This document shows positions 1-64,000 of a stretch of DNA of 64,000 nucleotides, piece after piece. How positions within the stretch are numbered: the stretch's first letter is position 1; each line of letters begins with the position of its first letter. Origin of the DNA: a virus. The stretch is from positions 1 to 64,000 of IMG/VR virus record IMGVR_UViG_3300021373_002437; one strand, given 5' to 3'. The notes below the pieces were generated by a model. The model saw nothing but the letters and a program-made list of their open reading frames with translations, made no database searches and had not been told where the DNA came from. The translations under genes and the position numbers were made by a program.

Positions 1-573
1 GGGTTGCTAGATAAATCTATTAATAGCTGGGTTATAGGAGAAAGGAGACCTGCGCTCGACGAGATAAAGAGATTTATTAATAATAACAATTTAAATCTAG
101 ACCCGAACGAGGTTTTTACCTTTTCATCGAAAGAAAAAACAGTGGATTCTTCCTTTTTATCACTCAAGACTGAAGGTAATCAAAATGTAATCCCTAAATT
201 TCTACTAGATAAAACAATATTTAGTTTTGTAACAGAGACTCACATTTATCAAAATATAACTTTAGTATCGGAAAAAACTTTTAAACCTCTTTTACAAAAA
301 CATCCTTTCATGGTTTATAGTCATCCTGAACACATGCACTATCTTCAAGAGTGTGGTTACGTCACTTATTCTGAAATGTTCGATGAATCTTATGATTATG
401 AAAATGATGAGAACAAAATAAAAATTTTAATTGATAATTTATTGTCCTTTAAAGATCGTGTAGTTGGCAAGGAACGTATTATCGAAGAGAAGTTGGAATA
501 TAATAGACAGCATTTTTTGACTATACCATGCAAGGAAAAAACAAAAAAGAAACTTTTGGATTTTTTTGAATGA
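1..573 (+). CDS. Glycosyltransferase-like protein, C-terminal part (cut by window edge)
   Basis: The reading frame is open from base 1, so the gene probably begins upstream; the first in-window start-like codon is TTG at 4. The visible ~190 residues contain the stretch SEKTFKPLLQKHPF followed by HYLQECGYVTYSEMFDESYD. This pattern of a conserved Glu-Lys-Thr-Phe, then a Pro-Phe turn, then a Gly-rich strand ending near DESYD recurs in C-terminal domains of GT-B-like glycosyltransferases of phages and bacteria. The family is inferred from motif memory only. Its stop overlaps the next start as ATGA, so it belongs to the same translationally coupled operon. Confidence 0.5.
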   Translation, partial: GLLDKSINSWVIGERRPALDEIKRFINNNNLNLDPNEVFTFSSKEKTVDSSFLSLKTEGNQNVIPKFLLDKTIFSFVTETHIYQNITLVSEKTFKPLLQKHPFMVYSHPEHMHYLQECGYVTYSEMFDESYDYENDENKIKILIDNLLSFKDRVVGKERIIEEKLEYNRQHFLTIPCKEKTKKKLLDFFE

Positions 574-2462
574 AGAAGATAGTATTGGTACAACCAAATT
601 ACAGGCAAGGGCCAAAAGAATTAAATGCATACTACCTCCCATATTCAGTAGGGGTACTATGGGCATATGCTATACAGTTTGAAACTATAACAAAAACCTA
701 TGAATTGGATAAAATTGTCTGGAAAAGGGATTTGATAGATGGTATAATAGATAGTTTCGATGACATAGATGTGGTAGCTTTCAGTACATATGTCTGGAAC
801 AAGAATTATAATTTTGAATTGGCAAGACGAATTAAAGAGCGAAACCCCTCTTGTATTACTATTTTCGGAGGACCAGAAATACAACTACAAAATAAAACGC
901 TCTTTTTACAGAACCCCTTTATGGATTATGTTGTAAAATTGGAGGGGGAATATGTGTTTAAAGATTTGTTGGAAAATTTGGATACCCCAGAACACATTAA
1001 AGGCATACTGATAAACAGGAACGGTGCAGTAATTGATACAGGAGAACCTACCCGAATTACGGATTTGAGTAGTTTACCCAGTCCATATCTTTCTGGTGTT
1101 TTCGATGGTTTGGTTGAAGATTATCCTGACGTTGAATGGAATGCCACATTGGAAACGAATCGCGGGTGCCCATATTCCTGTACCTTCTGCGATTGGGGCA
1201 GTTTAACATATAGTAAAGTTAAGAAGTTTGAATTAGATCGGGTATATGCAGAATTGGAGTGGATGGGTAAAACTGGCTGTGGATTTGTCAGTGTGACTGA
1301 CGCCAACTTTGGAATTTTCTTGGAGCGCGATAATCTAATTGTAGATAAACTTTTAGAAATACAAGAAGAGTACGGCAATCCATACACATTCAGCGTGACA
1401 TGGGCGAAGAACCAGAAGAGCGGGGTTATTGATATTGTTAAGAAGCTTACTGATAGTCCAAAGTCTAATCAGGGACTCACAGTAAGTGTTCAGAGTATGG
1501 ATTTGTCTGTTCTTGAAAACATTAAACGCAAAAATCTTAATCAGCATAAGATAGAAGAGATTTTTGAAATATGTGAAGAACGCAATATACCAACTTACAC
1601 AGAGGTAATATTGGGGTTACCGGGAGAAACCCTTGAGAGTTGGAAGCAAAATTTTTGGGAGTTGTTTGACGCTGGTGCCCACACCGGGTTAAATATTTTT
1701 CAGGCTCAACTACTAGAGAATGCTGAAATGAACTTGGGACAAACAGATGAATTTGAAATGACTTCTCAAGTTGTTTATGATTATATGAGTGGTAGTTATG
1801 ATGAAGACCCGATAAAAGAAGGGGTAAGAGCAGTAACTTCTACTAACACTATGTCTTTTGATGAGATGTTGGATGCACAAATTTTTAGTTGGTTTTTAAA
1901 TACATTTCATGTAAATGGGTTGACAAACTATATAAGTAGATTTTTACACAAAAATACAGATATAAATTATGAAAAGTTCTATGGTGGCTTGTATAAGTAT
2001 TTGCAACATGATAGCTGGTTCAAGGAGCAGGAAGATCAAGTAAGACAGTATTATAGAAAGTGGATGGAATCTGGTTTTATAAATCATCCAAAAATTGCTG
2101 GTGTTGAAATACACGGATGGAATTTAATACACCGTACAATTCTACAGATACATGTAGAAAAGAAAGTTGGTATGGTATTTGATTTGATATATAAATATTG
2201 TGAAAATATTTTTGATGGCGCAGAATTGTTAAATGATATATACAAATTTCAATCTACATATTTTATAGAGTGTGATGATAAGGTAAATTACCCAAAGACT
2301 ATTGATTTTAACTACGATTTTTTGTCTGGTGAATTTAAATTACCTGCGACTTATGTTTTCGATTTTCCAGAAGATAAAAACATGACAGACCAAACCTTTT
2401 TAGAGAATATATATTTTAGAAGGCGAAAAAATTTTGGTAAGGCTGAAATAAAGAAATTGTAA
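570..2462 (+). CDS. Cobalamin-binding-type radical SAM enzyme
   Basis: A 630-residue protein with B12-type radical SAM architecture. The N-terminal ~180 residues look like the Rossmann-like cobalamin-binding domain (VVAFSTYVW near 68-76, TIFGGPEIQ near 97-105). The radical SAM core starts at residue ~190 with RGCPYSCTFCDWG, giving the [4Fe-4S] ligands C200, C204 and C207 (CxxxCxxC). LGLPGET near 350 is the usual later motif of this class. Characterised members do methylations, ring contractions or other radical chemistry; the substrate cannot be told here. The C-terminal ~230 residues are an additional unrecognised domain. The start is coupled by ATGA to the preceding stop. It is the first of seven radical SAM genes in the operon and differs in architecture from the other six. 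Confidence 0.88.
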   Translation: MKKIVLVQPNYRQGPKELNAYYLPYSVGVLWAYAIQFETITKTYELDKIVWKRDLIDGIIDSFDDIDVVAFSTYVWNKNYNFELARRIKERNPSCITIFGGPEIQLQNKTLFLQNPFMDYVVKLEGEYVFKDLLENLDTPEHIKGILINRNGAVIDTGEPTRITDLSSLPSPYLSGVFDGLVEDYPDVEWNATLETNRGCPYSCTFCDWGSLTYSKVKKFELDRVYAELEWMGKTGCGFVSVTDANFGIFLERDNLIVDKLLEIQEEYGNPYTFSVTWAKNQKSGVIDIVKKLTDSPKSNQGLTVSVQSMDLSVLENIKRKNLNQHKIEEIFEICEERNIPTYTEVILGLPGETLESWKQNFWELFDAGAHTGLNIFQAQLLENAEMNLGQTDEFEMTSQVVYDYMSGSYDEDPIKEGVRAVTSTNTMSFDEMLDAQIFSWFLNTFHVNGLTNYISRFLHKNTDINYEKFYGGLYKYLQHDSWFKEQEDQVRQYYRKWMESGFINHPKIAGVEIHGWNLIHRTILQIHVEKKVGMVFDLIYKYCENIFDGAELLNDIYKFQSTYFIECDDKVNYPKTIDFNYDFLSGEFKLPATYVFDFPEDKNMTDQTFLENIYFRRRKNFGKAEIKKL

Positions 2463-3299
2463 ATGGAATTTTTTATTGAATATGAAACATATGAAGGGAA
2501 TTCAGATTCCTTGTGTTATTCTTTGTTTGAAAATGAGGTTGTTGATGCGTGGTTGGAATGTATCCAAATCGGTAGACCAGAATTGAATTTTGGTTTTTAT
2601 GGATTGTCTAGACTTGACATAGCAGAAGTATCTTTAAAATTGGCTGCTGCCTATGAGAAAATATCTGAAAAATTATTAGAAAAAGATCAAAACATCGATG
2701 TAAGTAAAATACTAATTGATGGTGCTGTCGATCAACACTTGTTAAATAGACTTCATGCAATTTTTCATCATTACAAAGATAGGGATTTGCAATATGGTTT
2801 AACCGGTAACACTTATCAAGAAATTCTACAACAATTGAATGGTTTGGTTCATTTACTAGAATCACAACCACACAAGAACTCCTACCAGTTTATAATTAAC
2901 CCGGTTAGAAACTATCGTGGAGTGGAAATTCCTGATCATTGGTATAAAAAATACTTTTCAGGGCCCGAACAACACGGAGATTTGGTTTTGGGGTACGGTA
3001 CTGTCGGCAAGGAATTGTTGGAAATATATAAAACAAAAGATGTAAAAAATTTAAATCTTATTAGCCCACAAAAATATGTGTATGGGGAATTTAGACAAAT
3101 TTTTAATGGAGAGATTAATTACATAAGTACAGAACAGCTTAGACTGTGGTGTGCAGAGAGTGGAAAATCTTCATTACATGAAAGAGAACTCTATACCTTT
3201 AGACCAAAGTTAGGAAAAATAAAAACAGATTTGAGCTTTAAACAATTGAGGCAAAAGTGCTTGACGTTTAAAAAAGTATTAGGAGTTGAGGTAGACTGA
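2463..3299 (+). CDS. Unrecognised family, paralogue A (radical SAM cassette)
   Basis: A 278-residue, apparently soluble protein that I do not recognise. It shares a sparse pattern with the products at 4576-5430 and 8303-9361. The shared pieces are a helix with LNRLHAIFHHY (near residue 94), a helix with LNGLVHLLE (near 125), a strand like NPVRNYRG, a LGYGTVGKELLEIY segment (near 177), and a later YGEFRQIF segment. Paired His residues on two predicted helices suggest a helical metal or cofactor site, but this is inference. It starts immediately after the stop of the B12-type radical SAM gene. Its repeated occurrence next to radical SAM genes suggests it is a partner or substrate carrier; no function is claimed. 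Confidence 0.75.
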   Translation: MEFFIEYETYEGNSDSLCYSLFENEVVDAWLECIQIGRPELNFGFYGLSRLDIAEVSLKLAAAYEKISEKLLEKDQNIDVSKILIDGAVDQHLLNRLHAIFHHYKDRDLQYGLTGNTYQEILQQLNGLVHLLESQPHKNSYQFIINPVRNYRGVEIPDHWYKKYFSGPEQHGDLVLGYGTVGKELLEIYKTKDVKNLNLISPQKYVYGEFRQIFNGEINYISTEQLRLWCAESGKSSLHERELYTFRPKLGKIKTDLSFKQLRQKCLTFKKVLGVEVD

Positions 3300-3332
3300 T
3301 GTAAGTGACTATGGTGTGTCATTGGTGATGTT

Positions 3333-4571
3333 ATGAAAATAGGTTTTATTGGAATCGGAAAACTTGGATTGTCTTGTGCTGAAAAGATTGCGGAATGTGG
3401 GTATTCCGTAGAGGGTTATGATATAACCCAAAAAAATACCAAAAATGTAAGTCAGGTTAGTACCATTGAGGAAGTAGTAGCAGACAAAGAAATCGTATTT
3501 GTGGCTGTCCCGACACCACATGACTCGAATTATGATGGTCGAAACCCCACATCACATCTGCCGCCCAAAGATTTTTATTATGATGTTGTTAAATCTGTTT
3601 TGGCTGAAGCAAACGACCATATGAATGAGAATCAAGTTCTTGTTTTGATCAGCACTGTTATTCCGGGCACCATAAGAAGTGAGATTATCCCTTTAATTAC
3701 TAATACTCAGTTTACATATAATCCTTATCTTATCGCCATGGGTAGTGTGTCTTGGGATATGGTAAACCCAGAAATGGTGATAATTGGAACTGAGACTGGT
3801 TCTAATGATGATGCTGCAAAGAAACTGGTAAATTTTTATAAGACCATAATGCAAAATGACCCAAGGTATGTACTGGGGACATGGGATGAAGCGGAAGCAA
3901 TCAAAATTTTTTACAACACATTCATCAGTACCAAGATTTCTCTTGTTAACATGATACAGGATGTAGCAGAAATTCAGGGAAATATTGATGTTGATGTGGT
4001 CACAGAAGCATTAGCACAAAGCGATATGCGTATCATGGGACCACAATATATGAAAGCTGGTATGGGTGATGGTGGTGGCTGTCACCCCAGAGATAATATT
4101 GCCCTAAGACACATGGCCCAGAAATTAGGTCTTGGGTATGACTTGTTTGCTAGTATAATGGGTGCCAGAGAGATGCAGGCAAAAAATCTTGCAAAATTAT
4201 TGGTTGAGCTTGCAGATACCCACAATAAGAATATATATATTCATGGAAAGTCCTACAAACCTGATGTAGATTTTTTGGATGGAAGTTACAGCATCCTTGT
4301 TGCATATTATTGTGAAGAGATTGGGTTTGATGTGACATACGTAGACCCCTTGACTGGGGATGATAATCAACCTGAAGAGCCATGTGTAATTCTTTTAGCC
4401 CACAGCCCAGCTACAACTTACAGATATACAACTAAGGAAACCGAAAAGGCAGATCAACTGTATTGCAAAATTCCTGATGGTAGTATAGTGGTTGACCCGT
4501 GGAGAAAATATGTTAATGAAAACTGCAAGGTAATACATTACGGCAACACCAGATATAACAGGGGGGGTTGA
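3333..4571 (+). CDS. UDP-glucose/GDP-mannose 6-dehydrogenase-like protein
   Basis: A 412-residue NAD-dependent dehydrogenase of the UDP-glucose dehydrogenase superfamily. Members oxidise a nucleotide sugar twice to a uronic acid. The N-terminal Rossmann motif is G7-x-G9-x-x-G12 (GFIGIGKLG), and VFVAVPTP near 55-62 is the typical strand of the family. The central helix has K191 and N195 (AIKIFYNTF) and the catalytic cysteine is C250 in MGDGGGCHPRDN. The C-terminal domain opens with HGKSYKPDVDFLDGS, close to the usual GxxYKPxxxDxRxS. It is slightly shorter than bacterial enzymes (about 430-450). It may supply an activated sugar acid for the glycosyltransferase-like genes of this genome; the exact sugar is unknown. 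Confidence 0.85.
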   Translation: MKIGFIGIGKLGLSCAEKIAECGYSVEGYDITQKNTKNVSQVSTIEEVVADKEIVFVAVPTPHDSNYDGRNPTSHLPPKDFYYDVVKSVLAEANDHMNENQVLVLISTVIPGTIRSEIIPLITNTQFTYNPYLIAMGSVSWDMVNPEMVIIGTETGSNDDAAKKLVNFYKTIMQNDPRYVLGTWDEAEAIKIFYNTFISTKISLVNMIQDVAEIQGNIDVDVVTEALAQSDMRIMGPQYMKAGMGDGGGCHPRDNIALRHMAQKLGLGYDLFASIMGAREMQAKNLAKLLVELADTHNKNIYIHGKSYKPDVDFLDGSYSILVAYYCEEIGFDVTYVDPLTGDDNQPEEPCVILLAHSPATTYRYTTKETEKADQLYCKIPDGSIVVDPWRKYVNENCKVIHYGNTRYNRGG

Positions 4572-4575
4572 GATT

Positions 4576-5430
4576 TTGTATATTAATGTATCTATATGTG
4601 ATGATGAAAAAGAACATACTTTTAGAATCGACCTGTTGTCTAACAAATATGTTGATCATTTATTTGAAAAACATGAAATATCTGGTAACTGGTCTTGGCA
4701 GAGAGTTGCTGTTCCGTCTGAATTGGATTATGATGCGGATAGAATAAAAGAATTGTGGGATGGGTGCCTTTCTTGTTACTATAAATTTTTAGACTTGATA
4801 GGAGCAAAAGATTTGGCAGCCCCCCCAGAAACTTTTGATTTTACCAATAAACATACGAATACTTTCCATCGAATTTTTACAACATACAACATTTCCTGTA
4901 CATACTATGGGGTTGAGTATGAATTTAAACAAGAAGCGTTGGATGAAGTGGAAGAACTTAATGTTCTTATTCATGAACTTGAAAAATATATTCCAAATAA
5001 AACAATCGATGATTTCAAGAAAGATTTTGGAAAGGTGGCGTGGATAGATATTCAGGGAGACAATCACGAGAAAGAAACTAGATTCAATTTTTATGAATCC
5101 GACAGAGAGTTTGTAAATAATTTTTCTGAGTATTGTAATGTTTTTTGCATCAAACATATATTGGGGAAAGACCATTTGATCGGTTATTTAAATGAAGATG
5201 AAAGTCATCATTGGGATATAACAAATTTTCATTTGGGTTATTGTGGGTTTTGTTTGGATTTCCGGGGCGATTTACAACGGGTGTGGAAATACCCACCGTT
5301 GAAAGATTGGGCTGGAGAGGTTTCTTTATCATATTATCCGGTGGGTAGAATATCCGAAGAAGATATGGATGTAATTAGAGGACTTTCTAGTAATGTGAAA
5401 GTTGTAGGGGTTGAATATATAAATGGCTGA
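4576..5430 (+). CDS. Unrecognised family, paralogue B (radical SAM cassette)
   Basis: A 284-residue protein, probably started at the TTG at 4576, four bases after the dehydrogenase stop; no ATG fits better. It is related by pattern to the products at 2463-3299 and 8303-9361: TNTFHRIFTTY (near 93) corresponds to LNRLHAIFHHY and LNQLHHHFEIL, and ELNVLIHELE (near 126) corresponds to LNGLVHLLE and LNNLVHELQ. The N-terminus is more divergent and the C-terminal part has YCGFCLDFRGDLQ in place of the YGEF/SGEF segment. The end overlaps the first twitch radical SAM gene by 8 bases. Function is unknown. Confidence 0.72.
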   Translation: MYINVSICDDEKEHTFRIDLLSNKYVDHLFEKHEISGNWSWQRVAVPSELDYDADRIKELWDGCLSCYYKFLDLIGAKDLAAPPETFDFTNKHTNTFHRIFTTYNISCTYYGVEYEFKQEALDEVEELNVLIHELEKYIPNKTIDDFKKDFGKVAWIDIQGDNHEKETRFNFYESDREFVNNFSEYCNVFCIKHILGKDHLIGYLNEDESHHWDITNFHLGYCGFCLDFRGDLQRVWKYPPLKDWAGEVSLSYYPVGRISEEDMDVIRGLSSNVKVVGVEYING

Positions 5431-6883
5431 ACAATTCACGGACAATACGAAAAATGAAGATCGTATTAAGATTTTAGAGATAAAACGTGATCAAATCAAT
5501 GAGGTAAGTCCTTCTTTTTGTACTGCCAAATGGTTACAAACGACTCTTTATTTACAGACTGGATTTAATCATTCTTGTCACCACCCATCACCACACAAAA
5601 TACCAGTGAAAGAAGTTCTAGAAAATCCTGCTGCACTTCATAACAGCAAATTTAAAAAAGAACAGCGTGAAAAGATGTTGGCGGGAGAACGACCAAAAGA
5701 ATGTGATTATTGCTGGAATATAGAAGATTTAGATAATAAGTATTTCTCTGATAGGCATTATAAAACGTCCGACTATTGGGCTTGGGATAGGTTCGACGAG
5801 ATAACAAATTCAAATCCAGAAGATGATATTTTTCCTTCTTATCTGGAAGTTTCCTTCTCAAATGCTTGTAACTTTGCATGTTCTTATTGTTCCCCAGATA
5901 TAAGTTCGAAGTGGATGAAGGACATTAAAAGTAATGGCCCATATCCCGTCAAGTTTGGTAGCCACCACCTTTCTTATTTGCGAGAGAGAGAACAGTTCCC
6001 ATACTCACACGATGAATATAATCCATACGTCGAAGCCTTTGACAAATGGTTCCCAGAAGCGTATCCCCATCTAAAAGTTTTTCGTATTACTGGTGGTGAA
6101 CCAACCATGTCAAAAGATTTCTGGAAAACCTTGGATTTTATACTTGAGAATCCAAGACCCGATCTTGAGATTTCAATTAATACTAATCTGGGCACACCAA
6201 AAGAATTGATTGATCGTTTAATTGTTTATGCTAAGAAATTAGATGAGACTTGTAAGGAATGTTTAATATTTACTAGCTGCGAAGCCTACAAAGAGCAAGC
6301 AGAGTATATTAGAGACGGTATGAATTATGACTATTGGTATTCTAATATTGTAAGGTTCCTAGAAGAGACCGATTGTAAAGTTTGTACTATGACAACGATT
6401 AATGTGTTGAGCTTACCATCATTTTCTAGGTGGCTTGATGATATGATGCAGCTACGAATTAAATATGATAAAGACAAATATGCACACCGAACCCCGATAA
6501 GTTTTAATTATTTGAGGTTCCCACCACACTTACAGGTGACCATTCTACCAAGAAAATATAGAGAGCGGTTTGCTAGGGAATTATCGGCTACAGCATTACA
6601 GTGGCATAAGAGAAATACTAGAATTGCCCATGCGAAGATATATCTAGAAGAACAAGATCAGATTGCTAGGTTCTGTGAATATTTGTTGAAAGATACTACT
6701 TCTGGTCCAAAGTACCGGGAAAATTTTATGCAGTTCATACAGCATTATGATTATAGAAGAAATAAAAACTTTACTGAAACTTTCCCGCAATATAAAAAGC
6801 TTTATGGAGAATGGCAAGAAGAATATGCAGAATCTCTATCAGCCGATAAGAGAAATCTTGAGTTAGGTAACCACGTTGAGTGA
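5423..6883 (+). CDS. Twitch-type radical SAM protein (SCHHP subgroup, 1)
   Basis: A 486-residue radical SAM protein with inverted domain order. An N-terminal twitch-like auxiliary cluster domain carries C33 (PSFCTAKW), C52 (SCHHP, 51-55), and C94/C97 (ERPKECDYCW). The core follows with C149, C153 and C156 (NACNFACSYC) and RITGGEPTMS near 220. The end carries YDYRRNKNFTETFPQY, a signature shared by its neighbours. It forms a subgroup with 6876-8306 and 9363-10760, all having HKIP after SCHHP. The chemistry is presumably SAM cleavage to a 5'-deoxyadenosyl radical; the substrate is unknown. It overlaps the neighbours on both sides, indicating translational coupling. Confidence 0.88.
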   Translation: MAEQFTDNTKNEDRIKILEIKRDQINEVSPSFCTAKWLQTTLYLQTGFNHSCHHPSPHKIPVKEVLENPAALHNSKFKKEQREKMLAGERPKECDYCWNIEDLDNKYFSDRHYKTSDYWAWDRFDEITNSNPEDDIFPSYLEVSFSNACNFACSYCSPDISSKWMKDIKSNGPYPVKFGSHHLSYLREREQFPYSHDEYNPYVEAFDKWFPEAYPHLKVFRITGGEPTMSKDFWKTLDFILENPRPDLEISINTNLGTPKELIDRLIVYAKKLDETCKECLIFTSCEAYKEQAEYIRDGMNYDYWYSNIVRFLEETDCKVCTMTTINVLSLPSFSRWLDDMMQLRIKYDKDKYAHRTPISFNYLRFPPHLQVTILPRKYRERFARELSATALQWHKRNTRIAHAKIYLEEQDQIARFCEYLLKDTTSGPKYRENFMQFIQHYDYRRNKNFTETFPQYKKLYGEWQEEYAESLSADKRNLELGNHVE

Positions 6884-8306
6884 TCATTTAATAGAATATA
6901 GAAAACGAGTCCTTGATGCGAAGTCCCCGTCTTTCTGTGGTGCGAAATGGTATAATGCTACTACTTGGTTAGGTAGTGGAACTACTGCATCGTGCCACCA
7001 CCCGACTGCTCATAAAATACCTCTTGTGGAGCTAGAGGCTGATCATACTGCAATACACAACACGAAGCATAAGAAAGCAGTTAGAAAGATGATGCAAGAA
7101 GGCGAAAGGCCAAAGGAGTGTGAATATTGTTGGCGCATTGAGGATATGGGTAAGGATTCTGTTTCGGATAGAGTTTTCAAATCAGAAATCTACAGCGAAG
7201 AAGACCTTCAGAAAGCTTATGAAATGGATTGGAAAGATAGTGTTGATTTAAAGACTTTTGAAATTGCTTTTGATCGAACATGTAACCTAGCATGTTCTTA
7301 TTGCAACCCCTCCTTTTCTTCTACGTGGGCTAGGGACATTAAAAAACTGGGTCCATACCAGAATCTTTTATCTGATGGAGCGGGTGCGTTTGAACAAGAT
7401 GGTTCTTGGACTGAGCCTTATGGTAGAGACGAAGAGAACCCGTATATCACAGCATTTTGGAAGTGGTGGGATGATGGGTTGTCAGATAGTCTAGAAGAAT
7501 TACGTATTACTGGTGGTGAACCCCTAATGTCTGGTAACACTTGGAAGTTATTTGATTGGTTTGAACAACAAGATTCTGACATGAGGTTTGCAATCAATAC
7601 AAATTTCATGGCAAAGGACGAAATTGTTGATCGTTTGATTGAAAAATCTCACCACATAAAACATTTTGAGCTTTATACTAGTGCTGAGTGTTATGGCACC
7701 CAGCAAGAATTTTTACGTGATGGGTTTGAATGGGATACATGGTCGAAAAATATGGACCGATTTGCAGAAGAGGGTAATTATCATAGCATAAATATCATGA
7801 TGACGATCACTGCTTTGAGTGTGTTTTCTATTACAGAATTCTTAGACGAAGTTACAGATATGAAGCAGAGAAGTCGTGCTGGCAAACATCCTGTAATAAG
7901 CGTCAATATTTTGAGGTTCCCTAGCTTCCAAAGCGTTGTGACATTACCAGAACATATAAGAGCATTTTGTAGAAACGAGTTGTTTCTTTGGATTGAAGAG
8001 AATAAAAATTTGCCCTGTTGGTTAGATTTTGAAATCGCCAGCCTGCAAAGACTGGTCGATTATCTGTATTCATACGACTCTCCATTTGAGAAGGCTAGTG
8101 AGTTGGAGGTTCGACAACAAGACTTAAAATCTTTCTTTGATCAATACTGTGATCGTAGAGGTAAGGACATAAACGTATTTCCAACAATTTTTACCGAATG
8201 GTATAATTCTTTGGAAAGTGGGTATAAGAAAGCAGCTTTGAAGTCTGGAGATAATACTAGATTTTTGGATGATAATAGATTAATAGAACTGAGGGACATA
8301 TTATGA
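6876..8306 (+). CDS. Twitch-type radical SAM protein (SCHHP subgroup, 2)
   Basis: A 476-residue paralogue of the preceding protein. The start is the TTG at 6876, overlapping the previous stop by 8 bases; the next in-frame ATG would delete the N-terminal cluster ligands. Twitch ligands are C21 (PSFCGAKW), C40 (SCHHP), C82 and C85 (ERPKECEYCW). Radical SAM ligands are C136, C140 and C143 (RTCNLACSYC), followed by RITGGEPLMS. The C-terminal CDRRGKDINVFPTIF matches the DxRR...FP signature of the group. The region NILRFPSFQSVVTLPEH corresponds to NYLRFPPHLQVTILPRK in the first copy. Divergence between copies is large, so this is an old duplication and probably specialised in substrate. Confidence 0.88.
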   Translation: MSDHLIEYRKRVLDAKSPSFCGAKWYNATTWLGSGTTASCHHPTAHKIPLVELEADHTAIHNTKHKKAVRKMMQEGERPKECEYCWRIEDMGKDSVSDRVFKSEIYSEEDLQKAYEMDWKDSVDLKTFEIAFDRTCNLACSYCNPSFSSTWARDIKKLGPYQNLLSDGAGAFEQDGSWTEPYGRDEENPYITAFWKWWDDGLSDSLEELRITGGEPLMSGNTWKLFDWFEQQDSDMRFAINTNFMAKDEIVDRLIEKSHHIKHFELYTSAECYGTQQEFLRDGFEWDTWSKNMDRFAEEGNYHSINIMMTITALSVFSITEFLDEVTDMKQRSRAGKHPVISVNILRFPSFQSVVTLPEHIRAFCRNELFLWIEENKNLPCWLDFEIASLQRLVDYLYSYDSPFEKASELEVRQQDLKSFFDQYCDRRGKDINVFPTIFTEWYNSLESGYKKAALKSGDNTRFLDDNRLIELRDIL

Positions 8307-9361
8307 CAAAGACTGTTGTAATGACTTTACAAAATCCTCTTGATGAGAGTGATTTGTTGGAGATTGAATATGAAGTATTGGACACCACTATAGGTAACCA
8401 ATGGTTTGATCATTGCATCATGAATCTGAACAAACGACAAAGAGTTGAGAAAAATTTTTGTTGGTTGGGTTGGCCTGATCAAAACAGGACAGTTGAGTTT
8501 CTTGCAGAGCGACTAGAGCGTTGCGTTGATACTATAAATGAATTTGCGGATACTAATAATCCACATTGGAATGGATACCGTATAGAAAAGAGTTGGGAAG
8601 ATATTACCAGTGATGATGCCTTAAATCAACTTCATCACCATTTTGAAATTTTGATGGGACAGGTTTGGGATGTTGCAATCTATATGCGTTCTGCTGACCC
8701 AAAAACCTCCTATGCTATTCGGCAATTGAATAATTTAGTTCACGAACTACAAGCTAGGAAATATGCCAACAAATCTGGTATGACTGTTGTGAGTTATTTG
8801 GACCCGATTAGAGAAGAGTTTGACGAACAGCATTATGACAGCTTTTCTATAAACAGAAATTTTGGTGATATCTTCTTACATTACGCACAAACTGGAAAAA
8901 CACCAATAGAAGCATTTGAGGACAATGATGATTATGTGTTTAATAATAACATAAATGCATTGCGATACATGTCTGGTGAATTTAATATTTGGTGGAATGC
9001 TTCAACCTCTGAATCTGATGTAAATTCAACTAAAGAGAAACTTGGAGCATGGTTAAACGCCAGAGAAGTTATCATGCAAGAGCAAGATGATTTTTGTTAT
9101 TATGTTGACCCTGATGGTAATAAACAGGGTATCGGGTGGCTGACAGTAGCAAAGATAAAAAACCCTTTCGAAACAGAAGACGAATTGGTTGAAGAGGTTA
9201 ATAAGCGTCTTAATATATATAAGCTTGCCTGTTATATTGATGGTGAATTTGTTACTGAAATGCAGTGGGATTATAAGTGGTCTGATGAAGACTATATTGA
9301 AAATGAAGTAGAGTATTTGACTCCACTATTTCCATGCTCACAACCTAACGCTTTGGATTGA
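8303..9361 (+). CDS. Unrecognised family, paralogue C (radical SAM cassette)
   Basis: A 352-residue protein, the longest of three related copies. Its start overlaps the preceding radical SAM stop by ATGA. The shared pattern is clearest against 2463-3299: LNQLHHHFEILMG (near 114), LNNLVHELQ (near 146), VVSYLDPIR (near 162), DIFLHYAQTGKTPIEAFED (near 188), and YMSGEFNIWW (near 220). Its C-terminal ~110 residues, absent from the shortest copy, are acidic and contain YYVDPDGNKQGIGW. The His/Glu pairs on adjacent predicted helices could bind metal, but this is speculative. It sits between two SCHHP-subgroup radical SAM genes, strengthening the link between the two families. Confidence 0.75.
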   Translation: MTKTVVMTLQNPLDESDLLEIEYEVLDTTIGNQWFDHCIMNLNKRQRVEKNFCWLGWPDQNRTVEFLAERLERCVDTINEFADTNNPHWNGYRIEKSWEDITSDDALNQLHHHFEILMGQVWDVAIYMRSADPKTSYAIRQLNNLVHELQARKYANKSGMTVVSYLDPIREEFDEQHYDSFSINRNFGDIFLHYAQTGKTPIEAFEDNDDYVFNNNINALRYMSGEFNIWWNASTSESDVNSTKEKLGAWLNAREVIMQEQDDFCYYVDPDGNKQGIGWLTVAKIKNPFETEDELVEEVNKRLNIYKLACYIDGEFVTEMQWDYKWSDEDYIENEVEYLTPLFPCSQPNALD

Positions 9362-9362
9362 A

Positions 9363-10760
9363 ATGCCACATACATACGATTTAATAAAGGTTAAAGATAT
9401 AACGGAACAATTGAATGAAGTTGGTCCCGGTTTTTGTATGGCTAAGTGGTACCACATTAGCATGCATCTACATACGGGACAAAATCACAGTTGTTACCAC
9501 CCAGCCCCACATAAAATTCCATTGAAAGAAGCACAGGAGAACCCTAATGTACTCCACAATACCCCATATAAGAAACAGGTTCGAAAAGAAATGTTGTCTG
9601 GTGGTAGACCCTCAGAATGTTCTTATTGTTGGGATGTAGAAGACTTGCCCGGAGACCATATTTCTGATAGAATGTTAAGGTCTTCTGAAGAATGGTCTAT
9701 ACCTAAAATTGAAGAAACTTCAAAGATGACCGGGGATGAAGATGTTTATCCTGCATATCTAGAACTGAATTTTAGTAATCGCTGCCAATTTAAGTGTAGT
9801 TACTGCGCTCCTATGGCTAGTTCTACTTGGGTTAATGAAACGGATAAGTATGGTGATTGGCCTTTGGAAAACCCGATCAATGTTAGGCAGTACCAAAACA
9901 TATCATTCCAAAATGAGGGGACTAAACATGGAGAAGAAGATTCGAACCCATATATTAAAGTCTTTTGGGATTGGTTTCCAGAAGCATATCCTCATGTACA
10001 GACACTTAGATTCACTGGTGGCGAGCCTTTATTAAGCCCCAATGTTTTCAAGGTTCTTGATTATGTTTCAGAACACCCAAACCCAGAACTTAAATTTGCT
10101 GTAAACAGTAACATGTCAGTTCCTCAGAGAAACATAGAGCGGTTCATTAATGTCACTAATGATTTGGTGCAAAATAATAAAATCAAGGGGTATGGGGTAT
10201 TCACCAGTGTAGATACGTGGGGGGCACAAGCTGAATGGATACGTAATGGATTGAACATAGAGAAATACGAAAACAATCTTCATTACTACATGCAAAACTC
10301 CGCAACCCCATATATGAGTTTTATGGTCACGTTCTGTTTGCTGGCAATTCCTAGGTTCACGGAATTTTTGGATAAAGTATTGGAATTGAGGAAGCAGTAT
10401 AACGTTTGTAATGATCAGCGCCAAAGAATAAACTTTGATACTCCATACACAGTAGAACCACCACATTTAACCGCTAGAATTGCAGATGATTGGTTTGTGG
10501 AAAGATTAGATCACAACTGTCAATACATTTTAGACAGGGTTGATGACAATGATGTGAATGCGTTTTCCATGGTAGAATATGAAAAGCTTCATCGGGTTTT
10601 GGAGTGGGTGAAGAGAAGTAGATTTGAGGGCGATGAATTGGCAATGAACCGTAGAGACTTTGCTAAATTTGTCGATGAACATGACAGGAGACGGGGCACA
10701 GACTTTCATGCTGCATTCCCTGAACTTAGAGAATTTTATGAGATGTGTAGAAAATCATGA
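9363..10760 (+). CDS. Twitch-type radical SAM protein (SCHHP subgroup, 3)
   Basis: A 465-residue third member of the subgroup, one base after the preceding stop. The N-terminal auxiliary domain has C25 (GPGFCMAKW), C44 (SCYHP, one His replaced by Tyr), C86 and C89 (GRPSECSYCW). Core ligands are C141, C145 and C148 (NRCQFKCSYC), then LRFTGGEPLLS. The C-terminal signature is DEHDRRRGTDFHAAFPEL. In the second core region the protein reads NFDTPYTVEPPHLTARI, less like the LRFP strand of copies 1 and 2, so the substrate pocket may differ. Its end overlaps the next start as ATGA. Confidence 0.88.
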   Translation: MPHTYDLIKVKDITEQLNEVGPGFCMAKWYHISMHLHTGQNHSCYHPAPHKIPLKEAQENPNVLHNTPYKKQVRKEMLSGGRPSECSYCWDVEDLPGDHISDRMLRSSEEWSIPKIEETSKMTGDEDVYPAYLELNFSNRCQFKCSYCAPMASSTWVNETDKYGDWPLENPINVRQYQNISFQNEGTKHGEEDSNPYIKVFWDWFPEAYPHVQTLRFTGGEPLLSPNVFKVLDYVSEHPNPELKFAVNSNMSVPQRNIERFINVTNDLVQNNKIKGYGVFTSVDTWGAQAEWIRNGLNIEKYENNLHYYMQNSATPYMSFMVTFCLLAIPRFTEFLDKVLELRKQYNVCNDQRQRINFDTPYTVEPPHLTARIADDWFVERLDHNCQYILDRVDDNDVNAFSMVEYEKLHRVLEWVKRSRFEGDELAMNRRDFAKFVDEHDRRRGTDFHAAFPELREFYEMCRKS

Positions 10761-12064
10761 AAGATGAAAAAAATGAAATTATGTGCAAAACATTCACCGA
10801 TGATGTTCAGGAGTCATTTTGTGTACTTCCCTTTGTCCACACAAACCTGAACACTGAGGGAGATGTTTACCCCTGTTGTATTTCTTGGGACGCAGAGCGT
10901 TCAAATAAAATTGGTCTTTTAAAAGATAATACTTTAGAAGAATTATTCAACGATGATAAGCTACAACAACTTCGTCGCGACTTGATATCAGGAACGCGCC
11001 GCCCCGATGTTTGTGTTCGCTGTTACACTTCTGAAGACAATGGTTTTCCTGCTGGTAGACATGGCAACAATCGTGATCTGCAGCACATGATTCCTCAAAT
11101 ATTAGAGGACTATTCTGAAACCGGATATATGCCACCGAAAATAAAAAGCTGGGATATTCGTTATAGTAATTTATGTAATTTGAAATGTAGAAGTTGTGGT
11201 GGAATATACAGCACTACATGGTCAAAAGAAGATTCTGAGTTTTATCATGGGATGGAATACCGCGAGATAAAATCATATGAAGGAAAAGACCCTCTTGAGA
11301 ACCAATATGAACACGTAGAAAAAATATATTTTGCTGGTGGTGAGCCACTTATAATGCCAGAACATTTTTCAACCCTGAAGAAGTTGATTGAAATCGATAG
11401 AGCCAAGTACGTTAGATTAGTTTATAATACTAACATGACAAAACTCAATTATGATAGGAACTACTTACCAGATTTGTGGAAAGAATTTAAAGCAGTTTCA
11501 TTGGGGTTGAGTATAGATAATTTTGGGGATAGAGCAAACTACATACGTCATGGAAATATAAAATGGAACAAAATAGAAGATAATATTAAGAAAATGTATG
11601 AATATACAACGACTCCCGGTTCTAATATGGATTACTTTTTTTCACCAACTGTGAGTTTATTGAATGTGTATACTTTAACAGATTTGCATCGCTATTTATT
11701 TGAAAATGGTATGATGGTCCACCCAGACCAAATACTTCTCAACATTTTGTATCACCCACAGGAACTTTCTATCACCATACTCCCTGACCACATAAAGGAA
11801 GAAATATCTGGCAAAATTATTGCACATATAGCGTGGTTGAATTCCTTGGACGGTACTTATGGCAATGCCAAAGGGCAATTTGAAAGTCTATTGTCCTATA
11901 TACATGAGACAATACCGAATGTGGAAGAACATGTTGAACGTTTTGTGAAAAGAACCCAAGAGATTGACCACAGAAGAAATGAATGCTTCCCAGATACCTT
12001 TCCAGAATATGCAGAATGGTGGCAAACTATTACTAAGGACAAAATTTTCGCGGTAAACATATGA
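10757..12064 (+). CDS. Twitch-type radical SAM protein (PCC subgroup, 1)
   Basis: A 435-residue radical SAM protein with the canonical version of the N-terminal twitch domain: SFCVLPF (C22), VYPCCISW (C40/C41), a TLEELFNDDKLQQLRRDL helix and PDVCVRCYTSED (C86, C89). Radical SAM ligands are C140, C144 and C147 (NLCNLKCRSC), followed by YFAGGEPLIM. The C-terminus has EIDHRRNECFPDTFPEY. This Cys-Cys plus Cys-x-x-Cys arrangement is what SPASM/twitch domains use to hold an auxiliary [4Fe-4S] cluster. It differs from the SCHHP group in having a doublet of cysteines. It is coupled by ATGA overlaps on both sides. Confidence 0.9.
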   Translation: MKDEKNEIMCKTFTDDVQESFCVLPFVHTNLNTEGDVYPCCISWDAERSNKIGLLKDNTLEELFNDDKLQQLRRDLISGTRRPDVCVRCYTSEDNGFPAGRHGNNRDLQHMIPQILEDYSETGYMPPKIKSWDIRYSNLCNLKCRSCGGIYSTTWSKEDSEFYHGMEYREIKSYEGKDPLENQYEHVEKIYFAGGEPLIMPEHFSTLKKLIEIDRAKYVRLVYNTNMTKLNYDRNYLPDLWKEFKAVSLGLSIDNFGDRANYIRHGNIKWNKIEDNIKKMYEYTTTPGSNMDYFFSPTVSLLNVYTLTDLHRYLFENGMMVHPDQILLNILYHPQELSITILPDHIKEEISGKIIAHIAWLNSLDGTYGNAKGQFESLLSYIHETIPNVEEHVERFVKRTQEIDHRRNECFPDTFPEYAEWWQTITKDKIFAVNI

Positions 12065-13329
12065 AAGAACTGCCCAAAACTATATGTGCTCACCCGTGGC
12101 AACATTTACATAGTTGGCCTGATGGGAAGGCTATGTTGTGCTGTGTTGCCCATGGGGGAGATAAACACGGTGCTGTTGGTGATTTTTCGGTTAATTCATA
12201 CGAAGAAATTATGAACAGTGATAAAATGAATCAAATCCGAAAAGATTTCTTGAATGGTGAGAAACCCGTTGAGTGTAGTGCTTGTTGGAAAGCTGAAGAG
12301 TTGGGTAAAAGCAGTTTTAGGTTAGATATTGGTCTCAGCGATGAAGTAAGAGATTTGATGGAAAGAACCTCCGATAATGGAGAGCTTCCAGAAACAAAGA
12401 TGTATTACATGGATTACCGATTCAGCAATCTGTGTAACCTTGGTTGTCAAACTTGTGGTAGTCCACTTAGCAGCACAATAGCAAATAAGAGGGAGAATAA
12501 CGAGAGTGAAAATTCTATACTGAGAGACCGAGGGGTTTTATCTGAGAGGGGTACTGTTACATCATTTGTTTATGCCAGACCAGATTTCATGGAAGTTGAT
12601 GTTTATCCATATTTGGATGATTGTCGGAGTTTTTATTTTGCTGGTGGTGAACCGTTAATGCACCAAGAACATCTGGATATACTTAACTACCTAAACGACA
12701 ATAAATTATACAATAAGCACATAATGTATAGTACAAACCTGTCAATTTTATCATGGAAGGGTAACGACTTTATTGATATTTGGAAAAACTTTAGCAACTT
12801 GATGTTTTGGTGTAGTGTAGATGCACATGGCCCCGCATTAGAATATGTTAGGGAATATTCCAACCACGACACGATCTTTAAAAATTTGCAAAAGTTGTTA
12901 GATGCAAAAAAAGATCATCCCCAAATGAAGATAAATATTTGCTGTACCCACAGTGTATATAATGCATATTGTTTTCCAGAATTTATAGACTTTTTGTATG
13001 AGCAGGGATTTCTACAACTGCTGGATGATATTGAAATAAACTATGCTTTTGGAGATTTGAATTCTCCAGCAATACTTCCTAACTTCGCAAAAAAGGAACT
13101 AAAAGAGAAGAGGGCCCTTTGTAGGAACAATGAATCAATTCAATATGCAATGCAAAAATTTGATAAGTTTGAATATTACTATGACACAGTAGATTCTGTT
13201 ATAGACGAACCCAGTCAAAAAAGAGTCTGGGATGATCTGGTCTCAAAAAAATTGATAAAAGATATGAAAAAGCTTGAAAACAGCCTGCCTTGGTTGCACA
13301 GTGTTGTTGAGAGGTATAGAATTGTATGA
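12061..13329 (+). CDS. Twitch-type radical SAM protein (PCC subgroup, 2)
   Basis: A 422-residue protein. Twitch ligands are C9 (TICAHPW), C27/C28 (AMLCCVA), C72 and C75 (VECSACWKAEE). Core ligands are C125, C129 and C132 (NLCNLGCQTC) followed by SSTIANKR, then FYFAGGEPLM. Unlike the others the C-terminus lacks an obvious DxRR...FPE signature and ends SLPWLHSVVERY. Start and stop overlap neighbours by 4 bases (ATGA). The substrate is unknown; the operon context implies it acts on the same product as its five relatives. Confidence 0.88.
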   Translation: MKELPKTICAHPWQHLHSWPDGKAMLCCVAHGGDKHGAVGDFSVNSYEEIMNSDKMNQIRKDFLNGEKPVECSACWKAEELGKSSFRLDIGLSDEVRDLMERTSDNGELPETKMYYMDYRFSNLCNLGCQTCGSPLSSTIANKRENNESENSILRDRGVLSERGTVTSFVYARPDFMEVDVYPYLDDCRSFYFAGGEPLMHQEHLDILNYLNDNKLYNKHIMYSTNLSILSWKGNDFIDIWKNFSNLMFWCSVDAHGPALEYVREYSNHDTIFKNLQKLLDAKKDHPQMKINICCTHSVYNAYCFPEFIDFLYEQGFLQLLDDIEINYAFGDLNSPAILPNFAKKELKEKRALCRNNESIQYAMQKFDKFEYYYDTVDSVIDEPSQKRVWDDLVSKKLIKDMKKLENSLPWLHSVVERYRIV

Positions 13330-14531
13330 CACATTGCATTAACGTATATAAAGGACTTAGATATACCAATAGTGGGGATGTTCAGTTTTGTTGTAAGAGT
13401 GATATGTTTCTAGATGATAAGGATGGGAACAAGGCACAAATTTATACTCACACCCTAGAAGAAGCCCAAAATGGAAATCTTGCTGTCGAAATTAGAGAAG
13501 ATTTGGAGCGGGGGGTAAAACATAAGAATTGCCAGAAATGTTGGGATGAAGAAGAAGCTGGCATTTCTAGTAAAAGAATTTTGGACAACCAAAGAGCTAT
13601 TCGATATTGGGGAGAAAGGTATTTAAATGATAAAGTGGTATCCCCAGAAATAGTTGAGTTTAATTTTGGAACTATTTGCAACCTCAAATGTAGAATATGT
13701 GGTCCGTGGTCGAGCAGTAGATGGAATTCTGAATTTTATGAGTTGCTTGCCGGGGAGGATTATCCAAAAGAACATCACGACAACCAAGTTTCTTTGTGGC
13801 AAGGTAATTGGGAAGATGATAGTCCTGCGTGGGACAATATTTCTAAAAGCATCGGCAACCTAAGACACATTGATTTCTATGGTGGCGAGCCTTTTTTGGT
13901 AGACCGCAATTGGGAAATATTGAAGCAGAATGTTGAAAATGGTAATTCCTCAAACCAATATATCCATTTCAATACGAATGGAACTCGTTATGAGGAAGAG
14001 CATATAGAAATTTTAAAGAGTTATCGTAGAATAAATATAAGTTTATCTATTGACGATATGGGGGAGCGATTTAATTATCAGAGGCATCCGGCTAACTGGG
14101 ATATAGTAAATGAAAACTTAAAGAAATTTAAAGAGCTTGAAGAAGAATTCCCCCAGTTTGAAGTTATGGTCTGTGTGACTGTTAATAATTTAAATTTGTG
14201 GTATATACCGGAATTGGTGAATTATTTTGATAGTATGGGAATACCCTATTATATAAACTATTTACACTACCCCTCCCACTATAACATATCAAATTTAAAA
14301 CAAGATGTTAAGCCTTTGGTGGCGCAAAAATATGATGAAGCCATGATGGAGATGCAATGTAATTATAGTAAAGATAATTTGAAAGCAATAATAAATTATA
14401 TGAATGTTAATATAGGCACCGCTGAACGGTGGAATGAATTTTTAAATAAAACTGAATTCAGTGATAAATATAGAAAACAAAATTTTAAAAGTGTTTTTCC
14501 TGAGTGGGCCGATGTGTTGGGGATTGTGTAA
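13326..14531 (+). CDS. Twitch-type radical SAM protein (PCC subgroup, 3)
   Basis: A 401-residue protein. Twitch ligands are C4, C22/C23 (VQFCCKSD), C69 and C72 (KNCQKCWDEEEAG). Core ligands are C118, C122 and C125 (TICNLKCRIC) followed by GPWSSSRWN, a run typical of this family, and then DFYGGEPFLV. The C-terminus has KQNFKSVFPEWADVLG, a degenerate form of the FPE signature. It is the last of the radical SAM series. The stop is followed directly by the TTG start of the SDR gene, continuing the operon. Confidence 0.88.
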   Translation: MTHCINVYKGLRYTNSGDVQFCCKSDMFLDDKDGNKAQIYTHTLEEAQNGNLAVEIREDLERGVKHKNCQKCWDEEEAGISSKRILDNQRAIRYWGERYLNDKVVSPEIVEFNFGTICNLKCRICGPWSSSRWNSEFYELLAGEDYPKEHHDNQVSLWQGNWEDDSPAWDNISKSIGNLRHIDFYGGEPFLVDRNWEILKQNVENGNSSNQYIHFNTNGTRYEEEHIEILKSYRRINISLSIDDMGERFNYQRHPANWDIVNENLKKFKELEEEFPQFEVMVCVTVNNLNLWYIPELVNYFDSMGIPYYINYLHYPSHYNISNLKQDVKPLVAQKYDEAMMEMQCNYSKDNLKAIINYMNVNIGTAERWNEFLNKTEFSDKYRKQNFKSVFPEWADVLGIV

Positions 14532-15203
14532 TTGAATATAGTTATAGTTGGTGCTGGGAATGACCCGCAAAGATTTGGGGGATATTTCAAACAAGTTGCA
14601 GAAGAAGCGGAACATACTGTTTATACGTTTTCTTATAGACTTGAAACTACCGCTCTTGAGGACGTTCCAGTTATTTTTGAGTTGGATGTTTTAGATCGTA
14701 TACCAGAGGGAGAAACAATAGACTTGTTTCTATACAATTCCATTGGTGGGTTTTATCCGGGTCAACCAAAACATTATTCTTCATTGCACGATGTTAATAT
14801 GTACGAGTGGCAGAAATCTATTCTCATAAACGCAGCAATTCCACACAAACTTTCTACAATGGCTTTAAGAAAAATGGATGAAAACAGTTCTATTGTGTTT
14901 ATGACTTCTTCTGCCTCTTATTTGATAAACAGAGACAATTATTTGGAAATGGCTGGTTACTTTGGCACTAAAGGTGCTATGAATCAACTTATGCGAGCCA
15001 TGGCAGAATATAATGATAAGGGGACTACAGTATATACCATGGCACCGCACATACCATACGAAAATCCAGAACAGGCACGACTCATATTGAAAAAATTGAC
15101 CGATTACATTTTATCTATGAATAAAGAAAGTAATGGAAAAATACTACAGTGTTATCCACCAGATGGTAGAATCTGGCCCCACGAGGGAGGACAACATCCA
15201 TGA
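14532..15203 (+). CDS. Short-chain dehydrogenase/reductase-like protein
   Basis: A 223-residue protein with the SDR fold signature: an N-terminal NAD(P) strand IVIVGAG with G7-x-G9, a VFMTSSAS strand carrying the catalytic Ser, and YFGTKGAMNQL, which is the YxxxK active-site motif. It is at the short end of the family. The start is TTG directly after the previous TAA. It is followed with ATGA overlap by a 42-codon peptide. It could reduce or oxidise a sugar or a radical SAM product; the substrate cannot be inferred. Confidence 0.8.
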   Translation: MNIVIVGAGNDPQRFGGYFKQVAEEAEHTVYTFSYRLETTALEDVPVIFELDVLDRIPEGETIDLFLYNSIGGFYPGQPKHYSSLHDVNMYEWQKSILINAAIPHKLSTMALRKMDENSSIVFMTSSASYLINRDNYLEMAGYFGTKGAMNQLMRAMAEYNDKGTTVYTMAPHIPYENPEQARLILKKLTDYILSMNKESNGKILQCYPPDGRIWPHEGGQHP

Positions 15204-15328
15204 AAGACGAAAAAGATGTAGGAGAAAATGAAAAAGATCAGAAAGAAGTTGAAGAAAAAAAATCTGATGAAACATTGAAAGATAAAATTGATAAGTTGAA
15301 AAAAGAAGACCCGTTTATATATGACTAA
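15200..15328 (+). CDS. Highly charged 42-aa peptide in the radical SAM operon
   Basis: A 42-codon frame, ATG at 15200 and TAA at 15326-15328, overlapping the SDR stop at its start (ATGA) and the oxygenase start at its end. It is almost entirely Lys, Asp and Glu with no hydrophobic stretch, probably one charged helix, and ends DPFIYD. Tight packing with overlaps on both sides argues that it is translated. In an operon of radical SAM enzymes such a peptide could be a RiPP precursor (charged leader, short C-terminal core) or a small assembly factor. It contains no Cys, Ser/Thr-rich or Gly-rich core, so the precursor idea is only a hypothesis. Confidence 0.6.
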   Translation: MKDEKDVGENEKDQKEVEEKKSDETLKDKIDKLKKEDPFIYD

Positions 15329-15926
15329 TTTAAAGATAACAAAACCATTCGAGGGGTGGAAATACCACGGTGATGTTAATAAGGTTCCTTGTTGGTTCTT
15401 TGAGGGTGTTGATGTACCTGACATAGATTTCGATTCGTTAAAATGGAAGTCAAAACAGGGAGATTTTCTACAGGGGTCCGAAACCTTTGCATTGAGGTAT
15501 GAGGTCGAGGATATGTCAGACGCTTTGCAGAGAACATTAAGAGATTTGACTGTTTCTGTTATAAGCGAGATTCGTGAAAATCATTCTGAAAACATGGGAA
15601 TAGATATTTTGTATCCAATTTTTCCATGGAATCTCACTGCTAAGGTTGCTCTAAAAAAAGACATGAAAAGATTTCATATGGGAAAACATCTGGATAATAG
15701 AAATTCTAGATTTACTTTCATTATGAATTTAACTGACAATCTTGATGGCACTACTTTTCACACTGAAAATTTTGCAGAGCCATATAATGAATATGACCCT
15801 GTGTTTGGTCCCACCAAAAAAGGCAGTGGTGTTTTCTATTTCAACCATCACACATTAATACATGATATTGGACCAATAAAGTCAGAGGAACGATACATAC
15901 TTTTTCATCAACAATATATGAATTAA
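15321..15926 (+). CDS. 2-oxoglutarate/Fe(II) oxygenase-like protein
   Basis: A 201-residue protein with a plausible double-stranded beta-helix iron site: H123-x-D125 (FHMGKHLDN), distal H181 (TLIHDIGPI) and an Arg 10 residues later (R191 in EERYILF) that would bind 2-oxoglutarate. GSGVFYFNHHTLIHDI is typical of the C-terminal strands of this superfamily. These enzymes hydroxylate proteins, nucleic acids or small molecules. It is encoded with overlap on the 42-codon peptide and just before the carbamoyltransferase, suggesting a hydroxylation that creates the hydroxyl group to be carbamoylated. That order of steps is inference. Confidence 0.7.
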   Translation: MTNLKITKPFEGWKYHGDVNKVPCWFFEGVDVPDIDFDSLKWKSKQGDFLQGSETFALRYEVEDMSDALQRTLRDLTVSVISEIRENHSENMGIDILYPIFPWNLTAKVALKKDMKRFHMGKHLDNRNSRFTFIMNLTDNLDGTTFHTENFAEPYNEYDPVFGPTKKGSGVFYFNHHTLIHDIGPIKSEERYILFHQQYMN

Positions 15927-15927
15927 A

Positions 15928-17361
15928 ATGATAGCTTGGGGAGTTAGTGCCGGATTTCATGATGCTGCTTTGTCCGTGGTGGACAGCAGGCAGATTCTTT
16001 TTGCCTCGCATTCGGAGCGTTACAGTAGAGAGAAAAACGATAAGAACCTACACTCGGACCTGATACAAGACGCATTACAGTTCGGTTATCCCGAAATTAT
16101 ATTCTGGTATGAAAACCCTCTTTTAAAAGCCACCAGAAGAATCTATGCTGGACAAAGTAACTGGTACACAAATCCAAAGAAGTATTTTACTGAGGCTGGC
16201 TTTGACCCCTGTTGTCATATAGAATGGGGAAACCACCATGAGAGTCATATGGCTGCTGGTCACTACACAAGCCCGTTTGGTTCTTCCGCGACTCTAGTGA
16301 TTGATGCTATTGGGGAGTGGACCACAACATCCATCTGGAAAAACAATAAGAAGATTTGGAGTGCAAACTATCCACGTTCATTGGGACTGCTTTATTCTGC
16401 CTTCACAGATAGAGTTGGACTAAAGCCCAATGAGGATGAATATATCTTGATGGGTATGGCAGCATACGGTGAGCCTAATTATCAGGACGAGATTTATGAG
16501 TTGTCCAGAACAAGAAACTTCCACCGGGGAGCGAGAGACTTCCGACCAAATCTTACCTCAGAACAAGACCTGTTTGATATTGCATGCAGCGTACAGAAAG
16601 TATATGAATCATACTTTCATGCTTTGTTGTATAAGGCTAGAGATTTGACGGGAGAAAAGAATCTTGTGTTCATGGGTGGTTGTGCTTTGAATTGTTTAGC
16701 TAACAGGATGATTCCAAGGTATTTTAAAAAATATTGGATTATGCCCAGCCCCGGTGATGCAGGTTCTTCTCTTGGAGCGGTTCTTGCAAAGACCCGAAGA
16801 TATGTTAAATTTAAATCCCCTTACCTTGGGTACAATATTGAAGGCAAGTACCCAGTCAATGCTGCACTTAAAGAGTTGATGGAAACTGGTATGGTGGGCG
16901 TGGCGAATGGTCGCGCTGAGTTTGGTCCTAGGGCATTAGGTAACAGGAGCTTACTTGCAGACCCTCGTGGTCAAGAAATGAAGGACAAGGTGAATGCAAT
17001 CAAGCAGAGGCAAGAGTTTCGTCCCTTTGCCCCAGTGATACCTCAAGAAAAGGTTTCTGAGTATTTTGATGTACCCGAAGATTTTGAATCCCCCTATATG
17101 CAGGAGGTTGTTCGCTGTAAATACCCAGACGAATTCCCAGCCATTGTACATAAAGACGGTACCAGCCGTGTACAAACTGTAACCAAAAAGCAAAATTCTG
17201 GGTTATATAGATTGCTTACTAAGTGGGAACAGGAGACTGGTTGCCCCATGCTTCTGAATACTAGTCTAAATATTAAGGGACAACCAATTGTCAACAATGA
17301 AAAGCATGCGCGTGACTTTGAGCATAAATATAACGTGAGAGTTTTTACACAAGAGACCTAA
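15928..17361 (+). CDS. Carbamoyltransferase (NodU/CmcH/TobZ family)
   Basis: A 477-residue O-carbamoyltransferase. The N-terminal ASKHA-like domain starts WGVSAGFHDAALSVVD and continues with SHSERYSREKND (the usual ExRxSRxK motif) and MAAYGEP. FMGGCALNCLANR is the conserved Gly-Gly-x-Ala-x-Asn segment. The C-terminal domain has EFGPRALGNRSLLADPR followed by RQEFRPFAPVIPQE, both hallmarks of the family. It is shorter than NodU or TobZ (about 560-600). Family members transfer a carbamoyl group from carbamoyl phosphate, via carbamoyl-AMP, to a hydroxyl on sugars or antibiotics; some viral relatives are reported to act on hydroxymethylcytosine in DNA. Either sugar or base could be the acceptor here. 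It ends the accessory operon. Confidence 0.9.
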   Translation: MIAWGVSAGFHDAALSVVDSRQILFASHSERYSREKNDKNLHSDLIQDALQFGYPEIIFWYENPLLKATRRIYAGQSNWYTNPKKYFTEAGFDPCCHIEWGNHHESHMAAGHYTSPFGSSATLVIDAIGEWTTTSIWKNNKKIWSANYPRSLGLLYSAFTDRVGLKPNEDEYILMGMAAYGEPNYQDEIYELSRTRNFHRGARDFRPNLTSEQDLFDIACSVQKVYESYFHALLYKARDLTGEKNLVFMGGCALNCLANRMIPRYFKKYWIMPSPGDAGSSLGAVLAKTRRYVKFKSPYLGYNIEGKYPVNAALKELMETGMVGVANGRAEFGPRALGNRSLLADPRGQEMKDKVNAIKQRQEFRPFAPVIPQEKVSEYFDVPEDFESPYMQEVVRCKYPDEFPAIVHKDGTSRVQTVTKKQNSGLYRLLTKWEQETGCPMLLNTSLNIKGQPIVNNEKHARDFEHKYNVRVFTQET

Positions 17362-17363
17362 AT

Positions 17364-17371
17364 TATAAATA
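17364..17371 (+). promoter_or_regulatory. T4-type late promoter
   Basis: An exact TATAAATA box 8 bases before the ATG at 17380. With T4 spacing (box at -13 to -6) transcription would begin about 3 bases before the start codon. It marks the boundary between the accessory operon and the next block. A match of 8 bases alone is weak, but its intergenic position supports it. Confidence 0.6.
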
Positions 17372-17379
17372 ATCGTATC

Positions 17380-17676
17380 ATGGGTGATATACTTTTATTC
17401 AAACAAAAACCCAAGGAAAAAGAGCCGCTGCTCTTGGGTTACAAAATATCTTTCTATACTGAGGTAGAGATTGAGATAGCTTTGCTGGCTCTCAATATGT
17501 ATGGATTTGATAAGATCAGATACACCGTAGAAACAATGAAACAGTTAGACCCATTGTACATACGGGACTGCCTGCTAAAACTCAAAATGAGTGATTTGAT
17601 TTCGCGCAAAGGAAAACGTGCGATTAATGTTATTATCGATAATATGGAGGAAATACGTGATGCCAACCAAATTTAA
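17380..17676 (+). CDS. Small protein of unknown function
   Basis: A 98-residue, mostly helical protein that I do not recognise. It contains EVEIEIALLALNMYGF and ends EEIRDANQI. The start ATG lies just downstream of an exact late promoter box, with no clear Shine-Dalgarno sequence. The end overlaps the next gene by 17 bases. A winged-helix-like fold is conceivable from the pattern of short helices, but no motif supports a call. Confidence 0.7.
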   Translation: MGDILLFKQKPKEKEPLLLGYKISFYTEVEIEIALLALNMYGFDKIRYTVETMKQLDPLYIRDCLLKLKMSDLISRKGKRAINVIIDNMEEIRDANQI

Positions 17677-17857
17677 ACCTAGCGTGGTTAACACCGCAAA
17701 AACTTCTAATGGGACTACCTCTCGTAAGACTCAACATTACTACATGAGTGGTATATCCACAAAAGAACTTCTAGAGACGTACCAGAAAAGTAATACTACT
17801 CCCAAGTACAAAGACAAGATTCGAAAGGAACTTGTAAAGCGCGGAGTTGAAGTCTAA
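17660..17857 (+). CDS. Small conserved marine T4-like phage protein
   Basis: A 65-residue basic protein. The start chosen is the ATG at 17660, preceded by GGAGG; the longer upstream extension in frame runs through the preceding gene and is not credible. It begins MPTKFKPS and contains KTQHYYMSGISTKELLE and KELVKRG. I recall similar small proteins (MPTKYKPS...) in marine T4-like phages, always of unknown function. It lies in a chain of overlapping small genes. Confidence 0.75.
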   Translation: MPTKFKPSVVNTAKTSNGTTSRKTQHYYMSGISTKELLETYQKSNTTPKYKDKIRKELVKRGVEV

Positions 17858-18165
17858 TGCCACTGTATACTTTTCAAGATACTGAAACTGGAGAAGTTGA
17901 CGATGTTATAATGAAGTATGAGGACAAGAAAGCCTTTCTTGCAGACAATCCTCACATAACAGAAGTCATGGGAGCACCGGCATTCGTTAAGGGTGTCGGA
18001 GATAGGACAAAGGCCCCTGAAGGGTTTAAGGAGCTTTTGTCTAAAATATCTCAAGCAAATCCTAACAGCAAGCTTGCTCAAGACTATGGTCCTAAAGATC
18101 ATAAATCGGTTAAGATTAGAGAGCTTGTACAAAAACACGCAGCTAAAGCTACAGGAGAAACATAA
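17857..18165 (+). CDS. FmdB-like small protein lacking zinc ligands
   Basis: A 102-residue protein beginning MPLYTFQDTETGEVDD, like the FmdB-type zinc-ribbon proteins whose N-terminus is MPxYxFxCxxCG. Here the cysteines are missing, as I recall for related marine phage proteins. The middle has APEGFKELLSKISQANP, typical of those homologues. Function is unknown. Start overlaps the previous stop (TAATG) and the end overlaps the next start. Confidence 0.7.
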   Translation: MPLYTFQDTETGEVDDVIMKYEDKKAFLADNPHITEVMGAPAFVKGVGDRTKAPEGFKELLSKISQANPNSKLAQDYGPKDHKSVKIRELVQKHAAKATGET

Positions 18166-18311
18166 TGGATTTAATACTTGCCGTATTGGTAATCAGTGCG
18201 GTTGTTGGTTATATTTGGAAACGGAAACAAGAAGGACCGAAGCCAAACACAACCACCCCACCCAATGATACGACTGCACCAGATGATGCAGAAAATTCAG
18301 ACGCTGGCTAA
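18165..18311 (+). CDS. 48-aa single-pass membrane peptide
   Basis: A frame of 49 codons (ATG 18165, TAA 18309-18311) whose start overlaps the previous stop. Residues 2-17 (LILAVLVISAVVGYIW) form one hydrophobic helix, followed by KRK and then a proline, threonine and aspartate-rich tail. The positive-inside rule predicts a periplasmic N-terminus and a cytoplasmic tail. Its function is unknown; small membrane peptides of phages often act in lysis or membrane takeover. Confidence 0.6.
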   Translation: MDLILAVLVISAVVGYIWKRKQEGPKPNTTTPPNDTTAPDDAENSDAG

Positions 18312-18375
18312 AGGAGGACATTTACCCTATATCATGTCAACCCACTAATTTAACAAACCCACATTAGGAAGCACT

Positions 18376-19125
18376 ATGCCTAAAAAGAGTTTACACCTAG
18401 TACAGACTGAACAAGAAAAACCAATATCCAATAGTCTAAAGATGAAGTTGGATGATATGATAACCGTACAAGCCAAGACCGAAGCACAGGGCCAGTTTAT
18501 GTCTCAGTATAGACACAAACCGGCCTTTTTGCTTCATGGGTGTGCGGGAACTGGAAAGACTTTTATCGCGCTTTACCGAGCACTAGAAGAGGTTCTAGAA
18601 AAGACAAGCACATACGATAAGGTCATTGTAGTTCGTTCAGCAGTACCTTCAAGAGAAGTTGGTCATCTACCGGGTGACATTGATGATAAAACGGAAATCT
18701 ACAGCTTGCCATATCAGGCAATGTGTGAAGAATTTTTTCCAAAGAAACAACAGCCCTATAAGCGCCTAGTCGAACAAAAACATCTGGTGTTTATGAGTAC
18801 TTCTTATGTTAGAGGTATCACTTGGGACCATGCTATTGTAATAGTAGATGAGTGCCAAAATATGAACGACATGGAGTTCAATTCAATCATGACTCGTGTC
18901 GGGGTAAATACTAAAATCATATTCTGTGGAGATTTCCGCCAGACTGATCTTGCAAGAAAGTACGACACATCGGGACTTAAGAAATTCATCTACACTGCAG
19001 AGGAAATGAAATCCTTTTGTACAGTTGAATTTGGCACCGAAGATATAGTAAGATCAGAATTGGTGCGGGAATACATAGAAGCCAGAATGCGAGTAGAGGA
19101 CTCGTATGTAGAAAATCCCATGTAA
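18376..19125 (+). CDS. phoH: PhoH-like P-loop ATPase
   Basis: A 249-residue PhoH family protein. Walker A is HGCAGTGKT (G55-T62), Walker B is IVIVDECQN (near 156-163), and the sensor-like region is IIFCGDFRQTDL. VRSAVPSREVGHLPGD is the typical post-Walker A segment. phoH is very common in marine myoviruses; its biochemical role (RNA-related ATPase or helicase) in phage infection is not settled. Here it is followed by a strong host-type promoter. Confidence 0.92.
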   Translation: MPKKSLHLVQTEQEKPISNSLKMKLDDMITVQAKTEAQGQFMSQYRHKPAFLLHGCAGTGKTFIALYRALEEVLEKTSTYDKVIVVRSAVPSREVGHLPGDIDDKTEIYSLPYQAMCEEFFPKKQQPYKRLVEQKHLVFMSTSYVRGITWDHAIVIVDECQNMNDMEFNSIMTRVGVNTKIIFCGDFRQTDLARKYDTSGLKKFIYTAEEMKSFCTVEFGTEDIVRSELVREYIEARMRVEDSYVENPM

Positions 19126-19131
19126 AAAGAC

Positions 19132-19160
19132 TTGACAACCCCCAATTTAATTGGTATTAT
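19132..19160 (+). promoter_or_regulatory. Host sigma70-type early promoter
   Basis: TTGACA at 19132-19137 and TATTAT at 19155-19160 with a 17-base spacer, in the gap after phoH. The expected start of transcription is near 19167, giving a short leader before the ATG at 19193, which has AAAGAGGA as ribosome binding site. Perfect -35 and near-perfect -10 with ideal spacing make this one of the strongest promoters in the window. Confidence 0.8.
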
Positions 19161-19192
19161 ATACACATCAATTACTTAAAGAGGACTTTATT

Positions 19193-19399
19193 ATGACTAA
19201 TCCCACGAATGTTGTGGAAAGCTTCAACGAGGCTGTTACCCGAGACGAGAACTTTGTCGATGGGAAAATACACTGGAATTTCGTAGAAGCTGATGTTTAC
19301 ATGGACTCATCTGAGTTTGGTTTTGCCATTCCAGATGATTTTGATGTGCTTTTTGATACTTTGGCTTCTGAGTTCGAACAGGCCCAGCATGCCGCTTAG
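19193..19399 (+). CDS. Small acidic protein of unknown function
   Basis: A 68-residue acidic protein. The ATG at 19193 is preferred over an in-frame upstream ATG because it follows AAAGAGGA and lies just downstream of the sigma70-type promoter. It is rich in Asp, Glu and Phe (FDVLFDTLASEFEQ). First gene of the transcript, so it may act early; no family recognised. Its end overlaps the next start by 11 bases. Confidence 0.65.
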   Translation: MTNPTNVVESFNEAVTRDENFVDGKIHWNFVEADVYMDSSEFGFAIPDDFDVLFDTLASEFEQAQHAA

Positions 19400-20147
19400 T
19401 ATTGATTGGAAGGGTAAGATTGGATATGGGGATATTGTATCCCCTATCTGCTATGCCATGAACGAAGCAGAAAGGCGGGATGATTCCGTCTTTCTGAACT
19501 TCCATTTCTCACACGAAGATGGGACAAAGTTTAAAGACCGGGATGCTGAGACAATCAATGACCGGGTGGATTTTATCTGGGACCATACAAAGAAGCCCAG
19601 ACAAAAGGTTAGAATGATGCAGATGATGCAATCTAGAATTGCACACGACCACACCAATTATACTCCCACAAACGAAACCTTACCATATCACAACTTAAGA
19701 TTCTCAAACACGTATGCGTGGACTGGTACAGAAGACCACGTTGCAGTAGTTCCCAGTACCCTGAATAAAAAACAGTTTCGGGACTATGCACCTAAAAAGG
19801 CATGGAAAGACCCTCTCGTTGGAGAATGGGATGAGTACATTTCTGGTATAAGTAATAAGGTTGAACAGGTTCACTATGAAACCCCTATTGAGGAAGCCTG
19901 TGAGATTCTTTCAACCGCAAAATTGGTAATAGGGTATCATGGTAGTGCCATGTGGCTTGCTCGTTGGATAGGAGCCCCGATGGTCATCTATTCACACCGT
20001 GACATATCCCAGAAGGTTTTTCCTTGGTGTGTTCCCAATCCAGACCCATTGAGAGTTCTCTTTGCTTTGGATGGAAGTATGCACAAGAAAAACAAAGTAC
20101 TTAGAGATTTGGAGGCTTACCTGAATAATGATTTACATTGGTTATGA
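19389..20147 (+). CDS. GT-B-like glycosyltransferase candidate
   Basis: A 252-residue protein started at the ATG at 19389 (MPLSIDWKGKIGYGD); an in-frame extension to 19293 runs inside the previous gene and is hydrophobic noise. The C-terminal half has AKLVIGYHGSAMWLARWIGAPMVIYS, which resembles the donor-binding region of heptosyltransferase-type GT-B enzymes (a Gly-x-x-x-Met/Ala-His-Leu-Ala-x-x-x-Gly-x-Pro pattern). The N-terminal GKIGYGDIVSPICYAM fits the first GT-B Rossmann strand and loop. Family assignment is tentative. It overlaps the next glycosyltransferase-like gene by 20 bases. Confidence 0.55.
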   Translation: MPLSIDWKGKIGYGDIVSPICYAMNEAERRDDSVFLNFHFSHEDGTKFKDRDAETINDRVDFIWDHTKKPRQKVRMMQMMQSRIAHDHTNYTPTNETLPYHNLRFSNTYAWTGTEDHVAVVPSTLNKKQFRDYAPKKAWKDPLVGEWDEYISGISNKVEQVHYETPIEEACEILSTAKLVIGYHGSAMWLARWIGAPMVIYSHRDISQKVFPWCVPNPDPLRVLFALDGSMHKKNKVLRDLEAYLNNDLHWL

Positions 20148-20790
20148 CCCACGGGAGCAGCAGGCATATAACATCTGCGCGTTCTCTATAAGGAGACGAT
20201 CAAAAATTCCAGTAAAGCGGTTGTTCACTGAAGACATGGATATGTATACCCGTGACACCGGAGAACCACAATCTACGGATTTCACCTTCTCTAGATTTTT
20301 TGTGCCTATGCTGTCTGGGCATGAGGGCTATTCTATTTTTGTGGACTGTGATTTTTTATTTCTAGCAAACCCACTGGAACTTCTTGCACATGCGAGACAT
20401 GATCGATCAAAAGCGGTATGGGTTTGTAAGCACCCTAGGTATATTCCGAACACTGAAATTAAAATGGATGATATACCTCAGAATGCTTATCGCAGGAAGA
20501 ATTGGGCAAGCCTCATGGTATTCAATAATTCACATCCTGCGTGTAAGCGCCTGACCCCGGAATATCTAAATAACCACACACCGGGAATGGATTTTCATCA
20601 GTTTGAATGGGTGGATGATAAAGATATCGGAAGTATTCCGCTAGACTGGAATTGTTTGGATGGGTATTATCACCTTGACAAACCTAAAGCAATACACTAT
20701 ACTGACGGTGGTCCTTGGTTTGAAGGGTATGAAAATACCTTTTACTCGGACTTCTGGAAGAGAGAAGAGAGTATATTTAACCATGGTTAA
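20128..20790 (+). CDS. GT-A-type glycosyltransferase-like protein
   Basis: A 220-residue protein with a GT-A pattern: N-terminal MIYIGYDPREQQAYNI, a DxD metal site in IFVDCDFLFL (near 71-80) and IHYTDGGPWF near the C-terminus, where GT8-like enzymes have a metal-binding His. It probably transfers a sugar from a nucleotide sugar; acceptor unknown. It overlaps both neighbours, which points to co-translation with the preceding GT-B-like gene. Confidence 0.7.
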   Translation: MIYIGYDPREQQAYNICAFSIRRRSKIPVKRLFTEDMDMYTRDTGEPQSTDFTFSRFFVPMLSGHEGYSIFVDCDFLFLANPLELLAHARHDRSKAVWVCKHPRYIPNTEIKMDDIPQNAYRRKNWASLMVFNNSHPACKRLTPEYLNNHTPGMDFHQFEWVDDKDIGSIPLDWNCLDGYYHLDKPKAIHYTDGGPWFEGYENTFYSDFWKREESIFNHG

Positions 20791-20980
20791 GACGAATATT
20801 TGGAGTATTAGCGTAGTGGATGGTATGGCTACCATAGAGGTACACAATGGTACCGGTGGTAATCGTTATAGCCTTTCCATGAAAAACGATGGGTGGCGGG
20901 ATTTGATATCTATATTAGATGCTGCTATGCAAACGGTAGATGACAGAACAATTGAAATGGAGGATTTATGCGAAAATTAA
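20783..20980 (+). CDS. Small protein of unknown function
   Basis: A 65-residue protein started at the ATG at 20783, which overlaps the preceding stop (ATGGTTAA). It contains SVVDGMATIEVHNGTGG and KNDGWRDLISILDAAM, suggesting a short beta hairpin followed by a helix. No family recognised. It overlaps the next gene by 13 bases. Confidence 0.65.
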   Translation: MVKTNIWSISVVDGMATIEVHNGTGGNRYSLSMKNDGWRDLISILDAAMQTVDDRTIEMEDLCEN

Positions 20981-21366
20981 TTTTTACATTATGTCTTATG
21001 ATTCCAGCAATTACATTTGCGGAAGAAATCGAAGTGATTAGTGAGGTTCCTAATTACGTTACAATTTACCATCGACAGTGTGACTTACAACAAGTCTATG
21101 TTGATCAACCATCTTCTGGTGGTATAAATCTATTCGGTACTGCCATTGGTGCATTACTGGGGAATCAGATAGGTGGTGGTTCCGGTAGAGATATTGCAAC
21201 TGTTGTCGGTGGTGTTGTCGGGAACAATGTTTCAAATCGCCGGTCTTATAGACAGCCAAGGTTGGAATATCGTAACATCTGTAATGATGTTCCTACTGTT
21301 ATTCAGCGAGGCACTTTACTGACTTACAAGTATAAAGGAAAGGTTTATACTAGAGTCGTTGACTAG
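20968..21366 (+). CDS. Exported glycine-zipper (2TM/17-kDa-antigen-like) protein
   Basis: A 132-residue protein with a clear signal peptide (MRKLIFTLCLMIPAITFA, likely cleaved before EE). It is followed by GTAIGALLGNQIGGG and VVGGVVGNNVS, a glycine zipper that in bacterial proteins such as the rickettsial 17-kDa antigen and SlyB family inserts into or packs against the outer membrane. There is no lipobox cysteine at the cleavage site. Two later Cys (in RQCDLQ and RNICND) could form a disulphide in the periplasm. In a phage this may alter the host envelope, for example in superinfection exclusion or lysis; this is inference. Confidence 0.75.
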   Translation: MRKLIFTLCLMIPAITFAEEIEVISEVPNYVTIYHRQCDLQQVYVDQPSSGGINLFGTAIGALLGNQIGGGSGRDIATVVGGVVGNNVSNRRSYRQPRLEYRNICNDVPTVIQRGTLLTYKYKGKVYTRVVD

Positions 21367-21924
21367 ATGCGAAAAATTTTATACTTGGACGAAGTAGTTG
21401 TCCGACAGCAGTTAGTTTACGGCATTTCCAAAGAGGAAATGTGTGAGTGGTGGGATGTTCCTGAAGAGTTTTTAGATAATTTCATTGAAAAGAAGAATCT
21501 AAAAAAATATGCGGAAGAGGGATTGACATATCCAGACTCAGAATGTAAAGTCTGTATCTCATGTGGTGTGAAGAAGCACGAATTAAAGTTCCAGAAGGGA
21601 CGGAATCAGTGTCATCTTTGCAGGCGCAAACAGAAGAGCGAACGCTATTACAACATGATTCGTGAAATCTTGATAGAGCAAGGCAGAAACTATGCATGTG
21701 AAGAGTGTGGGTACGATAAGAACCTTTCAGCAATTCAGTTTCACCATAGAGACGAAAAGAAAAAAACCGAATCGATTTCTAGATTGAAAACAAAGAATGC
21801 TGGGAGAGATAAGATAGAAGCAGAACTTGCCAAGTGTGATGTTCTGTGTGCTACTTGTCATTCTGCCATACATAACCCACATTTAAAATCAACAAATTTT
21901 TTTGAAAAGGATAAGGATGAATAA
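21367..21924 (+). CDS. HNH endonuclease with extra zinc ribbon
   Basis: A 185-residue protein. The HNH module is C111-x-x-C114 (ACEECGYDK), H126-H127 (IQFHHRDE) and C161-x-x-C164-H165 (LCATCHSAIHN), where the outer cysteines hold structural zinc and the His pair is catalytic. Before it are two further CxxC pairs, C63/C66 and C82/C85, forming a zinc ribbon. The N-terminal helices may bind DNA. Such free-standing HNH genes in T4-like phages are often homing endonucleases. It lies between an envelope gene and a phosphoesterase, about 550 bases before the tmRNA. Confidence 0.85.
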   Translation: MRKILYLDEVVVRQQLVYGISKEEMCEWWDVPEEFLDNFIEKKNLKKYAEEGLTYPDSECKVCISCGVKKHELKFQKGRNQCHLCRRKQKSERYYNMIREILIEQGRNYACEECGYDKNLSAIQFHHRDEKKKTESISRLKTKNAGRDKIEAELAKCDVLCATCHSAIHNPHLKSTNFFEKDKDE

Positions 21925-21926
21925 AA

Positions 21927-22439
21927 ATGTCACAACCATATTTCTTAGGAGACCCGCATTGGGGCCATAGAAGTATTCTCAAGTACCGGTCTCAGTTCTC
22001 CAGTATTGAAGAACACGATAACACTATCCTTGAGAATATTCTTAGTGTATCGGACAAGAGAGCAGTACTGTACTTGATGGGTGACTGTTTTTTTGACATG
22101 GAGGCTATTCGCTTCCTAGAACAAATTAGACCAAGATTCATGCATGTTCATTGGATTTTGGGTAATCACGATACTGATAGTAAACTCAGGCAGCAAGTTT
22201 TCAGGGAGGTCATTAAGCGTGATCTTGTTGATACCGTGCATAGTCTGAAGAAGTACCATGAATTCTGGCTTTCTCACGTTCCCATGCATGAGAGTGAATT
22301 GAGAGGTCACTTGAATATCCATGGACACACTCATGCCGAATTTGTTGACGATAGCAGGTATATCCCTGTAAGTTTGGAGCATATCGAATATAAGCCGATT
22401 TCTCTACAGCAGATCAGGGACTTGACAAATCGGGAATAG
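21927..22439 (+). CDS. Calcineurin-like metallophosphoesterase
   Basis: A 170-residue protein with all five metallophosphoesterase motifs: D9-x-H11 (GDPHWGH), G-D53 (MGDCF), G-N80-H81-D82, H117 (LSHVP) and G-H134-x-H136 (IHGHTH). Length and motif spacing match the short phage and YfcE-like members that act as phosphodiesterases. Phage substrate unknown. The downstream end contains the promoter for the tmRNA region. Confidence 0.9.
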   Translation: MSQPYFLGDPHWGHRSILKYRSQFSSIEEHDNTILENILSVSDKRAVLYLMGDCFFDMEAIRFLEQIRPRFMHVHWILGNHDTDSKLRQQVFREVIKRDLVDTVHSLKKYHEFWLSHVPMHESELRGHLNIHGHTHAEFVDDSRYIPVSLEHIEYKPISLQQIRDLTNRE

Positions 22440-22455
22440 TTTGCTATTATAAATA
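22422..22455 (+). promoter_or_regulatory. Overlapping early (sigma70-type) and late (TATAAATA) promoters
   Basis: TTGACA at 22422-22427, 17-base spacer, TATTAT at 22445-22450; an exact late box TATAAATA overlaps at 22448-22455. Both would start transcription near 22457-22462. They would drive the 33-aa peptide, the structured junction and the tmRNA in both early and late phases of infection. The -35 box lies inside the end of the phosphoesterase gene. Confidence 0.75.
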
Positions 22456-22476
22456 GTACAAGTAATGGAGGTAAGT

Positions 22477-22578
22477 ATGAGCGATAGACAAGAATTACTG
22501 CCAGTTGTTACACGTATTATAGGCTTGACAGTTGTCATTATTGCAGTATCATATGTAATAGGTAACTGGATAACTTAA
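22477..22578 (+). CDS. 33-aa membrane peptide
   Basis: A 34-codon frame (ATG 22477, TAA 22576-22578) with a good ribosome binding site (ATGGAGGT, 6-7 bases upstream) and its own dual promoter. After a polar N-terminus (MSDRQELLP) the rest is one hydrophobic helix (VTRIIGLTVVIIAVSYVIG). It ends two bases before the long RNA stem at 22581. A toxin-like or membrane regulatory peptide is possible; nothing in the sequence identifies it. Confidence 0.6.
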   Translation: MSDRQELLPVVTRIIGLTVVIIAVSYVIGNWIT

Positions 22579-22580
22579 AC

Positions 22581-22681
22581 ATTGGCCCCCCTTAAAGAGC
22601 ATTGAGCAGTGTGATGACGGTCACAAGGAATGCAGACAGTAGATATGAGCGATCTACCAGTGCTTTTTAAAGGGGGCCAAT
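22581..22681 (+). ncRNA. Structured RNA element: 23-position stem enclosing two hairpins
   Basis: Positions 22581-22603 pair with 22659-22681 over 23 positions, with one C-A mismatch (22591/22671) and two G-U pairs. The enclosed 55 bases hold two further hairpins: 22610-22614 with 22621-22625 (TGTGA/TCACA) and 22639-22644 with 22652-22657 (GTAGAT/ATCTAC, 7-base loop). The whole folds as a three-way junction. It lies directly between the 33-aa gene and the tmRNA acceptor piece, so it is either a processing signal or 5' domain of the tmRNA precursor, or an independent small RNA. It is not a normal terminator because no T-run follows. Confidence 0.65.
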
Positions 22682-22682
22682 A

Positions 22683-22746
22683 AAGAATTCGATGACGCAG
22701 ATCGAAGAACGGACGGACGCGGGTTCAACTCCCGCCGCCTCCACCA
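22683..22746 (+). ncRNA. ssrA: tmRNA acceptor piece
   Basis: Ends in a T arm of five pairs with loop TTCAACT, acceptor strand CGCCTCC and encoded ACCA, nearly identical to the 3' end known from bacterial tmRNAs (GGACGCGGGTTCAACTCCCG). Upstream, TTCGAT (22688-22693) and ATCGAA (22701-22706) form a small hairpin. The 5' boundary is uncertain because the long stem of the preceding element ends at 22681 and may be removed during processing. Confidence 0.85.
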
Positions 22747-22870
22747 AAAGCACACTACATATGGGCGACTGTTAGCTGGACTACATATTGGGTAGTAGAG
22801 TTACCGAGGAAAGAAACCTATTTCTTTAAGCTTGCTTGTTAATGGACAGTGCAAGTAGTGTGTTTTTGAT
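22747..22870 (+). other. tmRNA intervening segment removed on maturation
   Basis: The 124 bases between the encoded ACCA and the G-run of the coding piece. Its ends are complementary: 22746-22758 pairs with 22855-22867 over 13 positions with one G-U, stacking close to the acceptor helix. That presents the pre-tmRNA as one long hairpin suited for excision by RNase P and 3' processing enzymes. No coding frame is evident. Confidence 0.75.
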
Positions 22871-23066
22871 GGGGGCGATACGGATTCGACGGACGGTGAT
22901 AGAGAAGCTGAGAATAGGTCAATGTGAAAGACCTTAAGGACTGGGAGTTCCCGGTTAAAGAAGCAAAAACTATAAACGCAAACGATGACGTTTATCATCA
23001 AGATATTTTGCTAGCTGCTTAAGTCTTGACGGGGTGCGGTGGGAGCCTTGTTAACCAATTCCCACA
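22871..23066 (+). ncRNA. ssrA: tmRNA coding piece
   Basis: Begins GGGGGCGATACGGATTCGAC, the conserved tmRNA 5' end with seven bases for the acceptor helix. Hairpins AGGTC/GACCT (22916-22934) and CTGGGA/TCCCGG (22941-22954) lie where pseudoknot 1 is expected. The tag frame follows, then GTGGGA/TCCCAC (23039-23044 with 23060-23065) near the 3' end. The exact 3' end is not defined by the sequence alone. Confidence 0.82.
22978..23022 (+). other. tmRNA proteolysis-tag reading frame
   Basis: Codons from GCA at 22978 give the tag ANDDVYHQDILLAA, then TAA. The first residues AND and last AA match the usual tmRNA tag pattern recognised by ClpXP-type proteases, while the middle DVYHQDIL and the LLAA end are unlike the common ALAA ending. 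An in-frame GCA also occurs at 22963; the 22978 codon is preferred because the conserved A/T-rich motif lies immediately before it. The appended peptide in the cell would be preceded by the alanine carried by tmRNA itself. Confidence 0.82.
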
Positions 23067-23071
23067 ATTTT
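23039..23071 (+). terminator. Possible terminator at the end of the tmRNA
   Basis: GTGGGA (23039-23044) pairs with TCCCAC (23060-23065), with a 15-base loop, followed by AATTTTT. The stem is short and the loop large, so it may instead be the last structural helix of the coding piece. It could do both. Confidence 0.4.
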
Positions 23072-23097
23072 TACATATAATAATAAGAGAAATCTCC

Positions 23098-23859
23098 ATG
23101 AGTACATTTTTATTTGGTGATGATTGGAAGCTAAACTTAGCTAGAAACAAACTTCGCAACGCAACCTATGTTCATAAGTTTGGAGCGAACCCTACACCGA
23201 CAAATGGAGTTGAAGAATCGGTTTGGGATGGTTCTACTTTGTATCCTTGGTCAACTTGGGATGCGGGTGCTGATAATGTATATTTGAAATCGTCGGATGC
23301 CGGTGATGTTTCAATCACTGTGTTTATTCAGGGTCTTGATGAAAACTACGAACTACAGACAGAAATAGTTACACTTGATGCTACAGACCCTTCAGCAACA
23401 GCAGTAGCTTCTGCCAATACTTACATCAGACTTTTCAGAATGTATAATTCTAGCAGCACCCAAGAGGCGGGTAATATTACAGCACATTATGGGTCAGGTG
23501 CAGGGACTGTGGTGGCACAAATCACTGCAGGTGAGGGGCAAACTCTCATGTCAATTTACACCATTCCTGCTGGGCATATTGGTCTTCTTTTAGGCTGGGA
23601 TTTTTCTGGTAGTGCAAACTCTGCAATGACTTCTAGGTTGATGGTAAGACCTGAAAATAATGTTTTTCGTAATCAGCTTCAGGCTGCATCCTATGGTAGT
23701 AATTATAATAAAGATTTTTCTGTTCCGCTCGGGTTTACTGAGAAGTCTGATATTGATGTTCGGGTGACTGCTGGCACGGGTTCTGCTACGATCACATCTA
23801 CTTTTGGGATGGTCATAGTGAAAGATAATGAGTTTAATCTTTGGTCGCAAGGTTACTGA
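23098..23859 (+). CDS. Putative virion protein of unknown role
   Basis: A 253-residue protein. The ATG at 23098 is chosen; the longer frame to 23026 runs back into the tmRNA and is rejected. The protein begins MSTFLFGDDWKLNLARNKLRN, is rich in Ser, Thr, Gly and aromatic residues, and shows an alternating pattern (ADNVYLKSSDAGDVSITVFIQG) typical of beta-rich capsid or tail decoration proteins. No cysteine or catalytic motif is visible. A structural call is inferred from composition only. Confidence 0.55.
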   Translation: MSTFLFGDDWKLNLARNKLRNATYVHKFGANPTPTNGVEESVWDGSTLYPWSTWDAGADNVYLKSSDAGDVSITVFIQGLDENYELQTEIVTLDATDPSATAVASANTYIRLFRMYNSSSTQEAGNITAHYGSGAGTVVAQITAGEGQTLMSIYTIPAGHIGLLLGWDFSGSANSAMTSRLMVRPENNVFRNQLQAASYGSNYNKDFSVPLGFTEKSDIDVRVTAGTGSATITSTFGMVIVKDNEFNLWSQGY

Positions 23860-23861
23860 CG

Positions 23862-24278
23862 GTGAATTTACCAAAAGCAGTTACAGTCGCGAAAGGACTT
23901 GGTGCCTTGATTGCGGTTATTGCACCAGTGTTTAGTGCGTGGATGTTTATCGATGCCCGATATGCCCACGAACAAGAAATGATTGAAATGCGAAGACAGC
24001 TTGAAATTCGAGATAATGAAAATCACATCTACACACAGAGAGTAGTAACCCAATCCAATATAAACGAAATCTTAGGGACCATCGATAACTATGATACTAT
24101 CGATGCTCTTAATGGCCCTGAAGTGGGACTTTCCCCCGCACAGGTACTCAGGAAAACAAAACTGGAAAGAGCCTTACTAGAGCAGCGACAACTACTTCAA
24201 GACTGGACTGCAGCAGAAAACGCATTAAGGTTGCAGCTATCCCCCGACTACAATAACCCCTCTGATTCAGAGGAATAA
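23862..24278 (+). CDS. Membrane-anchored coiled-coil protein
   Basis: About 138 residues from the GTG at 23862, two bases after the previous stop; a TTG at 23841 would add seven residues overlapping the preceding gene. One membrane helix (GLGALIAVIAPVFSAWMFI) is followed by a charged helical region (HEQEMIEMRRQLEIRDNENH) likely to be a coiled coil. The layout would suit an inner-membrane spanin or another lysis or anchor protein, but no signature is decisive. Confidence 0.6.
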   Translation: MNLPKAVTVAKGLGALIAVIAPVFSAWMFIDARYAHEQEMIEMRRQLEIRDNENHIYTQRVVTQSNINEILGTIDNYDTIDALNGPEVGLSPAQVLRKTKLERALLEQRQLLQDWTAAENALRLQLSPDYNNPSDSEE

Positions 24279-24293
24279 GTAGGAGTATATATT

Positions 24294-24602
24294 ATGGACT
24301 TTTTGAAAAAACTTGCAATAGGTATTTTCGGCTTTTTTACTCTAGCGTATATTTTTGTTGCGCTGTATGCTATTCTTTTCATAGCTGGCTGGGTATTAAT
24401 CGACGCAGAGGAAATCCAAGAAATTGATGAAGAGATAGTCGTGGTTGAAGAGACTGTTTTCAATGTTGATGGTGTTATGTGTTGGGTCGGAAACCATCCG
24501 GTTATTACATATGACACATCAGACCAGACTGTTAAAATGAATATAACATGTGGGGTAGAAGTTTTAGATCATCATCTACCAGCAATTGAACGAACCCAAT
24601 AA
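24294..24602 (+). CDS. Small membrane protein of unknown function
   Basis: A 102-residue protein with a short basic N-terminus (MDFLKK), one or two membrane helices (residues 7-36, very hydrophobic) and an acidic soluble part (AEEIQEIDEEIVVVEE). Two Cys (MCWVG and NITCGVEV) could pair in an oxidising compartment. Follows the coiled-coil membrane protein by 15 bases, so the two may work together at the membrane. Confidence 0.65.
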   Translation: MDFLKKLAIGIFGFFTLAYIFVALYAILFIAGWVLIDAEEIQEIDEEIVVVEETVFNVDGVMCWVGNHPVITYDTSDQTVKMNITCGVEVLDHHLPAIERTQ

Positions 24603-24612
24603 GGAGTGAAGA

Positions 24613-24903
24613 GTGTTAGAAGTACTCGACTTTGATTCAATGAACCAAAAACAAAAACCATCAGACGTATTCCTAATAACAAAAGAATTTAATACTACAA
24701 CTCAGTTCTCTCAGTACATTGAAGAACAGGCAGTTAGGAGTGATTCTACTTGTATGGATATTCTGATTGATTATTGTGCGAAAAATGAAATTGAAATTGA
24801 TAGTGTTGGTAAGCTACTCAGCCCAACACTCAAGGACAAACTGGAAGCAGAAGCCCAGAATCTAAACTTACTTAAGGCGAAAACAACTAAATTACCTTTT
24901 TAA
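24613..24903 (+). CDS. gp33: gp33-like late transcription co-activator
   Basis: A 96-residue acidic protein with a GTG start preceded by AAGGAG. It resembles the T4 gp33 family: a helical middle with CMDILIDYCAKNEIEIDSVGKLL and a C-terminal end KTTKLPF. In T4, gp33 bridges the sliding clamp gp45 and host RNA polymerase carrying gp55, enabling transcription from TATAAATA promoters. Its place just before gp59 and gp32 is the expected order. The match is by pattern, and sequence conservation in this family is low. Confidence 0.75.
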   Translation: MLEVLDFDSMNQKQKPSDVFLITKEFNTTTQFSQYIEEQAVRSDSTCMDILIDYCAKNEIEIDSVGKLLSPTLKDKLEAEAQNLNLLKAKTTKLPF

Positions 24904-24905
24904 TT

Positions 24906-25493
24906 ATGGAACCATTTGAAGTTTACAAACTTTACATGGCACTGAAACTACACTTTACCACAGACACATATGACATTACCGAATACAAAGGTGCAGTTCG
25001 TGCCAAGAAAGAAACCTTCCTCAAGAGAAAAGACCTTACCTCAATCAGAAAGTTAGCCAGAGATTACAAGCGAAAGGAAATAATAGATTTGCTTGTCGCT
25101 AACTTTGTGACCGGTGATAAATGGGGAGGATTGTTTGATCAGTCTTGTGTGGACAACTATAAAAAGTTCTTGACAAGACGCAAGCAAATGTTGTATAATT
25201 TAAATGCAGACTTAGATTTGATTCTCTTCCGCATGGAGAAGGATGGAATTGAGTCAGTACTTAAAGATGAGGGACACCCGCTAATTTTCAGGATGTACAT
25301 GGCGGGTGATATAAAGATTGAATCCCTTGTTATCATTGAAAAGCTTTTTCCTTTCATCGATGCTTATGCAAATGACTTTGTTCTAGAGAGTATATGTCGT
25401 TTGATTAATAAGTACAAGCCCTTTGTCAGATTTGATAAAGATGATGTTAAACAAAGATATTCAGGTAAAATACAGCAATGTCTAAATCAGTGA
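24906..25493 (+). CDS. gp59: gp59-like loader of the replicative helicase
   Basis: A 195-residue basic, all-helical protein beginning MEPFEVYKLYMALKLHF, close to the T4 gp59 N-terminus pattern. NYKKFLTRRKQMLYNL and the late KYKPFVRFDKDDVKQRY fit the two-domain HMG-like/helical fold of gp59, which loads gp41 on gp32-covered forks. Length is close to T4's 217. It overlaps the next small gene and lies before gp32 as in T4-like phages. A consensus promoter is embedded at 25170-25199. Confidence 0.85.
   Translation: MEPFEVYKLYMALKLHFTTDTYDITEYKGAVRAKKETFLKRKDLTSIRKLARDYKRKEIIDLLVANFVTGDKWGGLFDQSCVDNYKKFLTRRKQMLYNLNADLDLILFRMEKDGIESVLKDEGHPLIFRMYMAGDIKIESLVIIEKLFPFIDAYANDFVLESICRLINKYKPFVRFDKDDVKQRYSGKIQQCLNQ
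25170..25199 (+). promoter_or_regulatory. Perfect-consensus sigma70-type promoter inside gp59
   Basis: TTGACA at 25170-25175 and TATAAT at 25194-25199, both exact, with an 18-base spacer, inside the gp59 coding sequence. Expected start near 25206. It would supply extra transcripts of the downstream small gene and gp32 independent of the upstream genes. Both hexamers being perfect by chance is unlikely, though the coding context constrains the bases. Confidence 0.65.
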
Positions 25494-25663
25494 AAGATTA
25501 TCGCGCTGATGAACCAAAGAAAATTCATCGCGTAGGTAAGAAGCGCCCCGAACGCAACATTGATCGGGAATTAAAGCGTATAAATAATGTGGAGGACTTA
25601 GAGGATTTTGATTTCGATGAAATCCACGATGGTTATACTCAACATACTAATAAAACGCATTAA
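25478..25663 (+). CDS. Small charged protein between gp59 and gp32
   Basis: A 61-residue protein, basic in its N-terminal half (KKIHRVGKKRPERNIDREL) and acidic at the end (VEDLEDFDFDEIHDG). It overlaps gp59 by 16 bases. Its stop codon is the first TAA of the TAAAC repeat array that forms the gp32 leader. Unrecognised; the bipolar charge suggests a nucleic-acid or gp32-associated factor, which is speculation. Confidence 0.7.
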   Translation: MSKSVKDYRADEPKKIHRVGKKRPERNIDRELKRINNVEDLEDFDFDEIHDGYTQHTNKTH

Positions 25664-25690
25664 ACTAAACTAAACTAAACTAAACTAAAC
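25661..25690 (+). repeat. Six tandem TAAAC repeats in the gp32 leader (possible gp32 operator)
   Basis: Six perfect copies of TAAAC, then CTAAATAAAC and the ribosome binding site CGGAGA before the gp32 ATG at 25711. T4 gp32 represses its own translation by binding cooperatively to an unstructured A/U-rich leader next to the start. This leader has no G and cannot fold, so it fits the same role. The repeat may also be prone to slippage. Confidence 0.65.
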
Positions 25691-25710
25691 CTAAATAAAC
25701 GGAGATACTT

Positions 25711-26622
25711 ATGTCTTTTAATTCACTATCCGAGTTACGTAGTAATAGTAACATTTCATCCCTTCTCGCGGAAGTAGAGAAGTCCGAGAAAACCCAGTAC
25801 GACAATAACGGTGACAAGATTTGGAAGCCGACTGCAGATGCATCCGGTAGTGGTTCTGCCACAATCCGATTCCTACCAGCCCCACGAGGCGAAGACCTTC
25901 CATGGGTAAAAATGTTTTCACATGGTTTCCAAGGTCGAACCGGTCTTTGGTACATTGAAAACTCACTAACTACGCTTGGTCAACCAGACCCTGTTTCAGA
26001 GTTTAATTCAGAGCTTTGGAAGAACGGTACTGAACAAGATAAGGATGTTGTACGAAAGCAGAAACGAAAGCTTGATTTCTATGCTAACATTCTTGTGATC
26101 GATGACCCCAAGAACCCTGAGAACAATGGCAAGGTTTTCTTGTACAAATTTGGCAAGTCTATCTTTAACATCATTACTGATGCAATGGACCCAGAGTTCG
26201 AAGATGAGACACCAATCGACCCATTTAACTTTTGGGAGGGTGCAGCCTTTCGTCTTAAGTTCCGTCAAGTGGATGGTTATCGCAAGTATGACAAGTCTAG
26301 CTTTGACAGCCCTTCACCGATTTCTGATAACGACGAAGCTATTGAGGCAATTTGGAATCAACAGCATTCCCTTGCCGAGATTGTTGGGGCTGACAAGTTC
26401 AAGCCTTACGAAACTTTGAAGAAGCGTTTTTATGACGTTATTGGTAAGGGTGCCCGAGTTGGTACTGCAGAGAGTGTTTCTGAGATCACTGGTGATGCAG
26501 CAGATGATAACTTTGTTGCAGATGCGGTTGCTCAAACAGCACCACCTGCGAGCGAAGCGCCACCCGTAACGGACGATGAGGATACAATGGCATACTTTGC
26601 CTCACTTGCTGATGAAGATTAG
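25711..26622 (+). CDS. gp32: gp32 single-stranded DNA-binding protein
   Basis: A 303-residue protein with the T4 gp32 layout: a basic N-terminal cooperativity segment (residues 1-25), an OB-fold core with KIWKPTADASGSGSATIRFLPA and a GLWYIENSLTTLG strand, and a long acidic tail ending TDDEDTMAYFASLADED that recruits gp59 and other replication proteins. T4 gp32 is 301 residues. The expected Cys3-His zinc site of T4 is not apparent, as I recall for marine relatives. It is followed by a strong hairpin terminator. Confidence 0.93.
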   Translation: MSFNSLSELRSNSNISSLLAEVEKSEKTQYDNNGDKIWKPTADASGSGSATIRFLPAPRGEDLPWVKMFSHGFQGRTGLWYIENSLTTLGQPDPVSEFNSELWKNGTEQDKDVVRKQKRKLDFYANILVIDDPKNPENNGKVFLYKFGKSIFNIITDAMDPEFEDETPIDPFNFWEGAAFRLKFRQVDGYRKYDKSSFDSPSPISDNDEAIEAIWNQQHSLAEIVGADKFKPYETLKKRFYDVIGKGARVGTAESVSEITGDAADDNFVADAVAQTAPPASEAPPVTDDEDTMAYFASLADED

Positions 26623-26631
26623 CAAGTAATA

Positions 26632-26657
26632 AAAAAGGGCTCTTCGGAGCCCTTTTT
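26632..26657. terminator. Bidirectional rho-independent terminator
   Basis: A-run, GGGCTC, loop TTCG, GAGCCC, T-run: a six-pair GC stem (26637-26642 with 26647-26652) with UUCG tetraloop, extended by five A-T pairs. The A and T flanks make it work on both strands. It separates the converging gp32 (+) and tape-measure (-) transcripts. It is the clearest terminator in the window. Confidence 0.93.
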
Positions 26658-26658
26658 G

Positions 26659-28368
26659 TTATCCAGAGAAACTTTTATCTTCTCTTCGTTGTAATGTACT
26701 ATCACTGTTTCTGACAGTATCACGATTAATCAATATGTTTTCACTAGCACCACCTTGAGTAGTACTGTTATTATTGGTGATATTGTTTATCGTGGTACTA
26801 CCGGAACCAGACTCTTCTGGGATAGTATTTTCAATAGCATTCCCAGTTGGGACTACAGAAGGTATTGCCAGTGTAGGTGCGGTTAAGGCCGCTCTTTGAT
26901 CTGCAACCGATTCAATTTCTTCAGCAGACCTACCAAGAAAACCAAAAGATAATGTATTGAGAGCACTGTTACCGGCATTGAAAAGACGATCTGTTGTACT
27001 GGCTCGCTCATCTGCCATAAATCCTTTACCAGCACTATAACCAGCAGTACCAGCGGTGATCACAGCACCAACCGGTCCAGCAAACCTCGCCAGACGCCCT
27101 GCAGCCCTCCCTGCGCTACGAAAGATTCCACCCCTCTTAGGGACCGTGGTATTCCTTGTCGCGCCTCTGGGACGATCTGGTGAGCTTGTGGGGTTAGAGC
27201 TTCCCGGTGTTCGTGGGTCCATACCACCCGGAGCCCTTGATGGAGGCACTGTAGTAGTTCTTGGAGTCGTGGTAGCTCTACCCGGTCCCGTAGTAGTTCT
27301 TCCGGGTAATCTAGAAGATACTGCATCAGCCAATCCCTTAAGACCAGCCATACCAGCAGCAAGTCCAGCAGTAATAGCGCCGGTAATTGTAGAACCTAGC
27401 CGACCAAATAAAGCACCAAGCCCAGCACCAGCCAGCAAGCCAGCACCACCCCCACCAACACCGATGGTATTATCTGTGATCTTTTCTAGCTCTTTCTTTA
27501 TATCTTCAAGTAACTCTTCTGTTTTTGGGTTATCTCTATCAATACCAGTCTTAAATGCATTATTGTTATTTTTGACATTTTTTTCAGTAGTTTTTGAAGG
27601 TTTCTCTACAATTTCTGTTCGTTTTTCTTCAGAAATTCCGATTTTTTCAATAGTATCTTCTAATGCCTTTGCAGACTCCCCTATCTGTTCTTGTGTGTCC
27701 ATATTACGCATTTGAATTTCTTCTTTGGATTTTGGGCGCAATCCGGGGATTCCTGTCCACCCCAAACCAGCCACACCAGCATCCCCAAACATATTAGTAA
27801 CAGCCTGTCCCGCGCCCTTAGCAATCGGAGCAAGTGTTGGAAGATTCTCTGCGAAAAATTTGTTCTTTGGCTTCAGGTTCTGGTCGATATTCATTGACTC
27901 TTTAAACCTACCCATGCGACTACCAACAGCAGCAGTCATGAGTTTGTTCTGAACGGCATCCAGATCAAGAGCGCCAGATACACCGGGGGAACTTTCTTTA
28001 ATAGTCTCAACGGTCTTTATGATTTCTCTAATTGCAGCAACACTCTTTTTACCCTGCATCTGTTGAGCCGCTGCCAGTTGTTTAACCAGCTTGGTCATTT
28101 CACCTTTCAATTCACTGTTACCTTCATCAATTGCTTTTTGAAGTTCCAGTGTGTTTTTACCAAGATTTTCTGCGAGGGTAGAAGAAGCCCCAACAATACT
28201 TCCTTGTTGCAGTTTGGTGGTTTTAATGTTACCACCAGCCATAGCAGATTTTACAGAATCGACAAGACCCAACGCTCCAAGGTTATCGAAGCGTCCCTTC
28301 TCGTTTCTAAAATTAGTACCACCAAATTCATCATCTAAAATGTTTCTGCCGGTAACCTTGCCTACCAT
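26659..28368 (-). CDS. gp29: Tape-measure / baseplate hub protein (gp29-like)
   Basis: A 569-residue protein close in length to T4 gp29 (590), the tail length determinant. The N-terminal half is helical with coiled-coil character (SELKGEMTKLVKQLAAAQQM). The middle has hydrophobic Gly/Ala-rich segments (GAGLLAGAGLGALFG and GAITAGLAAGMAGL), then a Pro/Gly/Arg-rich linker, another small hydrophobic patch and an Asn/Thr-rich tail (TTINNITNNNSTT). This is typical of myophage tape measures. The gene directly follows a chaperone pair with a frameshift signal, the standard position for a tape measure. SD AGAGAGG precedes the ATG. Confidence 0.75.
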   Translation of the reverse strand: MVGKVTGRNILDDEFGGTNFRNEKGRFDNLGALGLVDSVKSAMAGGNIKTTKLQQGSIVGASSTLAENLGKNTLELQKAIDEGNSELKGEMTKLVKQLAAAQQMQGKKSVAAIREIIKTVETIKESSPGVSGALDLDAVQNKLMTAAVGSRMGRFKESMNIDQNLKPKNKFFAENLPTLAPIAKGAGQAVTNMFGDAGVAGLGWTGIPGLRPKSKEEIQMRNMDTQEQIGESAKALEDTIEKIGISEEKRTEIVEKPSKTTEKNVKNNNNAFKTGIDRDNPKTEELLEDIKKELEKITDNTIGVGGGGAGLLAGAGLGALFGRLGSTITGAITAGLAAGMAGLKGLADAVSSRLPGRTTTGPGRATTTPRTTTVPPSRAPGGMDPRTPGSSNPTSSPDRPRGATRNTTVPKRGGIFRSAGRAAGRLARFAGPVGAVITAGTAGYSAGKGFMADERASTTDRLFNAGNSALNTLSFGFLGRSAEEIESVADQRAALTAPTLAIPSVVPTGNAIENTIPEESGSGSTTINNITNNNSTTQGGASENILINRDTVRNSDSTLQRREDKSFSG

Positions 28369-28373
28369 TATTG

Positions 28374-28553
28374 CTACCTCTCTTTAGCCTGTTCAGCCTT
28401 CTTCTTTAAATGTACTATCAGCATGCTTATGTATACTTCTCTTTCCCAAGGCATCATATTCTCTAGTTGTTCTAAGTCCCACTGATGTTCTTGTATTAGT
28501 AAGAAATTCGTTTTGTAATAATTTTCAATCGAATCTTGAGAAAGAGTTAGACG
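28374..28553 (-). CDS. gp51: gp51-like / T-domain extension made by -1 frameshift from gp26
   Basis: A frame of 59 codons and a stop that begins inside the end of gp26 and lacks an ATG, GTG or TTG start in its first half. At the end of gp26 the zero-frame codons CAT TTT TTC form the slippery heptamer T-TTT-TTC (28559-28553) in correct phase. Slipping back one base continues with CGT CTA ACT and bypasses the gp26 stop two codons later. The product would be gp26 plus 59 residues including WDLEQLENMMPWEREVY, a pattern like the T domain of lambda-type tail chaperones. The frame ends 5 bases before the tape-measure ATG. Confidence 0.7.
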   Translation of the reverse strand, partial: RLTLSQDSIENYYKTNFLLIQEHQWDLEQLENMMPWEREVYISMLIVHLKKKAEQAKER

Positions 28554-29239
28554 AAAAAATGCTCGTACCCATTAATAACAATCTCATTATGGTGCCCACA
28601 TTTTGGACAATCAAATTCGATATTATGTGCAATTGTAGGAATAGCAGAAAGAAACTCTTCAGCTTCTCCATATGCTTCTAGGGGCAAACCATCTACCCAT
28701 TCTACAATCTCTTCTCTGTTATCTTCATCTGGTTTAGTTACTTCCTCATCATCAAAAATGTATTCGATGCAACTAACCAGAATATCAGTATCCGACATGT
28801 TCTCAAAGTTAACCTGAACTTCAGAACTCGGGTACTTCATTACCATCCCAGAAGATTCATTTAATAAAATCTTCTTGTTTGGTTCTGCGGTGTTTCCGAT
28901 CATCTGGAAATCATTCACGCTCATTTCATAACCAATCTTGTTACTACATTCACCACAAATCAATTCAAATGATTGTTGCTCTCCTGTAGATTTTTCCTTA
29001 AGCTTCAGGAAGAGCCATTGTAAAATGTGTAGTGGTAGTTCATCAACGTCAATTCCTTCTACGCAATTCCCAACCACCTGTTTACAAGCAGACAACATTC
29101 CAAGCTTGTCTTCTGATTCTACTGCCAGTGTCAGTATCTTACTTTCTTTTACCAAAAAGGGCCTACACTTGATCACTTCCTCACTTTCAGGAAGAGTTAC
29201 ATCAAACGTAGGCACGACAACTTTAGGTAGTGCCATCAT
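28547..29239 (-). CDS. gp26: gp26-like baseplate hub assembly protein
   Basis: A 230-residue protein that matches the T4-like gp26 family (T4 208 residues). It starts PKVVVPTFDVTLPES and has two CxxC pairs, C95/C98 (LICGECSN) and C211/C214 (FDCPKCGHH), likely to hold one zinc. It ends YEHFFV at a slippery T-TTT-TTC. ATG at 29239 has AGGAG five bases upstream; a second ATG follows directly. Its position before the tape measure and the frameshift signal suggest it acts as the tail-assembly chaperone of this phage. Confidence 0.8.
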   Translation of the reverse strand: MMALPKVVVPTFDVTLPESEEVIKCRPFLVKESKILTLAVESEDKLGMLSACKQVVGNCVEGIDVDELPLHILQWLFLKLKEKSTGEQQSFELICGECSNKIGYEMSVNDFQMIGNTAEPNKKILLNESSGMVMKYPSSEVQVNFENMSDTDILVSCIEYIFDDEEVTKPDEDNREEIVEWVDGLPLEAYGEAEEFLSAIPTIAHNIEFDCPKCGHHNEIVINGYEHFFV

Positions 29240-29255
29240 AATCTCCTATAATAAT

Positions 29256-29912
29256 TTAACCGTTCGGGTCACGGTCACCAAAAATGTTATAAAAATTCTG
29301 GAAAAAACCAGCGTCCGTGTCGATTACTTCATTCTTTAAATCAGCAATACGATCAGCAACGTCTAATCTAGGTTGTTCATAATTGCTGTAATTGTTCTTC
29401 CATCTCTTCGCAGACATGGATAGTGATGTTCTAAGTTGTTGAGTGTTGCCCCAAGCAACTGGTGTGATATTTAGCAGCTTCGGCATACACTCAATAAAAT
29501 GCCATTCACCCACAACATTGTCAGCAACATCCAAAGAACGCACCTTAACATCAGCAGTAATATCGCTGTAAAAAGAAACCTCTTTGGTTTTCATATTTGA
29601 AGACAGATTAATCCAGCTTTCAAAATATGATCGCAGACTCCAGTTATAATCTACCAGAAAGGTAAATACTATTTCGGTTGAAAGGAACTCTACATTTTGA
29701 TTTCGGTATTCTGTCCACGGACCAATTTTGTATGGGACCGTAGTCGCGGATAGGCCCGGTATCTGAGCCTCTTCACACATTAGAGTGGTGAGAAAATTTG
29801 ACCCCAACTTCTTACAACCACCAATCTCTACTTCGAACCTGTCAGAACGAGGTAGGTGGGTGGTTCTCATCCGATGTAAGAACTCTTGATAGTTAGTCAT
29901 TGACTTAGGCAT
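29256..29912 (-). CDS. gp54: Tail-tube initiator-like protein (gp54/gp19 fold)
   Basis: A 218-residue protein with the tube-protein pattern SDRFEVEI, LTTLMCEEAQIPG, PYKIGPWTEYRNQNVEF, then FTFLVDYNWSLRSYFESWI, as in the T4 gp19 tube fold and its baseplate adaptors gp48 and gp54. The true tail tube gene would be expected beyond gp18, outside the window, so this copy in the hub cluster is more likely the tube initiator gp54, though shorter than T4 gp54 (320). It overlaps the upstream gene by 8 bases and precedes gp26. Confidence 0.65.
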   Translation of the reverse strand: MPKSMTNYQEFLHRMRTTHLPRSDRFEVEIGGCKKLGSNFLTTLMCEEAQIPGLSATTVPYKIGPWTEYRNQNVEFLSTEIVFTFLVDYNWSLRSYFESWINLSSNMKTKEVSFYSDITADVKVRSLDVADNVVGEWHFIECMPKLLNITPVAWGNTQQLRTSLSMSAKRWKNNYSNYEQPRLDVADRIADLKNEVIDTDAGFFQNFYNIFGDRDPNG

Positions 29913-30480
29913 TGATCATTTCCTTGCTCTTTGTGTATACTTTCCTATCAGACGCACCAACAAATTTTTGTGTTGGTAGAAAGATTGCCGCCTTCCAGTG
30001 CTGGGGGTCTACCAGTAAAAACCGACTCTTCACATGAGAGTATAGGTATTTCTTTACTGTAGGCTGTACACCGGGAAAGCGTGAAAAGTTGCTTAATAGT
30101 TCCCAACTAAGTTGGAATTTACTGTCTGAATCTATCGGCTTACTGGCAAAATCTATCAAAGACCCCAAAAGCCTAGCTCTCATCATGGGAGCCAGATAAT
30201 GTAAATTCAATCCAGTAAAGCCCCTGCTGTTGCTATCAAACGGAAGGCATAGGGGAAACCGGTCATAGTAAGGCAGTTCTTTCTTGTACTTCGGGTCATA
30301 TACATACATGTACATATTTCCCGGCTGCAACTCACTAGTCAACTCTCCCAGATCAGATCGGGATATTGGACCATATGAGTTTAAGTCTTTGGCGAATTTG
30401 TTGACCGCATGGATATACCATCTAGAAGATCGGTCTTGATCACCACGACTGCCTCTTAAATTTTCAAAAGGATTTGACAT
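29905..30480 (-). CDS. Conserved T4-like phage protein of unknown function
   Basis: About 191 residues from the ATG at 30480; a frame extension to 30552 overlaps gp4 by 64 bases and is less likely. The protein contains LQPGNMYMYVYDPKYK, LPYYDRFPLCLPF and GFTGLNLHYLAPMMRARLL, which I recall as conserved in T4-like phages without a firm role. Some homologues may be annotated as DNA-end or packaging proteins; I cannot confirm this. An exact late promoter box lies five bases before the ATG, so late transcripts could be leaderless. Confidence 0.7.
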   Translation of the reverse strand: MSNPFENLRGSRGDQDRSSRWYIHAVNKFAKDLNSYGPISRSDLGELTSELQPGNMYMYVYDPKYKKELPYYDRFPLCLPFDSNSRGFTGLNLHYLAPMMRARLLGSLIDFASKPIDSDSKFQLSWELLSNFSRFPGVQPTVKKYLYSHVKSRFLLVDPQHWKAAIFLPTQKFVGASDRKVYTKSKEMINA

Positions 30481-30485
30481 AACAG

Positions 30486-30493
30486 TATTTATA
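30486..30493 (-). promoter_or_regulatory. Late promoter placing +1 at the start codon
   Basis: TATAAATA on the minus strand (30493 to 30486), overlapping the gp4 stop codon. Five bases (CTGTT) separate it from the ATG at 30480, so with T4 geometry (box -13 to -6) the A of the ATG is the predicted first base of the RNA. Confidence 0.6.
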
Positions 30494-30947
30494 ACTCCAA
30501 ACCAAGTTCTTTCTCGGTCACTATCATAAATTTCCAGCCACGGTCCAGACAAAACTCTTCAGCGGCTTCCCACTTTGCTCTATTCACACCCCACTGTGCA
30601 ACCTCTTGTAAGAACCGTTTGGTTTTTCTCTTAGGTATCTTTGGTTCTTGGGTATATCGATATGGCTTTACTTCCACCAGACGGGTAGTGATTTTCCCAG
30701 TATTCTTATCTCGAACCTTAACAATGAAGTCTACAAAATACCTGTGCATACGACCATCCACGGGAGAGCGGTAAGGAATTACTACTTCCTCACTGCCCCA
30801 CTGCACCACATCAGAGTTAAGATCACACCAGTTCATGAATTTTAGTTCATAACTGGACCTATAAATAATATTTCTACGATCACCCAAGTATTTCTTGGGT
30901 GATCGGGGTGGGAATTTACCTGAATAAATTTCTTTACTGTAAGTCAT
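30489..30947 (-). CDS. gp4: gp4 head completion protein
   Basis: A 152-residue basic protein matching T4 gp4 (150 residues): KYLGDRRNIIYRSSYELKFMNWCD, DVVQWGSEEVVIPY, HRYFVDFIVKVRD and LVEVKPYRYTQEPK. The E...D...ExK arrangement is that of a TnsA/restriction-endonuclease-like fold. In T4, gp4 acts with gp50/gp65 and gp2 in finishing DNA-filled heads before tail joining. First gene of the minus-strand operon. Confidence 0.92.
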   Translation of the reverse strand: MTYSKEIYSGKFPPRSPKKYLGDRRNIIYRSSYELKFMNWCDLNSDVVQWGSEEVVIPYRSPVDGRMHRYFVDFIVKVRDKNTGKITTRLVEVKPYRYTQEPKIPKRKTKRFLQEVAQWGVNRAKWEAAEEFCLDRGWKFMIVTEKELGLEL

Positions 30948-30954
30948 TAAGCCT

Positions 30955-30962
30955 TATAAATA
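30955..30962 (+). promoter_or_regulatory. Late promoter for gp48 and baseplate operon
   Basis: Exact TATAAATA; predicted start near 30968. It lies 33 bases before the gp48 ATG at 30995 and drives the rightward baseplate genes. It faces, with overlap, the leftward late promoter at 30988-30995. Confidence 0.75.
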
Positions 30963-30987
30963 CATGTAAGTATAACCAACTATCAGG

Positions 30988-30995
30988 TATTTATA
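30988..30995 (-). promoter_or_regulatory. Late promoter for gp4 operon (minus strand)
   Basis: TATAAATA on the minus strand (30995 to 30988), predicted start near 30982, 35 bases before the gp4 ATG at 30947. The box overlaps the first base of the gp48 start codon on the other strand. The leftward RNA would begin inside the rightward RNA's first bases. Confidence 0.72.
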
Positions 30996-32221
30996 TGAAC
31001 GACATAGTAGATTCAGCAGGTAAGTTAAAGGATGCTTTAACAGATACTACCATCACTGCAAGAGAATCCTACGACACAATGAACCCGGAGCTTCGACAAA
31101 AGCTTCAGAAGAACATTGCAGAAAGTCCATCAGTATACAGTTACCCATCTGACTTAAATGTTTCAGGTGGCGAAACTGAGTTGGTCCACAGTGTAGTTTT
31201 CAATATTTTGGCTAGAGAGAATAGCCGTGTAGCACAAATCAGGGAAGCTATCAGTGCGGTAAGAGACGGTTTTGAAAACACTCCAGTTGACAATACGGAA
31301 CAAAACAGAACCACTGGAGAGAATGCTAAATTTTATTTGGGGTCTCTGGCAGCGGTTGCTGGTGGTACCGTTGCTTATGCAAGGGTCAAGAGGGCTGGCA
31401 GGATTGCATTGAACGCTGGTGGACAGGCTGCTAACGCTATCGGTGGAACTGTTCAAGTTGCGGGGTTGGCTGCTGCAGGAGCGGCTGCTGCTTCTTTAAC
31501 TGCCGAGAACGTGACAACTGTGAATATCAACACGGCAATTGAGCTTTATGTAACACAGCCCCCAATCGCTGAATATAGTGCCAATTGGGAAAATGAATCT
31601 TTGGGTGCTCTGGGTGGCAAGGTGGCTAATGCTAATTTGAGTCAAGCCGACCTCTCAATAGAGGGTGTGCTTCGATCTGCAACTGGTATTGGTGAACTTG
31701 GTGCTAGAGGTATCATTGGTGCTGCTGCATCCATACCATCTGAACTAGGTCTTACTGGAGACCTTGCTGCTGGCATTGAGGCAACCAGTAAAAAAGTTGC
31801 AAACCCATACAGAGAACAACTATTCAAAAGAATGGGTTTTCGAAAATTTGCATTTTCATATAAATTTGCTCCCAGAAACAATACCGAATTGCAAACTGCC
31901 ATGGGAATCATACAACAGTTTAAATACCACATGCACCCAGAAAACGACATTAACAATTTGTTTCTAGAATATCCTTCTGAGTTTGATATTGAATATCGGT
32001 ATAGGAAAAAAGATGGGACCACAGAGCGAAATAAATATCTTAGCAGAATATCTACCTGTGCATTGACAGATATGAAAGTTACTTATGGTGGTCAGGATGG
32101 GTTTACTTCATTCATCGATACTGATGGCGCTCCATCCGAGATACAAATGGATTTGGTCTTTGCAGAACTAGAGACACTTACCAACGACAGAGTTGGATTA
32201 GATTACGGGGATAGCCTATAA
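30995..32221 (+). CDS. gp48: gp48 baseplate tail-tube cap
   Basis: About 408 residues from the ATG at 30995 (MNDIVDSAGKLKDAL), which follows the late promoter; upstream in-frame residues lie in the gp4 region. The central part has Ala/Gly-rich segments (QVAGLAAAGAAAASLT). The C-terminal ~140 residues have the tube-like fold: GFRKFAFSYKFAPRNN, IIQQFKYHMHPE, YPSEFDIEYRYRKK and SEIQMDLVFAELETLT. T4 gp48 is 364 residues and caps the hub with gp54 to seed tube assembly. The stop overlaps the gp53 start (TAATG). Confidence 0.85.
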   Translation: MNDIVDSAGKLKDALTDTTITARESYDTMNPELRQKLQKNIAESPSVYSYPSDLNVSGGETELVHSVVFNILARENSRVAQIREAISAVRDGFENTPVDNTEQNRTTGENAKFYLGSLAAVAGGTVAYARVKRAGRIALNAGGQAANAIGGTVQVAGLAAAGAAAASLTAENVTTVNINTAIELYVTQPPIAEYSANWENESLGALGGKVANANLSQADLSIEGVLRSATGIGELGARGIIGAAASIPSELGLTGDLAAGIEATSKKVANPYREQLFKRMGFRKFAFSYKFAPRNNTELQTAMGIIQQFKYHMHPENDINNLFLEYPSEFDIEYRYRKKDGTTERNKYLSRISTCALTDMKVTYGGQDGFTSFIDTDGAPSEIQMDLVFAELETLTNDRVGLDYGDSL

Positions 32222-32748
32222 TGTTTTTTAAAAGTATGCCCACGATTCGGTACACTGCAGATGACCGGCCTAGAATTGTAACTGATATATTCAGACGAAT
32301 AATCTTTACAAATTTTCAAAACTCTAAACTTGCGCTCGAAGAATACTATGTTCAAGAGGGGGAAACCCCGGAAACAGTATCATATAATTTCTATGGTACT
32401 TCTTATTACCATTGGTTGGTTCTTGCTATTAATAACATTGTAGATATTCCTAATGAATGGCCCAGACCAACGGCTGCGCTTTTTGACTATGTTGAAAATA
32501 AGTATGGTCAGAATAACGCATCTGATGTACACCACTACATTCTAAAGAGAGATGTTAATGGCAACGAGGTAGAAGAAGAAATTATAGTTGACTATGATGC
32601 TGCCAAACTCGCCAGTGGTGATATAGAGGTCGTTACTAATTATAATTATGAACTAGCTTTGAATGATGATAAGCGCCAAATTTTTCTACTACTCCCAGCA
32701 TATGTTGGTGAGGCTATTACAACATACAAGAGATTAATGTCGCAGTAA
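32221..32748 (+). CDS. gp53: gp53 baseplate wedge
   Basis: A 175-residue protein with the gp53 pattern: IFRRIIFTNFQNSKLALEEYYVQEGETPETVSYNFYG and YYHWLVLAINNIVD, PNEWPRP. This is a LysM-like wedge subunit in T4 (196 residues) that closes the wedge ring. Gene order gp48-gp53-gp27-like-gp5 is coherent. Confidence 0.9.
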   Translation: MFFKSMPTIRYTADDRPRIVTDIFRRIIFTNFQNSKLALEEYYVQEGETPETVSYNFYGTSYYHWLVLAINNIVDIPNEWPRPTAALFDYVENKYGQNNASDVHHYILKRDVNGNEVEEEIIVDYDAAKLASGDIEVVTNYNYELALNDDKRQIFLLLPAYVGEAITTYKRLMSQ

Positions 32749-32749
32749 T

Positions 32750-34147
32750 ATGCCAGAACCAAATAGCGAAATATTAATTAAAGCTGGAGACTATGAATTA
32801 GAGTCTTTGCTTATCCATACAGTTGGAGCCAATGGGATTGTTGATCTTAGAAACTTCATGCTGGAGATGCATCTGTATGAAGATATTTTTTCCAGCACTC
32901 TTAGCGGAAATGTTATTATTGCAGACGCAGTAAACTTGATATCTTCTCTGCCGATTTTTGGTGATGAAGCAATCACTATGAAGATAAGAACCCCGACTCT
33001 GGAAGATGACTCTTACAACATTATAGAAAAGACTTTCAACATTTATTCTATACAAGATAGAATGTCAAATACAGAAGGTTCTCAATACTACAAGCTGTGC
33101 TTTACTTCAATTGAAAACTATGTAGATGCTGCTGCTCCAATATCAAAGACGTTTCGCGGAACAACTGATGAGGTTGCCGCTAAAGTTTTTGAAGACTATA
33201 TTCAGACCGAAAGAGTTATTGGTAGTCCAGATAAAACCCAGATGGTGATCACAGATGCCCCACATAAGAGCAACATCACCTATACGTCAAACTTCTGGTC
33301 CCCTATTAAAAACCTTAGATTCATTTCTAAGCGGGTTCGCGGTAACCAATTAAATGGTTCTGATTATCTTTTTTATGAATCTAATAAGAGATTTTATTTT
33401 GCCAGTATGGAATCCATTATCCAAGGACAAGTAGAATCTGCCATCTTTGAAGAGTATGTTGTTGAGCGAGATTCACAAAACATTCCACGAAGAAAAACAG
33501 GTCTTCAGTATTACGGCAAACCAATGCCAAATGAAATGACCCGCATTGAAGATTTGAAACAGGTGAAAAACATCGACCTGTTAGAGAGCCAAGAAAAGGG
33601 GATACTTGCTAGTAGTATTTATGGTTACGATCTATCAACTAAAAAATTCGTACAGCGCAATTTAGATTTTGTTGACGAAAGCAAAAAGTTTTATAGAACT
33701 TCTGGTGGTAACCAGTTTTCCCAAACCATTCCAAGAAACCCTAGGGCTAAAGTAGATTTTGTCATGTACAACTCTTCGGTTTTTAACGGGTATGGGATTA
33801 CAGATAACGACAACTTACCTTCAGGGCACCCAGCAGAGCAGTATAGTGACAGAGTTTTGTTTCGAAATTCTTATCTAAATAGTTTAGGACAAAATGTTTT
33901 TGAAATGGTTGTTCCCGGTAGAACTGATATAGAAGTTGGTTGTTTAATCAATGTTCTCTATCCTACATCAGCGATACATGATTCTAAAACAAAAGAAATA
34001 GATACTATATTTGACCCCTATTTGAGCGGTGTCTTTTTGGTGACTGCGATACATCACAAATTTAATAGGGACCGGCATGTAATGACTTTGGAAATAGTGA
34101 AGAATGGTTTAAATTATGACATGGGAGTAATTGCAGATGAATCCTAA
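32750..34147 (+). CDS. gp27: Central baseplate hub protein (gp27-like)
   Basis: A 465-residue protein placed directly before gp5, the position of the hub torus. N-terminal AGDYELESLLIHTV and LEMHLYEDIFSSTLSG fit the first tube-like domain of gp27/VgrG hubs, and EVGCLINVLYPTS plus YLSGVFLVTAIHHKF near the end fit the second. T4 gp27 has 391 residues, so this copy is larger. Assignment rests on domain pattern and neighbours. Confidence 0.72.
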   Translation: MPEPNSEILIKAGDYELESLLIHTVGANGIVDLRNFMLEMHLYEDIFSSTLSGNVIIADAVNLISSLPIFGDEAITMKIRTPTLEDDSYNIIEKTFNIYSIQDRMSNTEGSQYYKLCFTSIENYVDAAAPISKTFRGTTDEVAAKVFEDYIQTERVIGSPDKTQMVITDAPHKSNITYTSNFWSPIKNLRFISKRVRGNQLNGSDYLFYESNKRFYFASMESIIQGQVESAIFEEYVVERDSQNIPRRKTGLQYYGKPMPNEMTRIEDLKQVKNIDLLESQEKGILASSIYGYDLSTKKFVQRNLDFVDESKKFYRTSGGNQFSQTIPRNPRAKVDFVMYNSSVFNGYGITDNDNLPSGHPAEQYSDRVLFRNSYLNSLGQNVFEMVVPGRTDIEVGCLINVLYPTSAIHDSKTKEIDTIFDPYLSGVFLVTAIHHKFNRDRHVMTLEIVKNGLNYDMGVIADES

Positions 34148-35600
34148 TTTTGTATGGTGGACTGGTGTTGTTGAAGATCGGGCTGACCCAGAAAAGATGG
34201 GTCGATATCGTGTTCGCATTTTAGGATTTCATACTGAGGACAGAACAGAGCTTCCTGTTTCTGATCTTCCGTGGGCTACTCCAATCATGCCTGTAAGTTC
34301 ATCTAGCAACACTGGGGTTTGCGAGACTCCTTCTTTGGTCGAGGGTACTGCTGTAATTGGATTTTTTAGTGATGGTGTGGATGAGCAACTACCCATTATA
34401 GTTGGCTCCATCCCCGGCATGCCGCAGCAGAAAATCGAAGACCCAAATGTGGGATTCTCAGACCCCACTGGAGAATATCCACGTTACTTAAATGAACCAG
34501 ACATATCTAAGCTGGCGCGTGATAGTGCTGCAGAAAACCATGAGTCTCTAATATCAAAAAGAGAAACCCGTATTGGCGTAGAAGGGCCTATAGTAACGGC
34601 TAAGGCCCCTTCGGTTTCTACCATGTTGCCTGACAAGTCTGGAAAAGATTATGATGGGGCTACTTGGGAAGAGCCACATCCAAGATTTGGTTCGACTGAT
34701 CAAGGAACCTATACTGAGGCTGGTCAGGCCCCAACCTTTGATGAAGGAGTTACTTCTGTTTATCCTTTCAACCAAGTAAAAGAAACTGAGTCCGGTCATG
34801 TTTTTGAAACTGACAATACCCCAGCCAACGGAAGAATACACGAATATCATAATGCAGGAACCTTCAGAGAAATTCAGGCAGACGGCAAAAGAATTACTAA
34901 AGTTGTGGGTGCTGATTACGAGGTTATCCTAGAAGGTAAGAATGTTTATATCCAAGGTGGGTGTAACGTTAACATTGTTGGCGATTGTAAGATGCGGGTG
35001 GACGGTGATTTCTATCAAGAGATAGATGGAGATTATTTTATGACTGTAACTGGTGATCGCATCGCCAAAATCAATGGTAATGATATTGCTGAGATAGGTA
35101 CAGATCAGGGAATAAATATTAACGGTAATAGAACTTCTCGTGTGGGTGGAGACAACACAGATTCTATTGTGGGTACCGACATACGAACTATCGGCAAAGA
35201 CAAGATTCTAACCGTCAACCAAAAACTACAAGAACAAATTAAAGGAAAGGCGTACAGGCTCGTGGAAAAATCAAGCAATGAAGTAGTACTCGGAGACCGT
35301 AATACCCTGTCTGGAGCAGGAATTTATTTTGGTGCTGATGGTATAATCAGTGCTAAATCTGGTGGAGATTTTAACATCACTTCTGACGGCGCACATACGG
35401 TAACGGTTAACGGGGTACACACAATAGAAGCTGGTGGTGAGTCGTTCATCAACAACAACTTGACGGTTGACGGAACTATAGATGCGACTGGTGATGTATC
35501 TACTGATGCCGGTGCTGGTGTCACGTTGGCTACCCATACACATATCGGTTCACCAACAGCCGGTACAGGACCAATTTCTGATACAGGAACACCTAAGTAA
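34137..35600 (+). CDS. gp5: gp5 baseplate hub spike without lysozyme domain
   Basis: 487 residues from the ATG at 34137. The N-terminal OB-fold has WWTGVVEDRADPEKMGRYRVRI, PVSSSSNTGVCETPSLVEGTAV and PIIVGSIPGMP. The C-terminal part, from ~250, is the repeated octapeptide-like strand pattern of the trimeric beta-helix needle (NVYIQGGCNVNIVGDCKM, VDGDFYQEIDGDYFMTV). Between them lies a Pro/Glu-rich linker of ~130 residues with no lysozyme-like sequence (no catalytic E...D...T pattern). T4 gp5 (575) has lysozyme there. Peptidoglycan degradation must come from elsewhere. Confidence 0.88.
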   Translation: MNPNFVWWTGVVEDRADPEKMGRYRVRILGFHTEDRTELPVSDLPWATPIMPVSSSSNTGVCETPSLVEGTAVIGFFSDGVDEQLPIIVGSIPGMPQQKIEDPNVGFSDPTGEYPRYLNEPDISKLARDSAAENHESLISKRETRIGVEGPIVTAKAPSVSTMLPDKSGKDYDGATWEEPHPRFGSTDQGTYTEAGQAPTFDEGVTSVYPFNQVKETESGHVFETDNTPANGRIHEYHNAGTFREIQADGKRITKVVGADYEVILEGKNVYIQGGCNVNIVGDCKMRVDGDFYQEIDGDYFMTVTGDRIAKINGNDIAEIGTDQGININGNRTSRVGGDNTDSIVGTDIRTIGKDKILTVNQKLQEQIKGKAYRLVEKSSNEVVLGDRNTLSGAGIYFGADGIISAKSGGDFNITSDGAHTVTVNGVHTIEAGGESFINNNLTVDGTIDATGDVSTDAGAGVTLATHTHIGSPTAGTGPISDTGTPK

Positions 35601-35612
35601 TAGGAGACTATA

Positions 35613-36209
35613 ATGAGTTGTGGTGCAGCGGAAGAACTTCTAAAGTTAGCAGACCAGTTTGATGAGGTTGAGTCCCGAATAGATGGTATGATTGGTGACG
35701 TTGAGGGGCAGGTTGGTCAAATACAATCTATTGTACAAGCCGAAATAGACAAGCTGACGGAGACTCTTACTGGGTATATACCTGAAATCGATATTCCAAT
35801 AGAAATAGATTCCCTTCAGGGAGATGTTGCTGGCATTTTGGAAAAGCTTATAGCAGGTCAGATTATTGCTGAAGACATTGCACAGGAAGTAGCCATACTG
35901 GAGGCGAAGTGGGGTGGCCTTGATCTTGGTAATATCAACTTCACAGATATCCCGAGATTGATTAGATCGGGGGCATTGGACCTTCAAAATTTGTGTCAAG
36001 TTCTGCCAAATTATCAAAATTCGGGGGCTGAAGTTACCCTAAAAGGGACTCCAATATCTTTCCCAGAGATAAACGTACCAGACATTATTAAGGGCGGCAG
36101 TATCCCAAGAATCAATAAGCCAGAGTTCAGAGTTGACATAAACAGGAGAATATCTAATGGGACAAATAAGTTCTTAAATATAAACATCCCAGACCTTTAT
36201 GTGGGGTGA
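35613..36209 (+). CDS. Baseplate-cluster protein of unknown function
   Basis: A 198-residue protein between gp5 and gp25. The N-terminal 110 residues look like a coiled coil (EVESRIDGMIGDVEGQVGQI), then SFPEINVPDIIKGGSIPRINKPEFRVDINRRI, short beta strands spaced by prolines. Possibly a spike-tip or hub-associated structural protein; no PAAR motif is visible. The stop is followed eight bases later by a late promoter box. Confidence 0.65.
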   Translation: MSCGAAEELLKLADQFDEVESRIDGMIGDVEGQVGQIQSIVQAEIDKLTETLTGYIPEIDIPIEIDSLQGDVAGILEKLIAGQIIAEDIAQEVAILEAKWGGLDLGNINFTDIPRLIRSGALDLQNLCQVLPNYQNSGAEVTLKGTPISFPEINVPDIIKGGSIPRINKPEFRVDINRRISNGTNKFLNINIPDLYVG

Positions 36210-36216
36210 GATGAGT

Positions 36217-36224
36217 TATAAATA
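36217..36224 (+). promoter_or_regulatory. Late promoter placing +1 at the gp25 start codon
   Basis: Exact TATAAATA followed by five bases (GAACT) and the gp25 ATG at 36230. With T4 geometry transcription starts on the A of the ATG. No Shine-Dalgarno would be present on such an RNA. Confidence 0.65.
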
Positions 36225-36229
36225 GAACT

Positions 36230-36637
36230 ATGACTATACAAAAGTTAAAAGTTTCTCGTTTATACAAAGACTTGGATTTGGACATGAGTGCTCCAAATCC
36301 GGTCACTGGTGATGCTCCAAAGAAAACTGATGTGAATGCGGTTAAGCAATCCATTAAGATTTTAATGCTTACTAATTTTTACGAGCGCCCCTTTGCCCCA
36401 AAGAAAGCGGGTAATATATCAGGGCTGCTCTTTGAACCTATGTCTCCTTTGGTTTCAAGTACAATGTCAAAGGTGATAGAGAAGCTGCTACAGTCATATG
36501 AACCAAGAGCAAATATTCAGTCTGTAACGGTGGAACCAGATTTCGATAATAACGCATACACAATCAATATCACTTTTTACGTGGTGGGTATCAATAAGCC
36601 CCAATCACTGACAACCAGATTAAAGAGAGTAAGGTAA
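36230..36637 (+). CDS. gp25: gp25 baseplate wedge
   Basis: A 135-residue protein like T4 gp25 (132), the sheath-like initiator of the wedge. KKTDVNAVKQSIKILMLTNFYERPFAPKKAGNISGLLFEPM is the signature region (EFRP-like LTxxGERPF in other contractile systems, here TNFYERPF). It is one base before gp6 and has a late promoter immediately upstream. Confidence 0.93.
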   Translation: MTIQKLKVSRLYKDLDLDMSAPNPVTGDAPKKTDVNAVKQSIKILMLTNFYERPFAPKKAGNISGLLFEPMSPLVSSTMSKVIEKLLQSYEPRANIQSVTVEPDFDNNAYTINITFYVVGINKPQSLTTRLKRVR

Positions 36638-36638
36638 T

Positions 36639-38546
36639 ATGGCGCAGTTAAATGTAACAGAACTGGACTTTGACGAATTAAAACAGAGCCTGAAGACCTA
36701 TTTAGAGGCTCAGTCTGAATTTGATTCTTATGATTTCGAAGGTTCAGCCATGTCAGTGCTGCTGGATACTCTTGCATACAACACACACTATAATGGTATG
36801 TTGGCCCATCTTTTGGCTAACGAGTCCTTTCTGGACACTGCGATTAAAAGAACCTCAGTTGTATCCATAGCAAAAGCATTGGGCTATACCCCAAGGTCAC
36901 GCAGAGCTTCGCTGGCGCAGGTAGATTTTTCGGTAGTTCCTGATTCGGGTTATACACAAACTACATACACACTTTCCCGTGATACCTTTTTCAATGGAAC
37001 TGTAAACGGAACAACTTATACGTTCTATCCACAGGAAGACGTTACAGCCATTCTACAGAATGTAGAAGGAACCTCTACATTCGTTTTCCCCGAATTGAAT
37101 ATTAGGCAGGGTGCCCGAGTAGAGAACAGTTTTCTAGCAGACGCTCAGAGCTTGTCTGGACCATTCACACTGCCAAATCAGAACATCGACACTACAACAT
37201 TGAGAGTTCGAGTGACAACTTCTGTAACAGACTCTACTACTGAGACATTTACCATCCAAAGCAGCCTTCTTGACGTAGATGAAAATTCCAAAATTTATTT
37301 CTTGGAAGAAAATATTGATGGTCTTTACGTTATTCGATTTGGTGATAACGTAATTGGTAAGCAGCTTACAGTAGGTAACATCATCAGTGTTGATTATCTA
37401 GTGACCGATGGTGAAGATGCAAATAAGATCGCGACCTTTTCTTGTCCAAATACTCTGACAGGTGGCAATGAAGTAAAATCTTTTGCCAACGTTTCTACGT
37501 CATCTGGTGGCGCTGAAGCGGAATCTATTGACAGCATACGTAGAACTGCCCCTAGATATAACGCAGCCAAAGAACGGGCTGTCAGTGCGTCTGATTACAA
37601 GAGTTTGATTCTGGCTAGGAATGCAAACATCCAATCGGTTGCGGTTTGGGGTGGTGAAGATAATGACCCACCAATTTATGGTAAGGTTTTCATCTCGTTG
37701 GACCCAGTTGACGGACAGATTATTACAGATGCTATCAAAGATGATATAGTAATCAATATCATTGAGCCTCGTTGTCCAGTTGGTATTTTACCAGAGTTCG
37801 TTGACCCAGAATATACCTACGTGGGAATTCGTGTAGGCATTGTTTATAATCCAAACAGCACTAGCTTTAGTGCCGGACAAATTTCAAACTTGGCAATAAC
37901 CGCAGTCAATGATTTTTTCAAAAACAATCTCAATCAACTGAACAAAAACTTTTATTATTCAAAGATTCACGATGCGGTAAAGGCTACATCAAACGCAATC
38001 ATTTCTGTGAACATAACGCCTACCGTACAAAAGAGACTCACTCCAGATGTTTTGGGTGGTAACTCTAGTTACACATTGTTCTTTAATAGTAGGGTTCAGC
38101 CGAGAGAACTACATAGTACATTTTTTGATACTACTATTTCAGGTGCTTCCTATAAAGTTAAATTACAGGATGTTCCTGATGCGGGGGTTGTTCCTCCAAA
38201 GTATAACGGCACCGGAACAGTTTTCCTACAGGATACAAATGGTACTAATGTTGCCAATGTAGGAACCATAGATTACGACACGGGAAAAATTACAATACCT
38301 ACTCTGAACATCAATGCTTTTTATGGTAGCGAAACTTTCCTGAGAGTTCAGACTAGACCACATGATGATTCAAAGGACATATTAACAAATATTTTGAGAA
38401 CATCTACTGACCCAAGCGTTGCTGCAGTTTTTCCTAAGCCTTCTAAAAATACAGTGTTGGCTTTGGATGACAGCATACTCGACGCAGCTACAGGAGCAAG
38501 GGCAGGTTTAGAAGTTGTCGTAACTACGGATGATATAACCAACTAA
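36639..38546 (+). CDS. gp6: gp6 baseplate wedge
   Basis: A 635-residue protein (T4 gp6: 660). The N-terminal LDFDELKQSLKTYLEAQSEFDSYDFEGSAMSVLLDTLAYNTHYN is characteristic, as are AIKRTSVVSIAKALGYTPRS and the J-like APRYNAAKERAVSASDYKSLILA in the middle. gp6 dimers form the inner baseplate ring. Start is one base after the gp25 stop; the stop overlaps the next start (TAATG). Confidence 0.93.
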   Translation: MAQLNVTELDFDELKQSLKTYLEAQSEFDSYDFEGSAMSVLLDTLAYNTHYNGMLAHLLANESFLDTAIKRTSVVSIAKALGYTPRSRRASLAQVDFSVVPDSGYTQTTYTLSRDTFFNGTVNGTTYTFYPQEDVTAILQNVEGTSTFVFPELNIRQGARVENSFLADAQSLSGPFTLPNQNIDTTTLRVRVTTSVTDSTTETFTIQSSLLDVDENSKIYFLEENIDGLYVIRFGDNVIGKQLTVGNIISVDYLVTDGEDANKIATFSCPNTLTGGNEVKSFANVSTSSGGAEAESIDSIRRTAPRYNAAKERAVSASDYKSLILARNANIQSVAVWGGEDNDPPIYGKVFISLDPVDGQIITDAIKDDIVINIIEPRCPVGILPEFVDPEYTYVGIRVGIVYNPNSTSFSAGQISNLAITAVNDFFKNNLNQLNKNFYYSKIHDAVKATSNAIISVNITPTVQKRLTPDVLGGNSSYTLFFNSRVQPRELHSTFFDTTISGASYKVKLQDVPDAGVVPPKYNGTGTVFLQDTNGTNVANVGTIDYDTGKITIPTLNINAFYGSETFLRVQTRPHDDSKDILTNILRTSTDPSVAAVFPKPSKNTVLALDDSILDAATGARAGLEVVVTTDDITN

Positions 38547-41383
38547 TGTCACACGAAATACCAAGCTATTACAGGTATGTCTCCAACATCAATATTGATG
38601 ATGCTGGTAGTGGGTACCCGTCTGGTTCTAATCCAGTAGTAACAATTACCGGTGGTGGTGGAACTGGCGCTGCGGCTGTGGCCGAAGTTCTTCCCGGCAC
38701 AGACAAAATAGCAAGCGTTACTATTACAAACATTGGTAGTGGGTATACCTCCACCCCAATCGTCACCGTAGAAGGTAATGGACAACTAAGTGCAGAAGTC
38801 AGTTTTGCCAGCGCAACCCCAAGTTCAGTCACCAGAACTGCAAGCCCAAATATCAAATGGACTGTTCCTGAGTTTATCCGAAATGACTATTCCGGTGCCA
38901 CGTCCTTTCTTGGGTTCATAGAAAAATACTATTCGCATCTGGATGAGCCGGGTAATGCTATCCATGAACTTTTGAATAAAAGATACTTTGATATCGATGA
39001 CGCCGAGGGTGATATCCTTGATGCATGGAGCAGAGAATTAGCCTATAACTTCCCAAGAACAACGGAGCTTGATAGGCTAACCCTTTTCAAATATTTAAAG
39101 AGCATCTATGAGTCCAAAGGTTCAAAGCGATCTATAGAAGCATTTTTCAAGATTGTTTATGATGAAGATGTTGAAGTCACCTTCCCAAGTCAGTTTGTTC
39201 TTAGAGCATCTGATGGTCAATGGGTTGAAGAAAGATCAGTAAGAGCATTCGCTGGGTATCAAGACTACGAAGTTCTTAATATCGAAGGTACTCTGGTAGA
39301 CATTGTTTATTACGAGACTACTGGTTCTGTAACCATTGCTAAACGTGTCCAAACATCAGTACCAAAGGTATTGAAGATTTCTTATACGTCTCCGCAAAAA
39401 TATGAAATTGTTTTAGACGTACCAAAGGGAACCGTGATACCGGGTCCCGGCGCACAGGCTTCAGCAACACCAGTTATTGTTGGTGGTGTTATAACCGATT
39501 TTACGATATCAAATGCTGGATATCAATATACCGCTGCCCCAACAATACAGATTTTTGATATTAACGCAAGCCCCGGTTCTGGTTTTGAGGGAAGGGCTGT
39601 TGTGGAGAACGGACAAGTCACCGACATTGTTATCAGTGATGGTGGTAGTGGATATAATGATGGCGATACTTCAATCGTTTTCAATACAGACTCGGTTAGA
39701 ACTATAATTGTAGATCGCGGTGCCACTGCTGAAGAGGAAAATGTTCGTGCATACCTAGATCGAACTTTGGACACGATTACTTCAGGTACATATGTCGGTT
39801 CTGATGCTGGTTTCAAAGTGGGAGATACTTTCATTATCAGTGAGACTGGTGATGACGGTAGAGGATACGCTCTTGATTATTTTGCACAGGATTATGTTTT
39901 CATTGGTGGCGGTAACGATGCGATTATTCGAGTTGTTGCTGTTGATGCAAATAATGTACCCACGGCATGGGAAATTGTGAATCCGGGTAACGGGTTTATT
40001 AATTCAGTTACAACGATAACCATTACATCAGATACTGGTGAGGATTTAGATGTTGTAATTACCACCAATTACCTGTACGAATCCCCCGGAAAATATAAAG
40101 ATGACCGAGGATTCTTGTCTGATGTAAATAGGTTACAGGATAATGACAAATGGCAAAGCTACTCTTATATCATTCAATCAAACAATCCAAAGAGCCAGTG
40201 GGAGGATTCGTTTAAGGAATCCGCTCACATCGCTGGCATGGAAGTTTTTGGGGATATTGTAGTACAGTCCGAATTAAATTATGGACCAAATATTTCTATT
40301 GTTTCTATACCATATGGTCTGGTGTTGTTTGTGGTCGATACTATTAATATTGATGATAGCACTATAGTATTTGCTGTAGATAAGGTATTGGCTGATACTG
40401 CAACAACCTCTGACTCTACAGCAATAGCAACTGCAATTGCCCTTGCTGATGCGACCTCTGGCGCTACAGATAATGATTTTGATGTCGCGATGGGTCTGAG
40501 TAAAACAGATACAGTCACTACTAGTGATGCTGATATTTCATTTGTTACTTCTTATGCGTATTCAGATTCAGCAACGGTAGCAGAGGCACCAGTTTTTGAT
40601 GTTTCTAGGCCGCTTACAGACAGTGCAACAGCATCTGAAAGTGCCAGTATAAATACAAGTATAGTAAAATCTGACTCAGCTACTGCAATTGACTTGTTAG
40701 GTGGTTTTGTCTTTGGTAAGGGACTGTTAGACACAGTAACTACCTCTGACGTATTGATTACATTTGATGTTTCTATACTTCTGACAGATAGTGCTGATGC
40801 ATCCGAATCAATAAGCTTTCAGCCTGAGTTGAATATTTCAGACTCGACTGGTGCATTTGAGAATATAAATCGATTTGATATTGATAAGCCGTTTACAGAT
40901 TCGGCTAATGCAACCGAATCCATCAGTTTACATCCCAATAAGGTTAGAGGGGATTCGGTAACTACATCAGAAGCAATTGATGATTTCTTTGTTGGAAAGG
41001 CATTATTTGATACCGGTACTGCGACAGATGAAATCAATTCTTTTGATGTAGATTATACGCTGGCTGACTCAGCGGCGAGTAGCGATTCGGAAGTTTTCGA
41101 TTTTTCTAAATCGCTTACAGATACTGCCAGTCCATCAGAGAGTCTAGTAGTATCTGGGTTTGAAAGACCCTTAACAGACTCTGCTACTGCGTCAGAAAGT
41201 GCTAGTATAAATACAGGTATAACTCTAACAGATTCTACAACAAATGCAGAATCTGTTGTTAAAGCAATTTCATCAAATCCAACTAATTCTGTAAGTACTT
41301 CAGATGTTGGTTTAATTAACGTTCAAGACTTTGCCGGTGATTTTTTTGCCGAGGATTATGTCGGAACAAACTATATACTTTAG
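38546..41383 (+). CDS. gp7: gp7-like baseplate wedge with C-terminal repeat tail
   Basis: A 945-residue protein in the gp7 position (T4: 1032). Residues ~15-85 are two GSGY-type beta units (DAGSGYPSGSNPVVTITGGG, IGSGYTSTPIVTV). Residues ~105-260 carry the conserved wedge region (WTVPEFIRNDYSGATSFLGF, YLKSIYESKGSKRSIEAFFK, a P2 gpI-like motif). A further GSGY unit lies at ~310-385. From ~600 to 925 the chain is a run of ~20-residue repeats around LTDSATASES. The latter suggest a flexible surface tail not found in T4 gp7. Confidence 0.75.
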   Translation: MSHEIPSYYRYVSNINIDDAGSGYPSGSNPVVTITGGGGTGAAAVAEVLPGTDKIASVTITNIGSGYTSTPIVTVEGNGQLSAEVSFASATPSSVTRTASPNIKWTVPEFIRNDYSGATSFLGFIEKYYSHLDEPGNAIHELLNKRYFDIDDAEGDILDAWSRELAYNFPRTTELDRLTLFKYLKSIYESKGSKRSIEAFFKIVYDEDVEVTFPSQFVLRASDGQWVEERSVRAFAGYQDYEVLNIEGTLVDIVYYETTGSVTIAKRVQTSVPKVLKISYTSPQKYEIVLDVPKGTVIPGPGAQASATPVIVGGVITDFTISNAGYQYTAAPTIQIFDINASPGSGFEGRAVVENGQVTDIVISDGGSGYNDGDTSIVFNTDSVRTIIVDRGATAEEENVRAYLDRTLDTITSGTYVGSDAGFKVGDTFIISETGDDGRGYALDYFAQDYVFIGGGNDAIIRVVAVDANNVPTAWEIVNPGNGFINSVTTITITSDTGEDLDVVITTNYLYESPGKYKDDRGFLSDVNRLQDNDKWQSYSYIIQSNNPKSQWEDSFKESAHIAGMEVFGDIVVQSELNYGPNISIVSIPYGLVLFVVDTINIDDSTIVFAVDKVLADTATTSDSTAIATAIALADATSGATDNDFDVAMGLSKTDTVTTSDADISFVTSYAYSDSATVAEAPVFDVSRPLTDSATASESASINTSIVKSDSATAIDLLGGFVFGKGLLDTVTTSDVLITFDVSILLTDSADASESISFQPELNISDSTGAFENINRFDIDKPFTDSANATESISLHPNKVRGDSVTTSEAIDDFFVGKALFDTGTATDEINSFDVDYTLADSAASSDSEVFDFSKSLTDTASPSESLVVSGFERPLTDSATASESASINTGITLTDSTTNAESVVKAISSNPTNSVSTSDVGLINVQDFAGDFFAEDYVGTNYIL
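40360..41310 (+). repeat. Degenerate tandem repeats coding DSATASES-type units
   Basis: About 14-18 units of roughly 19-24 codons within the 3' third of the gp7-like gene. The core reads (L/K)xDSATxSES or DxVTTSD, alternating with short FDVxxxL strands. The unit ASESASINT recurs nearly exactly at 40630-40660 and 41190-41220. Units differ at DNA level, so the array is old rather than freshly expanded. Confidence 0.8.
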
Positions 41384-41392
41384 GAGATTAAA

Positions 41393-41845
41393 ATGATTGA
41401 TCAGAAAGATAAAGCGGGTGCTACTGGTGTAGTAAATCTCGTACTTAAAGACGAATTTGGCAACGTAAAAGAAGATATCAGTGTCCCCAACCTCGTTGTG
41501 GACACTGGTCTTGACTTTATCGCAGACCGAATGGAAGGCGTGGGCACAAATGTAATGTCCCACATGGAAGTTGGTACCGGTGGTACTGCCGCTGCTTCTG
41601 GTGACACTACACTAGAAACCGCTGTTGGTAGTTCACGTACTGCCCTCACTTCCACAACAGTCACTAACAACACAGTAGAGTACGTATGTACTTTTGCTGC
41701 TGGTACTGGTACTGGTGCTCTGGTAGAAGCTGGCATTTTTAATGCAGGTGCTTCTGGTGACATGCTTTGCCGTACAGTGTTCTCTGTTATTAACAAGGGC
41801 GCTAACGATAGCATGACTATCACTTGGACAATTACTATTTCTTAA
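41393..41845 (+). CDS. Small structural protein between gp7 and gp8
   Basis: A 150-residue beta-rich protein: GATGVVNLVLKDEFGNVKED, NLVVDTGLDFIADRM, MEVGTGGTAAASGDTTLETAVGS, EAGIFNAGASGDMLCRTVF. This layout (a short strand pair, then vDtGxxxIa, then MxxGTGxxAA) recurs in phage tail and fibre-associated proteins. It is preceded by a good SD (TAGGAG). Exact place in the baseplate unknown. Confidence 0.7.
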   Translation: MIDQKDKAGATGVVNLVLKDEFGNVKEDISVPNLVVDTGLDFIADRMEGVGTNVMSHMEVGTGGTAAASGDTTLETAVGSSRTALTSTTVTNNTVEYVCTFAAGTGTGALVEAGIFNAGASGDMLCRTVFSVINKGANDSMTITWTITIS

Positions 41846-41857
41846 TAGGAATAACTC

Positions 41858-43453
41858 GTGTCACTAATACTAACAAGAGAAGGTAGGGTACAAATTGCTC
41901 GTTCGATGTTGAGAGACATTCAAAACGAGAACGACTATTATTACTTTACCATAGGCAGAACGGAAGCTTGGTCGGACGAAGAATTGCCCGATACTCCTTT
42001 GGACTCCCCAGAGTCTTTGAATGAGTATCGACGCAGAATTATGTTTGTCCAACGAGTTACCGGTGCCGATGTTTGTCACTTAGTGACACGAATAAACTGG
42101 GTGTCTGGTACTGTATATGACCCATACGATGACAATTACAGTGCCAGCAATCCAGCGTATTCTGAGGCTACCACACTTGCCGATGCAAACTTTTATGTGC
42201 TAACTGATGAGTTTAAGCTTTACAAGTGCATCGACAACAATAACAACGCTCAGAGTACAGTAAAACCAACCACAACCAGCACAGATACGGTCACTCTAGC
42301 AGACGGGTATGTATGGAAATTTCTTTTGCAAGTCACTTCGGCTGACCAGACAAAATTTCTAAATTCATCCTACATACCGGTGCGGAAGCTTACGGGCAAC
42401 CCTACCTTTGATGTGAATGGAGAGGTTGATTCTGTAAGTGTTGTTAGTGGTGGTAGTGGTTATACCACCGCGTCAGTAACTATCAGCGGTGACGGGTCTG
42501 GAGCCACGGCAACTGCCACGATTGTTGGTGATGCCGTTGATTCTATTAATGTCACCAGTGAAGGTAGTGGGTATAGCTTTGCAATCGCCTCTATAAATGG
42601 AGACGGGACTGATGCAACGGCTGATGTAATTTTGGGTGACGCAGACAGTCTACCAGCACTCCAATCTGCAGTAGAGGCTGCGGCAAGTGCTGTGGGTGGG
42701 GGTATAGATAGAATTGTTGTTACTGATGTAGGACAAGACTACAGTGAAGGAGATGTTGAAGTAGTTATCACAGGTGATGGAACTGGCGCAGAAGCAACCG
42801 CAACCGTATCAGCTAATACTGGTGCTATTACTGGAATAACCGTAACATCACCGGGCACTGGATATACTTTTGCAGACATTACATTTACTCAGGCTATTGG
42901 TATTGGTACCGGTGGAACAGCCAGAGCGGTGATTGGTCCTATTGACGGACATGGAGCAAATTCAGTTAAAGAACTTTTTGCAAACAACCTTGCTTTGGTA
43001 AGTCCATTGGCAGACCCAAATAACATCGATCTTATTGTGGATAACGATTTTAGACAAGTTGGGCTTATAAAGAACATACAAAATTTTGCAGAAGATGCCA
43101 ACTGGACAGAATCAACCGGTTCGGCTACCTTTGTAATAGATGTAAACGATGCTAATGATTATGCTGTTGATGATGTCATTACTACTGATGAGGGTGGAAG
43201 TTTTAGGGTGTCCCATTTATCAGATGATAATAGTGGTACTTTTCAGGTACATTTGATACCAGTCATACCATCAATTACTGCGAGTAGTGTTCTGACAAAT
43301 GTTACTCAAGGTTTGACTCCACTGAGTATAAATAGTGTAACCTCTCCAGAAATAAGCAATACTACAGGCGATATTTTCTATATTGAAAACATTGTAAGTA
43401 TTACGAGACAAGACAATCAAGTAGAGACAATTAAGGTACTGATCACTTTTTAG
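41858..43453 (+). CDS. gp8: gp8-like baseplate wedge with inserted GSGY repeats
   Basis: A 531-residue protein, GTG start. Residues ~25-165 match T4 gp8: YYFTIGRTEAWSDEELPDTP, RRIMFVQRVTG, YVLTDEFKLYKCIDNNNN and DGYVWKFLLQV. From ~190 to ~350 there are three to four GSGY-type units (GGSGYTTASVTISGDGSGA, EGSGYSFAIASINGDGTDA) absent from T4 gp8 (334 residues). The remaining C-terminal part resumes gp8-like sequence (DLIVDNDFRQVGLIKN). The insertion explains most of the extra length. Confidence 0.82.
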   Translation: MSLILTREGRVQIARSMLRDIQNENDYYYFTIGRTEAWSDEELPDTPLDSPESLNEYRRRIMFVQRVTGADVCHLVTRINWVSGTVYDPYDDNYSASNPAYSEATTLADANFYVLTDEFKLYKCIDNNNNAQSTVKPTTTSTDTVTLADGYVWKFLLQVTSADQTKFLNSSYIPVRKLTGNPTFDVNGEVDSVSVVSGGSGYTTASVTISGDGSGATATATIVGDAVDSINVTSEGSGYSFAIASINGDGTDATADVILGDADSLPALQSAVEAAASAVGGGIDRIVVTDVGQDYSEGDVEVVITGDGTGAEATATVSANTGAITGITVTSPGTGYTFADITFTQAIGIGTGGTARAVIGPIDGHGANSVKELFANNLALVSPLADPNNIDLIVDNDFRQVGLIKNIQNFAEDANWTESTGSATFVIDVNDANDYAVDDVITTDEGGSFRVSHLSDDNSGTFQVHLIPVIPSITASSVLTNVTQGLTPLSINSVTSPEISNTTGDIFYIENIVSITRQDNQVETIKVLITF

Positions 43454-43462
43454 GAAAAAATA

Positions 43463-46400
43463 ATGGCACTAGATTTAAATACTTCCCCATATTATGATGA
43501 TTACGATGGTGACAAAAACTACAATCGGATTTTATTTAAACCGGGTGTTGCTGTGCAAGCAAGAGAACTCACACAGCTTCAGACTGCACTTTCAAATCAG
43601 ATTGGTCAATTAGGCAGCTTCACTCTTAAAGATGGTGCAATCATCAGTGGCTGCGAAGAAACCCTCACTCCACTGAAGTATGTGAAGATTATTGACACCG
43701 ATGCCGGTGCTCAAACCGTTGAAAATGCCAATCTAACAAACTATGTGGGTGCTACCGTTACTGGTGGGACCACAGGACTGACTGCTCAAATCGTGGCAGT
43801 AAAGCCGGGAACCACTGGAAGTTCCCCTGATCTCAAAACTCTTTATCTGGTTTACACTGGTCGAAACAATGGAGATACCCGAGTTTTTGATCGAACAGAA
43901 ACCCTTACCGTGTCTTCTGAGGATTCTACCATTCAGGGCGATACCTTTGTAACCCACGATTCTGGAACTGACGCTGCTGCGCCTCCGGGTGATCGCACTC
44001 GATATGAGGGCACTGCACCAAAACTTCAACTTTCAGAGGGAATAATTTTTGCCCGTGGTGCTTTTGTAAGAACAAAGGCGCTTTCTGTTTTTATAGACCC
44101 ATACACATTCAATGCAAACAAGCGAGTAGGGTTTTATGTAACTGAAAATATTGTCGGCTCTACTGATGACCAGACTCTCTTAGACCCGGCTGGCGGTTCT
44201 TTTAATTTCAATGCTCCGGGTGCTGATCGTTTGCAGTTGCAGGTATCTTTACGTTCATATTCCGAAGATGTCACTCTACCAGAAAACTTTTACCAGTACG
44301 CAAGCTTCCAGAACAGAAAAATTTATCGTTCGGACATAAAGACAGACCCATTGCGTGGTCTTGGTGACATTCTTGCTCAACGAGCATATGACGCCAACGG
44401 TAGTTATAATATTTCTGGAATGCATGTCTCTATTCAAGAAGATTTGAATGATGGTTTTAACAAAGGTCTTAAGGGTGCAACACAGGGTGGTGATGCCACA
44501 AAACTCAATTTTATAGTTAGTCCCGGTAAAGCCAATCATATGGGTTACCCGGTTGAAATTCGGGCCCCATCATACTTTCAAGTTAGTAAGCCAACTACAT
44601 TTGATACCGTAGATGATATAACACAGTCAACTGCTTATGGAAACTTTGTTGTTCTTGACGAACTTTGTGGTGCGTGGGATATAGATGGTGGTGATAGCAC
44701 TGCTGGTGATGGTATTGTAGACCTATACGATACTGCCCAGACCGCAGTTACCTCTGCAACATATTCTGGTACCTCTTTATCTGGTACCAAGATTGGTAGA
44801 GCAAAAATCCGACAAATAGTTCACCGCTCTGGAACCCAAGGTGCGGCTGCTGCAGAATACGAATTGTATCTATATGATATTAAGATGGACTCTGGAGTTT
44901 TTGCTGATGTTCGTTCGGTGTCTTATCAAAATAATAATGCCGTTGGTATCGCTGATGCCGTTTTAGAAGGTGGTGCTGCAATTCTGAAGGAGCCAAACTT
45001 CAATAAGTTATTCTGGCCCCTCCCATACGCCCACATGAAAACATTGGCACCAAGCGCAACATATGATTATAGTTTCGTCTACCAAAAAGAATTTGACACA
45101 TCAGCAACCGGTGGTGGAGTCATTACTTTAGATTCTGCTCTATTACAAACCGGGCAGACATTTACTTTTGGTAATGGTGTTCTGTCAGACTCACAAATTT
45201 TAGCCAACATTAACGTGGTTGCTATAGACCCGTTCACTGCAGCAAATACTTATGTTGCTGGCGAGCATATTGATCTTACTGATGCGAGTGTTACAGTAAC
45301 CCAAAACAGTACAACATCACTATCAATCGATCTGGGTGGCACTATTGCCGCATCAAACCGTGATGTGCGGGTGTATTGTAATGTTCAATATGCAGACATT
45401 ACTCCAATAGCAAAGACTCTCAACGAAGATCGTCTTGTTAAGATTGATGCAACTACAAACGAAGAAGGCGCTTCAAGTGGAAAATATTGCTTGGGTGTAA
45501 CCGATGTATTCCGAGTAGTACAGATTACTGCAACAGATAATGCAGATTATGAAACAAACATCCGAAACGTCACAGATGAATTTTTGTTGGACAATGGACA
45601 GCGCGACAACTATTACGGTCTTGCGTCTATTAAGCTTAAGGCATCAAGCACATTCGATTTGTCAACATATAGATATGTCACAGTAAAACTGGATTTCTTT
45701 ACCCACAGTGTAAATGGTCCTACTTTTTCTGTTGTTGATTCTTATCCAATTGACGATACTGGTGCCACTGGAATTAAGACTGAAGAGATTCCGGTGTTCG
45801 CTTCTTCAAGAAATAAGATTTACGATCTTAGGAATGTGATTGACTTTCGACCTTACATGGAAAACACTGCAGCAAATACAAGTGTTATTGGTTCTGCTAC
45901 AGAAAATCCATCTAACACACAGGTTGTTGATCGTCCATCAAATGGGTTAACAAACCCATCCCCAGTGAACAGCATGACTACTGACCTAGAGTATTATCTC
46001 GGTCAGGGATATAAAGTATTTATCGCGGCTGATGGTAAAATTCGCGTCGATTTGGACACACCAAAGGCGCTACCCAAGATTCCTGTCACTCCACCAAATT
46101 CTTTGGTGTTGGCGAAAGGTATTCTTACACCATATCCGTGTCTGTCTCCAAACGCAGCAAACTACTACAATAGAGAAGACCTTGCTGCTGATATTGAACA
46201 AGTCAGAACCAAGCGTTACACCATGCGAGATATTGGTGGGCTTGAAAAGCGAATCGAAAACCTTGAGTATTACACTGCACTCAGTCTGTTAGAAACTGAG
46301 GCGAAGAATAAAGTTATTCTTGATTCAACTGGCACAGTAGATAGATTTAAAAACGGTCTTATGATCGATGCCTTCAAAGGTTATAGTGTTGCCAACGTTG

Positions 46401-49400
46401 CATCTGATGACCACAATTGCTCAATTGACCGTAAGCGTCAAGAGTTACGCGCACCGTTTGATCACAGCATTGTAGAGTTTAAACCGATCACCGGCTCTAC
46501 TGTGGGTCAAACTGGAGAAATGTTTCACGTAACATACCAAGATGCTGTTTATACTAAGCAGATGCAGGCGAGTAGCTTGCGTAACGTTGTGGGTGAACTA
46601 CTATACGCTGACCCAGATGCGAGCAATCCATTAATTCAAACCTCAGATGAGGTTGAAGCCTTAGCAATTATTGATCGGGTAAATGAGTCTTGTGTTACCC
46701 CATACACCACACCACCAACGGCTTCAGGAAAAACCTATAGCCTGTTCCGTTCACATCAAAGCATAAACGAAGGTCAGACTTTAACTATCCGTCTGGAAAC
46801 CCGTAATGTAACTGAGAATACAACTGTAGGTTATACGATTACGGGTATTGCAAGTGCAGATATTGATGGGGCACCTTTAACTGGAAACTTCACAGTAGAT
46901 GCGACTGGTGATTCAGTAGCCACCTTTAACATTACAGCAGATGGTAGTACAGAAGGAACAGAAACACTCACTCTTACGTTGGATGCTACTGATAGCCTTG
47001 GCAATTCCACAGGCTCTACTGCACCGGCTACTGCTGTAACTATCAACGACACAAGTACTTCAGTAACCCCACCGGTTTCTCCATATGGCCCATATGCTGG
47101 TAGTCTCAACATTGTCCCCAATGAGGACAGTTGGTATGATTTGGATTACGCAGAACCGGCCTACGATAATGTTGTTGGTGAATGGGACAATCTGAACATC
47201 AGCGGTAACTGGTCTGATGAGTGGGGTTCTTGGGAAGAGGTTAGTCGAGATATCATTTCACCATTCTCCACAAATACAAGCACTATTGTAGAAGAAGGAA
47301 ATGAAGTTCTAGACTCTCAATCAACCACTACGGAAAAAGTTTCTGGTGGTACTAACACTATTTTGGTTAAGAACTACTATACACCAATTACTACTTACGA
47401 TGAAACCACCACGATTAATGCTACTGTTTTGGTACAGGAACAGCGTACTGGTTTGCGTTACATCGACTATGGTTCAATCCCAGAAGAAACTACAGTAGAG
47501 TCTGAAGAAGTTCTTTCTGTTGTTGCGGCTACATTTGTACGCCCACAAGCGATTTCTGGTACCGCGACTGGTTTGATTCCAAACACGCTTCACCACGTTT
47601 CTATGGGTGGCAATAAGAAGGCAGAAGTGACCACAAACAGTCAGGGCAATGCTTCTTTCTCATTCAACATCCACCGTGGAGAGTTTGAGTGTGGCAACAT
47701 TCTTGTGACTATCAGTGATGCAAATCACTTCGATTCCATTGAATCTGCTGCATCTACTTATTTCTCTGCTAATGGTGAAAAGAGAACATTACAAAAAACC
47801 TATACTACAACCAAGTGGACTCCACCATCAACAGCAGTTCCTTTGTTCGATACTAGAGACAGAACTGAAGGTGGTGGTAGCGGCATTTCATTACAAACCA
47901 CTCCTACTGTGGATAAAATTTGGAGAACCACTACTGAGGTTACTGGTTTTGAGCCAGACCCAGAACCAGTTGTTTATGAAGACATTCTTATTTCTCAGGT
48001 TTGTAATGTTCCCGCAGATGGAACCGCAACACAAACTTGGCAACGTGGTGGCTCTTCTGGGGACACATACACAATAGAGATTTCAGACTCTGGTTGTCAG
48101 CCAGAAGTTACTGGTGCGAGCGGCGAAACCGAATGTGGAGATGGATATTACTACAACTCTACCTTGGGGATTTGTGTTCAGGCTGATGCTAACATCACTG
48201 ACATTGTAATGTATGACGAAATTGAAAACACCAGTACAGTTTCTGGTTCACAAAACGTTGCGGTGGCTAGTTTTACAAATGATGTATTAACAACTTTTGT
48301 AGAGACTACTCGTGGCGATACATATGGTGATGGTGATATTGATACGGAAGGTGTAACGGAAGAAATCATTGAGTTGATGGTTCAGGAAGATTTGGGTTAT
48401 CTGCCATACACAGAAACTATTAACGATGTTACTACTGACCCAGCAATCACCACCAAACTGGAAACTGCTGCCACATTTGATTTTTCATATGACTTTGATA
48501 TCTATGAAGAGTGGAACTATTGTTTCTGGGGCAGAGACCCAATCGCTCAAACATTCCTCGTAACAGGAATGGAAGGTGGTATGTTCGTTCCTAGCATCAA
48601 CGTTTATTTCAGACATGTTCCTGCAGAGGGTAACAACAATGGTATCACCATGCAGATTCGTGAGGTTGTTAATGGGGTTCCGGGTCCAGATACGGTCCCT
48701 AATGGAACCAGACATTTAAAGCGTTCAGAAGTTTTCTGTTCGTCTACTAACCCAGATGGAACTCATAATTATATTGCGACTAAATTTAAGTTTAGGAATC
48801 TTGTACACCTAGAAAATAACAGAGAGTATGCTGTTGTTCTTCTTCCAGACGCAGATGACCCAAATTATGTTGCGTATACTGGGGTTCTTGGTGAAACCAC
48901 TTTTGGTACTACTACTAGAATAACTAAGCAAGCACACGGTGGTATCTTTTTTACTTCCGCGAACAACAGAACTTGGACTCCTCATCAAGACGAAGACCTG
49001 ATGTTTGTTGTACATCGTTGTAACTTTAAGACCGACGAAGCACAGACCCTACTTACTGCCAATAAAAACTTTGATTGGCTATCCTTTACTGCTGATGGAT
49101 GGGAAACTGGGTCTCGTTCTGGATTCGTAGTTGGTGATGAATTGAACAGCATGACCTTTACAATTACAGATGGTGGAACCGGATATGGCTCCGACCCGAC
49201 AGTTACAATTACCGATAACAATGGTCTGGGAACGGGTGCAACCGCAACCGCTCAGAGAAGTGGTGGTGTGGTTACAAGCATTACGCTAACAGACCCCGGC
49301 TCTGGTTTTACTAGTGAATCTGATATCAGTGTAGCATTCTCTGGTGGAAGCCCGTCCACAACTGCTGTTGCAACGGCTACTCTAAACAGAGGTATTATCC

Positions 49401-50536
49401 GATACATCGAAGACGGTCCTTCTTACAAGGTCGAGGTTACTGATGGTCGCTTTTACGATACCAATACAGCAGCAAACCCAGCAAGAACTCTTGTTGGTGG
49501 TGTAGAAACATTTGGCACAGTTTCTGCAATTGGTGATCGGGTTGTTAGTGCTTATGTACTAAAATCTTCAGAAATAAATCCAGCCAGTTTTGGTTCGATT
49601 ACAAAGACCATAGCACTCACTGATACTGGTGCAGGTGCTGCTGGTTCAACTTTCGTGGACTTGGATACCAATACCACGGTTGAGCTTGAAACAGAGAAAA
49701 CTATTTACAGCTATTCAAATGAGGCAGATAGTTATTCTGGAAACAAGACAGCAAACGCATCATTTGTTCTTCAAACAAACAAGAATAATCTTTCGCCAAT
49801 GATAGATTTGGCGTCACTGTCAATGGGTGTTTTTAAGAACAATATCAATAATGATGCCTCTACTGAAGAAGTTCGTTTTGGTGGGGACTCAACTATGAAG
49901 TATATCTCCAAGACGGTCATTCTTGCCGATGGTCAGGATGCGGAAGACATGCGAGTATATCTGGATAACCAAATCCCAACCGGTTCTAGTGTTAATGTAT
50001 TTGGTAAGTTCATGGCGAAAGAAGATGACGGTGAAATTAATGACGATATTTTCTGGAAAGAACTTGAACTTGAAACCGGTCCATTGGTCGCTACAGAGAG
50101 TTTTGCCGAATACGTGTATAAGATTCCAGACAAAGCAAGCAGTTCTGGCTTGAATGCTGGTGTCTTCGAATATGATGTTGATCGTATTTCTGCAATAGGT
50201 ATTTCTGCAGGTGGTAGTGGATATGGTTCTGCTCCAACGGTAACCATTTCACACACTGGAGATGGGTATGGAGCAACAGCAGAAGCTATCATCTCTGGTG
50301 GTGTAGTTACTGAAATCCGAATTACAAATCCGGGTCGTGGATATACTGGTGGTGTTATTACTGCTACTCTAACCGGTGGTTCACCTTCAGTGGCAGCTAC
50401 TTTGAACACACCCACAACCAACACAGTGACCTATAGCACTTATAAATATTTTGCAATAAAGATTGTTCACACTAGTCCAAATACAACGCAAATTCCAAAA
50501 TCATCTGGATTGAGGGCGTTTGCATTGCAGGCATAA
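43463..50536 (+). CDS. Giant baseplate/fibre structural protein (DUF4815-like N-terminus)
   Basis: A 2357-residue protein, the largest in the window. The N-terminal ~950 residues begin [36 protein letters not shown], which I recall from marine phage structural proteins carrying a DUF4815-type domain. A Calx-beta-like unit lies at ~1100-1195 ([20 protein letters not shown] ... [14 protein letters not shown]). The region 1250-1700 is Thr/Glu-rich with DPEPV-type linkers and a short Cys cluster ([20 protein letters not shown]). GSGY units appear near 1900-1970 and at ~2255-2335. It may be a wedge-linked long fibre. Confidence 0.75.
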
Positions 50537-50538
50537 AA

Positions 50539-50811
50539 ATGAACTTAGAAAAAAAGGCAAAAGAACTTAAATTGGGTGATATACATGTTGCTACCGAGGC
50601 ACCGGGGTTTCATAGGAGTGTAAAAAACAAGGCACTTTTAAACACGGACTCTCGTGGGTTGGCTGAGTATAAAGCCCAAAGAAAGGTTCGTAAAGAACAG
50701 CAAAAGAGGCTTGATAAATACGAGCAAGACGTTGAAGAAATTAGAGATGACGTTACTGAAATTAAGGATGCCCTTAGAGCCATTCTTAATAAAATGTCTA
50801 ATGAAAATTAA
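50539..50811 (+). CDS. Small coiled-coil protein
   Basis: A 90-residue highly charged protein two bases after the giant structural gene. The C-terminal half (QKRLDKYEQDVEEIRDDVTEIKDALRAIL) shows heptad spacing and is probably a coiled coil. The N-terminal KAKELKLGDIHVATEAPGFHRS is less regular. A chaperone or fibre connector would fit the location; unproven. Confidence 0.7.
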   Translation: MNLEKKAKELKLGDIHVATEAPGFHRSVKNKALLNTDSRGLAEYKAQRKVRKEQQKRLDKYEQDVEEIRDDVTEIKDALRAILNKMSNEN

Positions 50812-50815
50812 CAAG

Positions 50816-50823
50816 TATAAATA
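50816..50823 (+). promoter_or_regulatory. Late promoter for fibre genes
   Basis: Exact TATAAATA directly after the preceding stop; predicted start near 50829, leader of ~22 bases with AAAGGAGA before the ATG at 50851. Conventional spacing, unlike the leaderless cases elsewhere in the window. Confidence 0.78.
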
Positions 50824-50850
50824 GTTGTACATATATAAAAGGAGAACTTA

Positions 50851-51330
50851 ATGTCAACTTTAACCCTTCGATCTGTTAAAGGTAGTCCCTTAACAAATAC
50901 AGAGGTCGATGATAATTTCACAAACCTGAATACTGATAAGTATCAGTCGGGGGATTCTCCTAGTTTTGCTGCATTAACATTGACTGATTCACACACCGCT
51001 GCGGCTGAATTGATAGTTGCTGCTGGTTCTGTTCAGGGTGATGCGGCTGCAATTACTAAAACGCATGCCATAGTCACCACTGCCACTGCTGATCAGGGAG
51101 TCCAATTGACCGCAGCAGCACTAGGGCTGACACATGAAGTAACCAACGAAACTGCTGTTAATGTTAAGGTTTATCCACAAACTGGAGAAAATATCAATGA
51201 TCTTGCATCCAACATTGCAATTGATCTAGCTCCCGGTGCGACTTTAAAATTCGTAGCACGAGACGGTACTGAGTTTAGAACTCGGGTCGATGTAGTAATT
51301 TATGACGAAGGCGGCAACCGTCTAAACTAG
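50851..51330 (+). CDS. Fibre-type structural protein
   Basis: A 159-residue protein starting TLTLRSVKGSPLTNTEVDDNFTNLNTDK, a very common N-terminal segment of phage tail fibre proteins, which attaches a trimer. It continues with an Ala-rich beta region (HTAAAELIVAAGSVQGDAAAI, LTAAALGLTHEV) and ends shortly after. It may be a short fibre or an adaptor for the next gene product. Confidence 0.75.
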   Translation: MSTLTLRSVKGSPLTNTEVDDNFTNLNTDKYQSGDSPSFAALTLTDSHTAAAELIVAAGSVQGDAAAITKTHAIVTTATADQGVQLTAAALGLTHEVTNETAVNVKVYPQTGENINDLASNIAIDLAPGATLKFVARDGTEFRTRVDVVIYDEGGNRLN

Positions 51331-51339
51331 AGTATTTAA

Positions 51340-52446
51340 ATGCGCCCATTACGAATTAAAGCGTCAGGTACACCTATAGCCTCTGATAATTTTCAGGGTC
51401 TGCAGGCAATGACCGATGCAGAGATTAATGAATATCTGTCTTATGTTGTAACTAATAAATTTGCTACAGATACTGACGGCACCGGTGCGGGTGAGCTAAA
51501 CGTAGATACAGCAAACCTTCTTACCGGCTCCGCAATCGGTACTTTCATAGATACAATTCGTGATGAGACCATTGGTACGCATCCAGCTACGGGGGCCACT
51601 ACCCCTACAACCTATTATTTTAAGCAAGTCACCGCTGCAGTCGCAGAAAGCATAACCAATCGTCCAGTCGGTTGGGATAATGGCGTCAATGAGTTTACCG
51701 ATGCTGAATTGGATGTTGATATTCTGGATAAAATTATTCAGGATATGGTAACAGAAACAGACTATACTGTTGGACAATATCAACTTAAGGCAACTTCTCC
51801 TGTTGGTGGTACTTGGACTTCTAGGTATACAATAACAGATACTAGACAGTCTGGAAATCTCACCACAACACTTTGGCAGAAAACCGCCCCAACATCTTCA
51901 GCAAATGCTGATTTAACCGCTTTGAAAATTGAGAATCAAACTTCATTGAGAGGAATGACTGCTGCTGAGATTGAACAAATTGTACCAAATTTCAGAAATA
52001 GAATTGTTGAAGATTATGGTACCACGCCGGGGGTTGGGTGTTACCTTGTACAAGCTACTGCTCCTACCGAAACCGGCACTTGGGTCCAAATGGGAGATGA
52101 CCTTATCGATACCAGACAAGAAAATCTGGACGATGCCTACGCAGGAAATTTCGATCAAGCTTTTACTGGTGCTTACACCGGAACACAAGACTATACTGGT
52201 GCTTATACTGGAACATTTACTGGTGTATATACTGGTGATTACGATTTTTCATACTCTGGTTTTACTGCGGTATTTACCGGTTCATATACTGGTGGGTATG
52301 ACCAAACATTCACGGGGCCATACACTGGCGAAGCAGATTTCACTGGTGCCTACACAGGAACCTTCACTGGTGCTTATTCTGGACTAACGATACAAGCGAC
52401 TACTGAAGACGTAACTAATCTGAAGCTTTGGTTACGAACAGCTTAA
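51340..52446 (+). CDS. Fibre protein with YTG repeats
   Basis: A 368-residue protein. The N-terminal ~265 residues contain two similar units (LQAMTDAEINEYLSYVV and LRGMTAAEIEQIVPNF, each followed by ...GCYLVQA/QYQLKATxPxGTW). The C-terminal region 265-350 is a run of 5-10-residue units built on TGxYTG (TGAYTGTQDYTGAYTGTFTG), probably an extended beta structure. Such repeats are known in marine phage tail proteins. Likely receptor-facing. Confidence 0.72.
   Translation: MRPLRIKASGTPIASDNFQGLQAMTDAEINEYLSYVVTNKFATDTDGTGAGELNVDTANLLTGSAIGTFIDTIRDETIGTHPATGATTPTTYYFKQVTAAVAESITNRPVGWDNGVNEFTDAELDVDILDKIIQDMVTETDYTVGQYQLKATSPVGGTWTSRYTITDTRQSGNLTTTLWQKTAPTSSANADLTALKIENQTSLRGMTAAEIEQIVPNFRNRIVEDYGTTPGVGCYLVQATAPTETGTWVQMGDDLIDTRQENLDDAYAGNFDQAFTGAYTGTQDYTGAYTGTFTGVYTGDYDFSYSGFTAVFTGSYTGGYDQTFTGPYTGEADFTGAYTGTFTGAYSGLTIQATTEDVTNLKLWLRTA
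52155..52385 (+). repeat. Tandem ACTGGTG-type repeats coding TGxYTG units
   Basis: Some 18-20 short in-frame units coding (Y/F)TGxYTG in the 3' part of the fibre gene, with DNA forms such as GGTGCTTACACCGGAAC repeated with variation. Related arrays in fibres are substrates for recombination and length change. Confidence 0.8.
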
Positions 52447-52452
52447 GCTGTT
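52437..52452. repeat. 16-base perfect palindrome over a stop codon
   Basis: AACAGCTTAAGCTGTT spans the TAA of the YTG-repeat fibre gene. It can form a hairpin or be a protein-binding site; A/T-rich sequence (TATATATAGTATTATAAT) follows with no long T-run. Role unproven. Confidence 0.45.
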
Positions 52453-52489
52453 ATATATAGTATTATAATTTATTTTATGGAGTGTTATC

Positions 52490-52972
52490 ATGACAGACAT
52501 GACTGTTCCTGCAGATAATGTATCTGTGGAAATTCCCCCCGAACCACCAAAAAAAGAATATCTAAATCCCTACTGGTCCAACAAGGAAAATCGTCACCTT
52601 ATAGTTACGATTAAATTCCCCAATGGAAAAACTTCCACTGCATCTATTCAAGACACGGATGGTAGTAACCCAGACATGAAAGAAATTATGAAGGTTTATA
52701 CCGAGGAAGACATTGATGCTAATACACAAAAGGGTCTTGATGTCCGTAATGAAAAAATCCGAAAACATGCAGAGAGAAAAGAATCGCAAAAAGCAAGGGC
52801 AAAGCAAGAGGCGCTTTTTGCAATTAAGCTTGAGATGTTTGAAATCGATACAATCAAAAATTCAGAAAATAAAGAATTGAAAAGACGCATTAGAAAAGCG
52901 AAGACCATTCCTGAAGCACAAGCCTACTGTACAATTTTGTTAATGAAAGAGATGGAAAATGAGTCAAAGTAA
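52490..52972 (+). CDS. Helical protein of unknown function after fibre gene
   Basis: A 160-residue protein. The N-terminus is proline-rich (VSVEIPPEPPKKEYLNPYW), followed by a small beta part (HLIVTIKFPNGKTSTASIQDT) and a long Lys/Glu-rich helix (NEKIRKHAERKESQKARAKQEALFAIKLEMFEID). It could be a fibre assembly factor; no motif proves it. Preceded by a 16-base perfect palindrome over the previous stop. Overlaps the next gene by 14 bases. Confidence 0.65.
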   Translation: MTDMTVPADNVSVEIPPEPPKKEYLNPYWSNKENRHLIVTIKFPNGKTSTASIQDTDGSNPDMKEIMKVYTEEDIDANTQKGLDVRNEKIRKHAERKESQKARAKQEALFAIKLEMFEIDTIKNSENKELKRRIRKAKTIPEAQAYCTILLMKEMENESK

Positions 52973-53657
52973 AGGATTTGTAATAGTAGCTTCCAAGAAA
53001 AAAGCATTCTACAAGTATGCAAAAATTCTAGCAGAATCTGTTAAGGATTTTTATGAGGACGCGAACATAACTTTTTTTACCCATGCAAACTGGATTGAAG
53101 AAGAAGACCTTGAATTGTTTGATAATATAGTTTTCGAGGGCATTCCAGACCACCCAAGAGCAAAACTTTGGGCACTGAATAAAACACCATACGACATAAC
53201 GGCATATCTCGATGCAGATATGATTTGTGAACATGAAGATATAAGAAATGTATTCGATCTTTTACCAGAAGACAAGGATATTGTATTCACAAAGAACCGA
53301 CCTTATAACGCCGCCTTGACTAAGTTATCGGAATCAGAAGAAATGACATGTCATTGCGGCTTTTTTGTTTATAGAAAAAATGATGAAACAATGTCTCTGA
53401 TGGGTGCTTGGTGGACCGAGTATTGTAAACAGTGGGAACCCGACTATGATATGATGCACTATCCAGAAAGTGCTAGGAAGTGGGACACCTTCACTATGTG
53501 GAGGCTTCTTGAATATGGGCATCAAAAAGTAGATTGGGGATATATAGAAGAGCCTGATGCTCGTTGGAATTTTGTTAATGGATACCACTACGAAGAATTG
53601 CAGGGTACCGAAATCGTTCTGTACCACCATACCATACCAAAGGACGAACTCATTTGA
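52959..53657 (+). CDS. GT-A-type glycosyltransferase-like protein
   Basis: A 232-residue protein with a Rossmann-like N-terminus (GFVIVASKKKAFYKYAKILAESV), a DxD site D85-A-D87 (ITAYLDADMIC) and a late GTEIVLYHHTIP with a His near the C-terminus, as in GT8-like enzymes. It starts the accessory island between fibre and neck genes and overlaps both neighbours. Donor and acceptor unknown; the virion fibres are possible acceptors. Confidence 0.7.
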   Translation: MSQSKGFVIVASKKKAFYKYAKILAESVKDFYEDANITFFTHANWIEEEDLELFDNIVFEGIPDHPRAKLWALNKTPYDITAYLDADMICEHEDIRNVFDLLPEDKDIVFTKNRPYNAALTKLSESEEMTCHCGFFVYRKNDETMSLMGAWWTEYCKQWEPDYDMMHYPESARKWDTFTMWRLLEYGHQKVDWGYIEEPDARWNFVNGYHYEELQGTEIVLYHHTIPKDELI

Positions 53658-54295
53658 AATGGGTAGACATACATAACCAAGAGTTACTTGATATACTCAC
53701 TGCTTATAGTGACTGGTTTTTCACGACTGATCTAGAACCACTGGAAAAGGTGTGTGATAATCCTAAGCGACATTGTGATACTAAAATTGACGATGGGTGT
53801 AGTCATAAGTACCTTTTGGAGATTTTGAATAAGCGAGAAGAACATATTGGATTCCCAGAGAAAGCATTCAGTGTCGATTTAGCCCGAGAAGAAAGGGTTC
53901 CCTCTGAACACAAGAAAAAGCGTCTGGAGATATGCACTACCCTTTGTTCGTATTTGGGGGCTCGCAATCAAGCAGTCAATGTTTTCTATCCAGCCGGTGG
54001 ATATATGGGATGGCATACCAACTGGAATGCCCATGGCTATAACATATTGCTTTCATATTCAAAAACAGGCAATGGGTTCTTTCGATACAAAAACCCATTA
54101 CTGAACCGAAAAATCGTAACCATGGATGACAGGCCGGGGTGGTCTTGTAAGGTTGGATATTTCGGAAACAAACAGGAGCACAGCGATATCTATTATCACT
54201 GTGCCGGTTCTTATGAGCCTAGAATTACATTAGGGTTCATAGTTCCTCACAAAGAAATGTGGGAAGACATGATTGAAGACATTTCTGGAAACTAG
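53654..54295 (+). CDS. 2OG-Fe(II) oxygenase-like protein (prolyl-hydroxylase type)
   Basis: A 213-residue protein with an oxygenase-like C-terminal half: FYPAGGYMGWHTNWNAHGYN with H121 and N123 in place of the usual HxD, then YYHCAGSYEPRITLGFIV with H182 and R190. An H-x-N ligand set would be unusual, since Asp is the normal iron ligand; N123 may weaken or change activity. Fold placement is from spacing only. Its stop TAG shares the CTAG palindrome with the stop of the converging gene. Confidence 0.6.
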   Translation: MKWVDIHNQELLDILTAYSDWFFTTDLEPLEKVCDNPKRHCDTKIDDGCSHKYLLEILNKREEHIGFPEKAFSVDLAREERVPSEHKKKRLEICTTLCSYLGARNQAVNVFYPAGGYMGWHTNWNAHGYNILLSYSKTGNGFFRYKNPLLNRKIVTMDDRPGWSCKVGYFGNKQEHSDIYYHCAGSYEPRITLGFIVPHKEMWEDMIEDISGN

Positions 54296-54306
54296 CTCTT
54301 AGTTCC
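54287..54306. terminator. Small hairpin at convergent gene ends
   Basis: GGAAACTA and TAGTTCC flank GCTCT at the junction of the converging oxygenase-like (+) and methyltransferase-like (-) genes. Six to seven pairs with one bulged A. It could limit read-through between the strands, but lacks a T-run, so activity is doubtful. Confidence 0.3.
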
Positions 54307-54954
54307 AATCACCATAAACCTATCAAATTCATTTAACCCGTCGAAAGTCCAGTACTTCTGTTTAATAGAACCTTCATAGTATGGGTTACTGATACCAGTA
54401 TTTTTCTTGTGCTCTTCAATACTATCTACGCAATTGATACCGTACATTTCTTTGATCACGTTTGAGTTTTGAATGGCGAAAACACAATCTGGATTGGCTG
54501 TGGTTAAATCTTTCAGTGGGTACATTGTTTCCGCACACATTGAAATTACAATATCAGTTTCCAATGCATTGATATCATGAAAGGCGAACGGTACGTCCCA
54601 ATTTAGGTGAGATAAATCAGTTCCTTCATCAACGTAGTTCTTATTAAAAATTTTAGATAGTTCTAACGCATCTTTATCAACGTCGATAAGATTGATTTTA
54701 GCAACATCAAAATTTTCACACAGCATGGGAACTAGTGGAAAACCAAGCCAAGAATTTAAGATGGTTATATTTAGACCCACATTCTTTTTGGTTGGCATGT
54801 TTGACAAAGTTTCACACAGCCAAATGGTAGCCTCCATGGAATTGGGGTTCAAAGATTTTCTGAAATCCTCATGTTTATGTGGCATTTCATGATGTATTTT
54901 GTCTAGAGCATTACCCCAGTGGGCAAAGTTGTTTAAAAAATCAAAGCTTAACAT
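54292..54954 (-). CDS. Class I methyltransferase-like protein
   Basis: 220 residues from the ATG at 54954 (SD GGAGAG); an ATG at 54978 would add eight residues inside the upstream gene. NITILNSWLGFPLVPML followed by INLIDVDKDALELSKIFNK looks like strands 1 and 2 of a SAM-binding Rossmann fold with the acidic D at the end of strand 2. FHDINALETDIVISMCAETM fits strand 4. The Gly-rich loop is degenerate (NSWLGFP). Last gene of a five-gene minus-strand operon; the target is unknown. Confidence 0.6.
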   Translation of the reverse strand: MLSFDFLNNFAHWGNALDKIHHEMPHKHEDFRKSLNPNSMEATIWLCETLSNMPTKKNVGLNITILNSWLGFPLVPMLCENFDVAKINLIDVDKDALELSKIFNKNYVDEGTDLSHLNWDVPFAFHDINALETDIVISMCAETMYPLKDLTTANPDCVFAIQNSNVIKEMYGINCVDSIEEHKKNTGISNPYYEGSIKQKYWTFDGLNEFDRFMVIGTKS

Positions 54955-55630
54955 CTTCAGGTCTCTCCATAGAGTCATATAATCTTACAAGTGGGTCTTC
55001 CCGTATTACTCTCTCTTCAATATCTGAGGGCCAGACAAAGCCATTGTTGAAGCTATATACCCAGCCAGACGGGAAGAAATCAAAATTGAGCAATCGTTCT
55101 CGTTGGTGACCAAACATATTGTCCAGCCCCCGGTAATAAAAAAACATTTGTGACGGATAAGACTTGACAAAGTGTGTGAGTTTGTCAGAATCAAATCGGT
55201 CATTCCATCTTAGGATAGAGGAATTGAACTCGGTGTATTTCCAAGGAGTGTCTTTCACATCCTCTTTCATTTTATTAAGGTTGTGCCACCAAGTCTTGAT
55301 AAAAACTAAATTGTTACCGGGTTCATAATCAACAATACAATCTATATTCTTCTGGATAAAAACATCAAGATCAAAGAATAACTTTTCACCTTTCTGTGTT
55401 ACCACGCTTCGATCAAATAGATGAAGTTTATTCCACCATTTCTCATAATAGCTATTTTCTGGTATCGGAATTACTTCAATTTCTGGCCTCAATCCAAAGG
55501 GCATTTCTGTCAAACAGAAGAACTTAAAATCCCCTGTTATGTGCTCTTCGCACATCCTATAGATTTCATTCACATGATCGTGGGAATATTTCTGCCCCCA
55601 CTTCACTGTATAGATATTAATCATCGCCAA
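54941..55630 (-). CDS. Glycosyltransferase-like paralogue 4 of the island
   Basis: A 229-residue GT-A-like protein with IYTVKWGQKYSHDHVNEIYRM, FFCLTEMPFGLRPEIEVI and the metal site KLFFDLDVFIQKNID. Related to the three genes upstream on this strand. LDNMFGHQ corresponds to TDNYHSW/YHYW in copies 2 and 3. It overlaps its neighbours by 10 and 14 bases. It probably adds a sugar to a virion or host surface acceptor; this is inferred from family only. Confidence 0.72.
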   Translation of the reverse strand: MAMINIYTVKWGQKYSHDHVNEIYRMCEEHITGDFKFFCLTEMPFGLRPEIEVIPIPENSYYEKWWNKLHLFDRSVVTQKGEKLFFDLDVFIQKNIDCIVDYEPGNNLVFIKTWWHNLNKMKEDVKDTPWKYTEFNSSILRWNDRFDSDKLTHFVKSYPSQMFFYYRGLDNMFGHQRERLLNFDFFPSGWVYSFNNGFVWPSDIEERVIREDPLVRLYDSMERPEDVKL

Positions 55631-56451
55631 TGCTCCAATAAATCTGGGTCAGCCAGATCATCTTGTTTGGTGCTACCCCTACTAGAATCTTCAAAAGGTA
55701 GTAAATCAATATTAAACACACATAGAATTGAGTCCGGTCTATATTTATCTACTTCCAAATCCCTCGCACCCCAATCTCTTCCCCGGTTGTAAGAATACGC
55801 CATGTGGCTGGGGAAGTGTCCCCAAAGTTTATTCTCACTAAAGTCTCCCCACCTCCAACTGTGGTAGTTGTCTGTACCATCTGTAAATGTGAACCAGATT
55901 CTTTCTTGATGTTCCAACACATCTTTCCAGATCACCTCGCACTGGTCATCGCTCCAGACCTGACAGCTTCCGTTGGTGTATGCACCATGCGCCAGCTTAA
56001 AATTGCGTGACTTCATGGGTCTCGGGTCTTGCCACCAACTTCTAAGCTTCGTCGGCCTATCCAGATCGTACATGATGATAGGCTCCATGTCGTTCTGAAT
56101 GATTACGTCAAGGTCGAGAAATACAAATCTGCCAGTAGGTTTATCATCAGCAAAATTATGAGTATTAAAGACAAAAGTTTTAGGCCGGTCCCAACAACGA
56201 GCCATACCGTACTTGAAGTTATCAGAGCCAAACCAATACTTAGGATGAATATCGGGAATATCAGGAAACTCAATGACTTTAATTTCAGGTTTAAGACCTT
56301 CAGGCAAATCGGTATAGCAATAAAAGTGAACATCAAATTTATCTGGATTGGTATTGCGGAGGGCCATGTTATAAAGCTTGTTAACAAAGTGTGGTCCATA
56401 CTTAGTTCCCCATTTACAACAGACGTAGTTGACTCGGATTAAGTCCCCCAT
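55621..56451 (-). CDS. Glycosyltransferase-like paralogue 3 of the island
   Basis: A 276-residue member, the longest. Signature segments: VNYVCCKWGTKYGPHFVNKLYNMA, YCYTDLPEGLKPEIKVIEFP, HPKYWFG, RFVFLDLDVIIQNDME (DLD at the active site) and FTDGTDNYHSWRWGDF. The ending YRPDSILCVFNIDLLPFE is shared with copy 2. Overlaps adjacent genes by ~10-13 bases. Confidence 0.75.
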   Translation of the reverse strand: MGDLIRVNYVCCKWGTKYGPHFVNKLYNMALRNTNPDKFDVHFYCYTDLPEGLKPEIKVIEFPDIPDIHPKYWFGSDNFKYGMARCWDRPKTFVFNTHNFADDKPTGRFVFLDLDVIIQNDMEPIIMYDLDRPTKLRSWWQDPRPMKSRNFKLAHGAYTNGSCQVWSDDQCEVIWKDVLEHQERIWFTFTDGTDNYHSWRWGDFSENKLWGHFPSHMAYSYNRGRDWGARDLEVDKYRPDSILCVFNIDLLPFEDSSRGSTKQDDLADPDLLEHWR

Positions 56452-57191
56452 AATGTTAACAACCTATCGTCTTCAAGTTGGTCAAGTTTGATTTGAGACT
56501 TTGCCCTTGGGTCTGGTGTCAGATCGGTGTTAAAAATACATACCTTAGCATCCGGTCTGTATGTAAATGGTTCTAGATCATTTGGATACGTCATGCCCCG
56601 ATTGTAACTATACACCCAATCGTATGGTATGTTTGCCCAGAAATCTCTTTGTCTCCAATAATGGTAGTTGTCGGTGCCTTTGAAAAAAGTTTTGAAAATC
56701 ATTTCCGAGTTTTCTAGTGCATCATGATATATGTGCTTTGTTTGTTCACCATACCATAACATCATACTTGAGTTATAAAATGTTCCTCGCATGTCAATGA
56801 AAAGTCTTTCATGTTTTTGTTTAGGGTTTTGCCACTGAACATGAATAAGTCTGGGTTTGATTGCGAGGGCGTCTAGCTCATCCAAATTGTTTTGTATGAT
56901 CACATCAAGATCAAAGTAGCACCATTTTCCTGTGTGTCCAGTCCACTCTTGGGAATTAAACACCAAAAATTTAGCCCGGTCCCAACAATACCCTTCTTCC
57001 CCAAACCAATATTTTGGGTGTAGTTCACCATCATCAGGGATTGGAAGTGTGTCACACTCAATACCTTCAGGGTCATCTGTAAAACAGGTGAATGTAAATT
57101 CTTTTGTGTAGTTCTTTCGGACCATGTTGAATAGGTTATTCACATAATCCGGGGTGTACTTATCTCCCCATTTGAGGCACACAAAATTCAT
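56439..57191 (-). CDS. Glycosyltransferase-like paralogue 2 of the island
   Basis: A 250-residue member very similar in layout to copy 3: FVCLKWGDKYTPDYVNNLFNMV, CFTDDPEGIECDTLPIP, HPKYWFGEEGYCWDRAKFLVF, CYFDLDVIIQNNLDEL, FKGTDNYHYWRQRDFW and YRPDAKVCIFNTDLTPD. The two must be a recent pair relative to copies 1 and 4. It overlaps the upstream gene by 32 bases. Confidence 0.75.
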   Translation of the reverse strand: MNFVCLKWGDKYTPDYVNNLFNMVRKNYTKEFTFTCFTDDPEGIECDTLPIPDDGELHPKYWFGEEGYCWDRAKFLVFNSQEWTGHTGKWCYFDLDVIIQNNLDELDALAIKPRLIHVQWQNPKQKHERLFIDMRGTFYNSSMMLWYGEQTKHIYHDALENSEMIFKTFFKGTDNYHYWRQRDFWANIPYDWVYSYNRGMTYPNDLEPFTYRPDAKVCIFNTDLTPDPRAKSQIKLDQLEDDRLLTLWGT

Positions 57192-57807
57192 ATTCTTTCT
57201 CTATGTTAGGAAAATCATCTTGACCATTTAGCAAAGCTATCCTATACTCTGGTTTGTACTCACTACCGGAGAACTTGAAGGAGTATATCATTTCTTCAGG
57301 CCAGTGTTCAAAGGTAAAACTTTCATGAAATAAAAAGCGATCATCCCCGGCATACTTGACCATGAAATAATCTTGGTCCTCTAGCCAGTGATCGTATATA
57401 TATTTAGCATCTTCCCACAGCATCACGCTGGAGTTGAAGTTGCTCAAATAATTGTAAGACCACCTATCATCCACATGGTATGGAAATTCGGTAGGTTTCC
57501 AATAAGTATAGCAAATCACAGGGGTCTTGTCAAGAGCATCGAACAAAATATCTATATCTTGTTGAATCCGCACATCTAGGTCTAGATATAGTATTTTTCC
57601 TAGATTATCATACTGAAATAGCTTGATTTTTTCCCAGTGACCCTCAATTTCCCAGTCTATGTCAATTATCTGGATGTTTTCATTGATTCCTGATGGATTA
57701 TCGGTCACACAGACATAGTTATACTTCCCACCGGTAGCCTCGTATATCCGATTCACATCTTCGTGGGAGTACTTATCACCGTACTTCAATGTCAAAATAG
57801 TCTTCAT
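57160..57807 (-). CDS. Glycosyltransferase-like paralogue 1 of the island
   Basis: 215 residues from the ATG at 57807 (MKTILTLKYGDKYSHEDV); longer in-frame residues upstream lie in the promoter region. It has YVCVTDNPSGINENIQII, WEKIKLFQYDNLGKILYLDLDVRIQQDID (DLD) and YRIALLNGQDDFP. First gene of the operon. A TATAAGTA box on this strand (57851 to 57844), one mismatch from the late consensus, could be its promoter. Confidence 0.75.
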   Translation of the reverse strand: MKTILTLKYGDKYSHEDVNRIYEATGGKYNYVCVTDNPSGINENIQIIDIDWEIEGHWEKIKLFQYDNLGKILYLDLDVRIQQDIDILFDALDKTPVICYTYWKPTEFPYHVDDRWSYNYLSNFNSSVMLWEDAKYIYDHWLEDQDYFMVKYAGDDRFLFHESFTFEHWPEEMIYSFKFSGSEYKPEYRIALLNGQDDFPNIEKEYEFCVPQMGR

Positions 57808-57821
57808 TAGATTATTGATTG

Positions 57822-57829
57822 TATAAATA
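57822..57829 (+). promoter_or_regulatory. Late promoter for neck/terminase operon
   Basis: Exact TATAAATA, predicted start near 57835, leader of about 28 bases before the ATG at 57863. It lies in the divergent gap between the glycosyltransferase operon (-) and neck genes (+), next to a near-consensus box on the other strand. Confidence 0.75.
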
Positions 57830-57862
57830 ATGTAATACACCAATACTTATAAGACTTTTCAT

Positions 57863-58198
57863 ATGACTCTAACAAAAAATCTCGTACTGAATCAAGGCGC
57901 ATCTTTCAGCCAAGAATTCATCATTACTGATTCTGCTGGTGCTGTCCGTAACCTTACTGGGTACACGGCAACTGCTCAGATGCGAAAAAGTTATTTCACA
58001 CAAACCAACGTGGTGTTTACCGTTGCACAAGTGGATGTTGAGGGGAAGATTACAATTAGTCTAGATGACACAGCAACCGCTGCACTTTCAATCATACCAT
58101 CTAATAGATACGTGTATGACGTTGAGATAACGGATGGTTCTAATGTAGAGAGGGTCAGAGAAGGTATCATAACAATTAAGCCAGAGGTTACGAAATAA
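57863..58198 (+). CDS. Small Ig/BppU-like structural protein
   Basis: A 111-residue all-beta protein: KNLVLNQGASFSQEFIITDSAGAVRNLTGYTATAQMRKSY, like BppU-type N-terminal domains that begin with 'G d t ... dLtG'. VRNLTGYTATAQMR and GKITISLDDTATAAL support the fold. Probably a neck or head decoration protein. Its stop overlaps the gp13 start. Confidence 0.65.
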   Translation: MTLTKNLVLNQGASFSQEFIITDSAGAVRNLTGYTATAQMRKSYFTQTNVVFTVAQVDVEGKITISLDDTATAALSIIPSNRYVYDVEITDGSNVERVREGIITIKPEVTK

Positions 58199-59166
58199 TG
58201 GCGCTATCGACTAGACAAGAGCTAATAGAATATTGTCTTCGAAGGCTTGGTTTCCCTGTAATTGAAATCAACGTTGATGAAGATCAGATTAGTGATCGAA
58301 TTGATGACGCTCTCCAGTATTGGTATGAGTACCATTTCGATGGTAGACAAAAGATTTTTATAGAGCACAGGGTATCAGGTGATACACTGACTCTTGCTGC
58401 ACCAGAAGCAGATAACTTTACTATTGGCGAAAGGTTGACAGGGGATGTCTCTGGAGCCACCACGATATACAAAGTAAAAACTTCAGACACAGAACTTGAA
58501 GTGGAAGGCACACGAGGAACATTCCAAGACGGTGAAACCATAACCGGTACAAACGGTGGAGGCTCTATACTAGCTGGTGCGAGTGCATTCACTGCAGGTG
58601 ATATGTCAAACAAGTATGTCCCCGTTGGTGACGGTGTGTTGTTTGTCAATCGCATGTTTAACTTCGGTGGGGCTACAAACTCAACCAGAAGCGGTTCGGA
58701 AATTTTCGATGTGATGTACCAGTTCCGACAGAACGATCTTTACAACTTGCTTGGTGCAGATATGACTTACTATGCAGTAGTTCAGTCACATCTATCGACA
58801 CTTGAGCAGTTGCTGGTTAGTCAGAGACAAATAAGATTTAATCGAAAGATGAATCGAATCTATGTAGACACGGACTGGGACAAGACATTCAACCCCGGTG
58901 ACTATGTGGTGTTTGAGGCATATGCGACAGTAGACCCAACGGAATTTTCTGAAGTCTATGATGACATGTTCCTGAAAAAATATGCCACAGCACTTATCAA
59001 GAGACAGTGGGGCAGTAACATGAAGAAGTTCGGCGGGATTCAATTGCCCGGTGGAGTTACTTTGAATGCAGATCAAATTTTTGAAGAAGCCAATGTGGAG
59101 ATATTGCAGATAGAAGAGGACATGCAGCAGAAGTACGAGTTACCCCCAAGATTTATGATAGGGTAA
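58198..59166 (+). CDS. gp13: gp13 neck protein
   Basis: A 322-residue protein (T4: 309). The start ALSTRQELIEYCLRRLGFPVIEINVDEDQISDRIDDALQYWYEYHFDG is characteristic of gp13. The FNPGDYVVFEAYATVDP and EDMQQKYELPPRFMIG segments also fit. gp13 and gp14 complete the neck so that heads join tails. An internal ~70-residue part (TIGERLTGDVSGATTIYKVKT) is a beta insertion common in marine phage homologues. Confidence 0.9.
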   Translation: MALSTRQELIEYCLRRLGFPVIEINVDEDQISDRIDDALQYWYEYHFDGRQKIFIEHRVSGDTLTLAAPEADNFTIGERLTGDVSGATTIYKVKTSDTELEVEGTRGTFQDGETITGTNGGGSILAGASAFTAGDMSNKYVPVGDGVLFVNRMFNFGGATNSTRSGSEIFDVMYQFRQNDLYNLLGADMTYYAVVQSHLSTLEQLLVSQRQIRFNRKMNRIYVDTDWDKTFNPGDYVVFEAYATVDPTEFSEVYDDMFLKKYATALIKRQWGSNMKKFGGIQLPGGVTLNADQIFEEANVEILQIEEDMQQKYELPPRFMIG

Positions 59167-59170
59167 TACC

Positions 59171-59920
59171 ATGCCTACAAATCATTATTTCCAATCAGGC
59201 AACACCAGTGGCACAACTGCTGAACAGCGACTAGTTGAAGACTTGGTTATTGAGAGTTTAAAAATTTACGGACACGATGTTTACTACGTGCCCCGGACTC
59301 TCGTGGATGAGGATGAAATTTTTGACGAAGATACTCTGTCCGAATTTAATCAAGCATATCCACTAGAAATGTACCTAGAGAACGTAGAAGGGTTCGATGG
59401 GGACGGTGACCTGTTCAGTAAATTTGGTATAGAGGTTAGAGACAAAGCAACCTTTGTAATGGCGAAACGCAGATGGGAAGATAATGTAATCACATCTGGT
59501 GGAACTTTTACTCAGGACTCAAGACCATCTGAGGGTGATCTTTTATTTTTTCCTAAGACTGGTTCTCTGTTTGAAATCAAGTATGTGGATTTCCAGAATC
59601 CTTTTTATCAATTGGGTAAAATCTACACCTTCAAATTGGAATGTGAATTGTTCGAGTACAGTTCAGAGAGATTCAACACTGGTATTGAAGACCTTGACAA
59701 CATCTATACTGATCAGAATCTTGACATGCTGCAATTTGAATTTTTACTGGAAGACGATACCAAACTTCTTCTGGAAAATTCCAGCAACTTGATACTAGAA
59801 GAATATGCTGCAGTCAAGTCTACAGAGAATACCGACAACATTAACTTCACCAATACTGATGAAGCAAGTGATATATTGGATTTCACTGAGATTAATCCAT
59901 TCGGGGAAATAAGAAACTAG
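59171..59920 (+). CDS. gp14: gp14 neck protein
   Basis: A 249-residue protein (T4: 256) starting MPTNHYFQSGNTSGTTAEQRLVEDLVIESLKIYGHDVYYVPR, the gp14 signature, with EVRDKATFVMAKRRW and PKTGSLFEIKYVDFQNPFYQLGK. Acts with gp13 in the neck. Four bases after gp13. Confidence 0.92.
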   Translation: MPTNHYFQSGNTSGTTAEQRLVEDLVIESLKIYGHDVYYVPRTLVDEDEIFDEDTLSEFNQAYPLEMYLENVEGFDGDGDLFSKFGIEVRDKATFVMAKRRWEDNVITSGGTFTQDSRPSEGDLLFFPKTGSLFEIKYVDFQNPFYQLGKIYTFKLECELFEYSSERFNTGIEDLDNIYTDQNLDMLQFEFLLEDDTKLLLENSSNLILEEYAAVKSTENTDNINFTNTDEASDILDFTEINPFGEIRN

Positions 59921-59921
59921 T

Positions 59922-60935
59922 ATGTTTAAGAATAAGCAATTTTATCACCAGCACGTAAAGAGAGCAATCGTTGCTTTTGGTATGATATTCAATAATATCA
60001 ATATCAATCGTGTGGATGGTAGTGGCATAACCCAACAGGTGATGCGGGTTCCTTTGGCGTATTCTACCAAACAGAAGTTTCTGTCTCGTATAAGATCGGT
60101 AACAGATACTGAATCCCGTGGTGAGGTTGCGATCAATCTGCCTAGGATGGGTTTCGAGATTACGAGTCTGGACTATGACTCTACAAGAAAAATCTCCCCC
60201 ATACAAAAGAACAAGGTAACCAACAACAGTTCCCTTAACGTGTCTCGGGCATACGTATCTACACCCTACAACATGTCCCTGTCCCTGTATGTTTTTGCTA
60301 AGAATCAGGAAGACGGTCTTCAGATCATTGAGCAGATTCTTCCATTCTTTAACCCAGATTTTAACGTGACAGTCAATGAGTTGCCTGAGTTGAATATTAA
60401 AAGAGATATTAAAATTACTCTGGACAATATAGGCTATGATGATTTGTACGAAGGGCCATTTGCCGAGAGACAGAGCATCATGTGGACATTGAACTTCACA
60501 ATGAGACTCAACTTCTTTGGATTTGTTTCTAATGAGAACATCATTAAAGAAGCGATTGCCAAGACGTATGATGATACGGATAGTTCGAACATTAAGTCTT
60601 ACTCACAAATCACTGCCAGTGTTGCGACCACCAATGCTACGGCTACTGCTGTTACCGATGGTGATGCTATCACAAATGTATTAATCGACCATATAGGTAG
60701 CGGATACATCAACGCACCAAACATCACAATTTCTGGTGGTGGAGGTTCTGGTGCCACGGCTGTAGCCACAATAGAAGATGGTTCGATAAACACCATAACT
60801 GTTACTGCGGGCGGTACAGGATACACCACAGCCCCAACAGTGACTATCGATGCACCACCAGACATAGTTGACCCACCGGGACCAGATGACCCGTTCAGGT
60901 TCTTACTGGAATTTGAAAATGTTATTGAGGATTAA
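59922..60935 (+). CDS. gp15: gp15 tail terminator/sheath stabiliser with GSGY extension
   Basis: A 337-residue protein. Residues 1-215 match gp15 (FYHQHVKRAIVAFGMIFNNI, QKFLSRIRSVTDTESRGEV, LPRMGFEITSLDYDSTRK, WTLNFTMRLNFFGF). T4 gp15 has 272 residues. After residue ~240 two GSGY units are appended (HIGSGYINAPNITISGGGGS, AGGTGYTTAPTVTID), then a Pro/Asp linker and a C-terminal strand RFLLEFENVIED. gp15 caps the tail and stabilises the sheath. Confidence 0.88.
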   Translation: MFKNKQFYHQHVKRAIVAFGMIFNNININRVDGSGITQQVMRVPLAYSTKQKFLSRIRSVTDTESRGEVAINLPRMGFEITSLDYDSTRKISPIQKNKVTNNSSLNVSRAYVSTPYNMSLSLYVFAKNQEDGLQIIEQILPFFNPDFNVTVNELPELNIKRDIKITLDNIGYDDLYEGPFAERQSIMWTLNFTMRLNFFGFVSNENIIKEAIAKTYDDTDSSNIKSYSQITASVATTNATATAVTDGDAITNVLIDHIGSGYINAPNITISGGGGSGATAVATIEDGSINTITVTAGGTGYTTAPTVTIDAPPDIVDPPGPDDPFRFLLEFENVIED

Positions 60936-60937
60936 AA

Positions 60938-61384
60938 ATGAGCACTTTCGATAAACTGGATGAAACATTTAATACAGAGTCTACTGAAGAACTTCCTATT
61001 GAAACTAAGGTTGAAGAGGAAAATCTTCCAGTTGTGGCTTCTGAAGACCTTCCAGAAAAAGAGTTGGAGGATGACTATCAGTCAGCAAGACAGACTCTGA
61101 AAGACGCTGAGAGCTTTACTAAAGAAGCCATACAGGGCATGATGAAGGTTGCTAAGAATAGCGATCAACCCCGAGCATGGGAAGTGACTGGACAACTCAT
61201 AAAAACCCTGCAAGATAATGCAGGAGCTATGATGGAAGTCCAAGAGAAAAAGAAAAAGGTTACTGGAGTCACGCCAGCAGCACCCAATAAAGTCACCAAC
61301 AACATTTTAATGGCAGGGACAACAAAAGAATTGCTGGATGCCTTGAATAAAAAGGACGGTCCCGTAACAATCGATCATGAGTAA
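60938..61384 (+). CDS. gp16: gp16 small terminase subunit
   Basis: A 148-residue protein (T4: 164). Acidic N-terminus, then a helical pair DDYQSARQTLKDAESFTKEAIQGMMKVAKNSDQPRAWEVTGQLIKTL, which is the central coiled-coil motif of gp16, and a C-terminal GTTKELLDALNK. It forms a ring that recognises concatemer DNA and stimulates gp17. It overlaps gp17 by 8 bases. Confidence 0.9.
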   Translation: MSTFDKLDETFNTESTEELPIETKVEEENLPVVASEDLPEKELEDDYQSARQTLKDAESFTKEAIQGMMKVAKNSDQPRAWEVTGQLIKTLQDNAGAMMEVQEKKKKVTGVTPAAPNKVTNNILMAGTTKELLDALNKKDGPVTIDHE

Positions 61385-63029
61385 AGCACTAAATTCCTAT
61401 CATGGAAATCCTAACCTAAAAGGTCTTGGATATCAACATGAGTTTACGGAAGACGAATTAAAAGAATACGTTCGATGTAAGAACGACCCAATCTATTTCA
61501 TAGAGAATTACTGTAAGATTGTAACTCTAGATGATGGTCTTCAATACTTTAAATTATATGAGTGTCAAAAGAAAAAAGTTGACCTCATCTTAAATAATCG
61601 AAAAGTAATCTTGATGGAAGGTAGACAGCAGGGTAAGACTGTAACTGCCGCAGCCTGTATTTTGTGGTACACCATTTTTGACTCAGATAAAACTGTTGCC
61701 ATCATGGGTAACAAGACTGCCTCTGCTCGTGAGGTATTAAATCGTTACCAGATCATGTATGAAAACCTACCTCTGTGGATGCAGCAAGGTGTTAAGACAT
61801 GGAACAAAGGTGACGTTGAATTAGAAAACGGTTGTAAGATTTTCACTGCTGCGACCACCGCTTCTGGTATTCGTGGTAAGTCTGTTAACTGGCTGTATAT
61901 CGATGAGGCTGCAATCATTCCAAACAATGTCGCAGATGAATTCTTTGCTTCAGTATACCCCACGATTTCAGCGGGTGAGACTACTAAGATTCTTCTTACG
62001 TCTACTCCACTTGGTTACAACCACTTCTGGAAGTTCTGGAATGAGGCAGAGAAGGGTCATAATGGTTTCGTACATCACTTCATCCCGTACACTGAGATTC
62101 CGGGCAGAGATAAGGCGTGGGCTGATGAGCAATTCAAGCTACTTGGTGAGCTTAAGTTTAACCAAGAGGTACTTTGTGAGTTCCTTGGTTCTGCCAACAC
62201 CCTCATTAGTGCTCGTACAATTGCGAACCTTAGCTCTAAGGAGCCAATCTTTTACAACGATGATGGTCTCAACATATATAAGGCACCAGAAGAAGGTCAC
62301 TTTTATACCATCATTGCAGACACTGCGAGGGGTATTGGTGGAGACTACTCAGCCTTCGTGGTTATTGACATAACTGAAATGCCTTATCAAGTTGTGGCTA
62401 AGTACCGGAACAATAAAGTCGCTCCGATGCTATATCCAGAGATAATAAATAAGATAGGGGTGGATTATAACAATGCGTTTGTCCTGATTGAGAACAATGA
62501 TATTGGTGGGCAGGTGGTAGAAATTCTTCATGAAGAAATTGAGTATGAGAATATCTTCCAGACAGCCACAGAAAAATCTCGACAGTATGTAACAGCGGGA
62601 TTTGGTAAGACTAGTAGATTGGGGGTCACCACTTCCAAACAAGTTAAAAGGCAAGGATGTTTTTCCTTTAAGTCACTTATAGAGGAACAGAAGCTTCTCC
62701 TTTTTGATGCAGATATAATCCATGAAATTTCTACCTACATTGAAAAGGGACAGACCTATCAGGCCGATGAAGGATATCATGACGATCTGGTAATGTGTTT
62801 AGTTTTATTTGGGTGGCTTTCCACGATGCCTTTCTTCGCAGACCTTGTGAATGTTAATACAAGGGAAGAATTGTATAACCAGATGGCACAAGAAATACAG
62901 AAACACATGACTCCATATATAAGAAATGATGGAAATACCCCAGCACCGGCAATGGTTGCTTCAGGAGATTATTGGATAGAAGATGAAAAATTTGATGACC
63001 ACTACAGAAAAGCCTTCAACCTCGACTGA
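61377..63029 (+). CDS. gp17: gp17 large terminase subunit
   Basis: A 550-residue packaging motor. Walker A is GRQQGKT (82-88), Walker B NWLYIDEAAII with D176/E177, and the coupling motif ILLTSTP follows. The C-terminal nuclease has IIADTARGIGGDYSAF (first Asp), FVLIENNDIGG (second acid) and YHDDLVMCLVLFGW (third Asp). Length is slightly below T4's 610. The C-terminal end overlaps the next gene by 47 bases. Confidence 0.96.
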   Translation: MSKALNSYHGNPNLKGLGYQHEFTEDELKEYVRCKNDPIYFIENYCKIVTLDDGLQYFKLYECQKKKVDLILNNRKVILMEGRQQGKTVTAAACILWYTIFDSDKTVAIMGNKTASAREVLNRYQIMYENLPLWMQQGVKTWNKGDVELENGCKIFTAATTASGIRGKSVNWLYIDEAAIIPNNVADEFFASVYPTISAGETTKILLTSTPLGYNHFWKFWNEAEKGHNGFVHHFIPYTEIPGRDKAWADEQFKLLGELKFNQEVLCEFLGSANTLISARTIANLSSKEPIFYNDDGLNIYKAPEEGHFYTIIADTARGIGGDYSAFVVIDITEMPYQVVAKYRNNKVAPMLYPEIINKIGVDYNNAFVLIENNDIGGQVVEILHEEIEYENIFQTATEKSRQYVTAGFGKTSRLGVTTSKQVKRQGCFSFKSLIEEQKLLLFDADIIHEISTYIEKGQTYQADEGYHDDLVMCLVLFGWLSTMPFFADLVNVNTREELYNQMAQEIQKHMTPYIRNDGNTPAPAMVASGDYWIEDEKFDDHYRKAFNLD

Positions 63030-63585
63030 CTTTATTACTAAGTTGGATTTTAAGTTTGATGTGGCTGCTCTGAGAGAGGATATGGATGACTTTACATTTA
63101 TGCTGGACGATTACAGCAGGAATGAGTGTACAGTCTATAACCAAATGGGATTGAAGCACAGGAAGGGTGCTGAGAATGTCCATATAGATTCCATGGGGAG
63201 TTTATATGACCGTGAAAAAAAGGAAGTCATATCAAAAGAAAGTGACTTCTCAGAGTACAATCCGAATATCGGAATGTACACTAAGTCTGTTATAGAAAAA
63301 ATAGAAGAAGAACAAAAAATAAGAATAGGTAGAGCCAGATACATGACCCTACTACCCAAGACGGGGCTAAGTGTACACTTCGATATAGAAGAGAGGCTAC
63401 ACTTAGTATTGAAAACCAACAAGACTGCGTTCATTGCGAACTATACAGGGGATGAAGGTTGTGAAGCTATTTGTACCCATTTACCAGCAGATGGTTACGT
63501 ATACAAAGTAGATACTACCCGAAACCATTTTGTATATAATGGTGGTTGGGAGGACCGCATTCACTTAGTTCTATGCATTACTTGA
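62983..63585 (+). CDS. Aspartyl/asparaginyl beta-hydroxylase-like oxygenase
   Basis: About 200 residues. The start is the ATG at 62983 or at 62995, both inside gp17. The C-terminal half has the cupin-type iron site: GRARYMTLLPKTGLSVHFDIEERLHLVL with H132 and D134, R138/H140, then TRNHFVYNGGWEDRIHLVL with H182 and R192-x-H194. The N-H-x-x-x-N-x-x...D-R-x-H-L pattern is the signature of this family. It sits between terminase and tail sheath genes, so hydroxylation of a virion protein is possible; the substrate is unknown. Confidence 0.78.
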   Translation: MKNLMTTTEKPSTSTDFITKLDFKFDVAALREDMDDFTFMLDDYSRNECTVYNQMGLKHRKGAENVHIDSMGSLYDREKKEVISKESDFSEYNPNIGMYTKSVIEKIEEEQKIRIGRARYMTLLPKTGLSVHFDIEERLHLVLKTNKTAFIANYTGDEGCEAICTHLPADGYVYKVDTTRNHFVYNGGWEDRIHLVLCIT

Positions 63586-63597
63586 ATTTCTGTTATT

Positions 63598-63605
63598 TAT
63601 AAATA
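63598..63605 (+). promoter_or_regulatory. Late promoter for tail sheath gene
   Basis: Exact TATAAATA within ATTTATAAATA; predicted start near 63611, leader of about 46 bases with TAAGGAGA before the gp18 ATG at 63657. On the minus strand the same sequence also reads TATAAATA (63601 to 63594). Confidence 0.8.
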
Positions 63606-63656
63606 TTCTAAGTAATTTACAGAAAAACGCAGTAATTTTTAATAAGGAGAAAAGAT

Positions 63657-64000
63657 ATGGCTTTTCAGCTATCACCGGGAGTACAGGTAACAGAAAAAGA
63701 CCTAACTTCAGTTGTTCCCGCAGTGGGAACTTCCATTGGTGGTTATGCAGGCGATTTCCCATGGGGGCCTTGCAACGAAGTAACCACAATCACAAGTGAA
63801 AACGAATTAGTAAGACGTTTTGGTAAACCCCCTGCTACTGCTTATGAGGGTTGGTATTCCGTGGCGTCTTTTCTAGCTTACACTGACAACTGTAAGGTGG
63901 TTCGTGCAGTAGATACTGCTGCTGCTCTTAATGCCACATCAGATGGTGCAGGGGTTCTGATTACAAACGAAGACGATTACGAGAACAACCATGAAGCTGG
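63657..64000 (+). CDS. gp18: gp18 tail sheath, 5' part (cut by window edge)
   Basis: The frame is open to the last base, giving 114 residues. It begins MAFQLSPGVQVTEKDLTSVV and has GTSIGGYAGDFPWGPCNEV, ENELVRRFGKP and WYSVASFLAYTDNCKVVRAVD, all matching the N-terminus of T4-like contractile sheath proteins. Its SD is AAGGAGA and it has its own late promoter. The tail tube gene is expected downstream, outside the window. Confidence 0.95.
   Translation, partial: MAFQLSPGVQVTEKDLTSVVPAVGTSIGGYAGDFPWGPCNEVTTITSENELVRRFGKPPATAYEGWYSVASFLAYTDNCKVVRAVDTAAALNATSDGAGVLITNEDDYENNHEA

What the first reader, a model, noticed from the sequence alone, without database searches (positions are those of the whole stretch)
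36217..36232. Leaderless late transcripts: TATAAATA placed so that +1 is the start codon
Before gp25 (36217-36224) and before the gene starting at 30480 (-), the late box is followed by exactly five bases and then ATG. With T4 geometry (box -13 to -6) the RNA starts on the A of the ATG. At 17380 the gap is eight bases. By contrast gp48, gp18 and the genes at 22477, 50851 and 57863 have normal leaders. Two identical five-base spacings suggest a deliberate design, possibly leaderless translation late in infection when initiation factors or ribosomes are altered.
Basis: partly seen in the sequence, partly recalled or inferred. Interest (0 to 1): 0.7.

Follow-up and report, generated by a model that had tools for sequence, protein, structure and literature searches.

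The report
Late promoters fused to start codons
In this marine T4-like phage and its relatives, the late-promoter box of certain genes sits exactly five bases before the ATG, so their messages should begin at the start codon with no leader; the spacing has been kept across very divergent phages, which makes it a real and testable class of leaderless late genes.

Summary
TATAAATA lies five bases before the ATG of gp25 (36230) and of the gene at 30480(-), a T4 gp2 (DNA end protector) homolog; at 17380 the gap is eight. Alone, two such genes are modest evidence (P about 0.02). Across 15 related marine T4-like genomes or contigs, however, 31 ATG-started ORFs lie at gap 5 and none to three at any other gap from 0 to 14. 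GTG and TTG starts, altered boxes and T4/cyanophage genomes show no peak. Boxes with a changed first base, known to be weakly conserved, add 23 more; about 25 gene families are involved. These genes mostly lack Shine-Dalgarno sites (17% have one, versus 88% of leadered late genes) and have a pyrimidine before the ATG (49 of 54). Leadered late promoters independently show a purine at box+6, T4's +1. Distant gp2 and gp25 homologs keep the spacing while spacer letters change; homologs without the box usually have an SD. In HTVC008M, gp2 diverges from gp4, leaving no co-directional upstream operon. Best reading: a conserved leaderless class of T4-type late genes. Not shown: mapped 5' ends, or any change in ribosomes.

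The parts
36217..36224 (+). T4-type late promoter box TATAAATA of gp25
36225..36229 (+). five-base spacer GAACT; predicted -5 to -1
   Evidence: T4 box is -13 to -6 (PMC1524935)
36230..36637 (+). gp25 baseplate wedge gene; the A of its ATG is the predicted +1
   Evidence: PHROG 261 E 3e-40, Pfam PF04965
30486..30493 (-). late box TATAAATA of the gp2 homolog; overlaps the TAA stop codon of gp4
30481..30485 (-). five-base spacer CTGTT
29905..30480 (-). gp2 homolog (DNA end protector); predicted leaderless
   Evidence: PHROG 429 E 6e-50
30489..30947 (-). gp4 homolog (head closure) upstream of gp2, with its own leadered late box at 30995-30988(-)
   Evidence: PHROG 218 E 6e-60
17364..17371 (+). 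late box with an 8-base gap to ATG 17380; purine kept at box+6, predicted 3-nt leader; a look-alike protein in G005 (MGQIVQFKQK...) has a gap of 5
17380..17676 (+). 98-aa protein of unknown function, near-leaderless
24613..24903 (+). gp33 homolog (late transcription coactivator); family match at 24688-24894
   Evidence: PF16805 E 7e-20. gp55 lies outside the window at 85885-86376 of the record, E 4e-58

Best explanation
These are T4-type late promoters placed so that the gp55-RNA polymerase starts RNA on the A of the AUG, giving leaderless mRNAs for a subset of late genes, above all gp2 and gp25 (low-copy virion proteins in T4, from general knowledge). Shown: the box, the exact spacing, its conservation while the spacer sequence varies, AUG-only starts, scarcity of SD, the pyrimidine/purine initiator signature, and gp55 and gp33 genes in the genome. 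Inferred: the actual +1, and translation by 5'-terminal AUG recognition without SD. A likely (untested) purpose is compact, modest-level expression of minor proteins inside crowded operons, while major virion genes such as gp18 keep long SD leaders.
For: Peak at gap 5 in 15 marine genomes: 31 ATG ORFs, other gaps 0-3; GTG/TTG none at gap 5. First-base box variants give 23 more at gap 5; single changes elsewhere in the box give 0-3. About 25 families. IMG/VR-wide scans not tied to a gene: gap 5 = 22 of 80 (ATGGCA) and 16 of 82 (ATGGCT), mostly open frames and repeatedly gp2-like and gp25-like by their N-termini; control box TTAAATAA 5 of 81; GTGGCA 8 of 82 with only 2 ORFs. SD: mean dG -1.7 versus -6.4 in leadered late genes, P 5e-14; 92% pyrimidine before ATG versus about 45-50% in the other gene classes. 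Leadered late promoters: box+6 is 80% purine and 1% C, which fits T4's box at -13 to -6 (PMC1524935). gp2 and gp25 across genomes: box at 5, 6 or 8 in all but one case of the marine clade, mostly with SD dG of 0 to -2.4; boxless homologs mostly carry an SD, e.g. T4 gp2 dG -11.2. Spacers vary (8 sequences for gp2, 9 for gp25) while length holds. HTVC008M gp2 diverges from gp4 with 26 bp between start codons.
Against: No 5' ends are mapped in any of these phages. Most of the genes (about 32 of 36 short-gap genes) follow a same-strand gene closely, so leadered read-through RNA probably also exists. In this genome gp25 has GGGGTGAG about 20 nt upstream (dG -9.0), a 4-bp AGTT/AACT stem between it and the ATG, and a 4-codon mini-ORF (36211-36225); gp2 has TTGGAG about 15 nt upstream.
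Confidence: 0.85

Rival explanations
1. The box is a genuine late promoter, but the protein is made mainly from read-through polycistronic mRNA by translational coupling or reinitiation; the box sits close to the ATG only because intergenic space is short.
For: Upstream same-strand genes end within about 0-30 nt of most boxes; in the window gp4's stop overlaps the gp2 box and gp25 follows a gene ending at 36209.
Against: Compaction predicts a spread of gaps, not a single value; gaps 0-4 and 10-14 are nearly empty. Some cases have divergent upstream genes (HTVC008M gp2, Mosig 60990) or about 60 nt of free upstream space (HTVC008M 6280). SD sites are scarce.
Confidence: 0.1
2. A split ribosome-binding site as in T4 gene 25: a distant SD brought near the AUG by a small hairpin, on read-through RNA.
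For: T4 gene 25 works this way (PMC3014915); window gp25 has GGGGTGAG plus an AGTT/AACT stem.
Against: The stem is -0.1 kcal/mol; most relatives have neither SD nor stem; SD strength upstream of short-gap boxes does not differ significantly from shuffled sequence (P 0.07).
Confidence: 0.04
3. TATAAATA acts in RNA as an A/T-rich translation enhancer at fixed distance from the AUG, not as a promoter.
For: The distance to the AUG is fixed.
Against: The same box lies 15-80 nt upstream of SD-bearing late genes; letter-by-letter dependence matches the T4 late box, including the weak first base.
Confidence: 0.01

Closest known systems
T4 late promoters (gp55/gp33/gp45-dependent TATAAATA)
   Same: Same box, same class of genes, same cofactors encoded, same inferred start six bases past the box
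   Different: In T4 the smallest gap from TATAAATA to a gene's ATG is 13; here a second class has the start codon at +1
Leaderless mRNAs of bacteria with a -10 box about 12 bp before the start codon (Actinobacteria, Deinococcus-Thermus; PMC3160421) and alphaproteobacteria (S. meliloti, 171 mapped, all AUG; PMC3616915)
   Same: Promoter box fixed just upstream of the AUG, no SD, AUG only
   Different: Here the promoter belongs to a phage late sigma factor, not the host housekeeping sigma
Leaderless phage mRNAs such as lambda cI
   Same: Phage mRNA starting at AUG (lambda phage is named in PMC3160421 as the first leaderless case)
   Different: cI is a single host-sigma transcript of a temperate phage (general knowledge); here a multi-gene late class of T4-like phages
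T4 gene 25 split ribosome-binding site (PMC3014915)
   Same: The same gene has an unusual initiation region
   Different: T-evens use a distant SD plus a hairpin; the marine clade uses a promoter at the start codon

Membership tests
T4-type late promoter | TATAAATA box, first base variable | tested here: met
T4-type late promoter | Late factors gp55 and gp33 encoded | tested here: met
   gp55 E 4e-58, gp33 E 7e-20
T4-type late promoter | Sliding clamp gp45 encoded | tested here: inconclusive
   gp45 C-domain match E 2e-6, 24.5 bits against a cut-off of 25
T4-type late promoter | Precedes T4 late-gene orthologs | tested here: met
   gp2, gp25, gp4 by PHROGs; families shared with T4 late-box genes
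T4-type late promoter | RNA starts at box+6 | tested here: inconclusive
   Purine at box+6 in 80% of leadered promoters, pyrimidine before it in gap-5 genes; no 5' mapping
Leaderless mRNA | Transcript begins at the A of AUG | not testable with these tools
   Predicted from spacing only
Leaderless mRNA | No Shine-Dalgarno | tested here: met
   17% of 54 gap-5 genes reach dG -4 against 88% of leadered late genes; window gp2 reaches -5.9 but that site lies upstream of the predicted +1
Leaderless mRNA | Start codon is AUG only | tested here: met
   No GTG or TTG ORF at gap 5
Leaderless mRNA | Translated without SD/anti-SD pairing | not testable with these tools
   Needs reporter or ribosome profiling
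T4 gene 25 split RBS | Distant SD and stable intervening hairpin, conserved | tested here: not met
   Weak in the window only, absent in most relatives

The most novel reading that the evidence does not exclude
Marine T4-like phages (HTVC008M, Mosig and Melnitz relatives) run two classes of late mRNA from one promoter type: SD-leadered for abundant virion proteins and strictly leaderless for minor ones, with initiation mode set by box-to-AUG spacing and ancestral to the clade.
Probability: 0.65. Interest if true: 0.7.

Novelty: new variant of a known kind. Interest (0 to 1): 0.62.

Why it matters
T4 is the textbook case of late transcription, and nothing in the papers searched describes leaderless T4-type late genes; one pelagimyophage survey reported that late-promoter prediction failed in this group (PMC7029224). 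If confirmed, phages of some of the ocean's most abundant bacteria express virion proteins through leaderless initiation, in hosts with streamlined genomes, and a simple spacing rule predicts which genes. It also gives gene finders a start-site rule for these phages.

Tried and rejected
Chance: rejected by controls (GTG/TTG starts, permuted box, box point variants, shifted boxes). Wrong start codon: rejected for gp25 (in-frame stop at 36212; conserved RLYKDLD motif just downstream of the ATG; no Met between). TTTAAATA at gap 4 gave a small excess, but these fall in two conserved protein families, look like internal coding sites and were set aside. bS21 as an explanation: present only in some genomes. 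The CATAAATA site at 7787 is inside a gene and is not claimed as a promoter, though it is one of the 54. A Melnitz hit to TATAAATA-N5-ATG at 129066 turned out to have its gene start at gap 22.

Full report
WHAT IS THERE. The box TATAAATA at 36217-36224 is followed by GAACT and ATG 36230; on the minus strand the box at 30493-30486 is followed by CTGTT and ATG 30480. The first gene is gp25 (PHROG 261, PF04965). The second is a homolog of T4 gp2, the DNA end protector (PHROG 429, E 6e-50), downstream of gp4 (PHROG 218). At 17380 the gap is eight. Other late-box genes of the window have gaps of 21 to 51. The window is part of a 95,980-base virus record whose nearest isolates in the gp25 search are the Pelagibacter phages Mosig and HTVC008M and the Methylophilales phages Melnitz. 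It encodes gp33 and gp55 and a weakly scoring gp45, so T4-type late transcription is expected.

IS IT MORE THAN CHANCE. In this genome alone two cases have P about 0.02. I therefore fetched relatives through protein searches that do not depend on the promoter and took whole genomes or contigs. Gaps of 9 or less from TATAAATA to ATG: own 3,5,5,8; HTVC008M 5,5,5,5,5,8; Mosig 5,5,8; Melnitz 5,5; G003 5,5; G005 2,5,5,5,9; and so on, the rest mostly 15-80. T4, P-RSM4, S-CAM1 and Stenotrophomonas phage DLP6 have none at five. Pooled over 15 marine genomes or contigs there are 31 ATG ORFs at gap 5 and 0-3 at each other gap 0-14; GTG and TTG have none at 5. By families, 10 of 19 in gaps 0-14 lie at five (P 9e-8). 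Changing the first box base, which is known to be weakly conserved in T4-like late promoters (PMC1524935), leaves a peak of 23; changing other positions removes it. Together there are 54 genes in about 25 families, a few of which may be internal sites.

AN UNBIASED SCAN. ATGGCT repeated this (16 of 82). A scrambled box gave 5 of 81, and GTGGCA gave 8 of 82 with only two ORFs.

WHERE RNA SHOULD START. T4's box is -13 to -6 (PMC1524935). In 125 leadered late promoters of the marine phages, the sixth base after the box is A in 62% and G in 18%, C in 1%; T4 is similar. In gap-5 genes the base before the ATG is T or C in 49 of 54, the expected pyrimidine-purine initiator, whereas other gene classes have about 45-50% pyrimidine there. 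Gap-8 genes keep a purine at box+6 (predicted 3-nt leader); gap-6 gp25 genes mostly have C there, so +1 would again be the A of ATG one base later.

TRANSLATION SIGNALS. SD pairing in -20 to -4 averages -1.7 kcal/mol in short-gap genes against -6.4 in leadered late genes (P 5e-14). For gp2 and gp25 the pattern is close to either-or: box near the ATG and little or no SD in the marine clade; no close box and usually an SD elsewhere, as in T4 gp2 (-11.2), S-CAM1 gp2 and DLP6, and in Melnitz gp25, whose box is 16 bases away. The 5' coding end is slightly less structured in short-gap genes (P 0.01).

CONSERVATION. Among distinct sequences the gap-5 spacer has 8 versions for gp2 and 9 for gp25, while gp2 proteins of the clade fall below 40% identity. 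Length is kept, letters are not. In HTVC008M gp2 and gp4 are divergent with 26 bp between start codons, so no leader can come from a co-directional upstream operon there.

CAVEATS. Window gp25 also has GGGGTGAG about 20 nt upstream, a weak AGTT/AACT stem and a mini-ORF ATG AGT TAT AAA TAG (36211-36225), so read-through RNA could be translated by a split site or reinitiation. Most short-gap genes follow a same-strand gene. T4 gene 25 itself uses a split ribosome-binding site (PMC3014915), so this gene has unusual initiation in two lineages by two different means. Gene starts in the survey come from a simple ORF caller, not from curated annotation, although the HTVC008M annotation agrees at gp2, gp25, csgF and 6280.

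KNOWN OR NEW. Leaderless genes with a -10 box fixed near the AUG are known in bacteria (PMC3160421) and leaderless AUG mRNAs are mapped in alphaproteobacteria (PMC3616915). I found no paper in the held library on leaderless T4-type late genes, and late promoters were reported as not predictable in pelagimyophages (PMC7029224). The Melnitz paper counted 15 late promoters without remarking on spacing in the passages read (PMC9004378). Most subscription papers were out of reach. I rate it a new variant of a known kind.

Noticed in passing
window 22686-23022 (+): Permuted tmRNA (Rfam RF04321, E 5e-17; ARAGORN tag ANDDVYHQDILLAA) lying about 230 nt downstream of a late box at 22448 that precedes a 33-codon ORF at 22477.
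   Followed up: partly
window 63594-63605: Two overlapping TATAAATA boxes on opposite strands (palindromic TATTTATAAATA) before gp18.
   Followed up: no
window 30860-30995: Cluster of three late boxes between divergent gp4 and the next gene, one of them overlapping the gp4 reading frame on the other strand.
   Followed up: no
window 40648, 41206, 43327, 25579, 2190: Exact late boxes inside same-strand genes; 40648 and 41206 share the context GAAAGTGCYAG-TATAAATA-CA, perhaps repeated coding sequence.
   Followed up: no
HTVC008M (KC465899) 7549-7564: The phage curli gene csgF also has the gap-5 late box, as does its counterpart in contig G010.
   Followed up: partly
contig G010 118494-118691: gp33 homolog with an in-frame TAG stop.
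   Followed up: no
HTVC008M, Mosig, Melnitz-3, G010, G011, G012: Phage-encoded ribosomal protein bS21; not found in the 96 kb held of this phage nor in G005.
   Followed up: partly
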